NCBI GenBank assembly: GCA_903824785.1
Contig: CAIJYD010000050.1
Location: 1-50,746, forward strand
Origin: an uncultured Bacteroidota bacterium
GTDB taxonomy: Bacteria; Bacteroidota; Bacteroidia; Bacteroidales; VadinHA17
Length of the DNA stretch: 50,746 bases
Reading direction: 5' to 3'
Of the stretch, positions 1 to 50,746 are shown piece by piece. The stretch's first letter is position 1; every line of letters begins with the position of its first letter. The notes beneath the pieces are model-generated. The model did no database searches, was not told the DNA's origin, and was given only the letters and a program-made list of their open reading frames with translations. Both the position numbers and the translations under genes were made by a program.

Positions 1-699
1 TGATTATTAGATATATATAATAATATAACCTTTTTAGAGTAAAAAACTAAAATCAATATAATAATCACAGTTCTTACCAAGTAAAACAATAATTTATTTC
101 CGGTTTGGAAGGGGGAAGTGATGAAAAGCCAGATGAAAAAAAAAGGAATGCGCTCAAAGTAGTCTATCAAAATGTAAAAACATTTTACAGACAACTGTAT
201 AATATATTGACACTTAATAAATCATAAATTTATTATACTATTGATTATTAACTATTTACAAGTCTGGCATAGTTTTAGTAATAGGTATATAGAAATAACA
301 AAAAAGTTTAAAACCAGATAAATGCCTATTTCGCTGCAATACAATAACCTCCCCAATTTGGGTTTCTATCCCCCAATAAAAAATCCCTGATTGGGTTTTA
401 CCCCCCCAATAATAAGGTGTCTCCCCAGACGCTTTATTTTCAAACTGTCTGAGCCCCCCAATCGGGGGGCTTGTGGGGTAAAACAAAAAAAAATTGTATT
501 TTTATTACCTGAAAAACTGTCAGTCAACTATTGAATAAAATATTTTGAGATTTTCTCCTTCGGGCTATACAATGTCAGATCAGGGAGCGAGGGAAAAAGG
601 GGTGCTCTGAAACAAAAGGAAAGTAAAAACCAGATAGCCAGAGCAAAACTGTAAAATTTGAATAATAATCATTCTTTTCAGGTTTGACGGAGAAGTATA
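1..699. other. Gene-poor AT-rich stretch upstream of the permease
   Basis: I see no convincing protein gene here. A 76-codon minus-strand frame at 256-486 runs through the C/G-tract repeats, has a low-complexity Pro/Gly/Tyr-rich translation and is judged spurious. The first 350 bases are very AT-rich. Bases 348-484 hold a cluster of C/G-tract hairpins listed separately. The last 40 bases carry the ribosome binding site for the following permease gene. Confidence 0.6.
348..484. repeat. Cluster of C/G-tract inverted and direct repeats
   Basis: Two imperfect direct repeats of about 20 bases (around 357-376 and 391-410) share TTGGGTTT at the left and CCCCCAAT at the right, and each can fold on itself (ATTGGG with CCCAAT). 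A perfect 7-bp stem with a 4-base loop follows at 453-470 (GCCCCCC / GGGGGGC). A longer inverted repeat, GTTTTACCCC at 395-404 against GGGGTAAAAC at 475-484, encloses it. The stems stand out sharply from the AT-rich surroundings. They could be a terminator array for a gene left of the window, a REP-like element or a decayed miniature transposon; the sequence does not decide. Confidence 0.5.
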
Positions 700-3090
700 A
701 TGAGAGAAAACATTAAACTGGCCTTTAGAAATATTTTTAAGCAAAAAACCGGAAGTCTGATTAATATCTACGGTTTTTCGGTTAGTTTAGGTATGTGTCT
801 GGTCCTAATAATGTTCATAAGACAGGAACTCTCTTTTGACAAATTCAATAAAAACTATAATTCTGTTTACCGGTTGCTTAATATTGGAAAGAATGGTATC
901 GTTCCTATTCACCCGGTCAGGTTCAGTGAGGTACTGAAGAGTAACCTGACTGAACTGAAAAACGGAACAATTGTGATAACACGTGGCTCTGATTCCGATT
1001 TCTTCAGGCATGACAGTACCGATTTTATGATTCCGAATGTTGTCTTCACAACTCCATCCTTTTTTGAAATCTTTTCTGTTGAATTTATTAAAGGAGCCAC
1101 CGGGTCAGCTTTAGATTCACATGATAAGATTCTGATCTCTGAAAGTGTTTCGAAAAAGATTTTTGGCAATGAAAACCCTTTGGGGAAAATTCTCAGTTAC
1201 TCCAATAGCTATGAATTTAAAGTTGCCGGAGTGTTTAAAGATCTGCCTGTAACTTCACATCTTCATGCTGAAATATTTGCTCCTGCCAAAGCACAGAAAA
1301 GTTTAAACAGATTTATAATGGAATCCTGGAACTGCCAGTCTGCCCGGTTCTATTATCTGTTACCTGCCGGCACAGATCTTCTTGCGCTTGAGAATAAAAT
1401 TCAGGCTGAATACGAAAAGGTCATCCCGGGTGTATTATCTTTCAATAAATATCACTTACAGCCGTTATCAAAGATACACCTGCACTCCTCTGAAAACTTA
1501 TGGGATAACTCTGACAAAGGAAGTATAAATGAAATCCGTACATTTATGACCATCGCTGCCCTGATCCTTTTTATGGCATGCTTTAATTACATCAACCTCT
1601 CAAACGTCCTGTCAGGGAAAAAGGCTGTTTATACAGGTATTCAAAAGACCATGGGTGCAGGTAATCCATCAATTTTCATGTCATTTTTCATTGAAACATT
1701 AATACTGGATTTAGCAGGCAGTTTTGTTGCAGTTATGATGGTGATTGATTTCCTGCCTGCATTTAACAGTATTATGGGATCGTCCCTCTCCGGAAAAAAC
1801 ATTGACAGTAAAATTATTTTTATATTTACAGGGTTAGTGATTTTCACTCTGCTTTTTACTTCATTGTATCAGTCATGGCGCCTTGCCCGTATCAGTCCTG
1901 TTGAAGTCTTAAACAAAAAAACAAGAAGTTCAGTCTTCTATGCAAAATATTCTTTCACCGGACTTTCCCAGTTTCTTTCAGTATCACAGATAATCATATC
2001 AATGATACTGATTGTCAGTCTGATTACAATAAATAAGCAAACCTCATTTCTTATGAATCATAAACTTGGATTTAACAAATCGAATTTAATATTGTTTAAA
2101 AATCCCTGGAATGGAAACAACACTGATAATTACCGCTTATTAAAGGATGCGATGAACAAATTGCCCGGAGTAAAAGAGGTTGCCACATCGTGGAATTCTC
2201 CGGGCGAAAACATATCAAACTATGGAATAATTGAGCTTGTTGGTGCAGACAAAGAAAACAGAGTCAATTTCGGGCAAATTCCTGTCGATGCGAAATTCCT
2301 TAGTGTGGTGGAGGCTGATTTTCTATGGGGCCGTAATTTCAATCCGTCATTAAGTTCCGATACGAATAAAGTAGTTATTAATAAGTTTGGAATGGACCAG
2401 TTAGCTCTTATAGATCCCGCAGGACGGAAATTAAGGAACTATTTTAATTCGGGAGATGAGACTTATGAGATTATCGGGGTGGTGGATAATATTCAGTATC
2501 AATCATTAAGAGAAAAAGAGAAACCTGTTATCTACTTTCTCTCACCGGAAGGTGAAGGGAATATTATAGTCCGGTTAAACTCCTTAAATAATATGGAGAC
2601 AATTGATAAACTTAAAAAAATATGGGCCGGCATTGAACCCGATTATCCATTTCATTATGAATTTATTGAGAATATTATTCAAACGAACTACAGGAAAGAG
2701 ATCCGTTCACGCTCCCTTCTATCTGTAATGGCATATTTTGCCATAGCAATTTCGATGCTCGGTATTTTTGGGCTGGGGATATTTATGTCTCAGAAAAGAA
2801 CAAAAGAGATCGGAATCAGAAAAGTTAACGGCGCAACTATATGGGAAATAATCGCGATGCTAAATAAGGAATTTGTGAAATGGGTATTAATTGCTTTTGT
2901 CATCGCAACGCCGGGTTCCTGGTTTGTAATGCATAAATGGCTGGAAAATTTTGTCTATAAAACTGAGCTTAGCTGGTGGATTTTTGCCCTGTCTGGTGCA
3001 TTGGTACTCATAATTGCACTTCTGACTGTAAGCTGGAAAAGCTGGCAGGCTGCAACGAGAAATCCTGTAGAAGCATTAAGATATGAGTGA
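700..3090 (+). CDS. ABC transporter permease, FtsX/MacB type
   Basis: This 796-residue inner-membrane protein has the duplicated architecture of Bacteroidota MacB_PCD/FtsX permeases. An N-terminal membrane segment (about 21-41) is followed by a large periplasmic domain, an FtsX membrane block (about 280-400), a second periplasmic domain beginning after a segment near 427-447, and a final FtsX block with segments near 685, 735 and 765. The conserved stretch RTKEIGIRKVNGAT lies at the start of the last block, and the protein ends in the family-typical RNPVEALRYE. The ATG is preceded by a clear GGAGAAG. No ABC ATPase gene is adjacent, so the ATPase partner must be elsewhere. The substrate cannot be told; relatives act in lipoprotein, peptide or drug efflux or in envelope stress. 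Confidence 0.9.
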   Translation: MRENIKLAFRNIFKQKTGSLINIYGFSVSLGMCLVLIMFIRQELSFDKFNKNYNSVYRLLNIGKNGIVPIHPVRFSEVLKSNLTELKNGTIVITRGSDSDFFRHDSTDFMIPNVVFTTPSFFEIFSVEFIKGATGSALDSHDKILISESVSKKIFGNENPLGKILSYSNSYEFKVAGVFKDLPVTSHLHAEIFAPAKAQKSLNRFIMESWNCQSARFYYLLPAGTDLLALENKIQAEYEKVIPGVLSFNKYHLQPLSKIHLHSSENLWDNSDKGSINEIRTFMTIAALILFMACFNYINLSNVLSGKKAVYTGIQKTMGAGNPSIFMSFFIETLILDLAGSFVAVMMVIDFLPAFNSIMGSSLSGKNIDSKIIFIFTGLVIFTLLFTSLYQSWRLARISPVEVLNKKTRSSVFYAKYSFTGLSQFLSVSQIIISMILIVSLITINKQTSFLMNHKLGFNKSNLILFKNPWNGNNTDNYRLLKDAMNKLPGVKEVATSWNSPGENISNYGIIELVGADKENRVNFGQIPVDAKFLSVVEADFLWGRNFNPSLSSDTNKVVINKFGMDQLALIDPAGRKLRNYFNSGDETYEIIGVVDNIQYQSLREKEKPVIYFLSPEGEGNIIVRLNSLNNMETIDKLKKIWAGIEPDYPFHYEFIENIIQTNYRKEIRSRSLLSVMAYFAIAISMLGIFGLGIFMSQKRTKEIGIRKVNGATIWEIIAMLNKEFVKWVLIAFVIATPGSWFVMHKWLENFVYKTELSWWIFALSGALVLIIALLTVSWKSWQAATRNPVEALRYE

Positions 3091-3198
3091 TTATCGTTTC
3101 CGGCATCCGGTTACTCTGAAAACCTGCTTTAAAAAATGGCTTTAAAACAAAAGTCTGCCGTGGAATTTTAGTGTGGATAATATTTTCAAATATTTTTA

Positions 3199-3840
3199 AT
3201 GAAAAGATTTGCTGATTTTCTGAAAGAGGAATTATCGAAAGAGTTGCCCGGGACTGAAGTTCAATGGCAGATGGCGTCATCTGACCGGATGGTAAAGAAC
3301 TTCCCACGAACTCCCGGGGCCGATGCAAGAGTTGCTGCAGTATTGATACTTCTTTATCCAATTAATGGGTTAATACATACAGTATTCATGCAACGTCATG
3401 ATTATGATGGTGTTCACGGAGGCCAGGTCAGTTTTCCCGGAGGGAAGCAAGAGCTATCCGACCGGGATATAATTCACACCGCAATCCGCGAAGCAGAGGA
3501 GGAAACCGGTGCTGATACTTCAAAAATCAGGATAATCGGAAAACTTACTCCATTGTTTATTCCGGTAAGTAATATGATCGTTACTCCTGTTGTCGGCATA
3601 ATGGATGAGAAACCGGTTTTTAATCACCGGCCCGAAGAGGTAGCATTCCTCTTTGAGAGTGAAATTAAAAAGCTGATGGATCCTTCGATTTCCAAAACCA
3701 AAGCCTTTGAAATTCAAGGAGAGATGACAAACATAAAGTATTTCGACAATGAAGGAATTGTGATATGGGGCGCAACGGCAATGATCCTTCATGAATTGCT
3801 CACCATAATCAGAAGGGGCGAGGCTTTTCTTCCGGAATAA
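3199..3840 (+). CDS. NUDIX hydrolase, CoA pyrophosphatase-like (NudL type)
   Basis: This 213-residue protein carries the extended NUDIX signature of CoA pyrophosphatases: SFPGGKQE, then a TAIREAEEETGAD helix with the metal-binding REAxEExG glutamates (about residues 75-104). The GGK..E..D spacing and the TA-REAEEE run are typical of COG0494 CoA/acyl-CoA pyrophosphatases, which cleave CoA to phosphopantetheine and 3',5'-ADP. Substrate assignment is by family only. No Shine-Dalgarno is obvious before the ATG. The 3' end overlaps the convergent lytic transglycosylase gene by 32 bases. Confidence 0.85.
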   Translation: MKRFADFLKEELSKELPGTEVQWQMASSDRMVKNFPRTPGADARVAAVLILLYPINGLIHTVFMQRHDYDGVHGGQVSFPGGKQELSDRDIIHTAIREAEEETGADTSKIRIIGKLTPLFIPVSNMIVTPVVGIMDEKPVFNHRPEEVAFLFESEIKKLMDPSISKTKAFEIQGEMTNIKYFDNEGIVIWGATAMILHELLTIIRRGEAFLPE

Positions 3841-4654
3841 TGGCTTTATAATGTTCAAATCTGTCAAGCACCTGACTGACAAATTTTACTGACTCCGTTC
3901 CTTTGAAATATCCGTTCTTTACAACAATATCATTGTAATACTTAGGATCGTACTTTTTCAATAACCAGAAAGAAACATTCCCATTCCAGATAAGAGGATC
4001 CATACCATTTTTTTCAGCAAGCTTCATAGCATCCAGAACGTGCCCCGGACCTGCATTATACGAAGCAAGAATAAAATTCAGCCTCTCCTTTTCGTCAGAA
4101 ATTTTCGGATCGAAGATTGAATGGAGCCAGTTAATATACATAGCTCCTGCCTTAATATTATTTTCCGGGGAGGATGTTATATCAATACCAAAGTTCTTTC
4201 CTGTTCCCGGCATAATCTGCATCAACCCGTAAGCGCCTGCATATGAGGTGACATCCGGATCAAAATGCGATTCCTGACAGATAAGGGAAGCTAGCAACCG
4301 CCAGTCCCAGTGAATGCTGTCACTATACTCTTTTATCATATCGTCATATTTCGATACTCTCCCTGCAGTAAAAGAATTGATATCGCGCCTTGTAGAAATC
4401 TTATAATCTACTCCGGTATAATCCGAGAAAGATTTGAGAAGCTCATAATGGAAGCCCATTGGCTCACCTTTGCAGATGAAATAATTCTTTGAATTAATAT
4501 CAGTTACAGCTATAATGGTTCCTCTTTTTCTTAAAGAATCGAGGCCAGAAGAAACAGATTTATTATAAGTTATTTCAGATCCGTTGTGATATTCAGAACA
4601 TGAAATAAGTACTGTCGCCAGTAACATGTAAACAAAAATCAGCTTTTTTATCAA
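3809..4654 (-). CDS. MltF-like membrane-bound lytic transglycosylase with shortened substrate-binding domain
   Basis: This 281-residue lipoprotein (lipobox LISC, Cys19) probably cleaves peptidoglycan glycan strands in the periplasm. The C-terminal half is a complete SLT goose-type domain: catalytic Glu128 in CQESH, YAGAYGLMQIMPG, and NAGPGH. Family members (MltF) have a bacterial extracellular solute-binding (SBP_bac_3) domain of about 200 residues before SLT. Here only its first strand-helix part remains (about 40-87: RGTIIAVTDINSKNYFI, GEPMGFHYELLKSF). It jumps at about residue 87/88 (near base 4393) to TRRDINSFTAGRVSKYDD, the linker that normally follows the whole domain. The reading frame stays open, so this looks like an in-frame internal deletion. 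The enzyme may be active but should have lost ligand regulation. It overlaps the NUDIX gene convergently. Confidence 0.85.
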   Translation of the reverse strand: MIKKLIFVYMLLATVLISCSEYHNGSEITYNKSVSSGLDSLRKRGTIIAVTDINSKNYFICKGEPMGFHYELLKSFSDYTGVDYKISTRRDINSFTAGRVSKYDDMIKEYSDSIHWDWRLLASLICQESHFDPDVTSYAGAYGLMQIMPGTGKNFGIDITSSPENNIKAGAMYINWLHSIFDPKISDEKERLNFILASYNAGPGHVLDAMKLAEKNGMDPLIWNGNVSFWLLKKYDPKYYNDIVVKNGYFKGTESVKFVSQVLDRFEHYKAIIPEEKPRPF

Positions 4655-4677
4655 AGGTCTTGTTTTGGTTCAACACT

Positions 4678-4691
4678 CCATTTTAAAATGG
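4678..4691. promoter_or_regulatory. 14-bp perfect palindrome between porin and mltF-like genes
   Basis: CCATTTTAAAATGG is self-complementary and lies 24 bases upstream of the mltF-like start and 22 bases past the porin stop. Flanking CAC and GTG extend it imperfectly. It could be an operator for the downstream gene or a weak terminator stem for the porin gene. It is not followed by a clean U-run on the minus strand, which argues mildly for an operator. Confidence 0.25.
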
Positions 4692-4713
4692 GTGCAAAGA
4701 TACCACTATTTTT

Positions 4714-6639
4714 TTAATCGTAAAATGTCCAGGCTAGACCATAGCGGAACATCCTGATATTCATAGGATAATAAGGGATCATTTCAAAATTATAACCCAT
4801 ATAACCTGCATTCAGGTGATCGAACATAAGAAAGACTCTTGTTCTTTTCACCTTAAAATTCAGAAATACATTAATAAACGGATAGTTTCCTGCAGTTGAA
4901 TGCTCCTGCCTGAAAAACCTTCCAGTTGATGGCATATAGGAATATGGGTGATAAGCAGTGTTATAGGTTACATCAACTCCCAGCTGTGTGTTAAGGTTTC
5001 CTCCTGTTTGCTTAAATTGGAAGAAATGTTCAAAGTAACCTGCCGAACGAACAGTTGCCAGAGGGAGATCGAGAATATCTGCATTGCTGCTCTTTTGAAT
5101 TAATAGGTCATTGGCAAGATGAAATTTCCAAAGTCTGAATTCTTTCCGGAGAGTAAGGGCAGCAACTGACACCCCCCCGGAATACTGAGCCGGACGGGCC
5201 AATGTGTCAAAATCTGTATAATTATCAATAATTGCGTAGTTGAATTTTATTTCTGCCTTCCTTGCCGGATAGCTGAATGCTGAACCAATATCAACCCTTA
5301 ACTCTTTATTAAAATCATTATGCCATTCAAAATGGTTACTACCCCATTGTCCGAACCAGAAGGATGGCGTCCTGTTTGTCATACTGCCTGTAAGAAGCAG
5401 GGCAGCCCTTCCTTTTTTCCAATCGAACGATTTGGAGATCTCGCCATTAAGATTAAAATCGCCGGCTCTGTATCCGCTCAGAAATAGCTCTCCTGTTGCC
5501 AGCCATCGGAATTTGTCCCCTATGCTGTTATAAATACGCCCGACTAAAACATTATTACTGTTATTCCATAAAGCAGTATCTGAGACTGTCAGAGTATGCG
5601 TAGGGATAATCTGGCTATATCTGAACAGTTCATTCCGCAAACCGACTCCACCACCGAGCCTGAATTTTCCCGATTCATCTGTTGCAAAATCAAATCTGAC
5701 GGTGTTCTTCAAACTACGCGAATAGAGCGAGTCAAATGTTACAGATTTGCTGATATAAACTGAATCATAAAATCCCGATCCTGGGGATGCATCAGAGTAG
5801 ACCCTCCTGTTATTTTCAAGAGTTAAAATGTGCGAAAATGTACCGCTTAATCCAAAGAACCCCGATTTTTTTTTCGGTACACTGTCTGATTGAACCACCC
5901 CTTTTGTACTGAAAGAATAACGTTGCACAAGAAGCAGATTCCGGTTTTTAAGAAGACTGCTTGCCTTGTCGAGTCCCCCAAGGTTAACCGGAACATCACG
6001 GGTTTTCTCCAGATCAAGCTTACTTCTGTCAGTTATCCCTCCGTTCTCAAATGATATCAGGTTATTTACTCCGGCTGAGAAATACATTTTATACTTCACT
6101 CCTGTGTATGAAGAATAAAATGCAGCATTCTTATTTTCAGCTCTTTGGTAGTTATACTGCCCTAAACTGAAAATAATGTCGTAAACAACTCCAAAGTTAA
6201 GGAACCTGTTTACATTCTGGGAATGCCTGATCCTGAACGTCTGTTCGGAAGTCACCTTTGGCCCGGAAAAGCTCCAGTCAAGTTCTGTAAAAGGAACCTG
6301 AGTATTCATGAATATTGCTTTTTCAGGAGTATACATGAAAGGGTAATAGGAGCTATAAAGAAATTTGTCAGGGTCGGTAATACGGTCAAAGAAATTAATC
6401 TGGTAGAAGGGTAAGCCATAATTTCCCATCGTTGCATTAAATGATGAGTATTTGTCGGCCAGGCGATAGCGGTTAAAGAGTGAAAAGAGAGTATCAACCG
6501 GATTTATTACCTCTTCGGAGAAATCAGATGAGAGATGCCATTCCCTTAAAACTCTTGGTTTTTTTAAAGAATCCTGTTTCTGGGCATATAACCCTGAAGA
6601 AAAGGCAATGAGAAGTACTATTAAAATCTGTTTGATCAT
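4714..6639 (-). CDS. Putative outer-membrane porin (Porin_10 family)
   Basis: The 641-residue product has a signal peptide (MIKQILIVLLIAFSSGLYAQ) and then a sequence of alternating aromatic and polar residues consistent with a large beta-barrel, ending in an aromatic-rich last strand (FRYGLAWTFYD). The N-terminal block with PVDTLFSLFNRYRLADK and NYGLPFYQINFFDR is characteristic of the Bacteroidota putative porin family (Porin_10, PF14121). The function is inferred as outer-membrane channel; no substrate is known from sequence. It is separated from the mltF-like gene by 59 bases that contain a 14-bp palindrome, and from ftsZ by 246 bases in which I see no gene. Confidence 0.8.
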   Translation of the reverse strand: MIKQILIVLLIAFSSGLYAQKQDSLKKPRVLREWHLSSDFSEEVINPVDTLFSLFNRYRLADKYSSFNATMGNYGLPFYQINFFDRITDPDKFLYSSYYPFMYTPEKAIFMNTQVPFTELDWSFSGPKVTSEQTFRIRHSQNVNRFLNFGVVYDIIFSLGQYNYQRAENKNAAFYSSYTGVKYKMYFSAGVNNLISFENGGITDRSKLDLEKTRDVPVNLGGLDKASSLLKNRNLLLVQRYSFSTKGVVQSDSVPKKKSGFFGLSGTFSHILTLENNRRVYSDASPGSGFYDSVYISKSVTFDSLYSRSLKNTVRFDFATDESGKFRLGGGVGLRNELFRYSQIIPTHTLTVSDTALWNNSNNVLVGRIYNSIGDKFRWLATGELFLSGYRAGDFNLNGEISKSFDWKKGRAALLLTGSMTNRTPSFWFGQWGSNHFEWHNDFNKELRVDIGSAFSYPARKAEIKFNYAIIDNYTDFDTLARPAQYSGGVSVAALTLRKEFRLWKFHLANDLLIQKSSNADILDLPLATVRSAGYFEHFFQFKQTGGNLNTQLGVDVTYNTAYHPYSYMPSTGRFFRQEHSTAGNYPFINVFLNFKVKRTRVFLMFDHLNAGYMGYNFEMIPYYPMNIRMFRYGLAWTFYD

Positions 6640-6856
6640 TCACCGCAAATATAGAAAATATGGCAGGGGGTTGCCCTATTTATACTGTAAAAATTAACCA
6701 AACAATCTGCGAAGCATTACCTGTAGATAATATTATACTGATATACAGTTACTTAACTTTACTTGTCTGAAGAAAAAATTGCCGTCAGATTTGCCCGGAT
6801 TCCTTTGTCAGGTCATTATCCTCATTTCAGATACGATACATACTCACGCAGAGATG

Positions 6857-6883
6857 TGCGGTTTTTGTATATTTACAACCGCA
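6857..6883 (-). terminator. Hairpin directly after the ftsZ stop codon
   Basis: Outer arms TGCGGT and ACCGCA with inner arms TGTA and TACA around a TATT loop form a bulged stem two bases beyond the last ftsZ codon. There is no U-run behind it on the minus strand, so it may be an mRNA-end or stability structure rather than a classical intrinsic terminator. It is the only obvious structure closing the 15-kb division cluster. Confidence 0.35.
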
Positions 6884-6885
6884 GA

Positions 6886-8370
6886 TTAGTCAACATTATC
6901 ATTCAGGTAAGCGTTATTCTCTCTAAGGACGGGTTCGTTATTTTCCCCTGAGGTAAGAGTGAATTTGGATAGTTTACTTTCAGATGCACCTTCAGTGACC
7001 CCAAGTGACATGTTTCTTCTTACATAGGCAGGAACATCTTCAAATGTATCGATATTCTCTTTCATGGTTTTATTTGAGAGACCCTCTTTTTTCAGCAGAT
7101 TCTGCATATGCTTTACTTTCCTTAAAGTAGTTTCAGGTTTCTCCTGGCCTCCCTCACGGTCTCCTGACCTTCTGTTTCTGATTTCGTTCATCTCTTCATT
7201 ATGTTCCAGGCTAAAGTCAATGGTTCCCTGGGATTCCTCCTCTAAATCAGTGATAAGGCTCTTCCGTCCCTTTTCATGAACAGTGAAAACATCATTTCCT
7301 GTCTGAGGAATAATACGGGAAGGAATTACATTGGAATTTGTCATCAATTCAACTCTGCTTGGGATTTTAGGTTTTTCAGGCTGAAAAAGACTGTTGGATT
7401 TGAATCCTGTTGCAATAACTGTTACGCTTATTTCATCCTTAAGGTTTTCATCTTTCGATAACCCCCTTATAATGAGAGCATCATCTGATGCTGCTTCGTA
7501 CATATAATCAGTTATTTCTCCCAGTTCATCCATTGTAATTTCGTGCTCACCTATTCCGGAAGAAATATTTATAAGAATACTGTTAGCTCCTGTAACATCA
7601 TTGGAATTCAGCAATGGAGAAGATAAAGCATCCTCAATTGCTTTGATTGCCCTGTTTTCTCCTGATGCCTTTCCCATACCCATAATAGACACTCCCGAGT
7701 TTTTCATAACTGTTTCGACATCGGCAAAATCGACATTTATATATCCGGTAACAGTAATTATCTCGGCAATCCCTTTAACGGCAGTTGTGAGAATATCATC
7801 TGCTTTGGCAAAGGCAGTTGAAACAGGTTGATTACCATATATCTCCCTGAGTTTTTCATTATTGATGACCAGCAAAGCATCAACATGGTCTTTAAGTTCA
7901 GTTACACCTTCAATAGCCTGCCTGATCCTCACCTTTCCCTCCGATTTGAAAGGTATTGTAACAACAGCAATTGTAAGAAGGCCGGCATCTTTGCAGGCTT
8001 TTGCTATAACCGGAGTAGCACCTGTACCTGTGCCACCTCCCATACCAGTAGTTATAAAAACCATTTTGGTATTTCCGGATAATGCCTCCATTACATTATC
8101 GATATTTTCTATTGCGGCCTGCCGGCCGATCTCAGGTTTGCTTCCGGCACCCCTGCCTTCGGTAAGTGATTCCCCGATCTGGACTTTAATCGGCACCTGG
8201 CTTTTTGTCAGAGCCTGATGGTCGGTATTGCAAACCACAAAATTCACATCTCTGATACCCTTTTCAAACATATGGTTGACAGCATTATTGCCACCACCTC
8301 CAATTCCCAGAACTTTAATAATCGACGATCTCTCCAAAGGCAGATCAAAATTCATTATATCGTCAGACAT
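6886..8370 (-). CDS. ftsZ: Cell division protein FtsZ
   Basis: FtsZ is the tubulin-like GTPase that forms the cytokinetic ring. The GTP-binding signature GGGTGTG lies at about residues 111-117, and the catalytic T7 loop NVDFAD is present. After a long linker rich in charged residues comes the conserved peptide DVPAYVRRN, followed by a roughly 40-residue tail ending in NAYLNDNVD, a tail I recall as common in this phylum. The frame is open upstream to an ATG at 8430 that overlaps the ftsA stop (ATGA). I choose the internal ATG at 8370 because MSDDIMNFDLP aligns with the usual Bacteroidota N-terminus, giving 494 residues. The alternative would add 20 residues and be coupled to ftsA. It is the last gene of the dcw cluster. 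Confidence 0.97.
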   Translation of the reverse strand: MSDDIMNFDLPLERSSIIKVLGIGGGGNNAVNHMFEKGIRDVNFVVCNTDHQALTKSQVPIKVQIGESLTEGRGAGSKPEIGRQAAIENIDNVMEALSGNTKMVFITTGMGGGTGTGATPVIAKACKDAGLLTIAVVTIPFKSEGKVRIRQAIEGVTELKDHVDALLVINNEKLREIYGNQPVSTAFAKADDILTTAVKGIAEIITVTGYINVDFADVETVMKNSGVSIMGMGKASGENRAIKAIEDALSSPLLNSNDVTGANSILINISSGIGEHEITMDELGEITDYMYEAASDDALIIRGLSKDENLKDEISVTVIATGFKSNSLFQPEKPKIPSRVELMTNSNVIPSRIIPQTGNDVFTVHEKGRKSLITDLEEESQGTIDFSLEHNEEMNEIRNRRSGDREGGQEKPETTLRKVKHMQNLLKKEGLSNKTMKENIDTFEDVPAYVRRNMSLGVTEGASESKLSKFTLTSGENNEPVLRENNAYLNDNVD

Positions 8371-8426
8371 AGTATTCTTATTTAATTGATTTTTAACAGC
8401 ATAAATTTTAGCGCAAAATGAATTTT

Positions 8427-9782
8427 TCATTTGATTGGCTGATCTTCCACTTCAAACATTCTTGTCAACATGGTCTTTATCTTATCTGCAAGAGGTATTT
8501 TTTCCTCTTCCGCTACATGTGAATTGAATGGCTCCTCCGCTTCCACTTCAACTTTGGGCACAACAGGGACTTCTGGTTGAATAAATTTCTCCGGTACCCC
8601 GGCATTGAATGTCTTTTTGTATGTTTCAAGATAGTCAAAGCCACGCATAATAAGACCAACGCTTGTTGCATACATAGGCTGGTTTATTTCATTTCGGGCT
8701 ATCCCTGCAAGATGTTCATTTGGCAGACCTATTCTCACATCCATTGCAGTTTTGAACTTCATTAACTGAGGCAGGTGTTTGAGCATTGCTCCACCTCCTG
8801 TAATTACAACACCTGCAGCAAGTTTATCGGCATAACCTGAATTTTGTATTTCAAAATTCACCGATTCTATAATCTCCTCCATCCGCGACTGGATAATATA
8901 CGCCAGACTTTTAAATGAGATCTCTTTAGCAGCCCTGCCGCTGATTCCGGGGATCGTAACAACCTGATCGTCAGGGGCCATATCGCCCAAGGCTGAACCA
9001 TACTGAATTTTAAGCTGCTCTGCATACCGCTGAAGGATGGAGCAACCCTCCTTGATATCTTTTGTAACAACGTTTCCTCCAAATGGAATTACTGCAGTAT
9101 GACGGATAATATTATCGTAATATACAGCCACATCTGTAGTACCACCACCAATATCAACAAGCACCACACCAGCCTCTTTTTCGTCCTCGGTAAGAACTGC
9201 ATCGGAAGAAGCCAGCGGCTCAAGTATCATATCCTTAACTGTCAGATTTACTTTTCTGATACATTTCTCAATGTTCTTGGCAGCAGCAACCTGCCCGATC
9301 ACAATATGGAAATTGGCTTCCAGCCTTCTGCCGCACATACCTATCGGATTTTTGACACCGGTCTCATAATCAACAATGAAGTTCTGAGGTATAACATGTA
9401 TTATCTCCTCACCGATGTCGATATGTATCTTATGCATATCCTCAATGAGCTTGAAAATCTCCTCCTTTTTGATTTCATCATCGTAAGCATCGCGTATAAT
9501 ATAGCCGCGGTTCTTCATACTCTTAATATGCTGACCTGCAATGCCTACAAATACCTCAGTAAAAAGAATGCCGGATCTTTTCTGTACATCATCCACGGTT
9601 GTCTTAATAGCACTTACAGTCTCTTCAATATTAAGAACAACGCCTCTTTTTACTCCCTTCGAAAGAGCTTTGCTAAGTCCTAGAATTTCAATCTTGCCAT
9701 TCTCATTTTTCTTACCGACAATCGCCACAATCTTTGTGGTTCCAATGTCGATAGCTGCTACATACTGTTCCTGTTTGCTCAT
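8427..9782 (-). CDS. ftsA: Cell division protein FtsA
   Basis: FtsA (451 residues) is the actin-like ATPase that tethers FtsZ to the inner membrane. Phosphate-binding loops AAIDIGTTKIVAIVG (N-terminal) and VLVDIGGGTTDVAVY, and the adenosine motif VVITGGGAML, are all present, with the SHS2/1C subdomain between the first two. After a Pro/Val/Glu-rich linker (about 395-430) the C-terminus ends in LADKIKTMLTRMF, an amphipathic helix suitable as membrane-targeting sequence. The gene lies 23 bases after ftsQ, and its stop overlaps a possible early start of ftsZ. Confidence 0.97.
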   Translation of the reverse strand: MSKQEQYVAAIDIGTTKIVAIVGKKNENGKIEILGLSKALSKGVKRGVVLNIEETVSAIKTTVDDVQKRSGILFTEVFVGIAGQHIKSMKNRGYIIRDAYDDEIKKEEIFKLIEDMHKIHIDIGEEIIHVIPQNFIVDYETGVKNPIGMCGRRLEANFHIVIGQVAAAKNIEKCIRKVNLTVKDMILEPLASSDAVLTEDEKEAGVVLVDIGGGTTDVAVYYDNIIRHTAVIPFGGNVVTKDIKEGCSILQRYAEQLKIQYGSALGDMAPDDQVVTIPGISGRAAKEISFKSLAYIIQSRMEEIIESVNFEIQNSGYADKLAAGVVITGGGAMLKHLPQLMKFKTAMDVRIGLPNEHLAGIARNEINQPMYATSVGLIMRGFDYLETYKKTFNAGVPEKFIQPEVPVVPKVEVEAEEPFNSHVAEEEKIPLADKIKTMLTRMFEVEDQPIK

Positions 9783-9805
9783 AACTTTAATATGTTTATT
9801 TCTGA

Positions 9806-10582
9806 TTATCTTTTTCTACAAACTATCTGATCTTTAAATTCAAGGTTAATAAGCGAATATTTATTCCAGCCTACCTCAGGTAGCACCTTATCATAAAATG
9901 CTTCAAGGTTTCTCAGCTTTCCTTCATAATTTTCAGCTGTTCCCAGATGGACAAGCTGGTTTCCAACCCGCGGAATAAGGTCAATCTCATCATTGTTGTC
10001 CACAAAAATCTGATCGATTTGTGCCGACCAGAAATTATCGTCATTTATGTAATTTACGATATGATAGATATCCCTGAGAATTGTATTTTTAATGCTCGTA
10101 TCGAGTATGCTTACCCCGTTAAGCATTGCAGAACTGATATTTACATTCCCTCCTATTATATGCAGACGGGGAGTATAGAGATTCCTTGTTCTCACCACAA
10201 CTCCCTCCTCATCAATAAAGAAGTCGCCTCCATTGTCCGGCATTACCCGCATTACAGGCTCGCGCTGATCAGCATAGACATGAAGTGTACCGTCATTAGT
10301 CATATAAACTTCAGCTACCTTCAGCTCCCTGAGTATATTAATTCTGCTCTCAATTTCAGAAAGGGGAATATCCTTTACCGGCTTACCCAGTATTCGTCCG
10401 GAGATCCCGTATACAATATTCAGCATCTGTCTCCTTGTAACAAAATGGTAATCAGAGGAGTCTTTAATGTCAATACTAATTCCTCCGCAGGGTTTTGCTT
10501 TTGCTGAACGATAAAAACAGACCGGTATTATTATAAGGTATAACACAGGAAATATCAATAATATATTCAGAAACTTCTTCAT
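9806..10582 (-). CDS. ftsQ: Cell division protein FtsQ/DivIB
   Basis: The 258-residue bitopic membrane protein has a short cytoplasmic N-terminus, one membrane segment (about 5-22) and a periplasmic POTRA-like region starting near GGISIDIKDSSDYHF, followed by an FtsQ beta domain. Sequence conservation is low, as usual for Bacteroidota FtsQ, so the name rests on position between murC and ftsA, size and topology. Its ATG overlaps the murC stop (ATGA), suggesting translational coupling. It is expected to link FtsL and the septal synthase to the Z-ring. Confidence 0.85.
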   Translation of the reverse strand: MKKFLNILLIFPVLYLIIIPVCFYRSAKAKPCGGISIDIKDSSDYHFVTRRQMLNIVYGISGRILGKPVKDIPLSEIESRINILRELKVAEVYMTNDGTLHVYADQREPVMRVMPDNGGDFFIDEEGVVVRTRNLYTPRLHIIGGNVNISSAMLNGVSILDTSIKNTILRDIYHIVNYINDDNFWSAQIDQIFVDNNDEIDLIPRVGNQLVHLGTAENYEGKLRNLEAFYDKVLPEVGWNKYSLINLEFKDQIVCRKR

Positions 10583-11973
10583 CTGGCTCTCTCCTTTCCA
10601 AGTTTCTCTTCAATTGGAGTTACAAGTGAGTCAATATCTCCTGCTCCGATAGTCAGAAGAACATCCAGTTTGCTGATATCAAGTTTCCCGGGAATATCCT
10701 CTTTTCTCAAAAGTCTTTTATTTACAGATTTCATTCTGTTAAAGATCATTTCGGAGGAAACACCTTCTATCGGTTTTTCGCGGGCAGGATAAACAGGAAG
10801 AATGATTACTTCATCCAGTTCATCCAGAATAGAGGCAAATCCGTCAGCATGGTCGCGTGTGCGGGAAAAGAGATGTGGCTGAAAAATACCGGTAATTTTT
10901 CTGCCCTTGAAGTACTCTTTCATCGATTTAATGCAGGCCCTGATCTCTTCCGGATGGTGAGCATAATCATCAACGTAAGCAAGTCCCGGTAAATTGATCC
11001 TGATGTCAAACCTCCTCTTTACACCCTGAAACAGAATGGCAGCTTTCCGAATTTCCTGTTCTTTAACACCGCACATAAGAGCAATAGCAACAGCTGCAGT
11101 GAAATTTTCGATATTTATAATGCCGGGGAATGTAAAATGCAGATCTTCAATTACTTTATCAGGTGTTTTAATACTGAAACTGTAATAATCTTTTGTATGT
11201 ATAATATTGAACGCGTTGTAATCAGCATCAGGATCAAGTCCGTAGGTAAAAAATGTCACATCTGCCGGAACAATAATCTGGCTTTTAATTTTGCTGTTGA
11301 CGACAAGTGTTCCTCCGGGTTTTATTTTACTGCAAAAGATATTATATGCCTCCACCATAGTAGCCAGATCTCCGTAAATATCGAGATGATCGGCATCGAG
11401 TGAAGTAACAACTGCCATTAACGGTTTAAGCTGATGGAAGGAACGGTCGAATTCGTCAGCCTCCATCACAGTATATCTGCTCTCTCCGGTAAGAAGATTT
11501 GAATTATAGTTTTTAGAGATGCCGCCAAGGAACGCTGAGCAATCGGTTTCAGACTGTTTCAGCAGATGTGCAATCATTGTCGAGACGGTGGTTTTTCCAT
11601 GAGTTCCGGCTACTGCCAGAGTATCTGTATGGGATGAAATTCCGCCAAGGATCTCCGCACGTTTATAAAGCCGGTATCCATTATTTCTGAAATGTGAAAG
11701 GATTCTGTTTTCTGAAGGTATAGCCGGCGTATAGACCACAATTACCTTATCCTTATGAACAGGATTAAAAAACAGATCGGGCAGAAAAGCGGTATTATCT
11801 TCATATGTAATGGCACATCCGCTGTCGGCAAGTGAAAGCGTTATACGGCTTTCAGACCGGTCAAAGCCTGCAACTGCATACCCCCCCTTCCTGAAATATA
11901 ACGCAAGGGCACTCATGCCGATGCCGCCTATTCCGACAAAATAAATTCCTTCCGTATTTTTGAAATCTATCAT
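10579..11973 (-). CDS. murC: UDP-N-acetylmuramate--L-alanine ligase MurC
   Basis: MurC (464 residues) adds L-alanine to UDP-MurNAc with ATP, the first amino-acid step of peptidoglycan precursor synthesis in the cytoplasm. The N-terminal Rossmann domain shows YFVGIGGIGMSALA, the central domain has the Mur ligase P-loop AGTHGKTTVS, and VMEADEFDRSF and VDDYAHHPEEI are MurC-typical. Its start overlaps the murG stop by ATGA and its stop overlaps the ftsQ start in the same way. Confidence 0.97.
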   Translation of the reverse strand: MIDFKNTEGIYFVGIGGIGMSALALYFRKGGYAVAGFDRSESRITLSLADSGCAITYEDNTAFLPDLFFNPVHKDKVIVVYTPAIPSENRILSHFRNNGYRLYKRAEILGGISSHTDTLAVAGTHGKTTVSTMIAHLLKQSETDCSAFLGGISKNYNSNLLTGESRYTVMEADEFDRSFHQLKPLMAVVTSLDADHLDIYGDLATMVEAYNIFCSKIKPGGTLVVNSKIKSQIIVPADVTFFTYGLDPDADYNAFNIIHTKDYYSFSIKTPDKVIEDLHFTFPGIINIENFTAAVAIALMCGVKEQEIRKAAILFQGVKRRFDIRINLPGLAYVDDYAHHPEEIRACIKSMKEYFKGRKITGIFQPHLFSRTRDHADGFASILDELDEVIILPVYPAREKPIEGVSSEMIFNRMKSVNKRLLRKEDIPGKLDISKLDVLLTIGAGDIDSLVTPIEEKLGKERAR

Positions 11974-13082
11974 TTTCCTGCCAGTTTAAGTACCTCTTCA
12001 GCTATCCTTATATCTGCATCTCTATCGGCCATATTCAGTATGTTTCCGGAAAGAAGCTCCTGTTCATTTTTATCCGATACCAGCCTTATTGCTTCTTCCA
12101 CAAGAATATTATTCGCCTTGTCATCCGGTATTAAGATGGCCGCCCTGTGCTCTGCCAAAGCGAGTGCGTTTTTGGTCTGATGATCCTCTGCAACATTTGG
12201 AGAAGGAACAAGAATCACCGGTTTCCCCACCAGACACAATTCTGATATTGTTCCCGCCCCTGCCCTCGAAATAATTATATCAGCCGCTGCATAAGCATAA
12301 TCCATCCTGTTAATGAATCCCTGAACTATAATGTTTTTACTGAAAGAGAGGCTAACCAGTGTATTGACATTTTCAAAATAGTTTTTTCCTGTCTGCCACA
12401 GCCATTGGCAGCTGGACTCTTTAATCCGCTCAATTTTCCCGGCAAGAGTGTTATTAATGGTTCCTGCTCCGAGAGACCCCCCAAGTACCAGTATTACAGG
12501 AGAATTATTATCGAGGTTAAAAAATGAAAGTGCCTCGCCCTGCAGGCTTTTCAGATTATCAAAATTCTGACGTACAGGGTTTCCTGTTTTAATTATTTTT
12601 TCAGCCGGAAAATACTTTTCCATTCCATCGTAAGCAACACAAATAGCCGATGCTTTTTTTGCCAGAAGTTTGTTTGTCACGCCCGCATAACTGTTTTGTT
12701 CCTGAATGAGAGTTGGGATTCCCAGTTTCCCTGCCTGTCTGAGTACCGGTCCGCTGACATACCCTCCAACCCCAACCACCACATCCGGATTAAATTCCAT
12801 GATAATTTTTTTAGCCATCCCAAGGCTCTTAAAAAGCTTAAGTATCACTTTTATATTCTTAAATGTCAGGCTTCTGTACAAACCTGCTACGGGCAATCCG
12901 ACAATTCTGTAACCTGCTGCCGGAATTTTTTCCATCTCCATTCTCCCTTCGGCTCCAACAAATAAGATCTCTGTCTCAGGGTCAATTCTCCTGAGAGCAT
13001 TGGCAACAGATATTGCAGGAAAGATATGCCCTCCCGTTCCACCACCGCTTATTATGATCCTCTTATGGTTTGACCGGTTCAT
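11970..13082 (-). CDS. murG: MurG glycosyltransferase (lipid II synthesis)
   Basis: MurG transfers GlcNAc from UDP-GlcNAc to lipid I at the inner face of the membrane. The glycine-rich loop IISGGGTGGHIFPA near the N-terminus and the donor-binding region (SRAGAGTISELCLVGKPVILVPSP) fit the GT28 family, and the length of 370 residues is normal. An ATG at 13100 is open upstream, but I choose the ATG at 13082 (MNRSNHKR) because GGAGAGA lies at proper distance before it and the extra six residues are not conserved. The start lies inside the last 20 bases of ftsW. Confidence 0.96.
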   Translation of the reverse strand: MNRSNHKRIIISGGGTGGHIFPAISVANALRRIDPETEILFVGAEGRMEMEKIPAAGYRIVGLPVAGLYRSLTFKNIKVILKLFKSLGMAKKIIMEFNPDVVVGVGGYVSGPVLRQAGKLGIPTLIQEQNSYAGVTNKLLAKKASAICVAYDGMEKYFPAEKIIKTGNPVRQNFDNLKSLQGEALSFFNLDNNSPVILVLGGSLGAGTINNTLAGKIERIKESSCQWLWQTGKNYFENVNTLVSLSFSKNIIVQGFINRMDYAYAAADIIISRAGAGTISELCLVGKPVILVPSPNVAEDHQTKNALALAEHRAAILIPDDKANNILVEEAIRLVSDKNEQELLSGNILNMADRDADIRIAEEVLKLAGK

Positions 13083-14274
13083 AAATTTTCTCTCCATCAT
13101 CCGTTATTTCACCTTCAGGAAGTTCTTCTTTTTTAACCCGCGCATTTACCACCCTGCTTACACTCAGAATAGCCCCAATAGAGAAACTCATTACCAGGAC
13201 AGAAGTTCTGCCCCAGCTGACCATTGGAAGTGTCTGCCCGGTAACAGGGAATAATCCCACGGCAACAAACATATTCAGCATTGCCTGAACGACAATCATA
13301 ATAACCAATCCCATAACCAGGAAAGCCGGAAATGCTGTTTCACATTTTCTGGCTATAGTAATCCCCCTGAACAGCAGTATCGTATAGGCAAGTATAAGAG
13401 GAATAGCTCCTCCCAATAATCCGTATTCCTCAATTATTATTGCAAAAATGAAGTCGGAATTAGATTGGGGAAGCATATTTCTCTGTGTGCTTTTCCCGGG
13501 AGCTTTTCCGATTAACCCCCCTGTTGAGATAGCAATATTAGCCTGATTAGACTGATAGTCGCCATCCGCATCCTCAGTGCGCGAGAAAAAATGCTCAATT
13601 CTGTTTTTCCATACCTGCACCCTGTTGCTTTTTACTACTACCGTAAGGACCATTGCAAATAGAACTAAACCTACAACAGCTATCCCCACATAAGCCAGTA
13701 GGAATCTGAAAGGCACTCTCCCTATGAATAATATTATCATGCTGATACCGAATATCATCATTGCTGTGGATAGGTTTTCCGGCATAATAAGCCCAATTGT
13801 TATAGCTATAGGCGCCATAAAATATTTGGTTACCAGCATAAAATTATTCAACTCATTCTGGTATCGGGCAAGAGACCTCGCGAGATAAAGTACAAGTGCA
13901 ACTTTGGCAACATCAGAAGTCTGGAGCCGGAAGCCTGTTCCCGGTATTACAAGCCACCTGGTAGCCTCATTAACCCTCGATCCGAATGCATAAGTAAGAA
14001 TAAGCAATCCGATAGCAACCAGAAGGATAAGACCTGCTGTAGAGAAATAAATCTTATAAGGCAGGTAATGTACAATCACTATTATTATAAGGCTGAGTGC
14101 GAGCATTAGGAACTGGCTCCTCAGGAAATAAGTTGTATTTCCCTGAAAAGTTTTAAATGCCACTCCCACTGAAGAGCTGTAAACAGCCAGGAGAGAATAG
14201 AACATAAAAAGAGCAACAATGCCCCAGATTGCCCTGTCTCCCTTGAATGTCTTTGTAAGCCAACCCTTCTCCAT
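13063..14274 (-). CDS. ftsW: FtsW, SEDS-family septal peptidoglycan polymerase
   Basis: The 403-residue polytopic SEDS protein acts as glycosyltransferase polymerising lipid II at the septum with its partner transpeptidase, encoded four genes upstream. About ten hydrophobic segments can be seen. The large periplasmic loop contains the SEDS signature (NQANIAISTGGLIGKAPG, SDFIFAIIIEEYG), and the GQTLPMVSWGRTSVL stretch near the end is conserved. The stop lies within the murG start region. FtsW rather than RodA is favoured by position in the dcw cluster. Confidence 0.96.
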   Translation of the reverse strand: MEKGWLTKTFKGDRAIWGIVALFMFYSLLAVYSSSVGVAFKTFQGNTTYFLRSQFLMLALSLIIIVIVHYLPYKIYFSTAGLILLVAIGLLILTYAFGSRVNEATRWLVIPGTGFRLQTSDVAKVALVLYLARSLARYQNELNNFMLVTKYFMAPIAITIGLIMPENLSTAMMIFGISMIILFIGRVPFRFLLAYVGIAVVGLVLFAMVLTVVVKSNRVQVWKNRIEHFFSRTEDADGDYQSNQANIAISTGGLIGKAPGKSTQRNMLPQSNSDFIFAIIIEEYGLLGGAIPLILAYTILLFRGITIARKCETAFPAFLVMGLVIMIVVQAMLNMFVAVGLFPVTGQTLPMVSWGRTSVLVMSFSIGAILSVSRVVNARVKKEELPEGEITDDGEKIYEPVKP

Positions 14275-14284
14275 TTACTGTTAA

Positions 14285-15622
14285 TTAAAGATTTCTTACT
14301 GCCTGTTTAAACTGACGTCCCCTGTCTTCATAATTCTTAAAGAGATCGAAGCTTGCGCATGCCGGTGACAACAAAACCGTTTCTCCTTTTTTAGCCAGAT
14401 AATACGATGCTCTCACAGCCTCTTCCATCGATGAGGTTTCAACAATTGTAGGAACCATATCTTTAAAAGCCTCCATTATTTTACTGTTGTCCTTACCCAT
14501 GCAGACAACAGCCTTCACCTTTTTCCTGACCACCGGAAAAAGCTCTGAATAATCATTTCCCTTGTCGACCCCTCCCACAATCCATACAATATCGTTCTCC
14601 ATACACTCTATGGCATACCATGTCGAATTTACATTAGTAGCTTTAGAGTCGTTGATAAAGTCAATTCCGCAAACTGTAATTACCGGTTCAAGACGGTGTT
14701 CTACCCCCTGGAAATCAGCAAGACTTTCCCGTATCTCCTCCTTCCGGATATTTAGAACTTTGCCTGCAATGGCTGCCGCCATTGAGTTGTAGACGTTGTG
14801 GCGGCCTTTTAGCGCCAATTCATGAATAGTCATAAGGTTTGTTTTATTTGGGTAGTCAATTATCAATTCGTTCTTTTCAATATATGCGGTCATCCCTTCT
14901 GTGATTTCATCGGAAAAGGGAAGAAGGGTCATTTCAAACTTCTTTTTATTTAATTCCGATTTAATGATTGGATCGCCTGCCCAGTATATCAGGAAATCTG
15001 ATTTTTGCTGATTCTGTGTAACTCTGAATTTAGAATCGACATAATTCTGAAGCTGGTATCCGTATCTGTCGAGATGATCAGGAGTAATATTCATCAGGAC
15101 AGCAATATCTGCTTTAAACTCATACATGCCGTCGAGCTGAAAACTGCTAAGCTCAATTACATAATAATCGTATCCTCCTTCTGCCACAGCCATTGCGAAA
15201 CTGTTCCCTACATTACCTGTCATTGCAACTTTTTTTCCTGCTTTTTGCAGGATATGGTAAATCATATTTGTAACAGTTGTCTTTCCGTTGCTTCCTGTTA
15301 TACAAACCTTTATGCCGGTTGCATATCTTCCTGCAAATTCAATCTCAGAAATAACAGGAATCCCCTTTTCACGCAGCAGCAGGATAACAGGTGCATTTTC
15401 AGGAATTCCGGGGCTTTTAATAACTTCATCAGCAGAAAGTATAACCGTTTCATTATGATTATTCTCTTCCCACTTTATATTATGTTTATCAAGAATTTCT
15501 TTATACTTTTCTTTTATCGGTCCCTTATCAGATACGAACACATCAAACCCATTCATCTGCGCCAGTACAGCTGACCCGGCACCACTTTCTCCTGCTCCCA
15601 GAATTACAATCTTCTTCTTCAT
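14285..15622 (-). CDS. murD: UDP-N-acetylmuramoylalanine--D-glutamate ligase MurD
   Basis: MurD (445 residues) adds D-glutamate to UDP-MurNAc-L-Ala. The N-terminal domain begins with KIVILGAGESGAGSA, the ATP-binding loop reads ITGSNGKTTVTNM, and DHLDRYG and the C-terminal NDSKATNVNST are hallmarks of MurD. It is 10 bases upstream of ftsW and 4 bases downstream of mraY. Confidence 0.97.
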   Translation of the reverse strand: MKKKIVILGAGESGAGSAVLAQMNGFDVFVSDKGPIKEKYKEILDKHNIKWEENNHNETVILSADEVIKSPGIPENAPVILLLREKGIPVISEIEFAGRYATGIKVCITGSNGKTTVTNMIYHILQKAGKKVAMTGNVGNSFAMAVAEGGYDYYVIELSSFQLDGMYEFKADIAVLMNITPDHLDRYGYQLQNYVDSKFRVTQNQQKSDFLIYWAGDPIIKSELNKKKFEMTLLPFSDEITEGMTAYIEKNELIIDYPNKTNLMTIHELALKGRHNVYNSMAAAIAGKVLNIRKEEIRESLADFQGVEHRLEPVITVCGIDFINDSKATNVNSTWYAIECMENDIVWIVGGVDKGNDYSELFPVVRKKVKAVVCMGKDNSKIMEAFKDMVPTIVETSSMEEAVRASYYLAKKGETVLLSPACASFDLFKNYEDRGRQFKQAVRNL

Positions 15623-15626
15623 TTTA

Positions 15627-16883
15627 TTATCTAATCTTGAGCGTCACAATGCTTATTACAGCCAATATTATAGCAACAATCCAGAACCGGGTGACAATTT
15701 TCGGTTCAGGGTAGCCCTTTTTCTGATAATGGTGGTGAAGCGGTGCCATAAGAAAAACACGCCTCCCTTCACCATATTTTCTTTTTGTCCTTTTAAACCA
15801 GGTAACCTGTATCATAACTGAAAGTGCTTCAACAAGAAATATCCCGCAGAGTATTGGAATCAGAAGCTCTTTTCTGATTATAATTGCAAACACAGCTATA
15901 ATACCACCAAGGGCAAGACTTCCGGTATCGCCCATAAATACCTGAGCCGGGTATGAGTTATACCAAAGGAAACCTATTGTAGCCCCGATAAAGGCACTGG
16001 CAAAGATCACCAGCTCCTGCGAGCCGGGTATGTACATAATTTTAAGATAGTTGGCATAGATGACGTTACTCGAAAGGTATGCCAGAATTCCAAGGGCACT
16101 GCCAATTATTGCAGATGTGCCTGTTGCAAGGCCATCGAGCCCGTCAGTAAGGTTGGCTCCATTTGAAACTGCAGTAACAATAAAAATTACAATAATCACA
16201 AAAACAAGCCAGGTAAACGGCTGCCTGTGATCTTCATCAATAAAGGAGACAAGCCTGGAATAGTCGAATTCATTATTTTTCACAAAAGGAATAGTTGTTT
16301 TTGTTGACTTCCTTTCCATGGCAATTTCACCTTTTGAAGCAAAAGGCACTGACGGATCGAGCAGCTCCATTTTCTCTCTGGAGGAGAGGTCGGCAATACT
16401 TACCTTTTCAGTAATAATTACATCATCACTGAAAAACAGTGTCAACCCGACAATAAGTCCGAGACCGATCTGACCAATAATCTTAAACCTGCCGGCAAGC
16501 CCCTCTTTATTTTTCCTGAATATTTTAATATAATCATCAAGGAATCCAATTAACCCTAACCAGACAGTGGTTAAAAGCATAAGAATAACATAGATATTAT
16601 TGAGTTTTGCAAACAGGAGTGTCGGGATAATTATCGATGAAAGAATTATTATACCTCCCATAGAAGGAGTTCCTTTTTTCTGGTATTGTCCTTCAAGGCC
16701 AAGGTTTCTGACCACTTCCCCAACCTGTTTTTTCTGAAGAAACAGAATAATTTTTTTGCCTATCAGAAGGGAAATGATAAGAGAGGTTATAATAGCCATT
16801 GCCGCCCTGAAAGAGATAAACTGAAAAACTCCGGCTCCGGGAATATCAAGTGTATCAAGATATTTAAACAAGTATACCAGCAT
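15627..16883 (-). CDS. mraY: Phospho-N-acetylmuramoyl-pentapeptide-transferase MraY
   Basis: MraY makes lipid I by moving phospho-MurNAc-pentapeptide to undecaprenyl phosphate in the inner membrane. Conserved cytoplasmic motifs are visible: [35 protein letters not shown] and the [11 protein letters not shown] histidine loop. The protein is 418 residues, longer than the roughly 360 of E. coli, because of an insertion of about 60 residues (about 175-235, [15 protein letters not shown] onwards) that I recall as common in Bacteroidota. Confidence 0.97.
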
Positions 16884-16895
16884 ATCTCTATTGGT

Positions 16896-18353
16896 TTATT
16901 TCAGTAACAATGCGTTAGTAAGTTCCTCTCTGTCGTCGAAATGATATTTCACTCCCATAATTTCCTGGTATGTCTCATGACCTTTCCCTGCCACAAGAAT
17001 AACATCGCCTGTATTTGCAAGCATAACAGCAGTTCTGATAGCTTCTCTCCTGTCGGTTATCCTCAGAGTCTTCCTTTTAAGGTCCGGAGTTATTCCGGCT
17101 TCCATATCATCAAGTATTTTTTCAGGATCTTCAGTTCTGGGGTTATCGGAGGTAAGGATTGTTCTGGCAGATCCTTCGGCAGAAATTGCAGCCATTTTTG
17201 GTCGCTTTGTCTTATCTCTGTCGCCACCTGCCCCGACAACCGTTATAAGCTGAACGCTTCCCTCACGAATTTCATTTATCGTATCTATCACATTCATAAG
17301 AGCATCGGGAGAATGGGCATAATCCACAATACCGGAGATCCCTCCGGCCGACTTAACCACTTCGAGCCTTCCGCAAACTGGATAAAGGTCGCTGAGTATA
17401 GTAAGTATCTCCTTTTTTGTTGCCCCCAGAAGTTCAGAAGCAGCATACACTGCCAGCAGGTTCGAGGCATTAAAACCACCAATAAATCTTGTCCAGACCT
17501 CTTCTCCCTGAATTCTTAAACCCATTCCTTCAAAACCCTGCTCAATAATACCGCAGCGATAATCTGCCATCGCCCTGACAGAAAAGGTGAAATGTTGTGC
17601 CTTGCAGTTTTGCAGCATAACCCTGCCATTCCTGTCGTCGATATTGACCAGAGCGAACGAATCAACCGGAAGGGAATCAAAGAAGCTCTTTTTTGCCGCA
17701 AGGTAATTATCGAAGGTTTTATGATAATCGAGATGATCGTGAGTAAGGTTTGTGAAGATGCCTCCTCCAAAATTAAGTCCGGCAATACGCTTCTGATCAA
17801 CTGAATGAGAGCTTACTTCCATAAACACATAGTCGCACCCTTCTGTAACCATATCTGACAGAATGCTGTTAAGCTGAACCGGATCCGGAGTTGTGTGTGT
17901 TGCAGGAAGTTCCTTTCCGTTAATAAAATTGCAGACCGTTGAGAAAAGGCCGCATTTATAACCCAGCTGAATGAACATTCTGTATAGCAGGGTAGCAATT
18001 GTTGTTTTTCCGTTAGTACCTGTAACCCCTATCAGTTTTAAAGAAGAGGAAGGATTCCCAAAGAAGTTTGATGCTGCAAATCCAAGAGCTTTTGAAGAGT
18101 CTGCCGTTCGGATCCAGGTAACACTCTTATCGGGATTTTCAGGAAGTTTCTCGCAAATGACAGCTGTTGCGCCGGCTAAGAGAGCTTTATCTATAAAATC
18201 ATGACCATCTGAACTAGATCCATTAACGGCAACAAAGAGAGAACCGGCAGTTACCCTTCTGGAATCAAATTCTATATTTTCGATTACCCGGTTTATTCCT
18301 TCTGATAAAGAAACTATTTCGATCCCTTTTAATATATCTTCAATCTTCATCAT
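16896..18353 (-). CDS. murE: UDP-MurNAc-tripeptide synthetase MurE
   Basis: MurE (485 residues) adds the third stem-peptide residue. The ATP-binding loop is GVTGTNGKTTIATL, and TTPDPVQL and NLTHDHLDYH are typical. The DNPRTEDP motif predicts meso-diaminopimelate as substrate rather than lysine, by the DNPR rule. The gene starts with tandem ATG codons one base after the stop of the penicillin-binding protein; either could initiate. Confidence 0.97.
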   Translation of the reverse strand: MMKIEDILKGIEIVSLSEGINRVIENIEFDSRRVTAGSLFVAVNGSSSDGHDFIDKALLAGATAVICEKLPENPDKSVTWIRTADSSKALGFAASNFFGNPSSSLKLIGVTGTNGKTTIATLLYRMFIQLGYKCGLFSTVCNFINGKELPATHTTPDPVQLNSILSDMVTEGCDYVFMEVSSHSVDQKRIAGLNFGGGIFTNLTHDHLDYHKTFDNYLAAKKSFFDSLPVDSFALVNIDDRNGRVMLQNCKAQHFTFSVRAMADYRCGIIEQGFEGMGLRIQGEEVWTRFIGGFNASNLLAVYAASELLGATKKEILTILSDLYPVCGRLEVVKSAGGISGIVDYAHSPDALMNVIDTINEIREGSVQLITVVGAGGDRDKTKRPKMAAISAEGSARTILTSDNPRTEDPEKILDDMEAGITPDLKRKTLRITDRREAIRTAVMLANTGDVILVAGKGHETYQEIMGVKYHFDDREELTNALLLK

Positions 18354-18354
18354 A

Positions 18355-20460
18355 TCACATATTCATATCAAGTGAAACCACTGAACCGACGTAGTATCTG
18401 GCACCATGTTCAGGGGACTGTCTCAACACCCGGCCTTTACCGTTGTATTTCACTCTCAGTCCTGAATTTTCGAGCAGATAAACGGCATCTCTCAGGCTCA
18501 TTCCCCTGACATCCGGAACGAGGCCTTTCTGCAGGTTCACAGCAGCGAGACGGATTGTATCGCCACTTTCCCTTGTTGCAACCCAGTCGTCATCAGCTGT
18601 TCGCCTGTATCGTACCTGCAGATTACTGAGGACTTCATTAATATCTTCCCTGTAGCCATTACCTGCCTCCGGAGCAGCAGGTTTTACATCTTCTTTATTT
18701 TCAGCAATATAGTCGTGAAAAAATCTTGTTGCGTACACTTTATCAGAAATCTCCTTGAATACAGAACCTGCCACGAGGTTTCCATAATAGACTCCGTTTG
18801 AAGGAGAATTAACCACAACTATACAGGAATAGATCGGGCTCTCTGCAGGGAAATATCCTACAAAAGAGGCCTGATAGGACTTCTGCGCGTATCCGCCTTT
18901 ACCCTTGGCTATCTGTGCAGTACCTGTTTTTCCGGCAATTTTATAATTTGCGTTTTGCAGGTTTGTGGCCGTTCCTCTTTCAACTACCCCTTCCATCATT
19001 TTTTTTGCTTTTCTGATTGTGGAATGTGATGCGATGGAGTTAATAATCACATCGGGGCTGAAGCTCTTAACTACAGAACCGTTACGGAGGATCTCCGTCA
19101 CGAATCTGGGTCGCATCATTCTTCCGTCGTTTGCAACAGCATTATAAAAAGTAAGAATCTGCAGAGGGGTCATCAGAACCTCATATCCGTGCGACATCAT
19201 CGGCAGAGTTAATCCTGACCACAATTTATCTCCGGGGTATCTGATTACCGGTTCCCCTTCGCCTTTTATCTGAAGATCGAGTTTCTCATTAAGTTTCATG
19301 GCATAGAGCCGGTTCACGAAATCTTTAGGGTTATCTTTATAATGCTGATAAATAAGTTTTGATGTACCCACGTTGGATGATTTCTCAAAAACCTCTTTTA
19401 CAGTTATCCTGCCATTTCCCTCCTCCTTTGTATCCCTGATAATCTTGTCAAAGAATTTTACACTGCCAGTACCGGTATCGACAATATCTCCTGTATCTAT
19501 AACCCCGTCTTCAAGAGCTGCCATAAGAACCGGCAGTTTAAAAGTTGAACCGGGTTCAGTACTTTCCCCGACAGCATAATTATAGGTTTCGTGATAGTCT
19601 CCGTCGCCACCAATCTCGAGGTTGGCAATGGCTTTAATATCGCCTGTTGCAACTTCCATCAGTACTGCGCAACCATGATGGGCACTATGTTTACGGAGCT
19701 GATTGAGCAGGGCTGTAGTGGCAACATCCTGCAGATCAATGTCCAATGTTGTAACAACATCATTCCCGTCCCTGGAATTCACACTGGCTGCCCCGTCCAC
19801 AGTTATCCAGTCTCCTCTAATAAGCCGTTGCATTACTGCTACCCCGTTTCTGCCTGCCAGCTCCTTGTTAAAAGACCCTTCTATTCCAACCTCATTTCCT
19901 TCGCTTCCAAGATTCAGGTAACCGATAGTACGCGCTGCCAGGTCGCTATTCGGAAGAATTCTCCGGTTCTCAGCCTGAGACACCATTCCCCCTTTGTATT
20001 GACCTTCTTTGAATATTGGCAGTTTTTTCAGTTGTTTGAGTGTTTCATAATTAACTTTCCGCTGGATAAGAAAATAGCGGTCACCCTTTCTTCTGGCTTC
20101 AGTTATAGCCGATCTCCAGCCGGAAGCAGATCTCTCCCCAACCAGGCGGGATAATCCGGCTGACAATCCACTTATTCCATTTGACCACGTTGTACCTGAC
20201 ATTCCGGTACTTCTTGTATCCATATAAATTGTATAATACGGTATTGAGCTGGCAAGCAAACGTCCGTCATCAGTAAGGATATCGCCCCTGCTGGCCGGCA
20301 CCTCCGCTGTTTTATATACAAACTTTTCACTCATGTCGGCCCATTTGTCCCGCTGTACATATTGCAGGATCAGTATCCTGCCAAGCAGTATAACAGCCAT
20401 ACTACCAATTATATAGTATACAACACTGCTTCTCCAGACAATATCCTCCCTGATTGTCAT
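18355..20460 (-). CDS. ftsI: Septal penicillin-binding protein (FtsI/PBP2x-like) with PASTA domain
   Basis: This class B PBP is the septal transpeptidase expected to pair with FtsW. After one N-terminal membrane helix come the PBP dimerisation domain (starting near ASRGDILTDDGRLLAS) and the transpeptidase domain with Ser305 in STFK, SSN at about 361-363 and KTGTAQ. One PASTA domain (LVPDVRGMSLRDAVYLLENS) closes the protein. The frame opens at a GTG at 20469, but the ATG at 20460 directly follows GGTGGAGAGA and overlaps the ftsL-like stop by ATGA, so I use it (701 residues). Confidence 0.96.
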   Translation of the reverse strand: MTIREDIVWRSSVVYYIIGSMAVILLGRILILQYVQRDKWADMSEKFVYKTAEVPASRGDILTDDGRLLASSIPYYTIYMDTRSTGMSGTTWSNGISGLSAGLSRLVGERSASGWRSAITEARRKGDRYFLIQRKVNYETLKQLKKLPIFKEGQYKGGMVSQAENRRILPNSDLAARTIGYLNLGSEGNEVGIEGSFNKELAGRNGVAVMQRLIRGDWITVDGAASVNSRDGNDVVTTLDIDLQDVATTALLNQLRKHSAHHGCAVLMEVATGDIKAIANLEIGGDGDYHETYNYAVGESTEPGSTFKLPVLMAALEDGVIDTGDIVDTGTGSVKFFDKIIRDTKEEGNGRITVKEVFEKSSNVGTSKLIYQHYKDNPKDFVNRLYAMKLNEKLDLQIKGEGEPVIRYPGDKLWSGLTLPMMSHGYEVLMTPLQILTFYNAVANDGRMMRPRFVTEILRNGSVVKSFSPDVIINSIASHSTIRKAKKMMEGVVERGTATNLQNANYKIAGKTGTAQIAKGKGGYAQKSYQASFVGYFPAESPIYSCIVVVNSPSNGVYYGNLVAGSVFKEISDKVYATRFFHDYIAENKEDVKPAAPEAGNGYREDINEVLSNLQVRYRRTADDDWVATRESGDTIRLAAVNLQKGLVPDVRGMSLRDAVYLLENSGLRVKYNGKGRVLRQSPEHGARYYVGSVVSLDMNM

Positions 20461-20825
20461 TCTCTCCACCTTTTATTAACCAGCAATTTAAACGGAGGGC
20501 TCTTCAACTCTTCCAGATTAAGCCCCCTTTCCCTGACCAGCATATAAACTTCCGACTGCTTGCTCACATACATCAGATCGGCGGAAGTGGAAAGAGCTTC
20601 TGATCTGAGGTCCTTTACTTCGCTCTGAAGCCTTGCCGTTTCCCTTGTTATTTTTTCCGCATGAAACCTGTTTCCAATGTAAAATGCTGCCAGCATCGTG
20701 ATAAAAGAGATATATCCAAGATTCTTAAGAATGAGCTTTTCGGAAACCATACTCCCGCTCAGGAGCTCCATTATTAGTGTCCCTGTTGTTGCTTTCTTTT
20801 TTGTATCTTCCTTAATATCTTCCAT
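20457..20825 (-). CDS. ftsL: FtsL-like cell division protein
   Basis: The 122-residue bitopic protein has a charged cytoplasmic N-terminus, one membrane segment (about 35-52, NLGYISFITMLAAFYIGNRF) and a periplasmic coiled-coil-like stretch rich in Glu, Leu and Arg (about 55-100). Direct homology to proteobacterial FtsL cannot be seen. The assignment rests on topology and on the fixed position between rsmH and the septal PBP, as in the Bacteroidota FtsL_2 family. It is adjacent to rsmH with no gap, and its stop overlaps the PBP start (ATGA). Confidence 0.8.
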   Translation of the reverse strand: MEDIKEDTKKKATTGTLIMELLSGSMVSEKLILKNLGYISFITMLAAFYIGNRFHAEKITRETARLQSEVKDLRSEALSTSADLMYVSKQSEVYMLVRERGLNLEELKSPPFKLLVNKRWRE

Positions 20826-21725
20826 TTATCCAACTTTTTCTGCGATACGGAGTCTTGCGCTTCTTGCCCTGTTATTATTTGCCACCTCTTCATCGCCCGG
20901 AGTTGTACCTTTTTTGTTTATTATCCGGAATGGGGTTTCAATATTTCCATAAAAATCCTTCTTCTCCTCCCCTTCAAAATTGCCTGTCTTCATGAAATTC
21001 TTAACAACCCTGTCTTCCAGTGAGTGGTAGGTTATCACAACCAGCCTTCCTCCTGTATTAAGAAGAGAGAGAGATTGTTCGAGCATCTCTTTCAGGTATT
21101 CTATTTCATGATTTACAGCTATCCGGAGAGCCTGAAATACTTTTGCATAGAACTTATGCTCCTGCCTGAATGGTGCCAGTTTACCAATTGCATCAATTAT
21201 GTGGTTAACTGAATTAACCGGCCTGACTGCACGGGCAGAAACAATTTCCCGTGCTATCCTCCGGGAATTTGTTAGTTCTCCATAGTTGTAAAAAATATCT
21301 GCCAGCGATGCCTCATCAAGGGTGTTAAGAATTGTTGCGGCAGTAACCTGCCCTCCCTTATTCATTCTCATGTCCAGGGGGGCATCCTGTCTGAATGTAA
21401 AACCTCTTTCCGGCTCATCAAACTGATGAAAGGAAACCCCCAGATCAGCAATCAGTCCATCTATTGAGTTAATATTGTTAAACTTCAGATTATTCTCCAG
21501 AAAACGAAAATTCTGATCCAGAAAGAGTAATTTCTTATCAGCCGGTGCGTTAAGGGCAGCATCCTCATCCTGATCAAAAGCGATAAGCCTGCCTGTCTGA
21601 AGTCTTTTCAGTATTTCCATTGAGTGGCCACCACCACCGAAAGTTACATCCACATAAATCCCATCAGGCCTGATATTCAGCCCATCAATACTCTCATTGA
21701 GCAGTGCGGGGATATGGTAAGCCAT
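20826..21725 (-). CDS. rsmH: 16S rRNA m4C1402 methyltransferase RsmH (MraW)
   Basis: RsmH (299 residues) methylates N4 of C1402 in 16S rRNA. SAM-binding motif I (IYVDVTFGGGGHS) is near the N-terminus. DLGVSFHQFDEPERGFTF, PLDMRMNKGG and the late HSLEDRVVKNF are diagnostic for the family. The start overlaps the mraZ stop by one base (TAATG). Confidence 0.97.
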   Translation of the reverse strand: MAYHIPALLNESIDGLNIRPDGIYVDVTFGGGGHSMEILKRLQTGRLIAFDQDEDAALNAPADKKLLFLDQNFRFLENNLKFNNINSIDGLIADLGVSFHQFDEPERGFTFRQDAPLDMRMNKGGQVTAATILNTLDEASLADIFYNYGELTNSRRIAREIVSARAVRPVNSVNHIIDAIGKLAPFRQEHKFYAKVFQALRIAVNHEIEYLKEMLEQSLSLLNTGGRLVVITYHSLEDRVVKNFMKTGNFEGEEKKDFYGNIETPFRIINKKGTTPGDEEVANNNRARSARLRIAEKVG

Positions 21726-22192
21726 TATAATTCAGGATCATTTATACTTCCACCCAAAAGTTTCTCAGCAAGGTTGGCAAAGTCGTCCGCTGTCATATCA
21801 ATTTTATTGTAGATATCAGCAGCCCATAACTCAATCCTTCCATCCTGTCCTGCAAGAACAACATCCCTTTCTGCACCGATAAGATCCATTAATCGTTTCG
21901 GTACAAGCAAGCGGTTATTCGTATCAAGCGAGAGTTCAGCAGTTCCTTTAAAAAAATTCCTCAGAAACATATTATGCTCACGGTTATACGGATTTATCTT
22001 TTTCCTGATCTTATCCAATTGTCCGTTCCAGTCTTCAATTGAATAGAGAACAAGACAATTCTCAAAGATGTCTTTCCGTACCACAAAGTGATCCTGTGCA
22101 TCAGCAGGCATCTGCTTTTTGAATGCCACCGGCAGGATTATCCTTCCTTTGACATCCACTTTGCACGTGTAATCACCTATAAATGTGGCCAT
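21725..22192 (-). CDS. mraZ: Transcriptional regulator MraZ
   Basis: MraZ (155 residues) is a DNA-binding protein with two AbrB-like halves that regulates its own dcw cluster. The first half shows FIGDYTCKVDVKGRIILPVAFKK and the second SLDTNNRLLVPKRLM, the duplicated DxxGR/DxxNR pattern. It is the first gene of the cluster, and three matching binding boxes lie 44-70 bases upstream of its ATG. Confidence 0.96.
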   Translation of the reverse strand: MATFIGDYTCKVDVKGRIILPVAFKKQMPADAQDHFVVRKDIFENCLVLYSIEDWNGQLDKIRKKINPYNREHNMFLRNFFKGTAELSLDTNNRLLVPKRLMDLIGAERDVVLAGQDGRIELWAADIYNKIDMTADDFANLAEKLLGGSINDPEL

Positions 22193-22235
22193 ACTCGCTT
22201 TTTCATATTAAGGGGCTAAAATAAACATTTTTTAT

Positions 22236-22262
22236 CCACTTTCCCCCACTTTGCTCCACTTT
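22236..22262 (-). promoter_or_regulatory. MraZ-binding box array (three AAAGTGG boxes, 10-bp period)
   Basis: On the minus strand the heptamer AAAGTGG occurs three times at exact 10-bp spacing (22256-22262, 22246-22252, 22236-22242), so the boxes lie on one face of the helix. Published MraZ operators consist of tandem TGGG or AAAGTG-type boxes with the same period in mraZ promoters. This is therefore the probable autoregulatory operator for the whole cluster. I cannot identify a clean -33/-7 promoter around it. Confidence 0.8.
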
Positions 22263-22353
22263 TTTACCTTTTTGTTAATAACTTTTTGAGAGAATTACAC
22301 CCTCCTGATTACCAAAGGGTGCTATCCATCAGTGTAATCTGTTTGATTTTTTG

Positions 22354-22361
22354 TAAGTTTG
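22354..22361 (+). promoter_or_regulatory. Candidate -7 promoter element for the oxidoreductase gene
   Basis: TAAGTTTG matches the Bacteroidota -7 consensus TAnnTTTG exactly. No clear TTTG -33 partner is seen at the right distance. A start of transcription a few bases downstream would leave almost no leader for the ATG at 22373 but about 30 bases for the ATG at 22397, which favours the latter start. Confidence 0.3.
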
Positions 22362-22396
22362 ACTAACTATTTATGATAATTTCAAAGACTAAGAAT

Positions 22397-23563
22397 ATGC
22401 ATGTAAACCGACGCAATTTTCTAAGGCAATCATTTGCTTCAGCAGCAGGCATAACTGCAACTTCCATGTTCCCGGCAGATCTGTTCGGGAAAGACCTTCA
22501 TGGCACATCCCGGCCTGATGAAATTATAATAAAACCTCAGGATCGTCCAAAACCCAAAGAATCGATCAGATTTTCAGTAATAGGCCTCAATCATGGGCAT
22601 ATTTACGGCATGGCAGATGCACTGATAAAAGGAGGAGGAGAAATAGTAGCTGTTTATTCAAAAGAACCCGAATTATTGCCTGGCTTTATAAAACTCTATC
22701 CTGGTATAAAAGTCGCCAGAAGTGCTGAAGAAATTCTCGGGGATAATTCCATTCAACTTGTGGCAAGTGCTGCCATTCCTGTTGACAGGGCACCACTCGG
22801 CATACGTGTTATGCAGTCTGGTAAGGATTTTATGACAGACAAGCCGGGGATTGTCACTTTTGCCCAATTTGAAGAGGTAAAAAAGGTACAGAAAGAGACG
22901 AAACGGATCTATTCCATAATGTATAGTGAACGGCTGGGAAATCCCGCCTCAGTTCAGGCTGGAGAATTGATTAAGGCCGGGGCAATAGGTAAGGTGGTTC
23001 AGACAATTGGCCTGGGGCCGCACAGAATGACACCGAATACCCGTCCTGACTGGTTTTTTGATCCTGAAAAAGCAGGAGGGGTATTATGCGATATTGGCTC
23101 TCATCAATGCGACCAGTTCCTTTTTTACACCAACTCCCAACAGGCACAGGTTAATTTTTCTCAGATTGGAAATTTCGGCACAAACAAATATCCGGAATAT
23201 CAGGATTTTGGCGATATGAGTGTACGCAGTTCTCACGCAACGGGCTACATCCGCATTGATTGGTTCACACCGAATGGTCTGGCAACCTGGGGAGATGGCC
23301 GAACGTTCATTCTGGGAACAGAAGGCTATATTGAAATGCGAAAATATATCGATATTGCTGGTAAAGCCGGAGGAAATCATCTATTTTTAGTCAACCAGAA
23401 GGAAACAAAATATTTCAATTGCTCAGAGGTGTATATGCCTTATGGAGAACAACTTGTAAGCGATGTTGTAAACCGTACCGAGACTGCAATGTCTCAGGAT
23501 CATTGCTTCCTTGCTACAGAACTGGCTTTGAGTGGTCAGAAAATGGCTTTTAAACTTATTTGA
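22397..23563 (+). CDS. Gfo/Idh/MocA-family oxidoreductase with Tat-type signal
   Basis: From the ATG at 22397 the protein has 388 residues. It begins with a twin-arginine-like leader (NRRNFLRQSFASAAG), implying export, and then a Rossmann fold region (IRFSVIGLNHGHIYGMADAL) and a Gfo/Idh/MocA C-terminal domain. DKPGIVTFAQFEEV lies where the family has its conserved EKP-type motif, and GGVLCDIGSHQCDQFLF carries the D-x-x-H arrangement typical of the catalytic region. The sugar or cyclitol substrate cannot be predicted. An ATG at 22373 would add eight residues before the leader. It is divergent from mraZ. Confidence 0.85.
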   Translation: MHVNRRNFLRQSFASAAGITATSMFPADLFGKDLHGTSRPDEIIIKPQDRPKPKESIRFSVIGLNHGHIYGMADALIKGGGEIVAVYSKEPELLPGFIKLYPGIKVARSAEEILGDNSIQLVASAAIPVDRAPLGIRVMQSGKDFMTDKPGIVTFAQFEEVKKVQKETKRIYSIMYSERLGNPASVQAGELIKAGAIGKVVQTIGLGPHRMTPNTRPDWFFDPEKAGGVLCDIGSHQCDQFLFYTNSQQAQVNFSQIGNFGTNKYPEYQDFGDMSVRSSHATGYIRIDWFTPNGLATWGDGRTFILGTEGYIEMRKYIDIAGKAGGNHLFLVNQKETKYFNCSEVYMPYGEQLVSDVVNRTETAMSQDHCFLATELALSGQKMAFKLI

Positions 23564-23573
23564 ATCAGGAGAA

Positions 23574-24413
23574 ATGGATAGTTCCCCGGAGAAAATAAAT
23601 ATTCAGGAGATAGACCTCGGAAAAGTTCTCAACTCGAAAAACCCCACACTTGCAAAGGTAGTTCCGAAGTTCATTGTAAATTACCTGAAAAAGATTGTGC
23701 ACCAGGATGATATTAACATATTTCTGAAAGAATACGGAAAGCTCAGAAATGCAGAGCTGATTGGTGCTTTTCTGAATTACATCGGGATTAACAAAAGGGT
23801 CACCGGGAGTGAAAATATACCAAAAACAGGGAGGTACATTTTTGTTTCGAATCATCCTCTCGGGGGACTTGACGGTCTGGTTTTTATATATGAATTGTCA
23901 AAACATTTCCCCGGTATTAAATTCCCGGTAAACGATATACTTACCAGCATCAATAATCTTTCCGGTATATTTCTTCCTGTTAACAAGCATGGTTCACAGG
24001 GGAAAGAGGCAGCCAGGATGATTGAGGAGGCATACTCTTCTGACGATCAGATACTATATTTCCCGGCAGGATTATGTTCAAGAAAAAAAGGGGGAATAAT
24101 TCGGGATTTGTTGTGGCATAAAAATTTCATAACCAAATCTGTACAGCATAAAAGAGACGTAATTCCAGCCTTTTTTTCAGGCAGAAATTCAAATTTTTTC
24201 TATAACCTATCAACCATCAGGAGTTTTCTAGGAATAAAAGCAAATATTGAGATGCTGTATCTTGCTGATGAGATGTTCAGACAAAAAAATAAGGAGATAA
24301 ATCTGGTTTTCGGAAAAAAGATTCCCTGGCAAACTTTTGACAAAAGCAAAACCGCACATGAATGGGCCGATTGGGTTAAGTTAAAGTCTTATGAACTTGA
24401 ATCATTCATTTAA
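23574..24413 (+). CDS. glsA: GlsA-like O-acyltransferase (PlsC/LPLAT fold)
   Basis: This protein (279 residues from the ATG at 23574) has the acyltransferase core of the LPLAT family: FVSNHPLGGLDG carries the catalytic His and Asp, and ILYFPAGLCSRKKGG is the second conserved block. In Bacteroides thetaiotaomicron a gene pair of this type, glsB and glsA, makes glycine lipids, GlsA adding the second, ester-linked acyl chain. The N-acyltransferase partner follows 90 bases downstream, which supports the same role here. A GTG at 23532 extends the frame, but AGGAG just before 23574 favours the ATG, although the spacing is tight. Confidence 0.7.
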   Translation: MDSSPEKINIQEIDLGKVLNSKNPTLAKVVPKFIVNYLKKIVHQDDINIFLKEYGKLRNAELIGAFLNYIGINKRVTGSENIPKTGRYIFVSNHPLGGLDGLVFIYELSKHFPGIKFPVNDILTSINNLSGIFLPVNKHGSQGKEAARMIEEAYSSDDQILYFPAGLCSRKKGGIIRDLLWHKNFITKSVQHKRDVIPAFFSGRNSNFFYNLSTIRSFLGIKANIEMLYLADEMFRQKNKEINLVFGKKIPWQTFDKSKTAHEWADWVKLKSYELESFI

Positions 24414-24503
24414 GTATGTTAATGAAATAAAAAAATGAGTAAATTGCATTTTGGTATTTTGAAAAGCGAAATTATAAAATATCGATACAGTTACTGGAAT
24501 TAA

Positions 24504-25466
24504 ATGAAACCTGTTGTTACTCAATTACCTAAAGATCAGATAATTGCCGAATTAACCATTGATAAGCTGCTTCGCAGGACAAACAATGGGAACAATGAGG
24601 TATATATCTTCGACAATAATAATTCTCCGACTTTGATGCAGGAAGTTGGCAGGGTAAGGGAGCTTACTTTCCGGCATGCCGGTGGAGGAACAGGGAAAGA
24701 GATTGATATTGACGACTTTGACACCGCATTAAGTGATCCTCAGAAGCAGCTTATTGTCTGGGATCCTGAAAACAGTGAGATCATTGGAGGTTACAGGTTT
24801 TATTTCCCCGAAAAAGGGTGCACAAGTTGTGATATTTCAAAGCTTGCATCGTCAGCCTATTTCAATTTCTCCGGAAAATTCCTGAAAAAATATTACCCTC
24901 ACCTTATGGAGCTTGGCAGGTCATTTGTCCATCCCGATTATCAGTCACGTTCTATGGGAAGGAAGAGTCTCTTTGCACTTGATAATCTATGGGATGGCCT
25001 TGGGGCACTTATTATAGATAATCATCATCTTAAATATCTTTTCGGCAAAGTAACAATGTATCCCCATTTCAATCAGAAAGCCAGAGATATGATTCTCTAT
25101 TTCCTGAAAAGACACTTTAACGATCCTGACAAGCTCGTCACTCCTATCGATCCTGCCAGGATTGAAATTCATGAAGAGGCCATGAGGAAAATATTCAAAG
25201 GATGGAGATATAAAGAAAATTATAAGATCCTTTCACGCGAGGTAAGAAACCTGAATGAGAATATTCCTCCTCTTATCAATGCATATATGAACCTGTCACC
25301 AACAATGCGCACTTTCGGCACATTTATCAATCATAAATTCGGTGACGTTGAAGAGACGGGAATTATGATTACTCTCAGAGATATTTATGTTGAGAAAATT
25401 AACAGGCATCTCTCATCATATAAGAAGGACTTTGAGATAACGTGGTTCACACACGAAAATCAATAA
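24504..25466 (+). CDS. glsB: GlsB-like N-acyltransferase (GNAT/OlsB type)
   Basis: The 320-residue protein belongs to the OlsB-like acyl-ACP N-acyltransferase group: VGRVRELTFRHAGGGTGKEIDIDDFD, IGGYRFYFP and MELGRSFVHPDYQ are recognisable conserved blocks. Such enzymes acylate the amino group of an amino acid with a 3-hydroxy fatty acid; in Bacteroides the acceptor is glycine. Paired with the upstream O-acyltransferase it should make glycine lipids of the outer membrane. Ornithine or serine-glycine lipids are possible alternatives. It ends convergently with the purF-like gene, with a 7-base overlap. Confidence 0.7.
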   Translation: MKPVVTQLPKDQIIAELTIDKLLRRTNNGNNEVYIFDNNNSPTLMQEVGRVRELTFRHAGGGTGKEIDIDDFDTALSDPQKQLIVWDPENSEIIGGYRFYFPEKGCTSCDISKLASSAYFNFSGKFLKKYYPHLMELGRSFVHPDYQSRSMGRKSLFALDNLWDGLGALIIDNHHLKYLFGKVTMYPHFNQKARDMILYFLKRHFNDPDKLVTPIDPARIEIHEEAMRKIFKGWRYKENYKILSREVRNLNENIPPLINAYMNLSPTMRTFGTFINHKFGDVEETGIMITLRDIYVEKINRHLSSYKKDFEITWFTHENQ

Positions 25467-27361
25467 GCTCTTATATTTCTGCCTTCCACATAGTTAATAA
25501 AAGACTGGTTTACAACCTTATTGCCCCCCGGTGTTGGATAATTTCCTGTAAAATACCAGTCACCCGTATGGCCAGGACAGGCCTCATGCAGACCTTCAAT
25601 AGACTGAAAAACAATTTCCACATCTGCTTTAATCTCATCTGACCTCAGAAGAGAGGAGATCTTTTTTGATATTTCATCGGGGCAAAATGGTTTGTATATT
25701 TTCCTTACCACATTGGTCATCTCGGCGACAGGCTTCTTAAGCTCCGAAACAGCTTCATTATAAACCTGCATTATCAACGATTCTCTGCCGGTATCCTTCA
25801 GAAGTTCTATAGCTGCTTTGAAAGCAATAAAATCTCCAAGTTTTGCCATGTCAATCCCATAGCAGTCGGGATATCTGAGCTGAGGAGATGAAGAGACCAC
25901 AACAATTTTTTTCGGATCAAGTTTATCAAGAATCCTGATTATGCTTTTCTTCAGTGTTGTCCCTCTTACAATTGAGTCGTCAATAACAACAAGATTGTCT
26001 ACTCCGCGTCTTATGACTCCATAAGTAACATCATAAATATGCCCTACGAGGTCATCGCGCCCTTTATCTTCGGAAATAAATGTCCTCAGCTTTGCATCCT
26101 TTACAGCAATTTTCTCTACACGCGGCCGCTGCTGGATAATCTTTTCAAGCTCCTCCCGTGACATATACTTGCCTCTGCTGAGGATATGATCGATCTTTAC
26201 CTGATTGAGATAATCCTCGACCCCTTTTATCAAACCATAGAAAGCGCTTTCCGCAGTGTTCGGTATATATGAAAAGACGGTGTTGTCAAGATCGTAGTTT
26301 ACCGTTTTCAGAACGGATTCAGCCAGCAGTTCTCCCAGTTTTTTTCTTTCCCTGTAAATAGCTTTATCAGTCCCTCTTGAGAAATAGATCCTTTCGAAAG
26401 AGCATTTTCTTTGTGGGGTCTCCTCCCTTATATTTACAATGGATGTTTCGCCCGATGCTTTAATAATAATAGCTCCGGCAGCAGGCAGCTCATTGACATC
26501 ATCGGTACGGACATTGAATATTGTCTGAATAACAGGACGTTCCGAAGCAACTACAACTACCTCATCATCAATATAATAATATGCCGGCCTTATTCCGGAT
26601 GGATCTCTCATTACAAATGCATCGCCATGGCCAACCATTCCGGCCATCGCATAACCTCCATCCCAGTTACGGCTTGCCTTTCTCAGGATAGAAATGACAT
26701 CCAGATTTTTCTCTATCAGCGGGGAGATCTCTTTCTTTGAAAATCCCTCGTCCTTGAATTTCCGGAATAATTTTTCATTTTCCTCATCCAGACGGTGGCC
26801 TACATTTTCCAGAATCGTAACAGTATCAGAAAAATCGACAGGGTTCTGACCCAATTCGACCAGGCTGCTGAATACCTCGCCGACATTTGTAAGATTGAAG
26901 TTCCCTGCCATAACCAGATTCTTTGACTTCCAGTTATTCTCGCGGCTCACAGGATGTACGTAATCTATATTATAATTTCCGTAAGTCCCGTACCTTAAAT
27001 GTCCAAGATAGATATCGCAGGCAAACGGAACATTTTCCCTGATGAAATCCGGATTCTTAAAATCATCTTTGTTAGTAGCTGTTAATGCGTCAATATCTTC
27101 ATATATAAGGCCGAAGATCTCTTTAATAGGATTTGCCAGGTTTGATCTCTGGCGGAAAATATATCTGTTTCCCGGCAGTACATTCAGTTTAATGCCTGCT
27201 ATCCCGGCTCCATCCTGTCCCCTGTTATGCTGCTTCTCCATCATCAGGTACATCTTCTGAAGTCCATAGCTCCAGGTACCATATTTTTCAATATAATATT
27301 CCATCGGCTTACGCAATCTTAACATTGCAATGCCGCATTCGTGTTTGATCCTGTCACTCAT
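25460..27361 (-). CDS. Amidophosphoribosyltransferase-like protein (long PurF family)
   Basis: The 633-residue protein starts with a class II glutamine amidotransferase domain (Cys9 in HECGIAML after a short propeptide, EKQHNRGQDGAGIAG, HLRYGTYGNYN) and continues with a phosphoribosyltransferase domain carrying the PRPP motif VVIDDSIVRGTT. PurF makes 5-phosphoribosylamine, the first purine intermediate. Classical PurF is about 470-510 residues; this one is over 100 longer, with insertions and a C-terminal extension, matching a long paralogue found in Bacteroidota. Whether it is the purine enzyme or a paralogue with another acceptor cannot be settled here. The spor gene lies 2 bases upstream. 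Confidence 0.8.
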   Translation of the reverse strand: MSDRIKHECGIAMLRLRKPMEYYIEKYGTWSYGLQKMYLMMEKQHNRGQDGAGIAGIKLNVLPGNRYIFRQRSNLANPIKEIFGLIYEDIDALTATNKDDFKNPDFIRENVPFACDIYLGHLRYGTYGNYNIDYVHPVSRENNWKSKNLVMAGNFNLTNVGEVFSSLVELGQNPVDFSDTVTILENVGHRLDEENEKLFRKFKDEGFSKKEISPLIEKNLDVISILRKASRNWDGGYAMAGMVGHGDAFVMRDPSGIRPAYYYIDDEVVVVASERPVIQTIFNVRTDDVNELPAAGAIIIKASGETSIVNIREETPQRKCSFERIYFSRGTDKAIYRERKKLGELLAESVLKTVNYDLDNTVFSYIPNTAESAFYGLIKGVEDYLNQVKIDHILSRGKYMSREELEKIIQQRPRVEKIAVKDAKLRTFISEDKGRDDLVGHIYDVTYGVIRRGVDNLVVIDDSIVRGTTLKKSIIRILDKLDPKKIVVVSSSPQLRYPDCYGIDMAKLGDFIAFKAAIELLKDTGRESLIMQVYNEAVSELKKPVAEMTNVVRKIYKPFCPDEISKKISSLLRSDEIKADVEIVFQSIEGLHEACPGHTGDWYFTGNYPTPGGNKVVNQSFINYVEGRNIRAY

Positions 27362-27363
27362 AA

Positions 27364-27849
27364 CTATTTGGTATTCAGATCAGGGAAATTAATAATATCC
27401 GGGACCAGATATGCATCCGGAAACTCCTTGCTGATAATAAGAAACAGCTTGGTGGCCTCGGTTTTTGTTCTGAAGTCACCTACTCTTATTTTGAAATATC
27501 CGGGGTCGGCATACAGGGGATATGAAACAATGTCCGGGAACCTGATCATAAATTCGGCGCGGGCTCTATTCGATTCCTCTCTTGCATTCCTGTTTGAACT
27601 GCTGTAGATCTGTATCCTGAATCCTTCCATTCCATAATAGCCATTCTCCAGATAAATGTTCGTATTCATCAGTATATATCTGCCTATCAGACTGTCAATT
27701 GCCGGATTCTGAATGATGTTAAGCTTCCCGATATGAATATTGCTATCGGGCCTCTTGAAAAGATCTGAAGTTTTAACCAATGATTGTGCTGATCCAGACA
27801 GTGCTGAAAAATTCAGAATAAATAAAATCAAAAAATACTTTCTGATCAT
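27364..27849 (-). CDS. Secreted SPOR-domain protein
   Basis: From the ATG at 27849 the protein has 161 residues: a signal peptide (MIRKYFLILFILNFSALSGSAQ), a short linker and a C-terminal SPOR-like domain (GFRIQIYSSSNRNAREE, FKIRVGDFRTKTEATKL). SPOR domains bind denuded septal glycan. The frame extends upstream to 27894, but the extra residues precede a clean signal peptide and are unlikely to be translated. It is two bases upstream of the purF-like gene and probably shares its transcript. Confidence 0.8.
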   Translation of the reverse strand: MIRKYFLILFILNFSALSGSAQSLVKTSDLFKRPDSNIHIGKLNIIQNPAIDSLIGRYILMNTNIYLENGYYGMEGFRIQIYSSSNRNAREESNRARAEFMIRFPDIVSYPLYADPGYFKIRVGDFRTKTEATKLFLIISKEFPDAYLVPDIINFPDLNTK

Positions 27850-28141
27850 TTGGCAAAAATAACATTTCATTGACATTAATAAAACGGAAATCATGGTTTT
27901 ATTATTTTGAACAGCAGAATCGTGATTCGTCTTAATCTGATTTTATCCCATTGATAAAAAATTTAAGTTAAACAGCAGATTCCCTGAAAGATTAATTTCG
28001 CTGCGATTACATGCAGGCATAAGGCTTACCGGAAATTTTGCCGTTTCAAAATAATATGTACTTTTATTCTCTGACTGTCAATCAAAGGGTTTTATCCGGA
28101 AACGTTTCAAAAAATCGAACCATATTTGCAAAAAAATAAAG
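27850..28141. other. Divergent intergenic region
   Basis: This 292-base AT-rich region separates the minus-strand spor gene from the plus-strand glycosyltransferase set. I see no gene. A candidate plus-strand promoter is listed separately. Confidence 0.5.
28037..28066 (+). promoter_or_regulatory. Candidate Bacteroidota promoter for the glycosyltransferase set
   Basis: TTTG at 28037-28040, an 18-base spacer and TACTTTTA at 28059-28066 approximate the TTTG-N19-TAnnTTTG consensus with one mismatch in the -7 box. It would give a leader of about 70 bases before the GT87 start at 28142. Confidence 0.25.
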
Positions 28142-29332
28142 ATGATGATTGAAAAGGGGTATCTCAATTTTATACATTTTGTCAATAGACTGACTGAAAC
28201 GAATAAAAGAGTCTATTTTACAGGACTTTTCTTTGCAATCCTTATTACATTGAAGGAGGTTCTCGGATTGTCGTATAATAACTTTCAGATCTTTTCATTC
28301 GCCACATCCGATTTCTGGAGTGGAATTAATCCATATTCCAGCTGGCATCATTTATCCTTACATGGAAAACCTCTCGATAATTTTCTGTACGGTCCGTTGT
28401 TTTCAGTATTATTTACCCCCTTCACACTTTTCCCGGCATGGCTTGGTGTTTTTTTCTGGAATATCTTTACCTACTCGGTATTTTATTTCTCTGTCTTCAC
28501 TCTTCCAGATCAGTTTGATTTTGTGAAGAAAAAATTCATATTTTTCTTCTCATCTCTCTTACTTTTTGCTACACTGCTTTCAGTACAGTTTAATCCGGTG
28601 GTAGCAGCAATATTTCTCTTTTCCTTTACACTTCTTGAAAAAAAACAGGGACTTCTGGCTGTTTTACTTATTTTTCTTTCGGGTTTCACCAAAGTCTACG
28701 GCATTTTTCAGATCGCGATGATATTGTTTTATCCCGGATTCCGTAAGAACATCCTCTATTCTGCACTTATTGGAATTATTTTCATCTTCATTCCACTTAT
28801 AAATGTTCCTCTGAATGAACTGGCAACATATTATCAATCATGGATTTTTAAAGTTATGGACCATTCTGAGGCAGTGCTCCGTTTCAGTATTTACCGTCCC
28901 CTTTGTTCCTTTAATAGCTCCATTGAACCATTCACAGGGTTTATCTCACTGGGAGTACTTTTCGTGATACTTTTATTCACCCTCAGAAAGCTGAAAATAT
29001 TTAAAGAATCCATTTTGTTCCGGGGGCAGTTTCTCGGCATAATCATGAGCTGGGCCATCCTGTTTGGAGTAGGCTCTGAAAGGCATACTTATGTAATTGC
29101 AATCGCCGGTTATGCAATCTGGTATTTATGTTCCACTCCCGGCCTTTTCGAAAAAATACTACTCTGGATAAATTTCGTTTTGCTTGGTGTTATGCCTATC
29201 GATATCTTATGCCCTCCTGTAATTTCGGAGTTTATCCTGAAAAAGCTTTTCCTGGGCATAATCGTATTTACAATTACATGGGGAATAATGGTTTATAAAA
29301 CATTCAGCTCAAAATATGAGCTTAAGAATTGA
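28142..29332 (+). CDS. Polytopic glycosyltransferase, GT87-like (DUF2029)
   Basis: The 396-residue protein is almost entirely hydrophobic, with about ten membrane segments. It has the pattern of polyprenyl-phosphate-mannose-dependent mannosyltransferases: an early luminal/periplasmic loop with DFWSGINPYS, then LYGPLFSVLFTPFTLFPAW, and SGFTKVYGIFQ midway. Such enzymes use lipid-linked sugars on the outer face of the inner membrane. The next gene resembles a polyprenyl-phosphate sugar synthase, a logical donor supplier. The acceptor is unknown. The second codon is also ATG and could be the start. Confidence 0.75.
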   Translation: MMIEKGYLNFIHFVNRLTETNKRVYFTGLFFAILITLKEVLGLSYNNFQIFSFATSDFWSGINPYSSWHHLSLHGKPLDNFLYGPLFSVLFTPFTLFPAWLGVFFWNIFTYSVFYFSVFTLPDQFDFVKKKFIFFFSSLLLFATLLSVQFNPVVAAIFLFSFTLLEKKQGLLAVLLIFLSGFTKVYGIFQIAMILFYPGFRKNILYSALIGIIFIFIPLINVPLNELATYYQSWIFKVMDHSEAVLRFSIYRPLCSFNSSIEPFTGFISLGVLFVILLFTLRKLKIFKESILFRGQFLGIIMSWAILFGVGSERHTYVIAIAGYAIWYLCSTPGLFEKILLWINFVLLGVMPIDILCPPVISEFILKKLFLGIIVFTITWGIMVYKTFSSKYELKN

Positions 29333-29428
29333 CATTTTCCGTATCTATCCGCATAAAATAGATACATTTGTCCGGATTAACTGTATGGAAAGTTGAGGAG
29401 TAAGAGATCGCTTTTATAATAAACAAGA

Positions 29429-30160
29429 ATGAAAATTGATTTTGCTGTAATTGTTCCGATGGCGAACGAAAAGGAAGATTTTTTTCCTTTTATCTCTTCC
29501 CTCATAACTGTTTTGGATAAAATTGATAGCGGAAGAGTATATTTAATAATAGATAATGTCTCAAAAGACAATACTTTGGAATTATGTAACAACCTGTCAT
29601 TAAGCGACAACAGGTTTATTACAGTCTGGTCTCCCGAGAATAAAAATGTTGTCGATGCGTACATGAGAGGTTACCGGGAAGCTTTGAAAAACAAACATGA
29701 ATTCATAATCGAAATGGATGCAGGTTTGTCGCACGATCCGAATGCACTTCCATTGTTTCTGAAAGTATTAAATGAGGGTGATTTATGCGCTTTCGGCAGT
29801 CGTTTTATCCAGGGAGGCTCCATTCATGATTCAACCTGGAAAAGAACATTTTTATCAAAGACAGGCACCATTCTTTCAAATCTGCTTTTAGGTACCAGCA
29901 TGTATGATATGACATCGGGATTTCAGGGATTTCACATCAGCATCGTTGAGAAATTTACAGCATATCCCTTACTATCCAAGGCTCATTTTTATCAGACCGA
30001 ATTGCGGTATCTGCTGCGCAAAACCCGATACAAGGAGGTTCCTATTCACTACAGGGCTCCCTCTCCGAGTGTTTCCAAAAAAGCTATTTATAATTCATTT
30101 GATGTTCTGTTGCATTATTTCATTCTAAGGTTGAAATTTAAAGCTGCTGTAATAAAATGA
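29429..30160 (+). CDS. Family 2 glycosyltransferase (dolichol-phosphate-mannose synthase-like)
   Basis: The 243-residue GT-A protein has the DPM1-like layout: FAVIVPMANEKEDFFPF at the N-terminus, LIIDNVSKDNTLELC, and IIEMDAGLSHDPN in place of the usual DADLSH metal-binding motif (Gly replaces the second Asp). MYDMTSGFQGF corresponds to the conserved D-x-T-SGF motif. It has no C-terminal membrane segments. It probably charges a polyprenyl phosphate with a sugar for the GT87-like protein. Its stop overlaps the next start by ATGA. Confidence 0.85.
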   Translation: MKIDFAVIVPMANEKEDFFPFISSLITVLDKIDSGRVYLIIDNVSKDNTLELCNNLSLSDNRFITVWSPENKNVVDAYMRGYREALKNKHEFIIEMDAGLSHDPNALPLFLKVLNEGDLCAFGSRFIQGGSIHDSTWKRTFLSKTGTILSNLLLGTSMYDMTSGFQGFHISIVEKFTAYPLLSKAHFYQTELRYLLRKTRYKEVPIHYRAPSPSVSKKAIYNSFDVLLHYFILRLKFKAAVIK

Positions 30161-31173
30161 ATAAACCCAACCATACTTTCTTAGTCATTACCTCAATTGC
30201 CGGGAGTGATAATGCAGTACTGAAGAAATTTTCAGAAGAATCTTCAGAACACAACATATCCTTTATTGTGGCAGGCGATACCAAAAGCCCGAAGGAATTT
30301 AATCTTCCCGGGTGCGATTTTTACTCAATTGAACGTCAGCAGGAGCTCGATTTTGAACTGGCAAAGGTATTACCTGTAAGACATTATGCACGAAAAAACC
30401 TCGGGTATTTACTGGCCATGAGAGCGGGTGCTGAAATAATTATCGAAACAGATGATGATAATTTTCCTCTTCCCTCCTTCTGGGACAAAAGAAAGAGGCT
30501 GGTAAATGCTCATCTCATGAATGACAGGGGATGGGTGAATATTTACAAATATTTTACAGATGTTCATATCTGGCCAAGAGGCTTCGCTCTGGAAAACATT
30601 AACGACAGTTTACCTGAACCTGAACCTCTTATATCGGTTGAGTGCCCCATCCAGCAGGGATTAGCAGATGAAAACCCTGATGTGGATGCAATATACCGGC
30701 TTGTTCTTCCATTGCCGGTAACCTTTGACAAATCGGAGAATATTGCACTTGGCAAAAACTCAGTCTGCCCTTTCAACAGTCAGAACACCACCTGGTTCAG
30801 GGAAGCATTTATGCTGATGTATCTCCCTTCGTACTGTAGTTTCAGGATGACTGATATCTGGCGTTCTTTTGTGGCGCAGCGTATCGCATGGACATGCGGA
30901 TGGCCGGTGTTATTTCACCAGAGCACGGTATGGCAACAGAGAAACGATCATAATTTAATGCATGATTTTCGCGATGAGATTTCCGGTTACAATAACAATG
31001 CACAGATAATCAACTGTCTCCGTGAATTGCCTTTAAAGGAGGGTGCTGAGAATATTGGGGCAAATATGATTCACTGTTACCAGAAACTGATTGAGCTTGG
31101 ACTTGTTGATCAGAATGAAATAATTCTTCTGAATAGCTGGCTAAAAGATATCAGTTCCCTTTCAGAAAAATAA
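30157..31173 (+). CDS. STELLO-family (DUF288) glycosyltransferase-like protein
   Basis: The 338-residue soluble protein matches the STELLO/DUF288 family: FIVAGDTKSPKEF, RHYARKNLGYLLAMRAGA and IIETDDDNFPL, with a DDD metal-binding triad at about 99-101. It was named from plant Golgi proteins that act with cellulose synthase; bacterial members are uncharacterised. Its ATGA overlap with the GT2 gene and closeness to GT87 suggest one glycan pathway. The sugar donor is unknown. Confidence 0.7.
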   Translation: MNKPNHTFLVITSIAGSDNAVLKKFSEESSEHNISFIVAGDTKSPKEFNLPGCDFYSIERQQELDFELAKVLPVRHYARKNLGYLLAMRAGAEIIIETDDDNFPLPSFWDKRKRLVNAHLMNDRGWVNIYKYFTDVHIWPRGFALENINDSLPEPEPLISVECPIQQGLADENPDVDAIYRLVLPLPVTFDKSENIALGKNSVCPFNSQNTTWFREAFMLMYLPSYCSFRMTDIWRSFVAQRIAWTCGWPVLFHQSTVWQQRNDHNLMHDFRDEISGYNNNAQIINCLRELPLKEGAENIGANMIHCYQKLIELGLVDQNEIILLNSWLKDISSLSEK

Positions 31174-31238
31174 AGTTTTTAATTTTCCGGGTAAGTACCG
31201 GATATAATCTTATCAGCAAGCTCTAAATAGGAAAAGAT

Positions 31239-31982
31239 CTATCCCAGCGCTTCTGCCAGTTCGTCGGTCATCTCAAGATTATGGTATACAAACTGAATAT
31301 CATCATCATCTTCCAGTATATCAACAAGTTTTAATACTTTTTTTGCAGAATCAATATCAAGTTTTTTGGCATCATTCGGGATTCTTTTCAATCCGGCTTC
31401 TTCAACTTCAATACCAAGTTCACTGAGTTTTTTGTTTAAGCTTCCGAAGTCTTCCATTGCGCATGAAACAGTAATCAGATCACCATCAACTTCAAAGTCT
31501 TCAGCCCCGGCATCGATCATTTCAAGTTCAATTTCATCCAGAGCAAGACCTTCATTTTTAATAGTAAAAATACCTTTCCTGTCAAAAAGGAAGCTGAGAG
31601 AACCATTAGTTCCAAGGTTTCCGCCATGCTTATTAAAAGCAGATCTTACAGAAGCAACTGTTCTGTTATTATTGTCAGTAAGGCACTCTACGAAAACAGC
31701 AACACCGCAGGGGCCATAACCTTCAAATGATGTCTCTATAAAACTTTCGGCATCTGCACCGGTAGCTTTTTTTATTGCCCTGTCAATATTATCTTTAGGC
31801 ATGTTGGCGCCTTTAGCGTTTTGGACAGCAAGCCGGAGCCTTGCATTTGATTCGGCATCTCCGCCTCCCTCTTTCGCAGCAATAATTATCTCCTTTATAA
31901 TTTTGGTAAATTTCTTTCCCCTTTTAGCATCTATTGCCCCTTTTTTCCGCTTGATGGTTGACCACTTACTATGACCTGACAT
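31239..31982 (-). CDS. yebC: YebC/PmpR-family protein (TACO1-like)
   Basis: The 247-residue product begins MSGHSKWSTIKRKKGAIDAKRGKKFTK, cut here to its known start, and has the family blocks GYGPCGVAVFVECLTDNNNRT and an acidic C-terminal domain. Members have been described as transcription regulators and more recently as ribosome-associated factors aiding translation of difficult sequences. The frame is open a further 33 codons upstream to 32081, but these residues do not belong to the family. Confidence 0.93.
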   Translation of the reverse strand: MSGHSKWSTIKRKKGAIDAKRGKKFTKIIKEIIIAAKEGGGDAESNARLRLAVQNAKGANMPKDNIDRAIKKATGADAESFIETSFEGYGPCGVAVFVECLTDNNNRTVASVRSAFNKHGGNLGTNGSLSFLFDRKGIFTIKNEGLALDEIELEMIDAGAEDFEVDGDLITVSCAMEDFGSLNKKLSELGIEVEEAGLKRIPNDAKKLDIDSAKKVLKLVDILEDDDDIQFVYHNLEMTDELAEALG

Positions 31983-32172
31983 ATTATTAATTTTTATTAT
32001 ACAGAATGCAAAATTAAATAATTCTTTCAAACCTCGCTCATACTTTATAGATTTGTGCTTTATTTGAAATACATCTGACACCCGAACCTATCGGGAAGGC
32101 CTCAGGCTACGGGACTCCTGAATTAACTTTTCCTGTCGCCTGTCGCCACTTAATTAGTTAATAAAGTCATTA

Positions 32173-33495
32173 ATGAGTAAGAAAGTATTTATAGAAACAT
32201 ATGGTTGCCAAATGAATGTCGCTGATAGTGAGGTTGTTATGTCCATACTTTCAAATGCAGGCTATGAATCCACTGATAATATAAATGAGGCCGGATTAAT
32301 ATTAATAAATACCTGTTCAATCCGTGATAATGCTGAACAACGTATATGGGGAAGACTGAAAGCCATCAGCCATCTGAAAAAGCGGAAGCACGACCTGAAA
32401 ATCGGAATCATCGGATGCATGGCTGAACGGCTGAAGGAAAAACTTATTGAAACGGAAAAGCTGGTTGACATTGTGGTCGGACCTGATGCTTACCGTGAGC
32501 TTCCGCTTCTTGTTGCAGAAGCTGAAGCGGGCCATAAAGCCGTCAATGTGCTCCTTTCCCGCGAGGAGACTTATGCTGACATCTCACCTGTGAGAATGGA
32601 TAAAAACGGAGTATCCTCATTTGTATCGATAATGAGGGGCTGCAATAATATGTGTTCATATTGTGTAGTGCCTTATGTTCGCGGAGCAGAAAGAAGCCGG
32701 AATCCCGAATCCATCATGAAAGAGGCACAGGAGCTTTATGAAATGGGCTACAGGGAGGTGACACTGCTTGGACAGAATGTTGACTCGTATAAATGGGACA
32801 ATAACAATAAGATAATGGGCTTTCCTGAACTGCTCAGTAATGTGGCAGCGATAAATCCTCTTTTAAGGGTAAGGTTTTCCACTTCTCATCCGAAAGATAT
32901 CTCAGATGAATTACTTCATACTATTGCCCTGCATGACAATATCTGCAAACACATCCACCTGCCTGCACAGAGTGGAAGCAGCCGGATCCTGAAACTTATG
33001 AACCGTGATTATTCCAGAGAATGGTATATGGATCGCATTAAGGCAATTCGTTCCATCATTCCCGAATGCTCACTCTCGACCGATATGATTGCCGGGTTTT
33101 GCACCGAAACGAAAGAAGATCATGAAGAATCACTATCACTGATGGAATGGGTGGGTTATGACTTTGCTTATATGTTCAAGTATAGCGAACGGCCCGGAAC
33201 CAGAGCAGCAAGAAAATATAAAGATGATGTTCCTGAGCTTATTAAGTCCGAAAGGCTCAGTGAAATGATCGCTCTCCAGAACAAGCTTTCCATTAAATCA
33301 AAAAAAAATGACCCGGGTAGGATCTATGAGGTTCTTGTTGAGGGTTATTCAAAAAGATCCGATGAACATTTATCGGGACGCACATCACAGAATAAGGTTG
33401 TTGTTTTCCCAGCGGAGAGCCGGGTAAAGGGGGAATATGTAAATGTACTTATTGAAAAATGTACCTCTGCAACCCTTATCGGAAAATGTATTTAG
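32173..33495 (+). CDS. miaB: tRNA-i6A37 methylthiotransferase MiaB
   Basis: MiaB (440 residues) adds a methylthio group to i6A37 of tRNAs reading UNN codons, using two Fe-S clusters. The N-terminal UPF0004 domain has its three cysteines in ETYGCQMN, NTCSIRDNA and IGCMAER. The radical-SAM motif is CNNMCSYC within IMRGCNNMCSYCVVP, and the C-terminal TRAM domain (YEVLVEGYSKRS) is present. MiaB rather than MtaB or RimO is supported by YGCQMNVADSE. Confidence 0.95.
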   Translation: MSKKVFIETYGCQMNVADSEVVMSILSNAGYESTDNINEAGLILINTCSIRDNAEQRIWGRLKAISHLKKRKHDLKIGIIGCMAERLKEKLIETEKLVDIVVGPDAYRELPLLVAEAEAGHKAVNVLLSREETYADISPVRMDKNGVSSFVSIMRGCNNMCSYCVVPYVRGAERSRNPESIMKEAQELYEMGYREVTLLGQNVDSYKWDNNNKIMGFPELLSNVAAINPLLRVRFSTSHPKDISDELLHTIALHDNICKHIHLPAQSGSSRILKLMNRDYSREWYMDRIKAIRSIIPECSLSTDMIAGFCTETKEDHEESLSLMEWVGYDFAYMFKYSERPGTRAARKYKDDVPELIKSERLSEMIALQNKLSIKSKKNDPGRIYEVLVEGYSKRSDEHLSGRTSQNKVVVFPAESRVKGEYVNVLIEKCTSATLIGKCI

Positions 33496-33560
33496 CAGAA
33501 GAATAATTTGCTCTTCTCTTAGCTTCGGCGTAACTTGCACCATAATCAGATGACGATAAT

Positions 33561-34256
33561 ATGAAATGGAATTATAGCCTTGCAATAATTATTGCTGTTT
33601 GTATCGGGCAGGTTACATACGGACAGAATAGTTCAAAAAAAGCCGGAAAGAGCATTACCATTACAGGTAAGATAATTAACCAGCAGCAAAAGCCTGTTGA
33701 AGGAGCTGTTTTTTATATTGACAATTTAAAAACCAGTTTTAAATCGAAAAGCAATGGTTCTTATAAGGTTAAAGCGAGCTCTTCTGCTGTTAAACTTAAG
33801 GTGATCTCACCGGAGTATGGTGCAGGCGAAACTTTAATAAACGGACAGAAAACTATTAATTTTACCCTGGACGGCATAACGGAAAACCCCTCATTTAATT
33901 CCGCAATCAGCGGAGAAAACGGACAAAATCAGAATCCTGCCCCATCTTCTTCAAAGACAAGGGCTAAAAAGATGAACACCTACAGCAACATTTATCAGAT
34001 GATCCGTGGGGAAGTAAGAGGTGTTGTTGTAAGCGGAAAAAGTGTTCAGGTTATGCAGGGACATTCATTCTATGGCAGCAGGACACCTCTCTTTGTTGTA
34101 AACGGGATAATTGTTACCAGCATTGATTTTGTTAATCCTGTGGAAGTAAAATCAATAACATATCTTAAAGGCTCACAAGCAGCAATTTACGGAATAAATG
34201 GCACAAACGGTGTAATAAGTATCACCCTTCTAAATGGCTCCGAGAGGGAGAAATAG
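33561..34256 (+). CDS. Secreted TonB plug-domain protein without barrel (copy 1)
   Basis: The 231-residue product has a signal peptide ending near YGQ, a carboxypeptidase-regulatory-like beta domain (about 32-100, GKIINQQQKPVEGAVFYID) and a TonB-receptor plug-like domain (about 140-228, TPLFVVNGIIVTSIDFVNP, SITYLKGSQAAIYGINGTNG). The order copies the N-terminus of SusC-like receptors, but there is no outer-membrane barrel and the gene stops cleanly. The next gene, 30 bases on, is a paralogue. Function unknown: it could be a periplasmic decoy or regulatory plug, or a surface protein. Confidence 0.8.
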   Translation: MKWNYSLAIIIAVCIGQVTYGQNSSKKAGKSITITGKIINQQQKPVEGAVFYIDNLKTSFKSKSNGSYKVKASSSAVKLKVISPEYGAGETLINGQKTINFTLDGITENPSFNSAISGENGQNQNPAPSSSKTRAKKMNTYSNIYQMIRGEVRGVVVSGKSVQVMQGHSFYGSRTPLFVVNGIIVTSIDFVNPVEVKSITYLKGSQAAIYGINGTNGVISITLLNGSEREK

Positions 34257-34286
34257 GATTGCGGAAATAAATAAAACAAAATTATA

Positions 34287-35003
34287 ATGATGAGATCAAA
34301 AGCCTTCTTCATAATTCTGATTCTGATTCTATCTGTAACTGTTTCGTCAGGTCAAAAGGGTGACAAAATGGTTGTTATTTCCGGCGCAGTAACTGATGCC
34401 AAAAAAAATCCGGTTGAAGGAGCTGTGTTCTATATTGACAATTTAAAAACCAGTTACAGAACCAAGAGCAACGGTTCGTATAAAATAAAAGTGAGTCCCT
34501 CTGCCCGTAAATTATCTGTCAGAACAAACGATTGGGGTTCCCGCGACACTATAATAAATGAACTGACAATCATCAACTTCACTCTGCCCGGCTCACTTAT
34601 TACTGATAATGGGAAGCAAGAAGAAGAGAAAGCTGTGAAAGAAGTAAATTCTTCCGGAAGTCCTGAGAACCAGAGGAGTGAGACAACAAAAGTAAATAAA
34701 ATAGACGGAACAATAAATAAGTACGCCTCATATAAGAATATTTATGAAATCCTGGATGGCAAAGTACCCGGGGTACAGGTAAGTGGCAAAACCATTACTA
34801 TCCGCGGACAGAATTCTGTTAACGGAAATTCGCAGCCGGTCTTTGTGGTTGATGGATCAATAGTTTACTCCATTGATGATATAAATCCTGTTGATGTTAA
34901 ATCAATTGAGGTATTAAAAGGTGCAGCGGCAGCTCTCTACGGTTATCAGGGAGCAAACGGTGTTATTTCAATAACACTAGTCAAAGCAGGCGATACGAAA
35001 TAA
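34287..35003 (+). CDS. Secreted TonB plug-domain protein without barrel (copy 2)
   Basis: This 238-residue paralogue of the preceding gene has a signal peptide (about 1-22), the same regulatory-like domain (KNPVEGAVFYIDNLKTSY) and a plug that is closer to canonical SusC than copy 1: ILDGKVPGVQVSGKTITIRG, QPVFVVDGSIVYSIDDINP and VKSIEVLKGAAAALYG. The two genes share near-identical DNA across the GAVFYIDNLKTS segment, showing a recent tandem duplication. The Lys/Glu-rich linker (about 112-140) differs in length between the copies. It ends one base from the convergent aspS stop. Confidence 0.8.
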   Translation: MMRSKAFFIILILILSVTVSSGQKGDKMVVISGAVTDAKKNPVEGAVFYIDNLKTSYRTKSNGSYKIKVSPSARKLSVRTNDWGSRDTIINELTIINFTLPGSLITDNGKQEEEKAVKEVNSSGSPENQRSETTKVNKIDGTINKYASYKNIYEILDGKVPGVQVSGKTITIRGQNSVNGNSQPVFVVDGSIVYSIDDINPVDVKSIEVLKGAAAALYGYQGANGVISITLVKAGDTK

Positions 35004-35004
35004 A

Positions 35005-36765
35005 TCACCCGCGCGTATCAGGTTTAATAAGTAGTCTGAGTTCATTAAGCTGCTGAACTGAGATCTGAGAAGGAGTGTCGAGCATAACATCTCTGCCTGA
35101 GTTGTTTTTCGGGAAGGCTATAAAATCGCGAATGGAATCCTGTCCTCCGAACATTGCAACCCATCTGTCGAATCCGAAAGCAATACCACCGTGAGGCGGT
35201 GCCCCGAATTTGAAAGCATTCAAAAGAAAACCAAACTGGTCATCAGCCTCTTCATCACTGAAACCTAACACTTTAAACATCATTTTCTGAATAGTGGCAT
35301 CGTGTATTCTTATTGAACCACCTCCTATCTCCACACCGTTTATAACAAGGTCGTAAGCGTTGGCCCTGACTTTACCCGGATCTTTTTCCAGCAAATCGAG
35401 ATCTTCAGGTATTGGAGAGGTGAACGGGTGGTGCATTGCATAGAATCTTTTACTCTCTTCATCCCATTCAAGAAGAGGAAAATCAACTACCCATAAAGGT
35501 TTAAAGAGATCTCTCTTTCGTAATCCGAGACGGCTTCCCATTTCAAGTCTTAATTCCGAAAGAGCTGTCAGGGTTTTTTTCTTATCACCGGCCAATACCA
35601 GTAACAGATCGCCAGGTTTTGCATTCATGGCAACAGCCCATTTCAATAACTCTTCCGGCGAATAAAATTTATCGACCGACGATTTTAATGTCCCGTCAGG
35701 ATTATATCTCACATATATCAGCCCCTTTGCTCCTATCTGAGGTTTTTTAACAAACTCTGTCAATTCGTCGAGCTGTTTTCTGGTATATTCATAACAGCCT
35801 TCTGCACAGATGGCTCCAACATATTCCGAGGAATCAAAAACTACAAAATCATGCCCTTTGGCTATTCCTGATATTTCGGTGAATCGCATTCCAAAACGTA
35901 GGTCAGGCTTGTCGGAGCCATAGAATTCCATTGCCTCCTGGTATGGGATCCTCATAAACGGTTCAGAAAATTCAATTCCTTTTACCTGTTTAAAAAGATA
36001 TTTTGCCAGTCCTTCAAACGTATTCAGGATATCATCTCTCTCCACAAAAGACATTTCACAATCTATCTGCGAAAATTCAGGCTGCCTGTCAGCACGAAGA
36101 TCTTCATCCCTGAAACATTTAACTATCTGAAAATATTTATCGAAACCTGCCACCATGAGCAGTTGTTTCAGCGTCTGCGGGGACTGAGGCAAGGCATAGA
36201 AAGTACCTGGCTGCATCCTTGAGGGAACAACAAAATCGCGGGCTCCTTCGGGAGTGGATTTAATCAGGACAGGTGTTTCAACCTCCACGAAACCAATCGA
36301 ATCCATGTGTTTTCTAACCTCCTGAGCCACCCGGTGACGAAGAATAATATTGTTTTTAACTGTTGTCCTGCGAAGGTCGAGATAGCGGTATTTCATCCTT
36401 AATTCTTCTCCTCCGTCTGTCTCCTCCTCAATTGTAAAAGGGGGAACCTCGCTCCTGTTAAGAATATTCAGCTCCTCGACATCTATTTCAATTTCACCGG
36501 TTATAATCTTCAGGTTTTTATTACTGCGCTCTTTAACTTTCCCTTTAGCCTGAATTACAAACTCACGGCCGAGTTTACGTGCTTTTTCACAAAGGAGACT
36601 ATTTGTTTCCATATTGAAAACGAGCTGGGTAATACCATACCTGTCGCGGAGATCAACAAAAGTCATACCTCCAAGATCCCTTGATTTCTGAACCCAGCCG
36701 CATAAAATAACGTCGTTACCCGTAAATTTCATGTTTAACTCTCCGCACGTGTGTGTCCTGTACAT
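35005..36765 (-). CDS. aspS: Aspartyl-tRNA synthetase
   Basis: AspS (586 residues from the ATG at 36765) charges tRNA-Asp. It shows the OB-fold anticodon domain ([24 protein letters not shown]), class II motif 2 ([18 protein letters not shown]), the bacterial GAD insertion and motif 3 ([15 protein letters not shown]). The frame extends to a TTG at 36789, but [10 protein letters not shown] is the usual N-terminus. Whether it also charges tRNA-Asn cannot be decided here. Confidence 0.96.
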
Positions 36766-36869
36766 CTCTATCTGATTAAATTTCTGCAAAAATAAGAAAA
36801 TTATCAGATTGAAGAGTGAAAGCTAAATCCCAATTTTCTTTATACTTTTATAAGTCAAAACCTCCAATA

Positions 36870-37310
36870 ATGATTCAGAGCAAAAAAGAGCAATTTATGA
36901 GAGCAGCCCTGGCTGAAGCGAACAAGGCATTTGACAAAAAGGAGGTTCCGGTTGGAGCGGTAGTGGTCTGCAATGATATTATTATTGCCCGTGCTCATAA
37001 TCTTACTGAAACATTAAAGGATCCGACAGCACATGCAGAGATGCAGGCTATTACATCTGCTACCAACTGGCTCGGCGGCAAGTATCTAACCGACTGTACA
37101 ATATATGTAACCCTTGAGCCATGTGCAATGTGTGCGGGCGCCCTGGGATGGAGTCAGGCGGCTGCTCTGGTATATGGTGCAACAGACGAGAAGAAGGGCT
37201 TCAGTTCCATATCTGACTCACTGCTTCATCCGAAAACAAAAGTTGAATCGGGGCTCCTTGAGAAAGAATGCGGTGAACTTCTGACAAGGTTTTTTAAAAG
37301 CCGCCGATAA
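36870..37310 (+). CDS. tadA: TadA-like nucleoside/tRNA adenosine deaminase
   Basis: The 146-residue protein has the zinc-dependent deaminase signature: AHAEMQAI with the catalytic Glu, and PCAMCAGAL with two zinc cysteines. KEVPVGAVVV and the size fit TadA, which makes inosine at position 34 of tRNA-Arg(ACG). Guanine deaminase-like relatives are a less likely option. The ATG at 36870 is chosen over an upstream one at 36816 because MIQSKKEQFMRAAL begins the family alignment. Confidence 0.88.
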   Translation: MIQSKKEQFMRAALAEANKAFDKKEVPVGAVVVCNDIIIARAHNLTETLKDPTAHAEMQAITSATNWLGGKYLTDCTIYVTLEPCAMCAGALGWSQAAALVYGATDEKKGFSSISDSLLHPKTKVESGLLEKECGELLTRFFKSRR

Positions 37311-37439
37311 GTATTTCCCCTTCCGGAATGGTTTCCGAAAAAGAGAGTCCGGCAAGCCGACCCCGTGAAAAATGTGGCCGGAAGATAATCTGGTCACAAA
37401 ATGAAAAATAAATATTAAATTTAAACAAATTTTATAATT

Positions 37440-37922
37440 ATGACATTCGACAACAGCCGTACCATAATAAGTCTAAGATTAAAGTTATTCGCAGCAACAG
37501 TCATTTTTCTGGTCTATATTGTCCTGACATATGTAGCCATGATGATAAAATATCCGCTTCTGGGTATGAGTGACACAGTCTGGACAGTAATACTTGTTGT
37601 AATTTATCTTTTTGTTGTTTTTCTGCCGGTAATCCTTAATTATCAGTATATCAGCTATTCTGACGAGGAAGAAAAATTAGTTTTCAGATATTTTACTTCC
37701 GGGATATTTGGAGGGAAGAAAAATTCCGTAGAGATTGACAAGCGAACCTTTTCAGGATATAAAATTGAAAAACGCCTTTTTGGTCTGATACAGAGCATTA
37801 CTCTTTTTCAGCAGTTGAAGCAAGGGGTTGCAAAGTATCCGCCTGTTTATATAAGCGCATTAACCAGATCGGAAAAAGAAAAAATAATAAGATCGCTTGG
37901 TTTACATGGACCTCAGGCGTGA
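37440..37922 (+). CDS. Small membrane protein with C-terminal soluble domain, unknown function
   Basis: I do not recognise this 160-residue protein by name. It has two membrane segments (about 17-37 and 45-66) followed by a soluble part of about 90 residues with alternating hydrophobic residues (YSDEEEKLVFRYF, SVEIDKRTFSGYKIE). This is reminiscent of bacterial PH-like domains found after paired membrane helices. The gene stands alone between tadA and the first glutamate dehydrogenase gene. Confidence 0.7.
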   Translation: MTFDNSRTIISLRLKLFAATVIFLVYIVLTYVAMMIKYPLLGMSDTVWTVILVVIYLFVVFLPVILNYQYISYSDEEEKLVFRYFTSGIFGGKKNSVEIDKRTFSGYKIEKRLFGLIQSITLFQQLKQGVAKYPPVYISALTRSEKEKIIRSLGLHGPQA

Positions 37923-37933
37923 AGGTTATCATT

Positions 37934-37958
37934 TGATAACATGAGTTTTATCATTTTT
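37934..37958 (+). terminator. Weak hairpin with U-run after the small membrane protein
   Basis: TGATAA at 37934-37939 pairs with TTATCA at 37948-37953 and is followed by five T. The left arm also takes part in an alternative palindrome (GTTATCA/TGATAAC, 37925-37940). With only six AU-rich pairs, termination would be weak; an operator for the downstream gdh gene is the alternative. Confidence 0.3.
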
Positions 37959-38029
37959 AATGACTCCCGGTTTTTACTAATTTAAAAGTTTATTTCTGAC
38001 CCTGATTATTAATTTAAAATATCAAAATA

Positions 38030-39367
38030 ATGAACGTGGATAAAATTATGAACAACCTCGAGAAGAAGCATCCCGGAGAGGTTGAGTATTTACAGGCAGT
38101 CAGAGAAGTCCTGGAATCAATTGAAGAGGTTTACAATGAGAACCCCCAGTTTGAATCTGCCAACATTATTGAGCGCATTATTGAACCTGATCGCGTCCTG
38201 ACTTTTAAAATCCCCTGGGTTGATGACGAAGGAAATGTAAAAGTGAACCTGGGCTACAGGGTTCAGTTCAATAATGCTATCGGACCGTATAAAGGAGGCC
38301 TTCGCTTCCACCCGAGTGTGAATCTTTCAATCCTGAAGTTTCTTGGTTTTGAGCAGATCTTCAAGAACGCCCTTACAACACTTCCAATGGGCGGTGGAAA
38401 AGGCGGTTCAGACTTTGATCCCAAAGGAAAATCGAATGCAGAAGTAATGCGTTTCTGCCAGGCATTTATGCTTGAACTATGGAAGTACATCGGACCTGAA
38501 ACTGATGTTCCAGCAGGGGATATAGGTGTTGGCGGCCGTGAAATTGGCTTTTTGTATGGTATGTATAAAAGGCTTTCAGGTGACCATACAGGAGTTCTGA
38601 CCGGAAAAGGAAGTAACTGGGGAGGATCGCTGGTTCGCCCTGAGGCTACAGGATATGGCTGCGTCTATTTTGCAAAAGAGATGCTTGCAACCCGCGGAGA
38701 ATCATTCCAGGGTAAAAGAGTAGCAATAAGCGGATTCGGAAACGTTGCATGGGGTGCTGCACTAAAGGTTACAGAACTGGGTGGAAAAGTTGTCACCATT
38801 TCAGGACCCGACGGCTATGTTTATGATGAGGAGGGAATTTCAGGAAAGAAAATTGAGTTTATGCTGGAACTTCGTGCCTCAAATGAAGATATTGTAAAGC
38901 CTTATTCCTATGCATTTGAAGGAGTAGAATTTCATGAAGGGAAACGTCCGTGGGAGGTCAAAGTAGATATCGCTCTGCCTTGTGCAACACAAAATGAGTT
39001 AAGCGGAGAAGATGCCGGGAAACTTATTAATAATGGCTGCATCTGTATCTGTGAAGGGGCAAACATGCCAAGCACTCCGGAAGCCATTGAGATCATTCAT
39101 AAAAACGGGATCCTTTTTGCACCCGGAAAAGCATCAAATGCGGGCGGTGTAGCAACATCAGGTCTTGAGATGACTCAGAACTCAATGAAACTCCGCTGGA
39201 GCAGCAAAGAGGTTGACGACCGGCTTCATGACATAATGTGCAATATTCATCTTCAGTGTGTTAAGCATGGAAAAAGGGATGATGGTTATGTGGATTATGT
39301 TAAAGGTGCAAATATTGCAGGATTCCTTAAAGTTGCGAGCTCGATGCTTGATATGGGAGTGATATAG
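38030..39367 (+). CDS. gdhB: Hexameric glutamate dehydrogenase, probable NAD type
   Basis: The 445-residue enzyme interconverts glutamate and 2-oxoglutarate plus ammonia. [15 protein letters not shown] holds the catalytic lysine region and [15 protein letters not shown] the catalytic Asp. The nucleotide-binding turn reads FGNVAWGAAL with ISGPDGYVYD at 257-266. This is close to the NAD-specific enzyme of Clostridium symbiosum (LSGPDGYIYD) and unlike the S-D-S-x-G turn of NADP enzymes. I therefore predict NAD(H) preference; the gene symbol follows the NADH enzyme GdhB of Bacteroides fragilis by analogy. A strong terminator follows. Confidence 0.85.
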   Translation: MNVDKIMNNLEKKHPGEVEYLQAVREVLESIEEVYNENPQFESANIIERIIEPDRVLTFKIPWVDDEGNVKVNLGYRVQFNNAIGPYKGGLRFHPSVNLSILKFLGFEQIFKNALTTLPMGGGKGGSDFDPKGKSNAEVMRFCQAFMLELWKYIGPETDVPAGDIGVGGREIGFLYGMYKRLSGDHTGVLTGKGSNWGGSLVRPEATGYGCVYFAKEMLATRGESFQGKRVAISGFGNVAWGAALKVTELGGKVVTISGPDGYVYDEEGISGKKIEFMLELRASNEDIVKPYSYAFEGVEFHEGKRPWEVKVDIALPCATQNELSGEDAGKLINNGCICICEGANMPSTPEAIEIIHKNGILFAPGKASNAGGVATSGLEMTQNSMKLRWSSKEVDDRLHDIMCNIHLQCVKHGKRDDGYVDYVKGANIAGFLKVASSMLDMGVI

Positions 39368-39399
39368 TATTAAACTATTTTTTTCAATCAAAAATATTG

Positions 39400-39432
39400 C
39401 AGGGACGAGTCATTATATCGTCCCTGTTTTTT
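39400..39432 (+). terminator. Intrinsic terminator after the first gdh gene
   Basis: A perfect 9-bp stem (CAGGGACGA / TCGTCCCTG) with a 9-base loop is followed directly by six T. It ends 30 bases before the dprA start. Confidence 0.9.
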
Positions 39433-39460
39433 ATATTTGTATGTCTCTATTTCCTGTGCT

Positions 39461-40567
39461 ATGTCTGAATTATCACTTAAGCATAAAATTGCTTTGGGCC
39501 TTATTCCGCGTATTGGCGATATTAATGCCCGGAAACTTGTAGCTCATTTCGGCAGCGTGGAAGCAATCTTTCACGAACCATACCGAAATCTCATAAAGAT
39601 CCCCGGAATCGGCTCCGGGATAGCAAAATATATCAGCGACAGATCGTACCTTGAAATAGCAGAAAAAGAGGCTGATTATATCATTGAAAACAATATAAGG
39701 ACCTATTTCTATCTGGATAACGATTATCCATTCAGACTACGCCAGTGTGACGATTCTCCCGTTGTCTTTTTCTTTATGGGAAAATGTGACCTGAATTCCG
39801 CAAAAATATTGAGTGTTGTAGGTACCCGTAATGCCACTACCCGTGGGAGAGAATTATGTGAAAAGATCATCGGAGGGCTGGCTGCCGGGCATCCCGATCT
39901 GATAATTGTAAGCGGACTGGCTTATGGTATTGATATTGCATCACATAAAGCCGCCCTTGCCAATAATCTGCAGACAATCGGTGTTCTCGGGCATGGCTTC
40001 AAAACAACCTATCCGGCAATACATGCCTCCACAGCTAAGGCAATGGTTAAAAACGGCGGACTGCTATCCGATTTTCTGTCGGATGCACTTCCGGAACGAA
40101 ATAATTTCCTGAAAAGAAACCGAATAATTGCAGGTTTATCGGATGCAACTCTTGTGGTGGAATCAGGAAATAAAGGTGGAGCCCTGATTACTGCAGATAT
40201 TGCCAATTCCTATAACCGCGATGTTTTTGCCGTTCCCGGAAGACCCGATGATCAATGGTCAGACGGGTGCAATAACCTCATCAGGAACAATAAAGCAGCA
40301 CTTACGGAATGTTCTGACCATATAGAATATTTTCTTAACTGGAAACCGGAAAAATCAAAACAACCTGTGCAGCGAACATTGTTTTCCGAACTTGATGAGA
40401 CAGAAAGAATTATATATGAGCTGGTTGTAAAAGAAGGAGAGCTTACCATCGACACTATTTGCAGGTCACTTGAAATGCCGGTTTATAAACTGTCAGCAAT
40501 GCTTCTTCAGATGGAGTTTAAAGGATTGCTAAAGTGCTATCCCGGAAATGTATACAGAACAGCATAA
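39461..40567 (+). CDS. dprA: DNA-processing protein DprA
   Basis: DprA (368 residues from MSELSLKHK) loads RecA on incoming single-stranded DNA during natural transformation. The N-terminal helix-hairpin-helix/SAM-like part (IPRIGDINARKLVAHFGS, IPGIGSGIAKYI) is followed by the Rossmann domain with SVVGTRNATTRGRELC, SGLAYGIDIASHKAAL and FLKRNRIIAGLSDATLVVES, and a C-terminal winged-helix domain (about 305-365). No other competence gene is nearby. The upstream ATG at 39437 lies close behind the terminator and adds eight unlikely residues. Confidence 0.94.
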   Translation: MSELSLKHKIALGLIPRIGDINARKLVAHFGSVEAIFHEPYRNLIKIPGIGSGIAKYISDRSYLEIAEKEADYIIENNIRTYFYLDNDYPFRLRQCDDSPVVFFFMGKCDLNSAKILSVVGTRNATTRGRELCEKIIGGLAAGHPDLIIVSGLAYGIDIASHKAALANNLQTIGVLGHGFKTTYPAIHASTAKAMVKNGGLLSDFLSDALPERNNFLKRNRIIAGLSDATLVVESGNKGGALITADIANSYNRDVFAVPGRPDDQWSDGCNNLIRNNKAALTECSDHIEYFLNWKPEKSKQPVQRTLFSELDETERIIYELVVKEGELTIDTICRSLEMPVYKLSAMLLQMEFKGLLKCYPGNVYRTA

Positions 40568-42101
<1,534 letters not shown>

Positions 42102-42102
<1 letters not shown>

Positions 42103-42869
42103 TGCAGTTTATTGATACCCATACACATCTTTATCTTCCGGAATTTGATACAGACAGGGATGAAGCTGTTCACAGAGCTGTATCTGATGGCATCGAAAAA
42201 ATGCTGATGCCGAATATTGATATTCTATCAGTTGAGGCGATGCTTTCAGTTGAAAACAGATATCCCGGTATCTGTTACCCGATGTCAGGCCTTCATCCCA
42301 CTTCGGTCAGAGAGGATTATTCCGATCAGCTCGACAAGCTTGAAGAGTTGTTCCTTAAACACAGATTCATTGCCATTGGCGAGATCGGGATCGATCTCTA
42401 CTGGGATAAAACATTTCTGAAGGAACAAATAGTTGCCTTCAGGAGACAGATTGTTTTTGCACTTGAAAATGAAATGGCTGTTGCAATTCATTCACGCGAT
42501 TCGTTCCCAGAGGTTTTTTCCGTTCTCGACGAATTTGAAGGAAAGGGGTTGAAAGGGGTTCTTCATGCCTTTACAGGAACCTTATCAGACGCTGAAAAGG
42601 CAACCGGGATGGGATTAAAATTAGGTATCGGTGGCATTTTAACCTTTAAGAACTCAGGCCTCGACAAAATAGTTCAAGTGATTGGCCCTGAAAATATTAT
42701 CCTTGAGACCGACTCTCCCTATCTTGCACCGGTGCCATACAGAGGAAAAAGGAACGAGAGTTCGTATATTTGCATAATAAATAAAAAGCTTGCAGAAATT
42801 TGCGGGATAAGTGAGGAAGAGGCAGCTTCAATAACATACGCCAACTCAACTTCGCTTTTTAATCTTTGA
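42102..42869 (+). CDS. tatD: TatD-family metal-dependent hydrolase
   Basis: The 255-residue TIM-barrel protein has the TatD signatures FIDTHTHLYLPEFD (metal His pair), AIGEIGIDLYWD, VAIHSRDSF, GVLHAFTGTL and ETDSPYLAPVPYRGKRN. Members are 3'-5' DNases or D-aminoacyl-type hydrolases; the substrate here is unknown. I choose the ATG at 42102, overlapping the gdh stop (TGATG), over a TTG one codon upstream. Confidence 0.93.
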
Positions 42870-42878
42870 GAAGTAGGC

Positions 42879-43913
42879 ATGAAGACAAAAAAAGAGATCT
42901 CCATACTGATCATCTATACCGGGGGAACTATCGGAATGGTTCACGACCCAGCCACCGGTTCATTGGTTCCAATCGATTTTCGTCACATCTCAGACCATGT
43001 TCCCGAACTCCGGAAATTTGGTTATGATCTTCATTCAATCTCATTTGACCCGGTAAAAGATTCCTCCAATATCGATCCCGCAGTCTGGATAAAACTGGCC
43101 GAAATTATTGAAGATGGGTATAATGATTTTGACGGTTTTGTAGTTTTACATGGAACGGATACGATGGCTTACAGTGCATCGGCATTAAGCTATATGCTTG
43201 ATAATCTGAAGAAACCAATTATTTTTACCGGTTCTCAATTACCAATCGGGTTGCTTCGTACTGATGGAAAAGAGAATCTCATTACTGCCATAGAGATAGC
43301 TGCAGCAATAGAGAATGGTATTCCTTCCGTCCCGGAGGTTTCTATTTTTTTTGACAATAAGCTTACACGTGGAAATCGTACAACAAAGATGAGTGCGGAA
43401 CATTTTGATGCCTTTAATTCTCCCAACTATCCTCCGTTGGCGGAAGTAGGGCTCCATCTGAAATATTTCTCCAATCTTATTATGCATACAGGAAAGGAAG
43501 AAAAGCTTATAGTCCATAAAGCATTCGACAACAACGTTGCCATACTGAAGCTCTTTCCGGGGATAAACAGGAAACTTATGCAGGCGATAATTAATATTGA
43601 CGGATTAAGAGGATTAATAATTGAGACCTTCGGGTCGGGGAATGCTCCTACTTATCAATGGTTTCTGGACGATCTTAAACAATTCATTGATAAGGGCGGA
43701 ATAGTTCTCAATGTTACTCAATGCCATGGAGGCAGTGTTGAAATGGGATTATATGAAACAAGCCGGCAGATGCTTTCTGCAGGTGTGATAAGCGGAACGG
43801 ATATTACATCTGAAGCTTCGGTCACCAAACTGATGTTTCTTCTTGGCAGATACTCATCAAGGGAGGATGTAGAAAACTCTCTGAAAAAGTCACTTGCAGG
43901 AGAAATATCCTGA
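42879..43913 (+). CDS. ansA: Type I L-asparaginase
   Basis: The 344-residue protein has the two asparaginase signatures: ILIIYTGGTIGM with the first catalytic Thr, and GFVVLHGTDTMAYSASAL with the second Thr-Asp pair. There is no signal peptide, so it is cytoplasmic type I (AnsA). It would release aspartate and ammonia, the latter usable by the neighbouring NADP glutamate dehydrogenase. It follows tatD by nine bases. Confidence 0.93.
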   Translation: MKTKKEISILIIYTGGTIGMVHDPATGSLVPIDFRHISDHVPELRKFGYDLHSISFDPVKDSSNIDPAVWIKLAEIIEDGYNDFDGFVVLHGTDTMAYSASALSYMLDNLKKPIIFTGSQLPIGLLRTDGKENLITAIEIAAAIENGIPSVPEVSIFFDNKLTRGNRTTKMSAEHFDAFNSPNYPPLAEVGLHLKYFSNLIMHTGKEEKLIVHKAFDNNVAILKLFPGINRKLMQAIINIDGLRGLIIETFGSGNAPTYQWFLDDLKQFIDKGGIVLNVTQCHGGSVEMGLYETSRQMLSAGVISGTDITSEASVTKLMFLLGRYSSREDVENSLKKSLAGEIS

Positions 43914-43979
43914 CAAGGCGGATTGTAAAAATATTTTTGTAATTTGCGCCGCTGTTTTAAGAACTTAATGCATCAATAA

Positions 43980-44067
43980 GGAGAGATGCAGGAGTGGTTT
44001 AACTGGCACGCCTGGAAAGCGTGTGTACCTCAAAAGGGTACCGGGGGTTCGAATCCCTTTCTCTCCG
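43980..44067 (+). tRNA. tRNA-Ser(GGA)
   Basis: The acceptor arms GGAGAGA and TCTCTCC pair fully, with discriminator G. The anticodon arm is CACGC-CTGGAAA-GCGTG with anticodon GGA at 44014-44016. A long variable arm (GTACC / GGTAC) marks a serine tRNA, and the T arm carries GGTTCGAATCCC. CA follows the discriminator base in the genome. An intrinsic terminator and a tyrosine integrase gene follow, so this tRNA is the probable integration target of the islet. Confidence 0.95.
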
Positions 44068-44091
44068 CAAAGTCGAGTTACAAATTTATGC

Positions 44092-44126
44092 AAAACCCTG
44101 AAATGTCTTCATTATCAGGGTTTTTT
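44092..44126 (+). terminator. Intrinsic terminator after tRNA-Ser
   Basis: AAAACCCTGA (44092-44101) pairs over 10 bases with TCAGGGTTTT (44115-44124), with a 13-base loop, and the right arm runs into a T6 tract. Confidence 0.9.
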
Positions 44127-44297
44127 CGTTTTGCACCCTGTCATCTATATGCAAGGTTTGTCATATAGTTCGGGGTCAATTCGGTGGAGATAAAATCCAC
44201 GTCCCAAAGTCCACCTATGTTACTTTTTGCATTGATATTCATGTATTTGCATATTTTTTGTGAATAACATTAGGTTTAACTTTATATAAAAATTAGT
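44127..44297. other. Region between tRNA terminator and integrase
   Basis: I see no gene. It contains a short hairpin (GTGGA / TCCAC), a repeated GTCAT-CTATATG / GTCATATAG motif and very AT-rich DNA before the integrase. These could be arm-type sites of the integrase, but no direct evidence exists. TAACTTTA at 44277-44284 resembles a -7 box. Confidence 0.3.
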
Positions 44298-45524
44298 ATG
44301 AAAAACTCGACATTTTCAATCTGCTTCTTTATCAAGAAAAGTAAGCTGCTCAAAAACGGTAATGCCCCGCTATTCATGAGAATCACGATAAATGGAAGGC
44401 GGTGGGAAACTTCAGCTCAGGTAGGTGTTGATCCTGACAAATGGGATTCAAAAAAAGAGAGAGCCAGAGGCAGTGACAGAAACTCATATCTGGTTAATGA
44501 GACTATTGACAATGCCAGGCACAAAGTGCAGAATATCAAACTAAAAATGAACCAGGAAGAGAAACCGCTTACACTAGCAAGTATACAATACGGGGTCACA
44601 GACAGGCAAAGAGTTGAAAGAACTATCATGAAATTATTTGATGAGCACAATAAAAACTGTGTAAGAAAAATCGGTATACAAATGGCACAGGCTACCTATG
44701 AACGATACATTATTTGCTACAAGCATTTCAAGGAGTTTCTCTTATTTGAATATAAGGTTGATGATCTTCCGGTTTGCGATATTAATAAAGATGTCTATGA
44801 AAAATTTGAACTGTACTTAAGAACGGAAAAGAAGTGTGCTAATAACACAACAATCAAGTATATAAGAAACTTCAATAAAATAGTAAGGATTGCTATTGAA
44901 AAAGGTTGGATAATAAAAAGTCCATATAAAGAAGTCGGATTCAAATTGGAAGAGATTGACAAACCTTATCTGTCAAAAGCAGAACTTGATGCCATTAGTG
45001 AAAAGGAAATTACATTACCTAGATTAGACCTGATTTGTGATATTTTCACTTTTTGCTGTTATACTGGTCTTGCATTCTCTGATGTAAAAGAACTTACCCA
45101 AGACAACATCATAATCGGAATTGATAGTCGCACATGGATAAGTAAACACAGAAAAAAGACCAATGTGATCTCAAAAATTCCATTGTTCGCTGTTGCTAAA
45201 AAGTTAATAGAGAAGTACAAAAATAATCCGGTGTGTATTATTAAAGATGTGTTGTTTCCTGTACCAAGCAATCAGAAGATGAACGCTTACTTAAAAGAGA
45301 TTGCAGACTTATGTGGAATAACAAAGACTCTTACAACCCATACTGCAAGAAGGACATTTGCGACAACTATAATGCTTCACAATGGCGCAAGTATGGAAGC
45401 TGTAAGCAAAATGCTAGGGCACTCCAGTCTCTACATGACAAGAAAATATGCCAAAGTAGATGAATTATATATCTCACAAGAAACAAAAGGAATCGAGGAG
45501 AAACTTAAAATAGCAGTATCATGA
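44298..45524 (+). CDS. Tyrosine recombinase/integrase (IntDOT-like, Arg I missing)
   Basis: The 408-residue integrase has an N-terminal arm-binding-type domain (about 1-90, ITINGRRWETSAQVGVDPDKWD), a SAM-like core-binding domain (about 105-205) and a catalytic domain. Visible catalytic residues are a basic cluster near 283-287 (KHRKK), His348 and Arg351 in HTAR, His375 in LGHSS, and the nucleophile Tyr384 in TRKYAKV. The first arginine of the family is replaced by Ala259 (TGLAFSDVKEL); IntDOT of CTnDOT also lacks it. The gene follows tRNA-Ser by 230 bases, and its stop overlaps the ATP-grasp start (ATGA). Confidence 0.93.
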   Translation: MKNSTFSICFFIKKSKLLKNGNAPLFMRITINGRRWETSAQVGVDPDKWDSKKERARGSDRNSYLVNETIDNARHKVQNIKLKMNQEEKPLTLASIQYGVTDRQRVERTIMKLFDEHNKNCVRKIGIQMAQATYERYIICYKHFKEFLLFEYKVDDLPVCDINKDVYEKFELYLRTEKKCANNTTIKYIRNFNKIVRIAIEKGWIIKSPYKEVGFKLEEIDKPYLSKAELDAISEKEITLPRLDLICDIFTFCCYTGLAFSDVKELTQDNIIIGIDSRTWISKHRKKTNVISKIPLFAVAKKLIEKYKNNPVCIIKDVLFPVPSNQKMNAYLKEIADLCGITKTLTTHTARRTFATTIMLHNGASMEAVSKMLGHSSLYMTRKYAKVDELYISQETKGIEEKLKIAVS

Positions 45525-46660
45525 ATATCTTAGTATTAAACAGTTCCGATAAATGCTATGCCACGCAGAGCATCCTTACCGCAGGTGAGAAACATGGTCA
45601 TAAAATGATTGTCCTTGACCCTGCTTATTTTACACCACTGGTTTCAAATGTCGAGAAAGGATACGACCGGGTCTACGATCTCCTTCCTAAAGCAGCGACA
45701 CGAATAACGATGAGTGAGGTCGATGCCATTATCCCCCGGATTGGCAACAATCTAATTTACAACTCTTATATTCTCGAACACCTTACGCTTAACCTTGGTA
45801 TATACTCTATTCAAAGCGCAGCTGGTTTGCGGGCAGCTTCAAATAAATTTCATACCCTGCAAATGGTTAGCAGACATGGAATTAAGACCCCCATTACCCT
45901 GTATGTCAAAGCTGCAAACAATATTGATTTTCTGATTGAAAAAGTAGGCGGACTACCTTTTATTTTGAAATACAACTATGGCTCCCAGGGTGCTGGGGTA
46001 ATGTTGATGGAAACTAAAAAATCAGCTGTCTCTACTATTGAAGGCTTATTGAAAAATAAGGCCGATTTCATACTTCAGCAATACATCGAATCCAAAGGTC
46101 AGGACATAAGGGCTATTGTGATGGGTGATCTTGTAGTTGCTGCATACCGGCGAACAGCTCCCAAAGGCGACTTTCGCAGTAACTTGTCACTTGGTGGTAC
46201 AGGTGAGTTAGTAAACTTATCAATGGATGATCAGATAATTTGTGTGAAGGCTTCAAAGGCAATCGACATGGAGGTATCAGGAGTGGATCTCATTAAGGAT
46301 ACAAAAGGCACTACCTATCTCAACGAGATCAACAGTAACTTCGGATTCAAGGGCCAGAAGATTACGGGGATTAACATTGGGGAACACCTGATTAGATATA
46401 TCGAGAATCGAAAGATTATTGGTAATGATGCACCTACAAAAGCACCGGATCAATATTACGAACAACTGAGGACTGAAAACAAATCATTGTTCCAACAAGT
46501 ACAATTTTTCAAAGAAAACAAAAGGATTAATGAGCTTTTTGAGGCGACAAAGGGCAAGGAAATTGACTATCGGGATTTAACCGGAAGACCCGCCAAGCGA
46601 AGCATCAAGAGCAAATTTGACATTTACAAAATCATGATAGACACGTTTTTAATCAAATAA
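45521..46660 (+). CDS. RimK-type ATP-grasp ligase encoded in the mobile islet
   Basis: The 379-residue protein has the RimK pattern: an N-terminal pre-ATP-grasp domain with AIIPRIGNNLIYNSYILEHL, then the ATP-grasp core (SNKFHTLQMVSRHGIKTP, FILKYNYGSQGAGVML, FILQQYIES, DIRAIVMGDLVVAAYRR) and metal ligands in YLNEINSNFGFKG. Such enzymes ligate amino acids, often glutamate, to a carboxylate of a protein or small molecule. About 80 extra C-terminal residues form a charged helical extension not present in E. coli RimK. No rpsF or obvious acceptor gene is next to it. Its ATG overlaps the integrase stop, so both are probably translated together. Confidence 0.88.
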   Translation: MNILVLNSSDKCYATQSILTAGEKHGHKMIVLDPAYFTPLVSNVEKGYDRVYDLLPKAATRITMSEVDAIIPRIGNNLIYNSYILEHLTLNLGIYSIQSAAGLRAASNKFHTLQMVSRHGIKTPITLYVKAANNIDFLIEKVGGLPFILKYNYGSQGAGVMLMETKKSAVSTIEGLLKNKADFILQQYIESKGQDIRAIVMGDLVVAAYRRTAPKGDFRSNLSLGGTGELVNLSMDDQIICVKASKAIDMEVSGVDLIKDTKGTTYLNEINSNFGFKGQKITGINIGEHLIRYIENRKIIGNDAPTKAPDQYYEQLRTENKSLFQQVQFFKENKRINELFEATKGKEIDYRDLTGRPAKRSIKSKFDIYKIMIDTFLIK

Positions 46661-46661
46661 T

Positions 46662-46811
46662 ATGGAAGCAATCTATTCATCTATACCTGAAACCAGAAAT
46701 CCATTGAAAAAGGTTCTGATCGTTACTATTACAGTACTCCTCATTGGAACCTCATTCTGGTATTTAACTCGGAAAAACAAAAGAAAAAATGAAAGTCGCA
46801 ATTTACGTTAG
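46662..46811 (+). CDS. 49-residue single-span membrane peptide
   Basis: The ATG lies one base after the ATP-grasp stop. The peptide has a polar N-terminus (MEAIYSSIPETRNPLKK), one hydrophobic span (about 18-35, VLIVTITVLLIGTSFWYL) and a strongly basic tail (TRKNKRKNESRNLR). It overlaps the start of the serine recombinase by 23 bases in another frame. Tight packing between two real genes and the clear span suggest that it is translated. The function is unknown: it could be an acceptor of the ATP-grasp enzyme or a small toxin-like peptide. Confidence 0.55.
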   Translation: MEAIYSSIPETRNPLKKVLIVTITVLLIGTSFWYLTRKNKRKNESRNLR

Positions 46812-47352
46812 GGTCTCTACGCAAGATCAGACAGTTGAGAATCAGATTCTTCGTCTAACTGAATTTGCAAATTCAAAAGGGTGGGAATATGAGGTCTTTT
46901 CTGAGGTCATGAGTACCCGGAAAACGAGGCCGGTAAAACAGGAATTATTGGCAAAACTCCGGAAACATCAATTTGATGCTGTGGTAGTTTTTAAACTAGA
47001 CCGTTGGGCAAGAAGTAGTACTGAATTAATACTCGACACAAAAGAACTTATTGACAAAGGTGTAGGTTTTATAAGTGTGTCGGACAATCTCGACTTTAAC
47101 ACTGCTGCTGGTAAATTGCACTTCCAGATTCTTTCAGCTTTCGCTGAATTTGAGCGCAGTTTAATTTCTGAAAGGACGAAAGAAGGCATTTACAGAGCCA
47201 GAAACAATGGTAAAATACTTGGCAGACCAGTGGGTGCAAAGGACAAACCAAGGCGTAGGCGTAGCGGTTATTTACTTCGTATGGCTGGAGAAAGACAGAA
47301 GGCTGATCAGGCAAAAGGACAACATAAAGCCCTTGATGAATATATACGGTAG
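46789..47352 (+). CDS. Small serine recombinase (resolvase/invertase family)
   Basis: The 187-residue protein has a full resolvase catalytic domain: YVRVSTQDQ with the nucleophile Ser10, VFKLDRWARSS with conserved arginines, and SAFAEFERSLISERTKEG with the E helix. A short basic tail (GRPVGAKDKPRRRRSGY) replaces a full helix-turn-helix domain, as in other short Bacteroidota recombinases. It could resolve or invert DNA of the islet. A 12-bp tandem repeat starts within its last two codons and may be its target or a remnant. Confidence 0.9.
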   Translation: MKVAIYVRVSTQDQTVENQILRLTEFANSKGWEYEVFSEVMSTRKTRPVKQELLAKLRKHQFDAVVVFKLDRWARSSTELILDTKELIDKGVGFISVSDNLDFNTAAGKLHFQILSAFAEFERSLISERTKEGIYRARNNGKILGRPVGAKDKPRRRRSGYLLRMAGERQKADQAKGQHKALDEYIR

Positions 47353-47429
47353 AAAGTACGGTAAATGGTACGGTTAAAAGAACGGTAGAAAGTACGGTTA
47401 AATGTACGGCAGATGGAACGGTAACTTAT
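47346..47429 (+). repeat. 12-bp tandem repeat array (seven units)
   Basis: ACGGT (once ACGGC) begins at 47346, 47358, 47370, 47382, 47394, 47406 and 47418, exactly every 12 bases, with unit consensus ACGGTNRAWRGW. Units 1 and 4 are identical. In one frame the array reads as Thr-Val-x-x tetrapeptides, but that frame is closed upstream by a stop at 47337 and has no start codon. The array begins at the end of the recombinase gene. Confidence 0.85.
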
Positions 47430-47458
47430 GTAACTCAACATTCATTAAGTACTTGATT

Positions 47459-47950
47459 ATGAAAATTATATTAAAAATTCCAAACGATAAACGGAACGGT
47501 AAACAGAACGCTAAGAAGTGCGCTTATTGTGACGGTAATTTTTATGCTATAAGAGATACTGCAATATACTGTTCCGATAGCTGTAAGAAACAGTTCAATC
47601 TGGAGAAAAATAAGAACCAGAAATGGTACTCTCATGATCCAAACAAAGGAATAAGATTAGCTCTTGGAACAATAACTTCTTGGGAAATGCCGGAAGACAA
47701 ATTAGTATTTTCAGGAGACCTGATGTCAATACACGCTGAATTAGTTGACTATGTATCGCCGGAGCAGCTAACAAAAGAGAAAGAATCCATTGAAATCCTT
47801 AAACCGTTTTCTGAAACTCAGGAGTTGCCGGAATCATCAATTCAGATATTTACAGACACTAATTTTATTGAAGTATTCCGGATTTCACCAGCTATTTACA
47901 AACTTTATGTCTGGCCTTGGGGTAAGGATAATGAGAAACCATATGTATAA
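47459..47950 (+). CDS. Zinc-ribbon protein of unknown function
   Basis: The 163-residue product (ATG at 47459) has one recognisable element, a Cys4 zinc-ribbon-like motif CAYC-x13-CSDSC (about 22-43) that resembles nucleic-acid-binding ribbons in Bacteroidota mobile-element proteins. The rest is not recognised. The start is uncertain: the frame opens at 47402, but that would read across the repeat array, and the ATG at 47459 has no Shine-Dalgarno. Its N-terminal codons include the second repeat block. Confidence 0.55.
   Translation: MKIILKIPNDKRNGKQNAKKCAYCDGNFYAIRDTAIYCSDSCKKQFNLEKNKNQKWYSHDPNKGIRLALGTITSWEMPEDKLVFSGDLMSIHAELVDYVSPEQLTKEKESIEILKPFSETQELPESSIQIFTDTNFIEVFRISPAIYKLYVWPWGKDNEKPYV
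47484..47536 (+). repeat. Second, degenerate 12-bp repeat block
   Basis: Related units start at 47484 (ACGATAA), 47496 (ACGGTAA), 47508 (ACGCTAA), 47520 (GCGCTTA) and 47532 (ACGGTAA), again every 12 bases. They are shifted by half a period from the first block and lie inside the first codons of the zinc-ribbon gene. Confidence 0.6.
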
Positions 47951-48066
47951 AAATAAAATATGCAGTATCTGTCGCCTTGTAACAGTTTTCAGCTTGGATG
48001 CAACCTCTTTTGAATTGTGGTTAAGTATGATATAATTATCTTTGACACACTGTAAACAATATATTT

Positions 48067-48141
48067 ATGGAAACAGGAATAACAATTACCTCTGCCGAAT
48101 ATGCCGGAGGAAATAAAATAAAAATAATCTATTCCCTATGA
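48067..48141 (+). pseudogene. Remnant of a DUF2442-like small protein
   Basis: The 24-codon frame reads METGITITSAEYAGGNKIKI and then stops. It resembles the first strand pair of DUF2442 proteins (typically 80-100 residues, I.SAEY.GGYKI...FSDG). The conserved FSDG and DF motifs are missing, so I read it as a truncated remnant. Its stop overlaps the next ATG (ATGA). Confidence 0.35.
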
Positions 48142-48350
48142 AACCGGAGTATAAGTGTTTAGAATGTGTTCAGATTATGGCAGAAGCTAAAAAAATGCTC
48201 GGGAAGGCACGAAACAAAAATGGATTATATGATGATATTAAGGTAGTTCAGAAGGCTTGTGATATGGTCTATAAATCGGTATTAATGGCACTTAAAACCG
48301 CAAGAACTTCTATTTTTAATTTTACATTATTTTTAACCAACCCAAAATAG
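48138..48350 (+). pseudogene. Truncated DUF5618-like helical protein
   Basis: The 70-residue frame matches the N-terminal helices of DUF5618-type proteins (MAEAKKMLGKA, YDDIKVVQKACDMVYKSVLMAL). It then departs into an unrelated tail (RTSIFNFTLFLTNPK), where family members continue for about 60 residues. It is probably a 3'-truncated gene. The neighbouring DUF2442-like remnant points to a decayed small-gene module at the end of the islet. Confidence 0.4.
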
Positions 48351-48405
48351 TTCGTTAAAGCGTACTTGCGCTATAAAGCGACACTTTTCATCTCTTATTT
48401 TGGCA

Positions 48406-48433
48406 GAAAAATATTGAAGTATCAATATTTTTC
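48406..48433. terminator. Perfect 12-bp hairpin between convergent genes
   Basis: GAAAAATATTGA pairs over all 12 bases with TCAATATTTTTC, with loop AGTA. T-rich arms on both strands and the position between the plus-strand truncated gene and the minus-strand FISUMP gene suggest a bidirectional terminator. It starts 54 bases past the FISUMP stop. Confidence 0.6.
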
Positions 48434-48486
48434 AAAAATTCGCCCGCTGCGCGGTAAATTATCAAATAGTAAAATAGACAAATAAA

Positions 48487-50094
48487 TCAAAAATCCCTGA
48501 CACACCTGACAGAAAAGCCATACTGCTTACCGTAGTTGTCCCTGTATACACTGGGGTCCCTGTAGGTCATGTACCTGTACCAGGCGCTCGTAGTCGAGTA
48601 CTCGGCAGAACTCCACCAGAAACCGAAGATCCCAATGTAGTAGTACGAACCATTGGTGCCACGGTCGCCACCCGGCAGGGCTGTAAAACCGCTGCTGTTG
48701 TTGCTCGCCTGGTCGTTGCCTACTGTGCCTGCTGTGGTATATGTAGTCCAACCCGATGTACTTGCCATAGATTTGCCTATGTCGCTTCCACTTCCCTGAT
48801 AACCATAACCGCTATTTGTAAGGTAATCAGTTAACGTTGTCCATTCGGCATCCGTTGGTATATGCCAGCCTGTTGGGCAAACATTCTTACTACCGTTACT
48901 TGCTGCCTTTGTAGCAGCATTATTATCTACTGCATACCAATTATACAATGCTCCATAAGTTGCTTTATAGGTAGTTGCATCATTATTATACCAACTGTAA
49001 GCACCAGTGGTCAATGCTAACCATGCAGTATTATCTGTTACGTTTGGTATTGATGTGCCATCATTGTATTTTGTTGTTTTAAGGTTTTCTGCCATCCATA
49101 ACTGGGATCCAATTCTCACAGTAGGATAGATATTCCCATCTGCATCAACTACAATTGTACCAGTTTTGCTTAACTGACCAATCAGGATATCCACGTATGC
49201 CTTTGTAGCAGCATCCTGAGCATTAACAGGGTTAGCTACATTTGTAATTTTATTGTTATAGACGTTAACTTCTCCGGACTTAAAAGATGCAATTGCAGTT
49301 GGGGTAAACGGCTGGTCTTTTACTGAACCACCACCCGGTTCATTAACAAAAATAGTTGTGGTATGCCAAAATGGATAGTTGAAGATAATCCCTGATGCTC
49401 CAAGGGAAGCATGGGTATTTGAAAAGTGCAAAGTGTTTAAACTATTATTTAAGTAAGCATTAGATGCAAATAACCCATAGCCGCCTGTACCTGCTGACAT
49501 ATCTGCCCAATCGCTTACTGCTATTTGACGGTTATTATTCAAATCGTAAACCTGAAGCATTGCCACGGGTGAGGCGGTGCCAATCCCCAGCCTTTTATTT
49601 GTATTGTCCCAGTGAAAGTTTGCATCACCACTGAAATCTGCTGAGTTATTAAACTGCACATTCCCGGATACTCCACCAGGCTTTGTACCATTCTGGACAT
49701 CTTTTGCATATAAAGCATACGGTACACTTAATAACTGACTGGTCCCTGATATGTTATAATTTGTAGCACCCGCAGGGTCAGTTTCAGTTTTAATAAAATA
49801 TGGCCCCGCAGCCCAGTTAATACCGGCAAACGTCCCTGAAACAACCGTACCTGCACCAATTTCAATAGATACCAACCCATTGGCATTGGTCGTTGGTGTA
49901 TGCGTTTCAACATAAACGGAAGTTCCACCTGAAGAGCCTTGCAATATGCTTATTCTTATTCCCACAGTACTTGAGGTAACTAAAACATTGCTACTATTTC
50001 TGATAACAGCCTGATAACTCATTTTCTGAGGAGCCTGGGAAAAAAGGCATACAGTAAATAATACTACTGTAAGAGTTGTGAAGATCTTTTTCAT
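48487..50094 (-). CDS. Secreted FISUMP-domain surface protein
   Basis: The 535-residue protein has a signal peptide (MKKIFTTLTVVLFTVCLFSQ), an N-terminal region common in Bacteroidota surface proteins (MSYQAVIRNSSNVLV, LLSVPYALYAKDV), a tail-fibre-like middle with RLGIGTASP and NPVNAQDAATKAYVD, and a C-terminal FISUMP domain (Fibrobacter succinogenes major paralogous, about 310-535; RIGSQLWMAENLKTTKY, CPTGWHIPTDAEW, GFSVRCVRDF). No T9SS tail follows. Bases 48541-48720 are much more GC-rich and NNC-biased than the rest of the gene, as discussed in the findings. Confidence 0.85.
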   Translation of the reverse strand: MKKIFTTLTVVLFTVCLFSQAPQKMSYQAVIRNSSNVLVTSSTVGIRISILQGSSGGTSVYVETHTPTTNANGLVSIEIGAGTVVSGTFAGINWAAGPYFIKTETDPAGATNYNISGTSQLLSVPYALYAKDVQNGTKPGGVSGNVQFNNSADFSGDANFHWDNTNKRLGIGTASPVAMLQVYDLNNNRQIAVSDWADMSAGTGGYGLFASNAYLNNSLNTLHFSNTHASLGASGIIFNYPFWHTTTIFVNEPGGGSVKDQPFTPTAIASFKSGEVNVYNNKITNVANPVNAQDAATKAYVDILIGQLSKTGTIVVDADGNIYPTVRIGSQLWMAENLKTTKYNDGTSIPNVTDNTAWLALTTGAYSWYNNDATTYKATYGALYNWYAVDNNAATKAASNGSKNVCPTGWHIPTDAEWTTLTDYLTNSGYGYQGSGSDIGKSMASTSGWTTYTTAGTVGNDQASNNSSGFTALPGGDRGTNGSYYYIGIFGFWWSSAEYSTTSAWYRYMTYRDPSVYRDNYGKQYGFSVRCVRDF

Positions 50095-50100
50095 GGGATA

Positions 50101-50589
50101 CTAGTTTTTGATGATTTTAAATGTCTTTAATTCGGTTCTGCCGCTGAGAACTTTCAGAAAATAGACAGAGGGGATAAGATTATCCATCGGTATTTCTGTT
50201 TCCTCGCTTTCAATTTTTTTATCCTGTAAAGGGGTTCCATTCATATCAAACAACTGAATATGAAGATTTTCAAAGGCTGGGATTCGGATAATAAGTTTAA
50301 GATCCCTGTTTGTGGGATTAGGAAAAACTATACATTCAAGATTGATTTCCACTGCATTTATAATAGCAGTGACAATAGAAATTTCATAGGGCTGCTGCAC
50401 TCCCTGGGCTACTGATCCGTTTGTTCCTGAAACGGTGCTGTAGCTGATCTGGCCCACAGTGTAACTAACTGAACCGCCACTGCCTGCAGAATTACCCCCG
50501 ACTGTTGCGATAGTCGCCTGCGCGTTAACGGCCAGGGGCCAGACAAAACAAAATAATAAGCAACTAAAGGTTTTTCTCTTTTGTTTCAT
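50101..50589 (-). CDS. Short T9SS type A sorting-domain protein
   Basis: The 162-residue product has a signal peptide (ending near AVNAQ), a Gly/Ser/Thr-rich region of about 45 residues and a complete Por_Secre_tail sorting domain (about 87-162, VFPNPTNRDLKLII, LFDMNGTPLQDKKI, SVYFLKVLSGRTELKTFKI). T9SS would carry it across the outer membrane. It lies 6 bases upstream of the FISUMP gene, so they are likely co-transcribed, and its gene carries the sorting signal that the FISUMP protein lacks. Confidence 0.88.
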   Translation of the reverse strand: MKQKRKTFSCLLFCFVWPLAVNAQATIATVGGNSAGSGGSVSYTVGQISYSTVSGTNGSVAQGVQQPYEISIVTAIINAVEINLECIVFPNPTNRDLKLIIRIPAFENLHIQLFDMNGTPLQDKKIESEETEIPMDNLIPSVYFLKVLSGRTELKTFKIIKN

Positions 50590-50746
50590 TTTCTTTAGAA
50601 TTTAGATCACTAGTGTCCGGTTAAGGACGGTTAAAAGTAATGTAATTTATTAATATATAGTACCTTAATTAAGGTCAAAAGTTTTTACGACTTGAATTTA
50701 TACTTTCGCTCAAACAATATTTTGAGCGATTATGTACACCGGGAAA
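50590..50746. other. Upstream region of the T9SS/FISUMP pair, cut by the window end
   Basis: I see no gene. It contains a perfect 14-bp palindrome (ACCTTAATTAAGGT, 50662-50675) and a short GTCC/GGAC hairpin with a repeated CGGTTAA near 50618-50634. On the minus strand TTGACC and TATATT, separated by about 15 bases, overlap the palindrome and could form a promoter with operator. Confidence 0.35.

Follow-up and report, generated by a model that had tools for sequence, protein, structure and literature searches.

Gene organization next to tRNA-Ser

The window analysed here is the whole 50,746-nucleotide stretch of contig CAIJYD010000050.1 (assembly GCA_903824785.1) from an uncultured Bacteroidota bacterium of the VadinHA17 lineage. 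It had been predicted from its letters to carry an integrase, a RimK-type ligase, a small membrane peptide and a serine recombinase in one tight arrangement next to tRNA-Ser. Our analysis reproduced this layout base for base at positions 44298-47352: the integrase and ligase genes share a 4-base ATGA overlap, the peptide starts one base past the ligase stop, and the peptide and serine recombinase genes overlap by 23 bases. The features of the locus are as follows.

43980..44068, + strand: tRNA-Ser(GGA), presumed integration site (ARAGORN; 26 of the 30 genus loci read have this tRNA beside the same asparaginase gene)
44298..45524, + strand: tyrosine recombinase (integrase), 408 aa (Pfam Arm-DNA-bind_5, Phage_int_SAM_5 and Phage_integrase; of 30 genus loci read, 5 have it at this site)
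45521..46660, + strand: RimK-type ATP-grasp ligase of the island clade, 379 aa (TIGR00768; tree; catalytic residues kept, S14 and S68 replaced)
46409..46657, + strand: ligase C-terminal extension, about residues 297-379 (alignable in seven subclade members)
46662..46811, + strand: one-span peptide, 49 aa, candidate partner (homologues immediately downstream of the ligase in L004, L016, L186 and L187 and in the partial copy L014)
46668..46688, + strand: codons of the conserved N-terminal motif A-I-Y-S-S-I-P (six-copy alignment; short-ORF scan)
46789..47352, + strand: small serine recombinase, 187 aa (Pfam Resolvase, 137.6 bits; 76% identity in L014, 58% in L016)
47345..47514, + strand: 12-bp tandem repeats, at 47345-47424 and again at 47483-47514 (TRF)
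47459..47950, + strand: Cys-rich, zinc-ribbon-like protein on the other side of the module (homologues in L004 and L164, and in two frames in L014)

L004, a second species of the genus, has all four genes in this order beside the same tRNA-Ser; its ligase is 71% identical and its serine recombinase frame is interrupted (138 aa). Because this order recurs at the same tRNA-Ser, the arrangement is more than chance. The ligase, the peptide and the serine recombinase are found again in three further families (L016, L186 and L187); L016 also has the integrase, with two further genes in between. The complete set of four adjacent genes at tRNA-Ser was found only in this genus (the window and L004). 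Nor is tRNA-Ser a fixed site: related islands also occupy tRNA-Phe, -Cys, -Leu and -Asp, making tRNA-Ser a common site and not the rule.

Integration site and state of the element

The integrase lies directly downstream of the tRNA gene and its presence varies among relatives, as in a tRNA-integrated island: it occurs in 5 of the 26 genus loci that have the tRNA, the other 21 having no integrase on the stretch read. No direct repeat matching the tRNA 3′ end was found at a right border in the window, where the contig ends at position 50746. Such a repeat is present at the other border of four related islands, which, closed by repeats, measure 7.1 kb (L015), 8.9 kb (L063), 12.3 kb (L064/L165) and 14.3 kb (L186). 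The sequence CCCTTTC of the tRNA 3′ end was rejected as an integration scar, because it also occurs in genus-mates that show no integrase on the stretch read. G890 has lost both ligase and peptide, and the module is therefore dispensable there. The insertion is decaying in this genus.

Several other features were set aside. FISUMP genes have 32 matches in the genome and were not counted as part of the element. The 12-bp repeats form a clear array in the window only, with a decayed array in this genome's second copy; TRF returned none in L004, and no such array is seen in L016. A search for a DNA switch around the module yielded a single weak AT-rich inverted pair. PADLOC aligned the ligase to AbiEi (14.2 bits) and the integrase to Cas3e (10.9 bits), both taken as chance, and had no match for the peptide or the serine recombinase. 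The UvrD helicase of L004 matches 52 PADLOC models, many of them GajB, and a 133-residue, putatively NDT-like protein of L016 gave an empty PDB search.

A clade of RimK-type ligases associated with integrases

Phylogeny placed the RimKs of Bacteroidia islands on one side of a single branch (17 of 17 rows, 97/93; 14 of 14 rows, 97/96, in an earlier tree including L008, L088 and L097, which were dropped from the second), where L018, L019, L062, L099 and later L188 had received the island label before the trees and without an integrase on the stretch read. Clade assignment is based on tree and neighbourhood, as the clades cannot be told apart by E-value: at 1e-65 the profile matches 126 of 395 class genomes, all but the best four of these at no more than 250 bits, the 16 of them that were read look canonical, and some island members score 241-271 bits.

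A tyrosine recombinase lies within 0.8 kb of the ligase in 10 of 17 clade loci compared to 0 of 16 control ATP-grasp loci (P = 0.0003), or in 8 of 15 compared to 0 of 16 when each insertion is represented by one row (P = 0.0008); none of 16 further chromosomal-type RimKs has one within 1.5 kb. The adjacency of ligase and integrase is thus recurrent and reaches beyond this genome. Had the homologues lain mostly beside rpsF or outside mobile elements, the original prediction would have fallen; those of this clade are found largely in tRNA-integrated islands, and the ligase is not a stray host gene. Three scans of IMG/VR with the ligase returned no relative. In a phage collection, RimK-like matches occurred in 28 of 50,697 records, always over less than 80% of the query, and in a plasmid collection 86 records matched, four of them over at least 80%. 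The sole plasmid match covering 100% was discarded as a 480-residue chromosomal-type rimB-rimK fusion.

In five loci of different island types, the ligase gene overlaps or almost abuts that of the tyrosine recombinase (gaps of −4, −1, −4, −1 and 28 bases), as might be expected if the ligase modified the neighbouring recombinase and thereby controlled excision. We find this very improbable. The 10 recombinase C-termini read have no common motif, which speaks against the proposal that a recombinase is the substrate; gene order varies, ligase and integrase being convergent and not in one operon in L015, L058 and L061; and the adjacency is accounted for by an integrase-proximal cargo slot. Ten integrase matches were found in eight ligase-bearing genomes (chosen for the ligase), five of them not beside a RimK. 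Three of these five loci are readable and all three carry other cargo; in L041 it resembles a type I restriction set and L044 has a RelA/SpoT-like gene, both named by reading the sequences.

The ligase retains its catalytic residues and has lost poly-glutamate contacts

RimK is known as a ribosome-modifying enzyme. The ligase of the window exceeds the TIGR00768 cut-off (187.5 compared to 143.4 bits), contains the Rimk_N and RimK domains and keeps K100, K141, R189, R211, D248, E260 and N262 (E. coli numbering), the catalytic, nucleotide and metal residues. Its best PDB match, 7qyr (168 bits), spans residues 1-296, and both the PDB and the Pfam RimK matches stop near residue 297, where the extension begins. 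AlphaFold, run on three rows, gave a mean pLDDT of 53, with residues 331-370 modelled as a helix-hairpin-helix at pLDDT 72-88 within a prediction that is poor elsewhere.

PMC10092738 gives ribosomal protein S6 as the known RimK substrate and, in section 3.3, S14 and S68 as the contacts holding the poly-glutamate chain. In the window ligase S14 is replaced by A and S68 by N, and each has been substituted or is absent in 13 of the 14 island rows, which keep the catalytic and nucleotide residues; of nine chromosomal rows, all have S14 and seven have S68. Because the residues that hold poly-glutamate are lost, we infer that S6 is not the target.

The opposite possibility, that the ligase glutamylates host S6 and thereby adjusts host translation in the island's favour, with the peptide as a regulator or a passenger, would fit the S6 of this host, which ends in KEE, and a genome in which no further RimK came up at 1e-20 in a search with the whole family. 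We nevertheless consider it unlikely. Besides the lost contacts, the ligase stays below the cut-off of the S6-ligase equivalog NF007764 (177.5 compared to 331 bits) and is adjoined by neither rpsF nor rimB. Moreover, the S6 ending is not linked to the ligase, because S6 also ends in EE in three genus-mates without a match to the ligase (G007, G018 and G040). Taken together, the residues suggest that the ligase is catalytically active with a target that is probably other than S6.

A conserved peptide follows the ligase

A 42-51-residue peptide with one membrane span starts 1, 1, 1, 5 or 10 bases past the ligase stop in five genomes from four families, and a serine recombinase comes after it. 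This spacing is maintained while the outer genes differ, and ligase and peptide are a conserved pair. The N-terminus of the peptide carries the motif A/G-x-Y/F/H-S-S/N/D-I/V-P, found in 5 of 2,713 short ORFs of the DNA fetched, all five being these same peptides, from which the motif was derived, so that the scan tests specificity only. The prediction had pointed to a basic tail at the C-terminus, but it is the N-terminal motif that is conserved, whereas the six copies vary in their C-terminal residues. The peptide is the least constrained gene, with pN/pS values of 0.47, 0.60 and 0.69 (integrase 0.26, ligase 0.21, serine recombinase 0.27).

We weighed whether the peptide is an independent island membrane protein, for example a holin-like or superinfection exclusion protein, that merely shares the integrase-proximal cargo slot with the ligase. 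The unrelated cargo of the sister integrases speaks for this, as do the two other island subgroups, whose ligases have no peptide behind them; the holin-like matches of the peptide are only weak, and no peptide lies in the 526 bases present in L017, a member of the same subclade as the window ligase. We regard such independence as doubtful, given the tight spacing in four families and a motif that occurs in no scanned short ORF away from the ligase. Recurrence of the pair in distant relatives suggests a joint function, in which the peptide would be the dedicated partner of the ligase, as its substrate or its membrane dock.

A proposed function for the module

The gene order is conserved across families, the RimKs form a single clade and the catalytic residues are intact; we propose that the locus is the remnant of a small tRNA-integrated island bearing a ligase-peptide-serine recombinase module by its integrase, with the peptide as acceptor or dock of a non-S6 ligase. 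We hold this reading tentatively, at a little short of an even chance. The ligase is predicted from its family to be an ATP-dependent enzyme that attaches an amino acid, probably glutamate, to a protein carboxylate. S6 would not be its target; the peptide encoded directly behind it could be the acceptor or hold the ligase at the inner membrane, where the modification might benefit the island, for instance against a phage that acts as its competitor or helper. For the serine recombinase, a role in island DNA and not in the ligase chemistry is most likely. A bolder version, which we consider conceivable yet not likely, is a two-part mobile-island system in which the C-terminal extension would guide a RimK-type enzyme to add amino acids to its own YSSIP-type peptide or, through it, to membrane or phage proteins, giving control over the host or competing phages.

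If true, mobile islands would have redirected RimK chemistry to a different target and would offer a defined pair of enzyme and peptide. Such systems could be recognized among genes annotated as S6 ligases by the lack of S14 and S68, the C-terminal extension and an A-x-Y-S-S-I-P peptide 1-10 bases downstream.

Comparison with known systems

Among titles and abstract starts of open-licence PMC papers, we found none that deals with RimK in integrase islands or alongside a peptide of this kind. Tailed phages, namely cyanophages, Pelagibacter and Methylophilales phages and Yersinia phage YerA41, likewise carry RimK-type ATP-grasp genes, but these are 30-37% identical over at most 61% of the query, and the four used in the tree fall outside the island clade. 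Like phage satellites (PICI, P4-like), related RimK islands occupy tRNA genes, measure 7-14 kb and encode an integrase and replication functions; L063 has a small terminase and L064 a tape measure protein. We know of no helper for RimK islands. The window element, in contrast, shows no replication gene, and a PHROGs scan of six of its proteins gave no packaging or capsid-hijacking gene.

Graspetide systems of the microviridin type also pair an ATP-grasp ligase with an adjoining short peptide that has a conserved N-terminal motif. However, the window ligase is far under the MvdC cut-off (TIGR04185, 17.5 compared to 425 bits), and its peptide has a membrane span and, by eye, no Phhx(1,2)h leader motif; none of the six peptides, read by eye, combines that leader motif, as given in PMC8939145, with a repeated acidic/hydroxyl core. 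Another ATP-grasp clade, phage R2K, may modify host proteins (PMC4431377). Also close are the RimK S6 L-glutamate ligases of E. coli (4iwx, 5zct) and Pseudomonas (7qyr, 7qys), with which the window ligase has two domains and the catalytic residues in common, and from which it differs in its C-terminal extension, the loss of S14 and S68, the lack of a rimB or rpsF neighbour, the peptide behind it and its island setting.

Conserved ligase, peptide and recombinase genes near tRNA-Ser(GGA)

Rechecking the sequence confirmed all coordinates and gene overlaps of the original prediction, in which an integrase, a RimK-type ligase, a membrane peptide and a serine recombinase lie in this order from tRNA-Ser(GGA):

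43980-44068, tRNA-Ser(GGA)
44298-45524, +, integrase
45521-46660, +, RimK-type ligase
46662-46811, +, 49-residue one-span peptide
46789-47352, +, 187-residue serine recombinase

Pfam, NCBIfam and PHROGs back the identities of the integrase, ligase and recombinase, and give weak matches only for the peptide. The 3′ side of the recombinase carries a 12-bp tandem repeat (TACGGTARAAAG-like; 47345-47424 and 47483-47514), then a gene coding for a Cys-rich protein, with whose start the repeats are in frame; a decayed form occurs in L014, a partial second copy in the same genome. A weak, AT-rich inverted pair (44248-44266/47946-47964; 19 nt, 79%), which may be due to chance, encloses the integrase through the Cys-rich gene. 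Further upstream, two similar glutamate dehydrogenase-like genes (38030-39367 and 40762-42102) flank a DprA-like gene, all named from reading.

A one-span peptide of 42-51 residues begins 1, 1, 1, 5 and 10 bases past the ligase stop in the window, L004 (a second species of the genus), L016, L186 and L187, respectively, which represent five genomes of four families. The serine recombinase follows the peptide in all five loci: it overlaps the peptide in the window and L187, is broken in L004, is separated from it by a 133-residue protein in L016 and is diverged in L186 (31.9 bits). These five peptides and the L014 copy share an N-terminal motif (A/G-x-Y/F/H-S-S/N/D-I/V-P). The fetched loci (nine duplicate loci excluded) contain 2,713 distinct ORFs 38-56 residues long, 483 of them with a hydrophobic span. 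The motif was found within the first 14 residues of five of the 2,713, every one a ligase-linked peptide; the scan misses the L014 copy, whose longest frame begins upstream. No motif peptide was found behind ligases of other subgroups, nor in the 526 bases present behind the L017 ligase, and the L057 sequence stops at the ligase. L017 and L186 code for a different one-span peptide immediately upstream of the ligase.

Decay of the insertion within the genus

The asparaginase gene upstream of the site is present in 51 of the 58 genus genomes. tRNA-Ser(GGA) was called in 26 of the 30 asparaginase loci returned and read, and five have an integrase at the site: the window's own, G086 (fen_982), G880, G890 and G032, the last having a flank that matches fen_984. 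The remaining 21 showed no integrase on the stretch read (up to about 1.2 kb past the tRNA, shorter in some). fen_982 has the four genes in window order (ligase 71% and integrase 67% identical) with an interrupted recombinase frame; the fen_984 ligase ends early, at residue 118; G890 has lost the ligase and peptide, leaving a recombinase tail ahead of the Cys-rich gene; and the G880 contig ends 3′ of the integrase. In the partial second copy, only the tail of the ligase is left; the peptide is present, the recombinase is intact and a Cys-rich gene is split between two frames. Because genes are truncated, lost or split in fen_982, fen_984, G890 and this second copy, we conclude that the insertion is decaying in the genus. 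The integrase, ligase and recombinase are under purifying selection (pN/pS of 0.26, 0.21 and 0.27, with synonymous sites near saturation), and the peptide is less constrained (0.47-0.69).

At tRNA-Ser(TGA) of fen_982 (L041), a sister integrase (58%) is followed by the C-terminal part of a Cys-rich gene and, further on, by large genes that read as type I restriction system-like. L025 (G000:C128) seems to contain the right end of a different island: at 3150-3172, behind phage-like small genes, 23 bases repeat the 3′ end of a tRNA-Ser that is itself missing there, and the downstream flank resembles that of tRNA-Ser(CGA) on C135.

A clade of island-borne ligases

In single-sequence searches at 1e-60, the ligase had matches in 2 of 98 genomes of the family and in 6 of 295 of the order, and at 1e-58 its one match among 395 phylum genomes was the window's own; a profile search at 1e-70 returned 14 places in 12 of 393 order genomes. 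As a frame not picked by likeness to the window ligase, we scanned 149 genomes of the order for the RimK family TIGR00768. At 1e-20, 21 of them yielded 23 places, of which 17 exceeded the curated cut-off, one only when joined with in-frame neighbours. From neighbourhoods and tree, eight of the 17 were placed in the island clade (RimK-type ligases of Bacteroidia largely from tRNA-integrated islands), including G170 (L099) on a long branch; six were placed as rimB-rimK pairs or fusions and three as others, one of which is likely contamination. All 14 rows labelled beforehand as island members fell on one side of a branch (97/96), as did 17 of 17 (97/93) in a second tree with three rows added and three dropped. 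The window's subclade of seven (92/92, under the tool's star threshold) comprises the window, L004, L057 (the Tobar14m ligase, same as L003), L016, L017, L186 and L187, and the C-terminal extensions are alignable across it. A distant RimK-like gene occurs in Yersinia phage YerA41 (L088, 4653-6074), where it is annotated as a virion structural protein.

A tyrosine recombinase lies at most 0.8 kb from the ligase in 10 of 17 island-clade loci (gaps of −4, −1, −4, −1 and 28 bases in five) versus none of 16 control loci, eight of canonical RimKs and eight of ATP-grasp genes of other kinds (Fisher P = 0.0003; 0.0008 at one row per insertion; 0.02 versus seven controls only). None was found within 1.5 kb of 16 further chromosomal-type RimKs. 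In several of the seven loci lacking one (L018, L019, L057, L059, L060, L062 and L099) the ligase is near a contig end. Three loci were added later: the L186 island carries its integrase 5.3 kb from the ligase, and L187 and L188 have none on the stretch read. Sister integrases are not tied to RimK: of 10 matches in eight genomes chosen for a window-type ligase, five adjoin the ligase and five do not.

Borders of ligase-bearing islands
L015: tRNA-Phe, 15-bp repeat, 7.1-kb island
L063: 27-bp repeat (93%) resembling a tRNA 3′ end, 8.9-kb island
L064/L165: tRNA-Leu, 16-bp repeat, 12.3-kb island
L186: tRNA-Asp, 19-bp repeat, 14.3-kb island

No border repeat of at least 13 bases was found in the available stretches of L004, L016, L017, L058, L060, L061, L099 and the window. 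Further sites are tRNA-Ser(CGA) in L016 and L017, tRNA-Cys in L058 and tRNA-Phe in L061. Several islands carry replication genes (DnaB-, primase- or VapE-like). Two small RimK islands code for a small terminase (L063, 1598-2074) and a tape measure protein (L064, 5723-7768), and are candidate phage satellites in Bacteroidales. L016 (5760-6161) and L057 (1923-2291), both ligase-bearing, share a family-less protein of 122-133 residues (30% identity) with no Pfam or PHROGs match; the L016 copy has no PDB match either.

The island ligase and its acceptor

We mapped the active-site residues of E. coli RimK (L108) onto 14 island and 9 chromosomal rows. R64, K100, K141, R189, R211 and D248 are conserved in all 14 island rows, and E260 and N262 in 13, L062 being cut off. 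According to section 3.3 of PMC10092738, S14 and S68 contact the poly-glutamate chain in Pseudomonas RimK. Each is replaced or absent in 13 of 14 island rows, the exception being L099, whereas chromosomal rows keep S14 (9/9) and S68 (7/9). An Arg or Lys at the R8 position occurs in 0/14 island rows and 5/9 chromosomal rows, which makes the loss of R8 non-specific. S6 is a possible acceptor of the window ligase: its C-terminus in the window's host is KEE, and no second RimK was found in that genome. However, S6 also ends in EE in genus-mates without a window-type ligase. Since the catalytic residues are kept and both serines lost, we read the island ligase as a putatively active enzyme with an acceptor other than that of S6 RimK.

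From family knowledge, the ligase would join an amino acid to a carboxylate in an ATP-dependent manner, and the linkage suggests that the peptide is its partner. The conserved end of the peptide is its N-terminus. The positive-inside rule places the basic C-terminus on the cytosolic side; the motif would thus lie outside, making docking or regulation as likely a role for the peptide as that of acceptor. Any gain for the island is speculative.

Comparison with known systems

Searches of the open PMC literature returned no report of this arrangement. RimK islands of this kind resemble phage satellites in the replication genes that several carry, in the small terminase of L063 and in the tape measure protein of L064. 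The ligase-peptide pair is not a graspetide system. The window ligase is a RimK-family member in the wide sense, but it differs from S6 RimK in score, residues and context.
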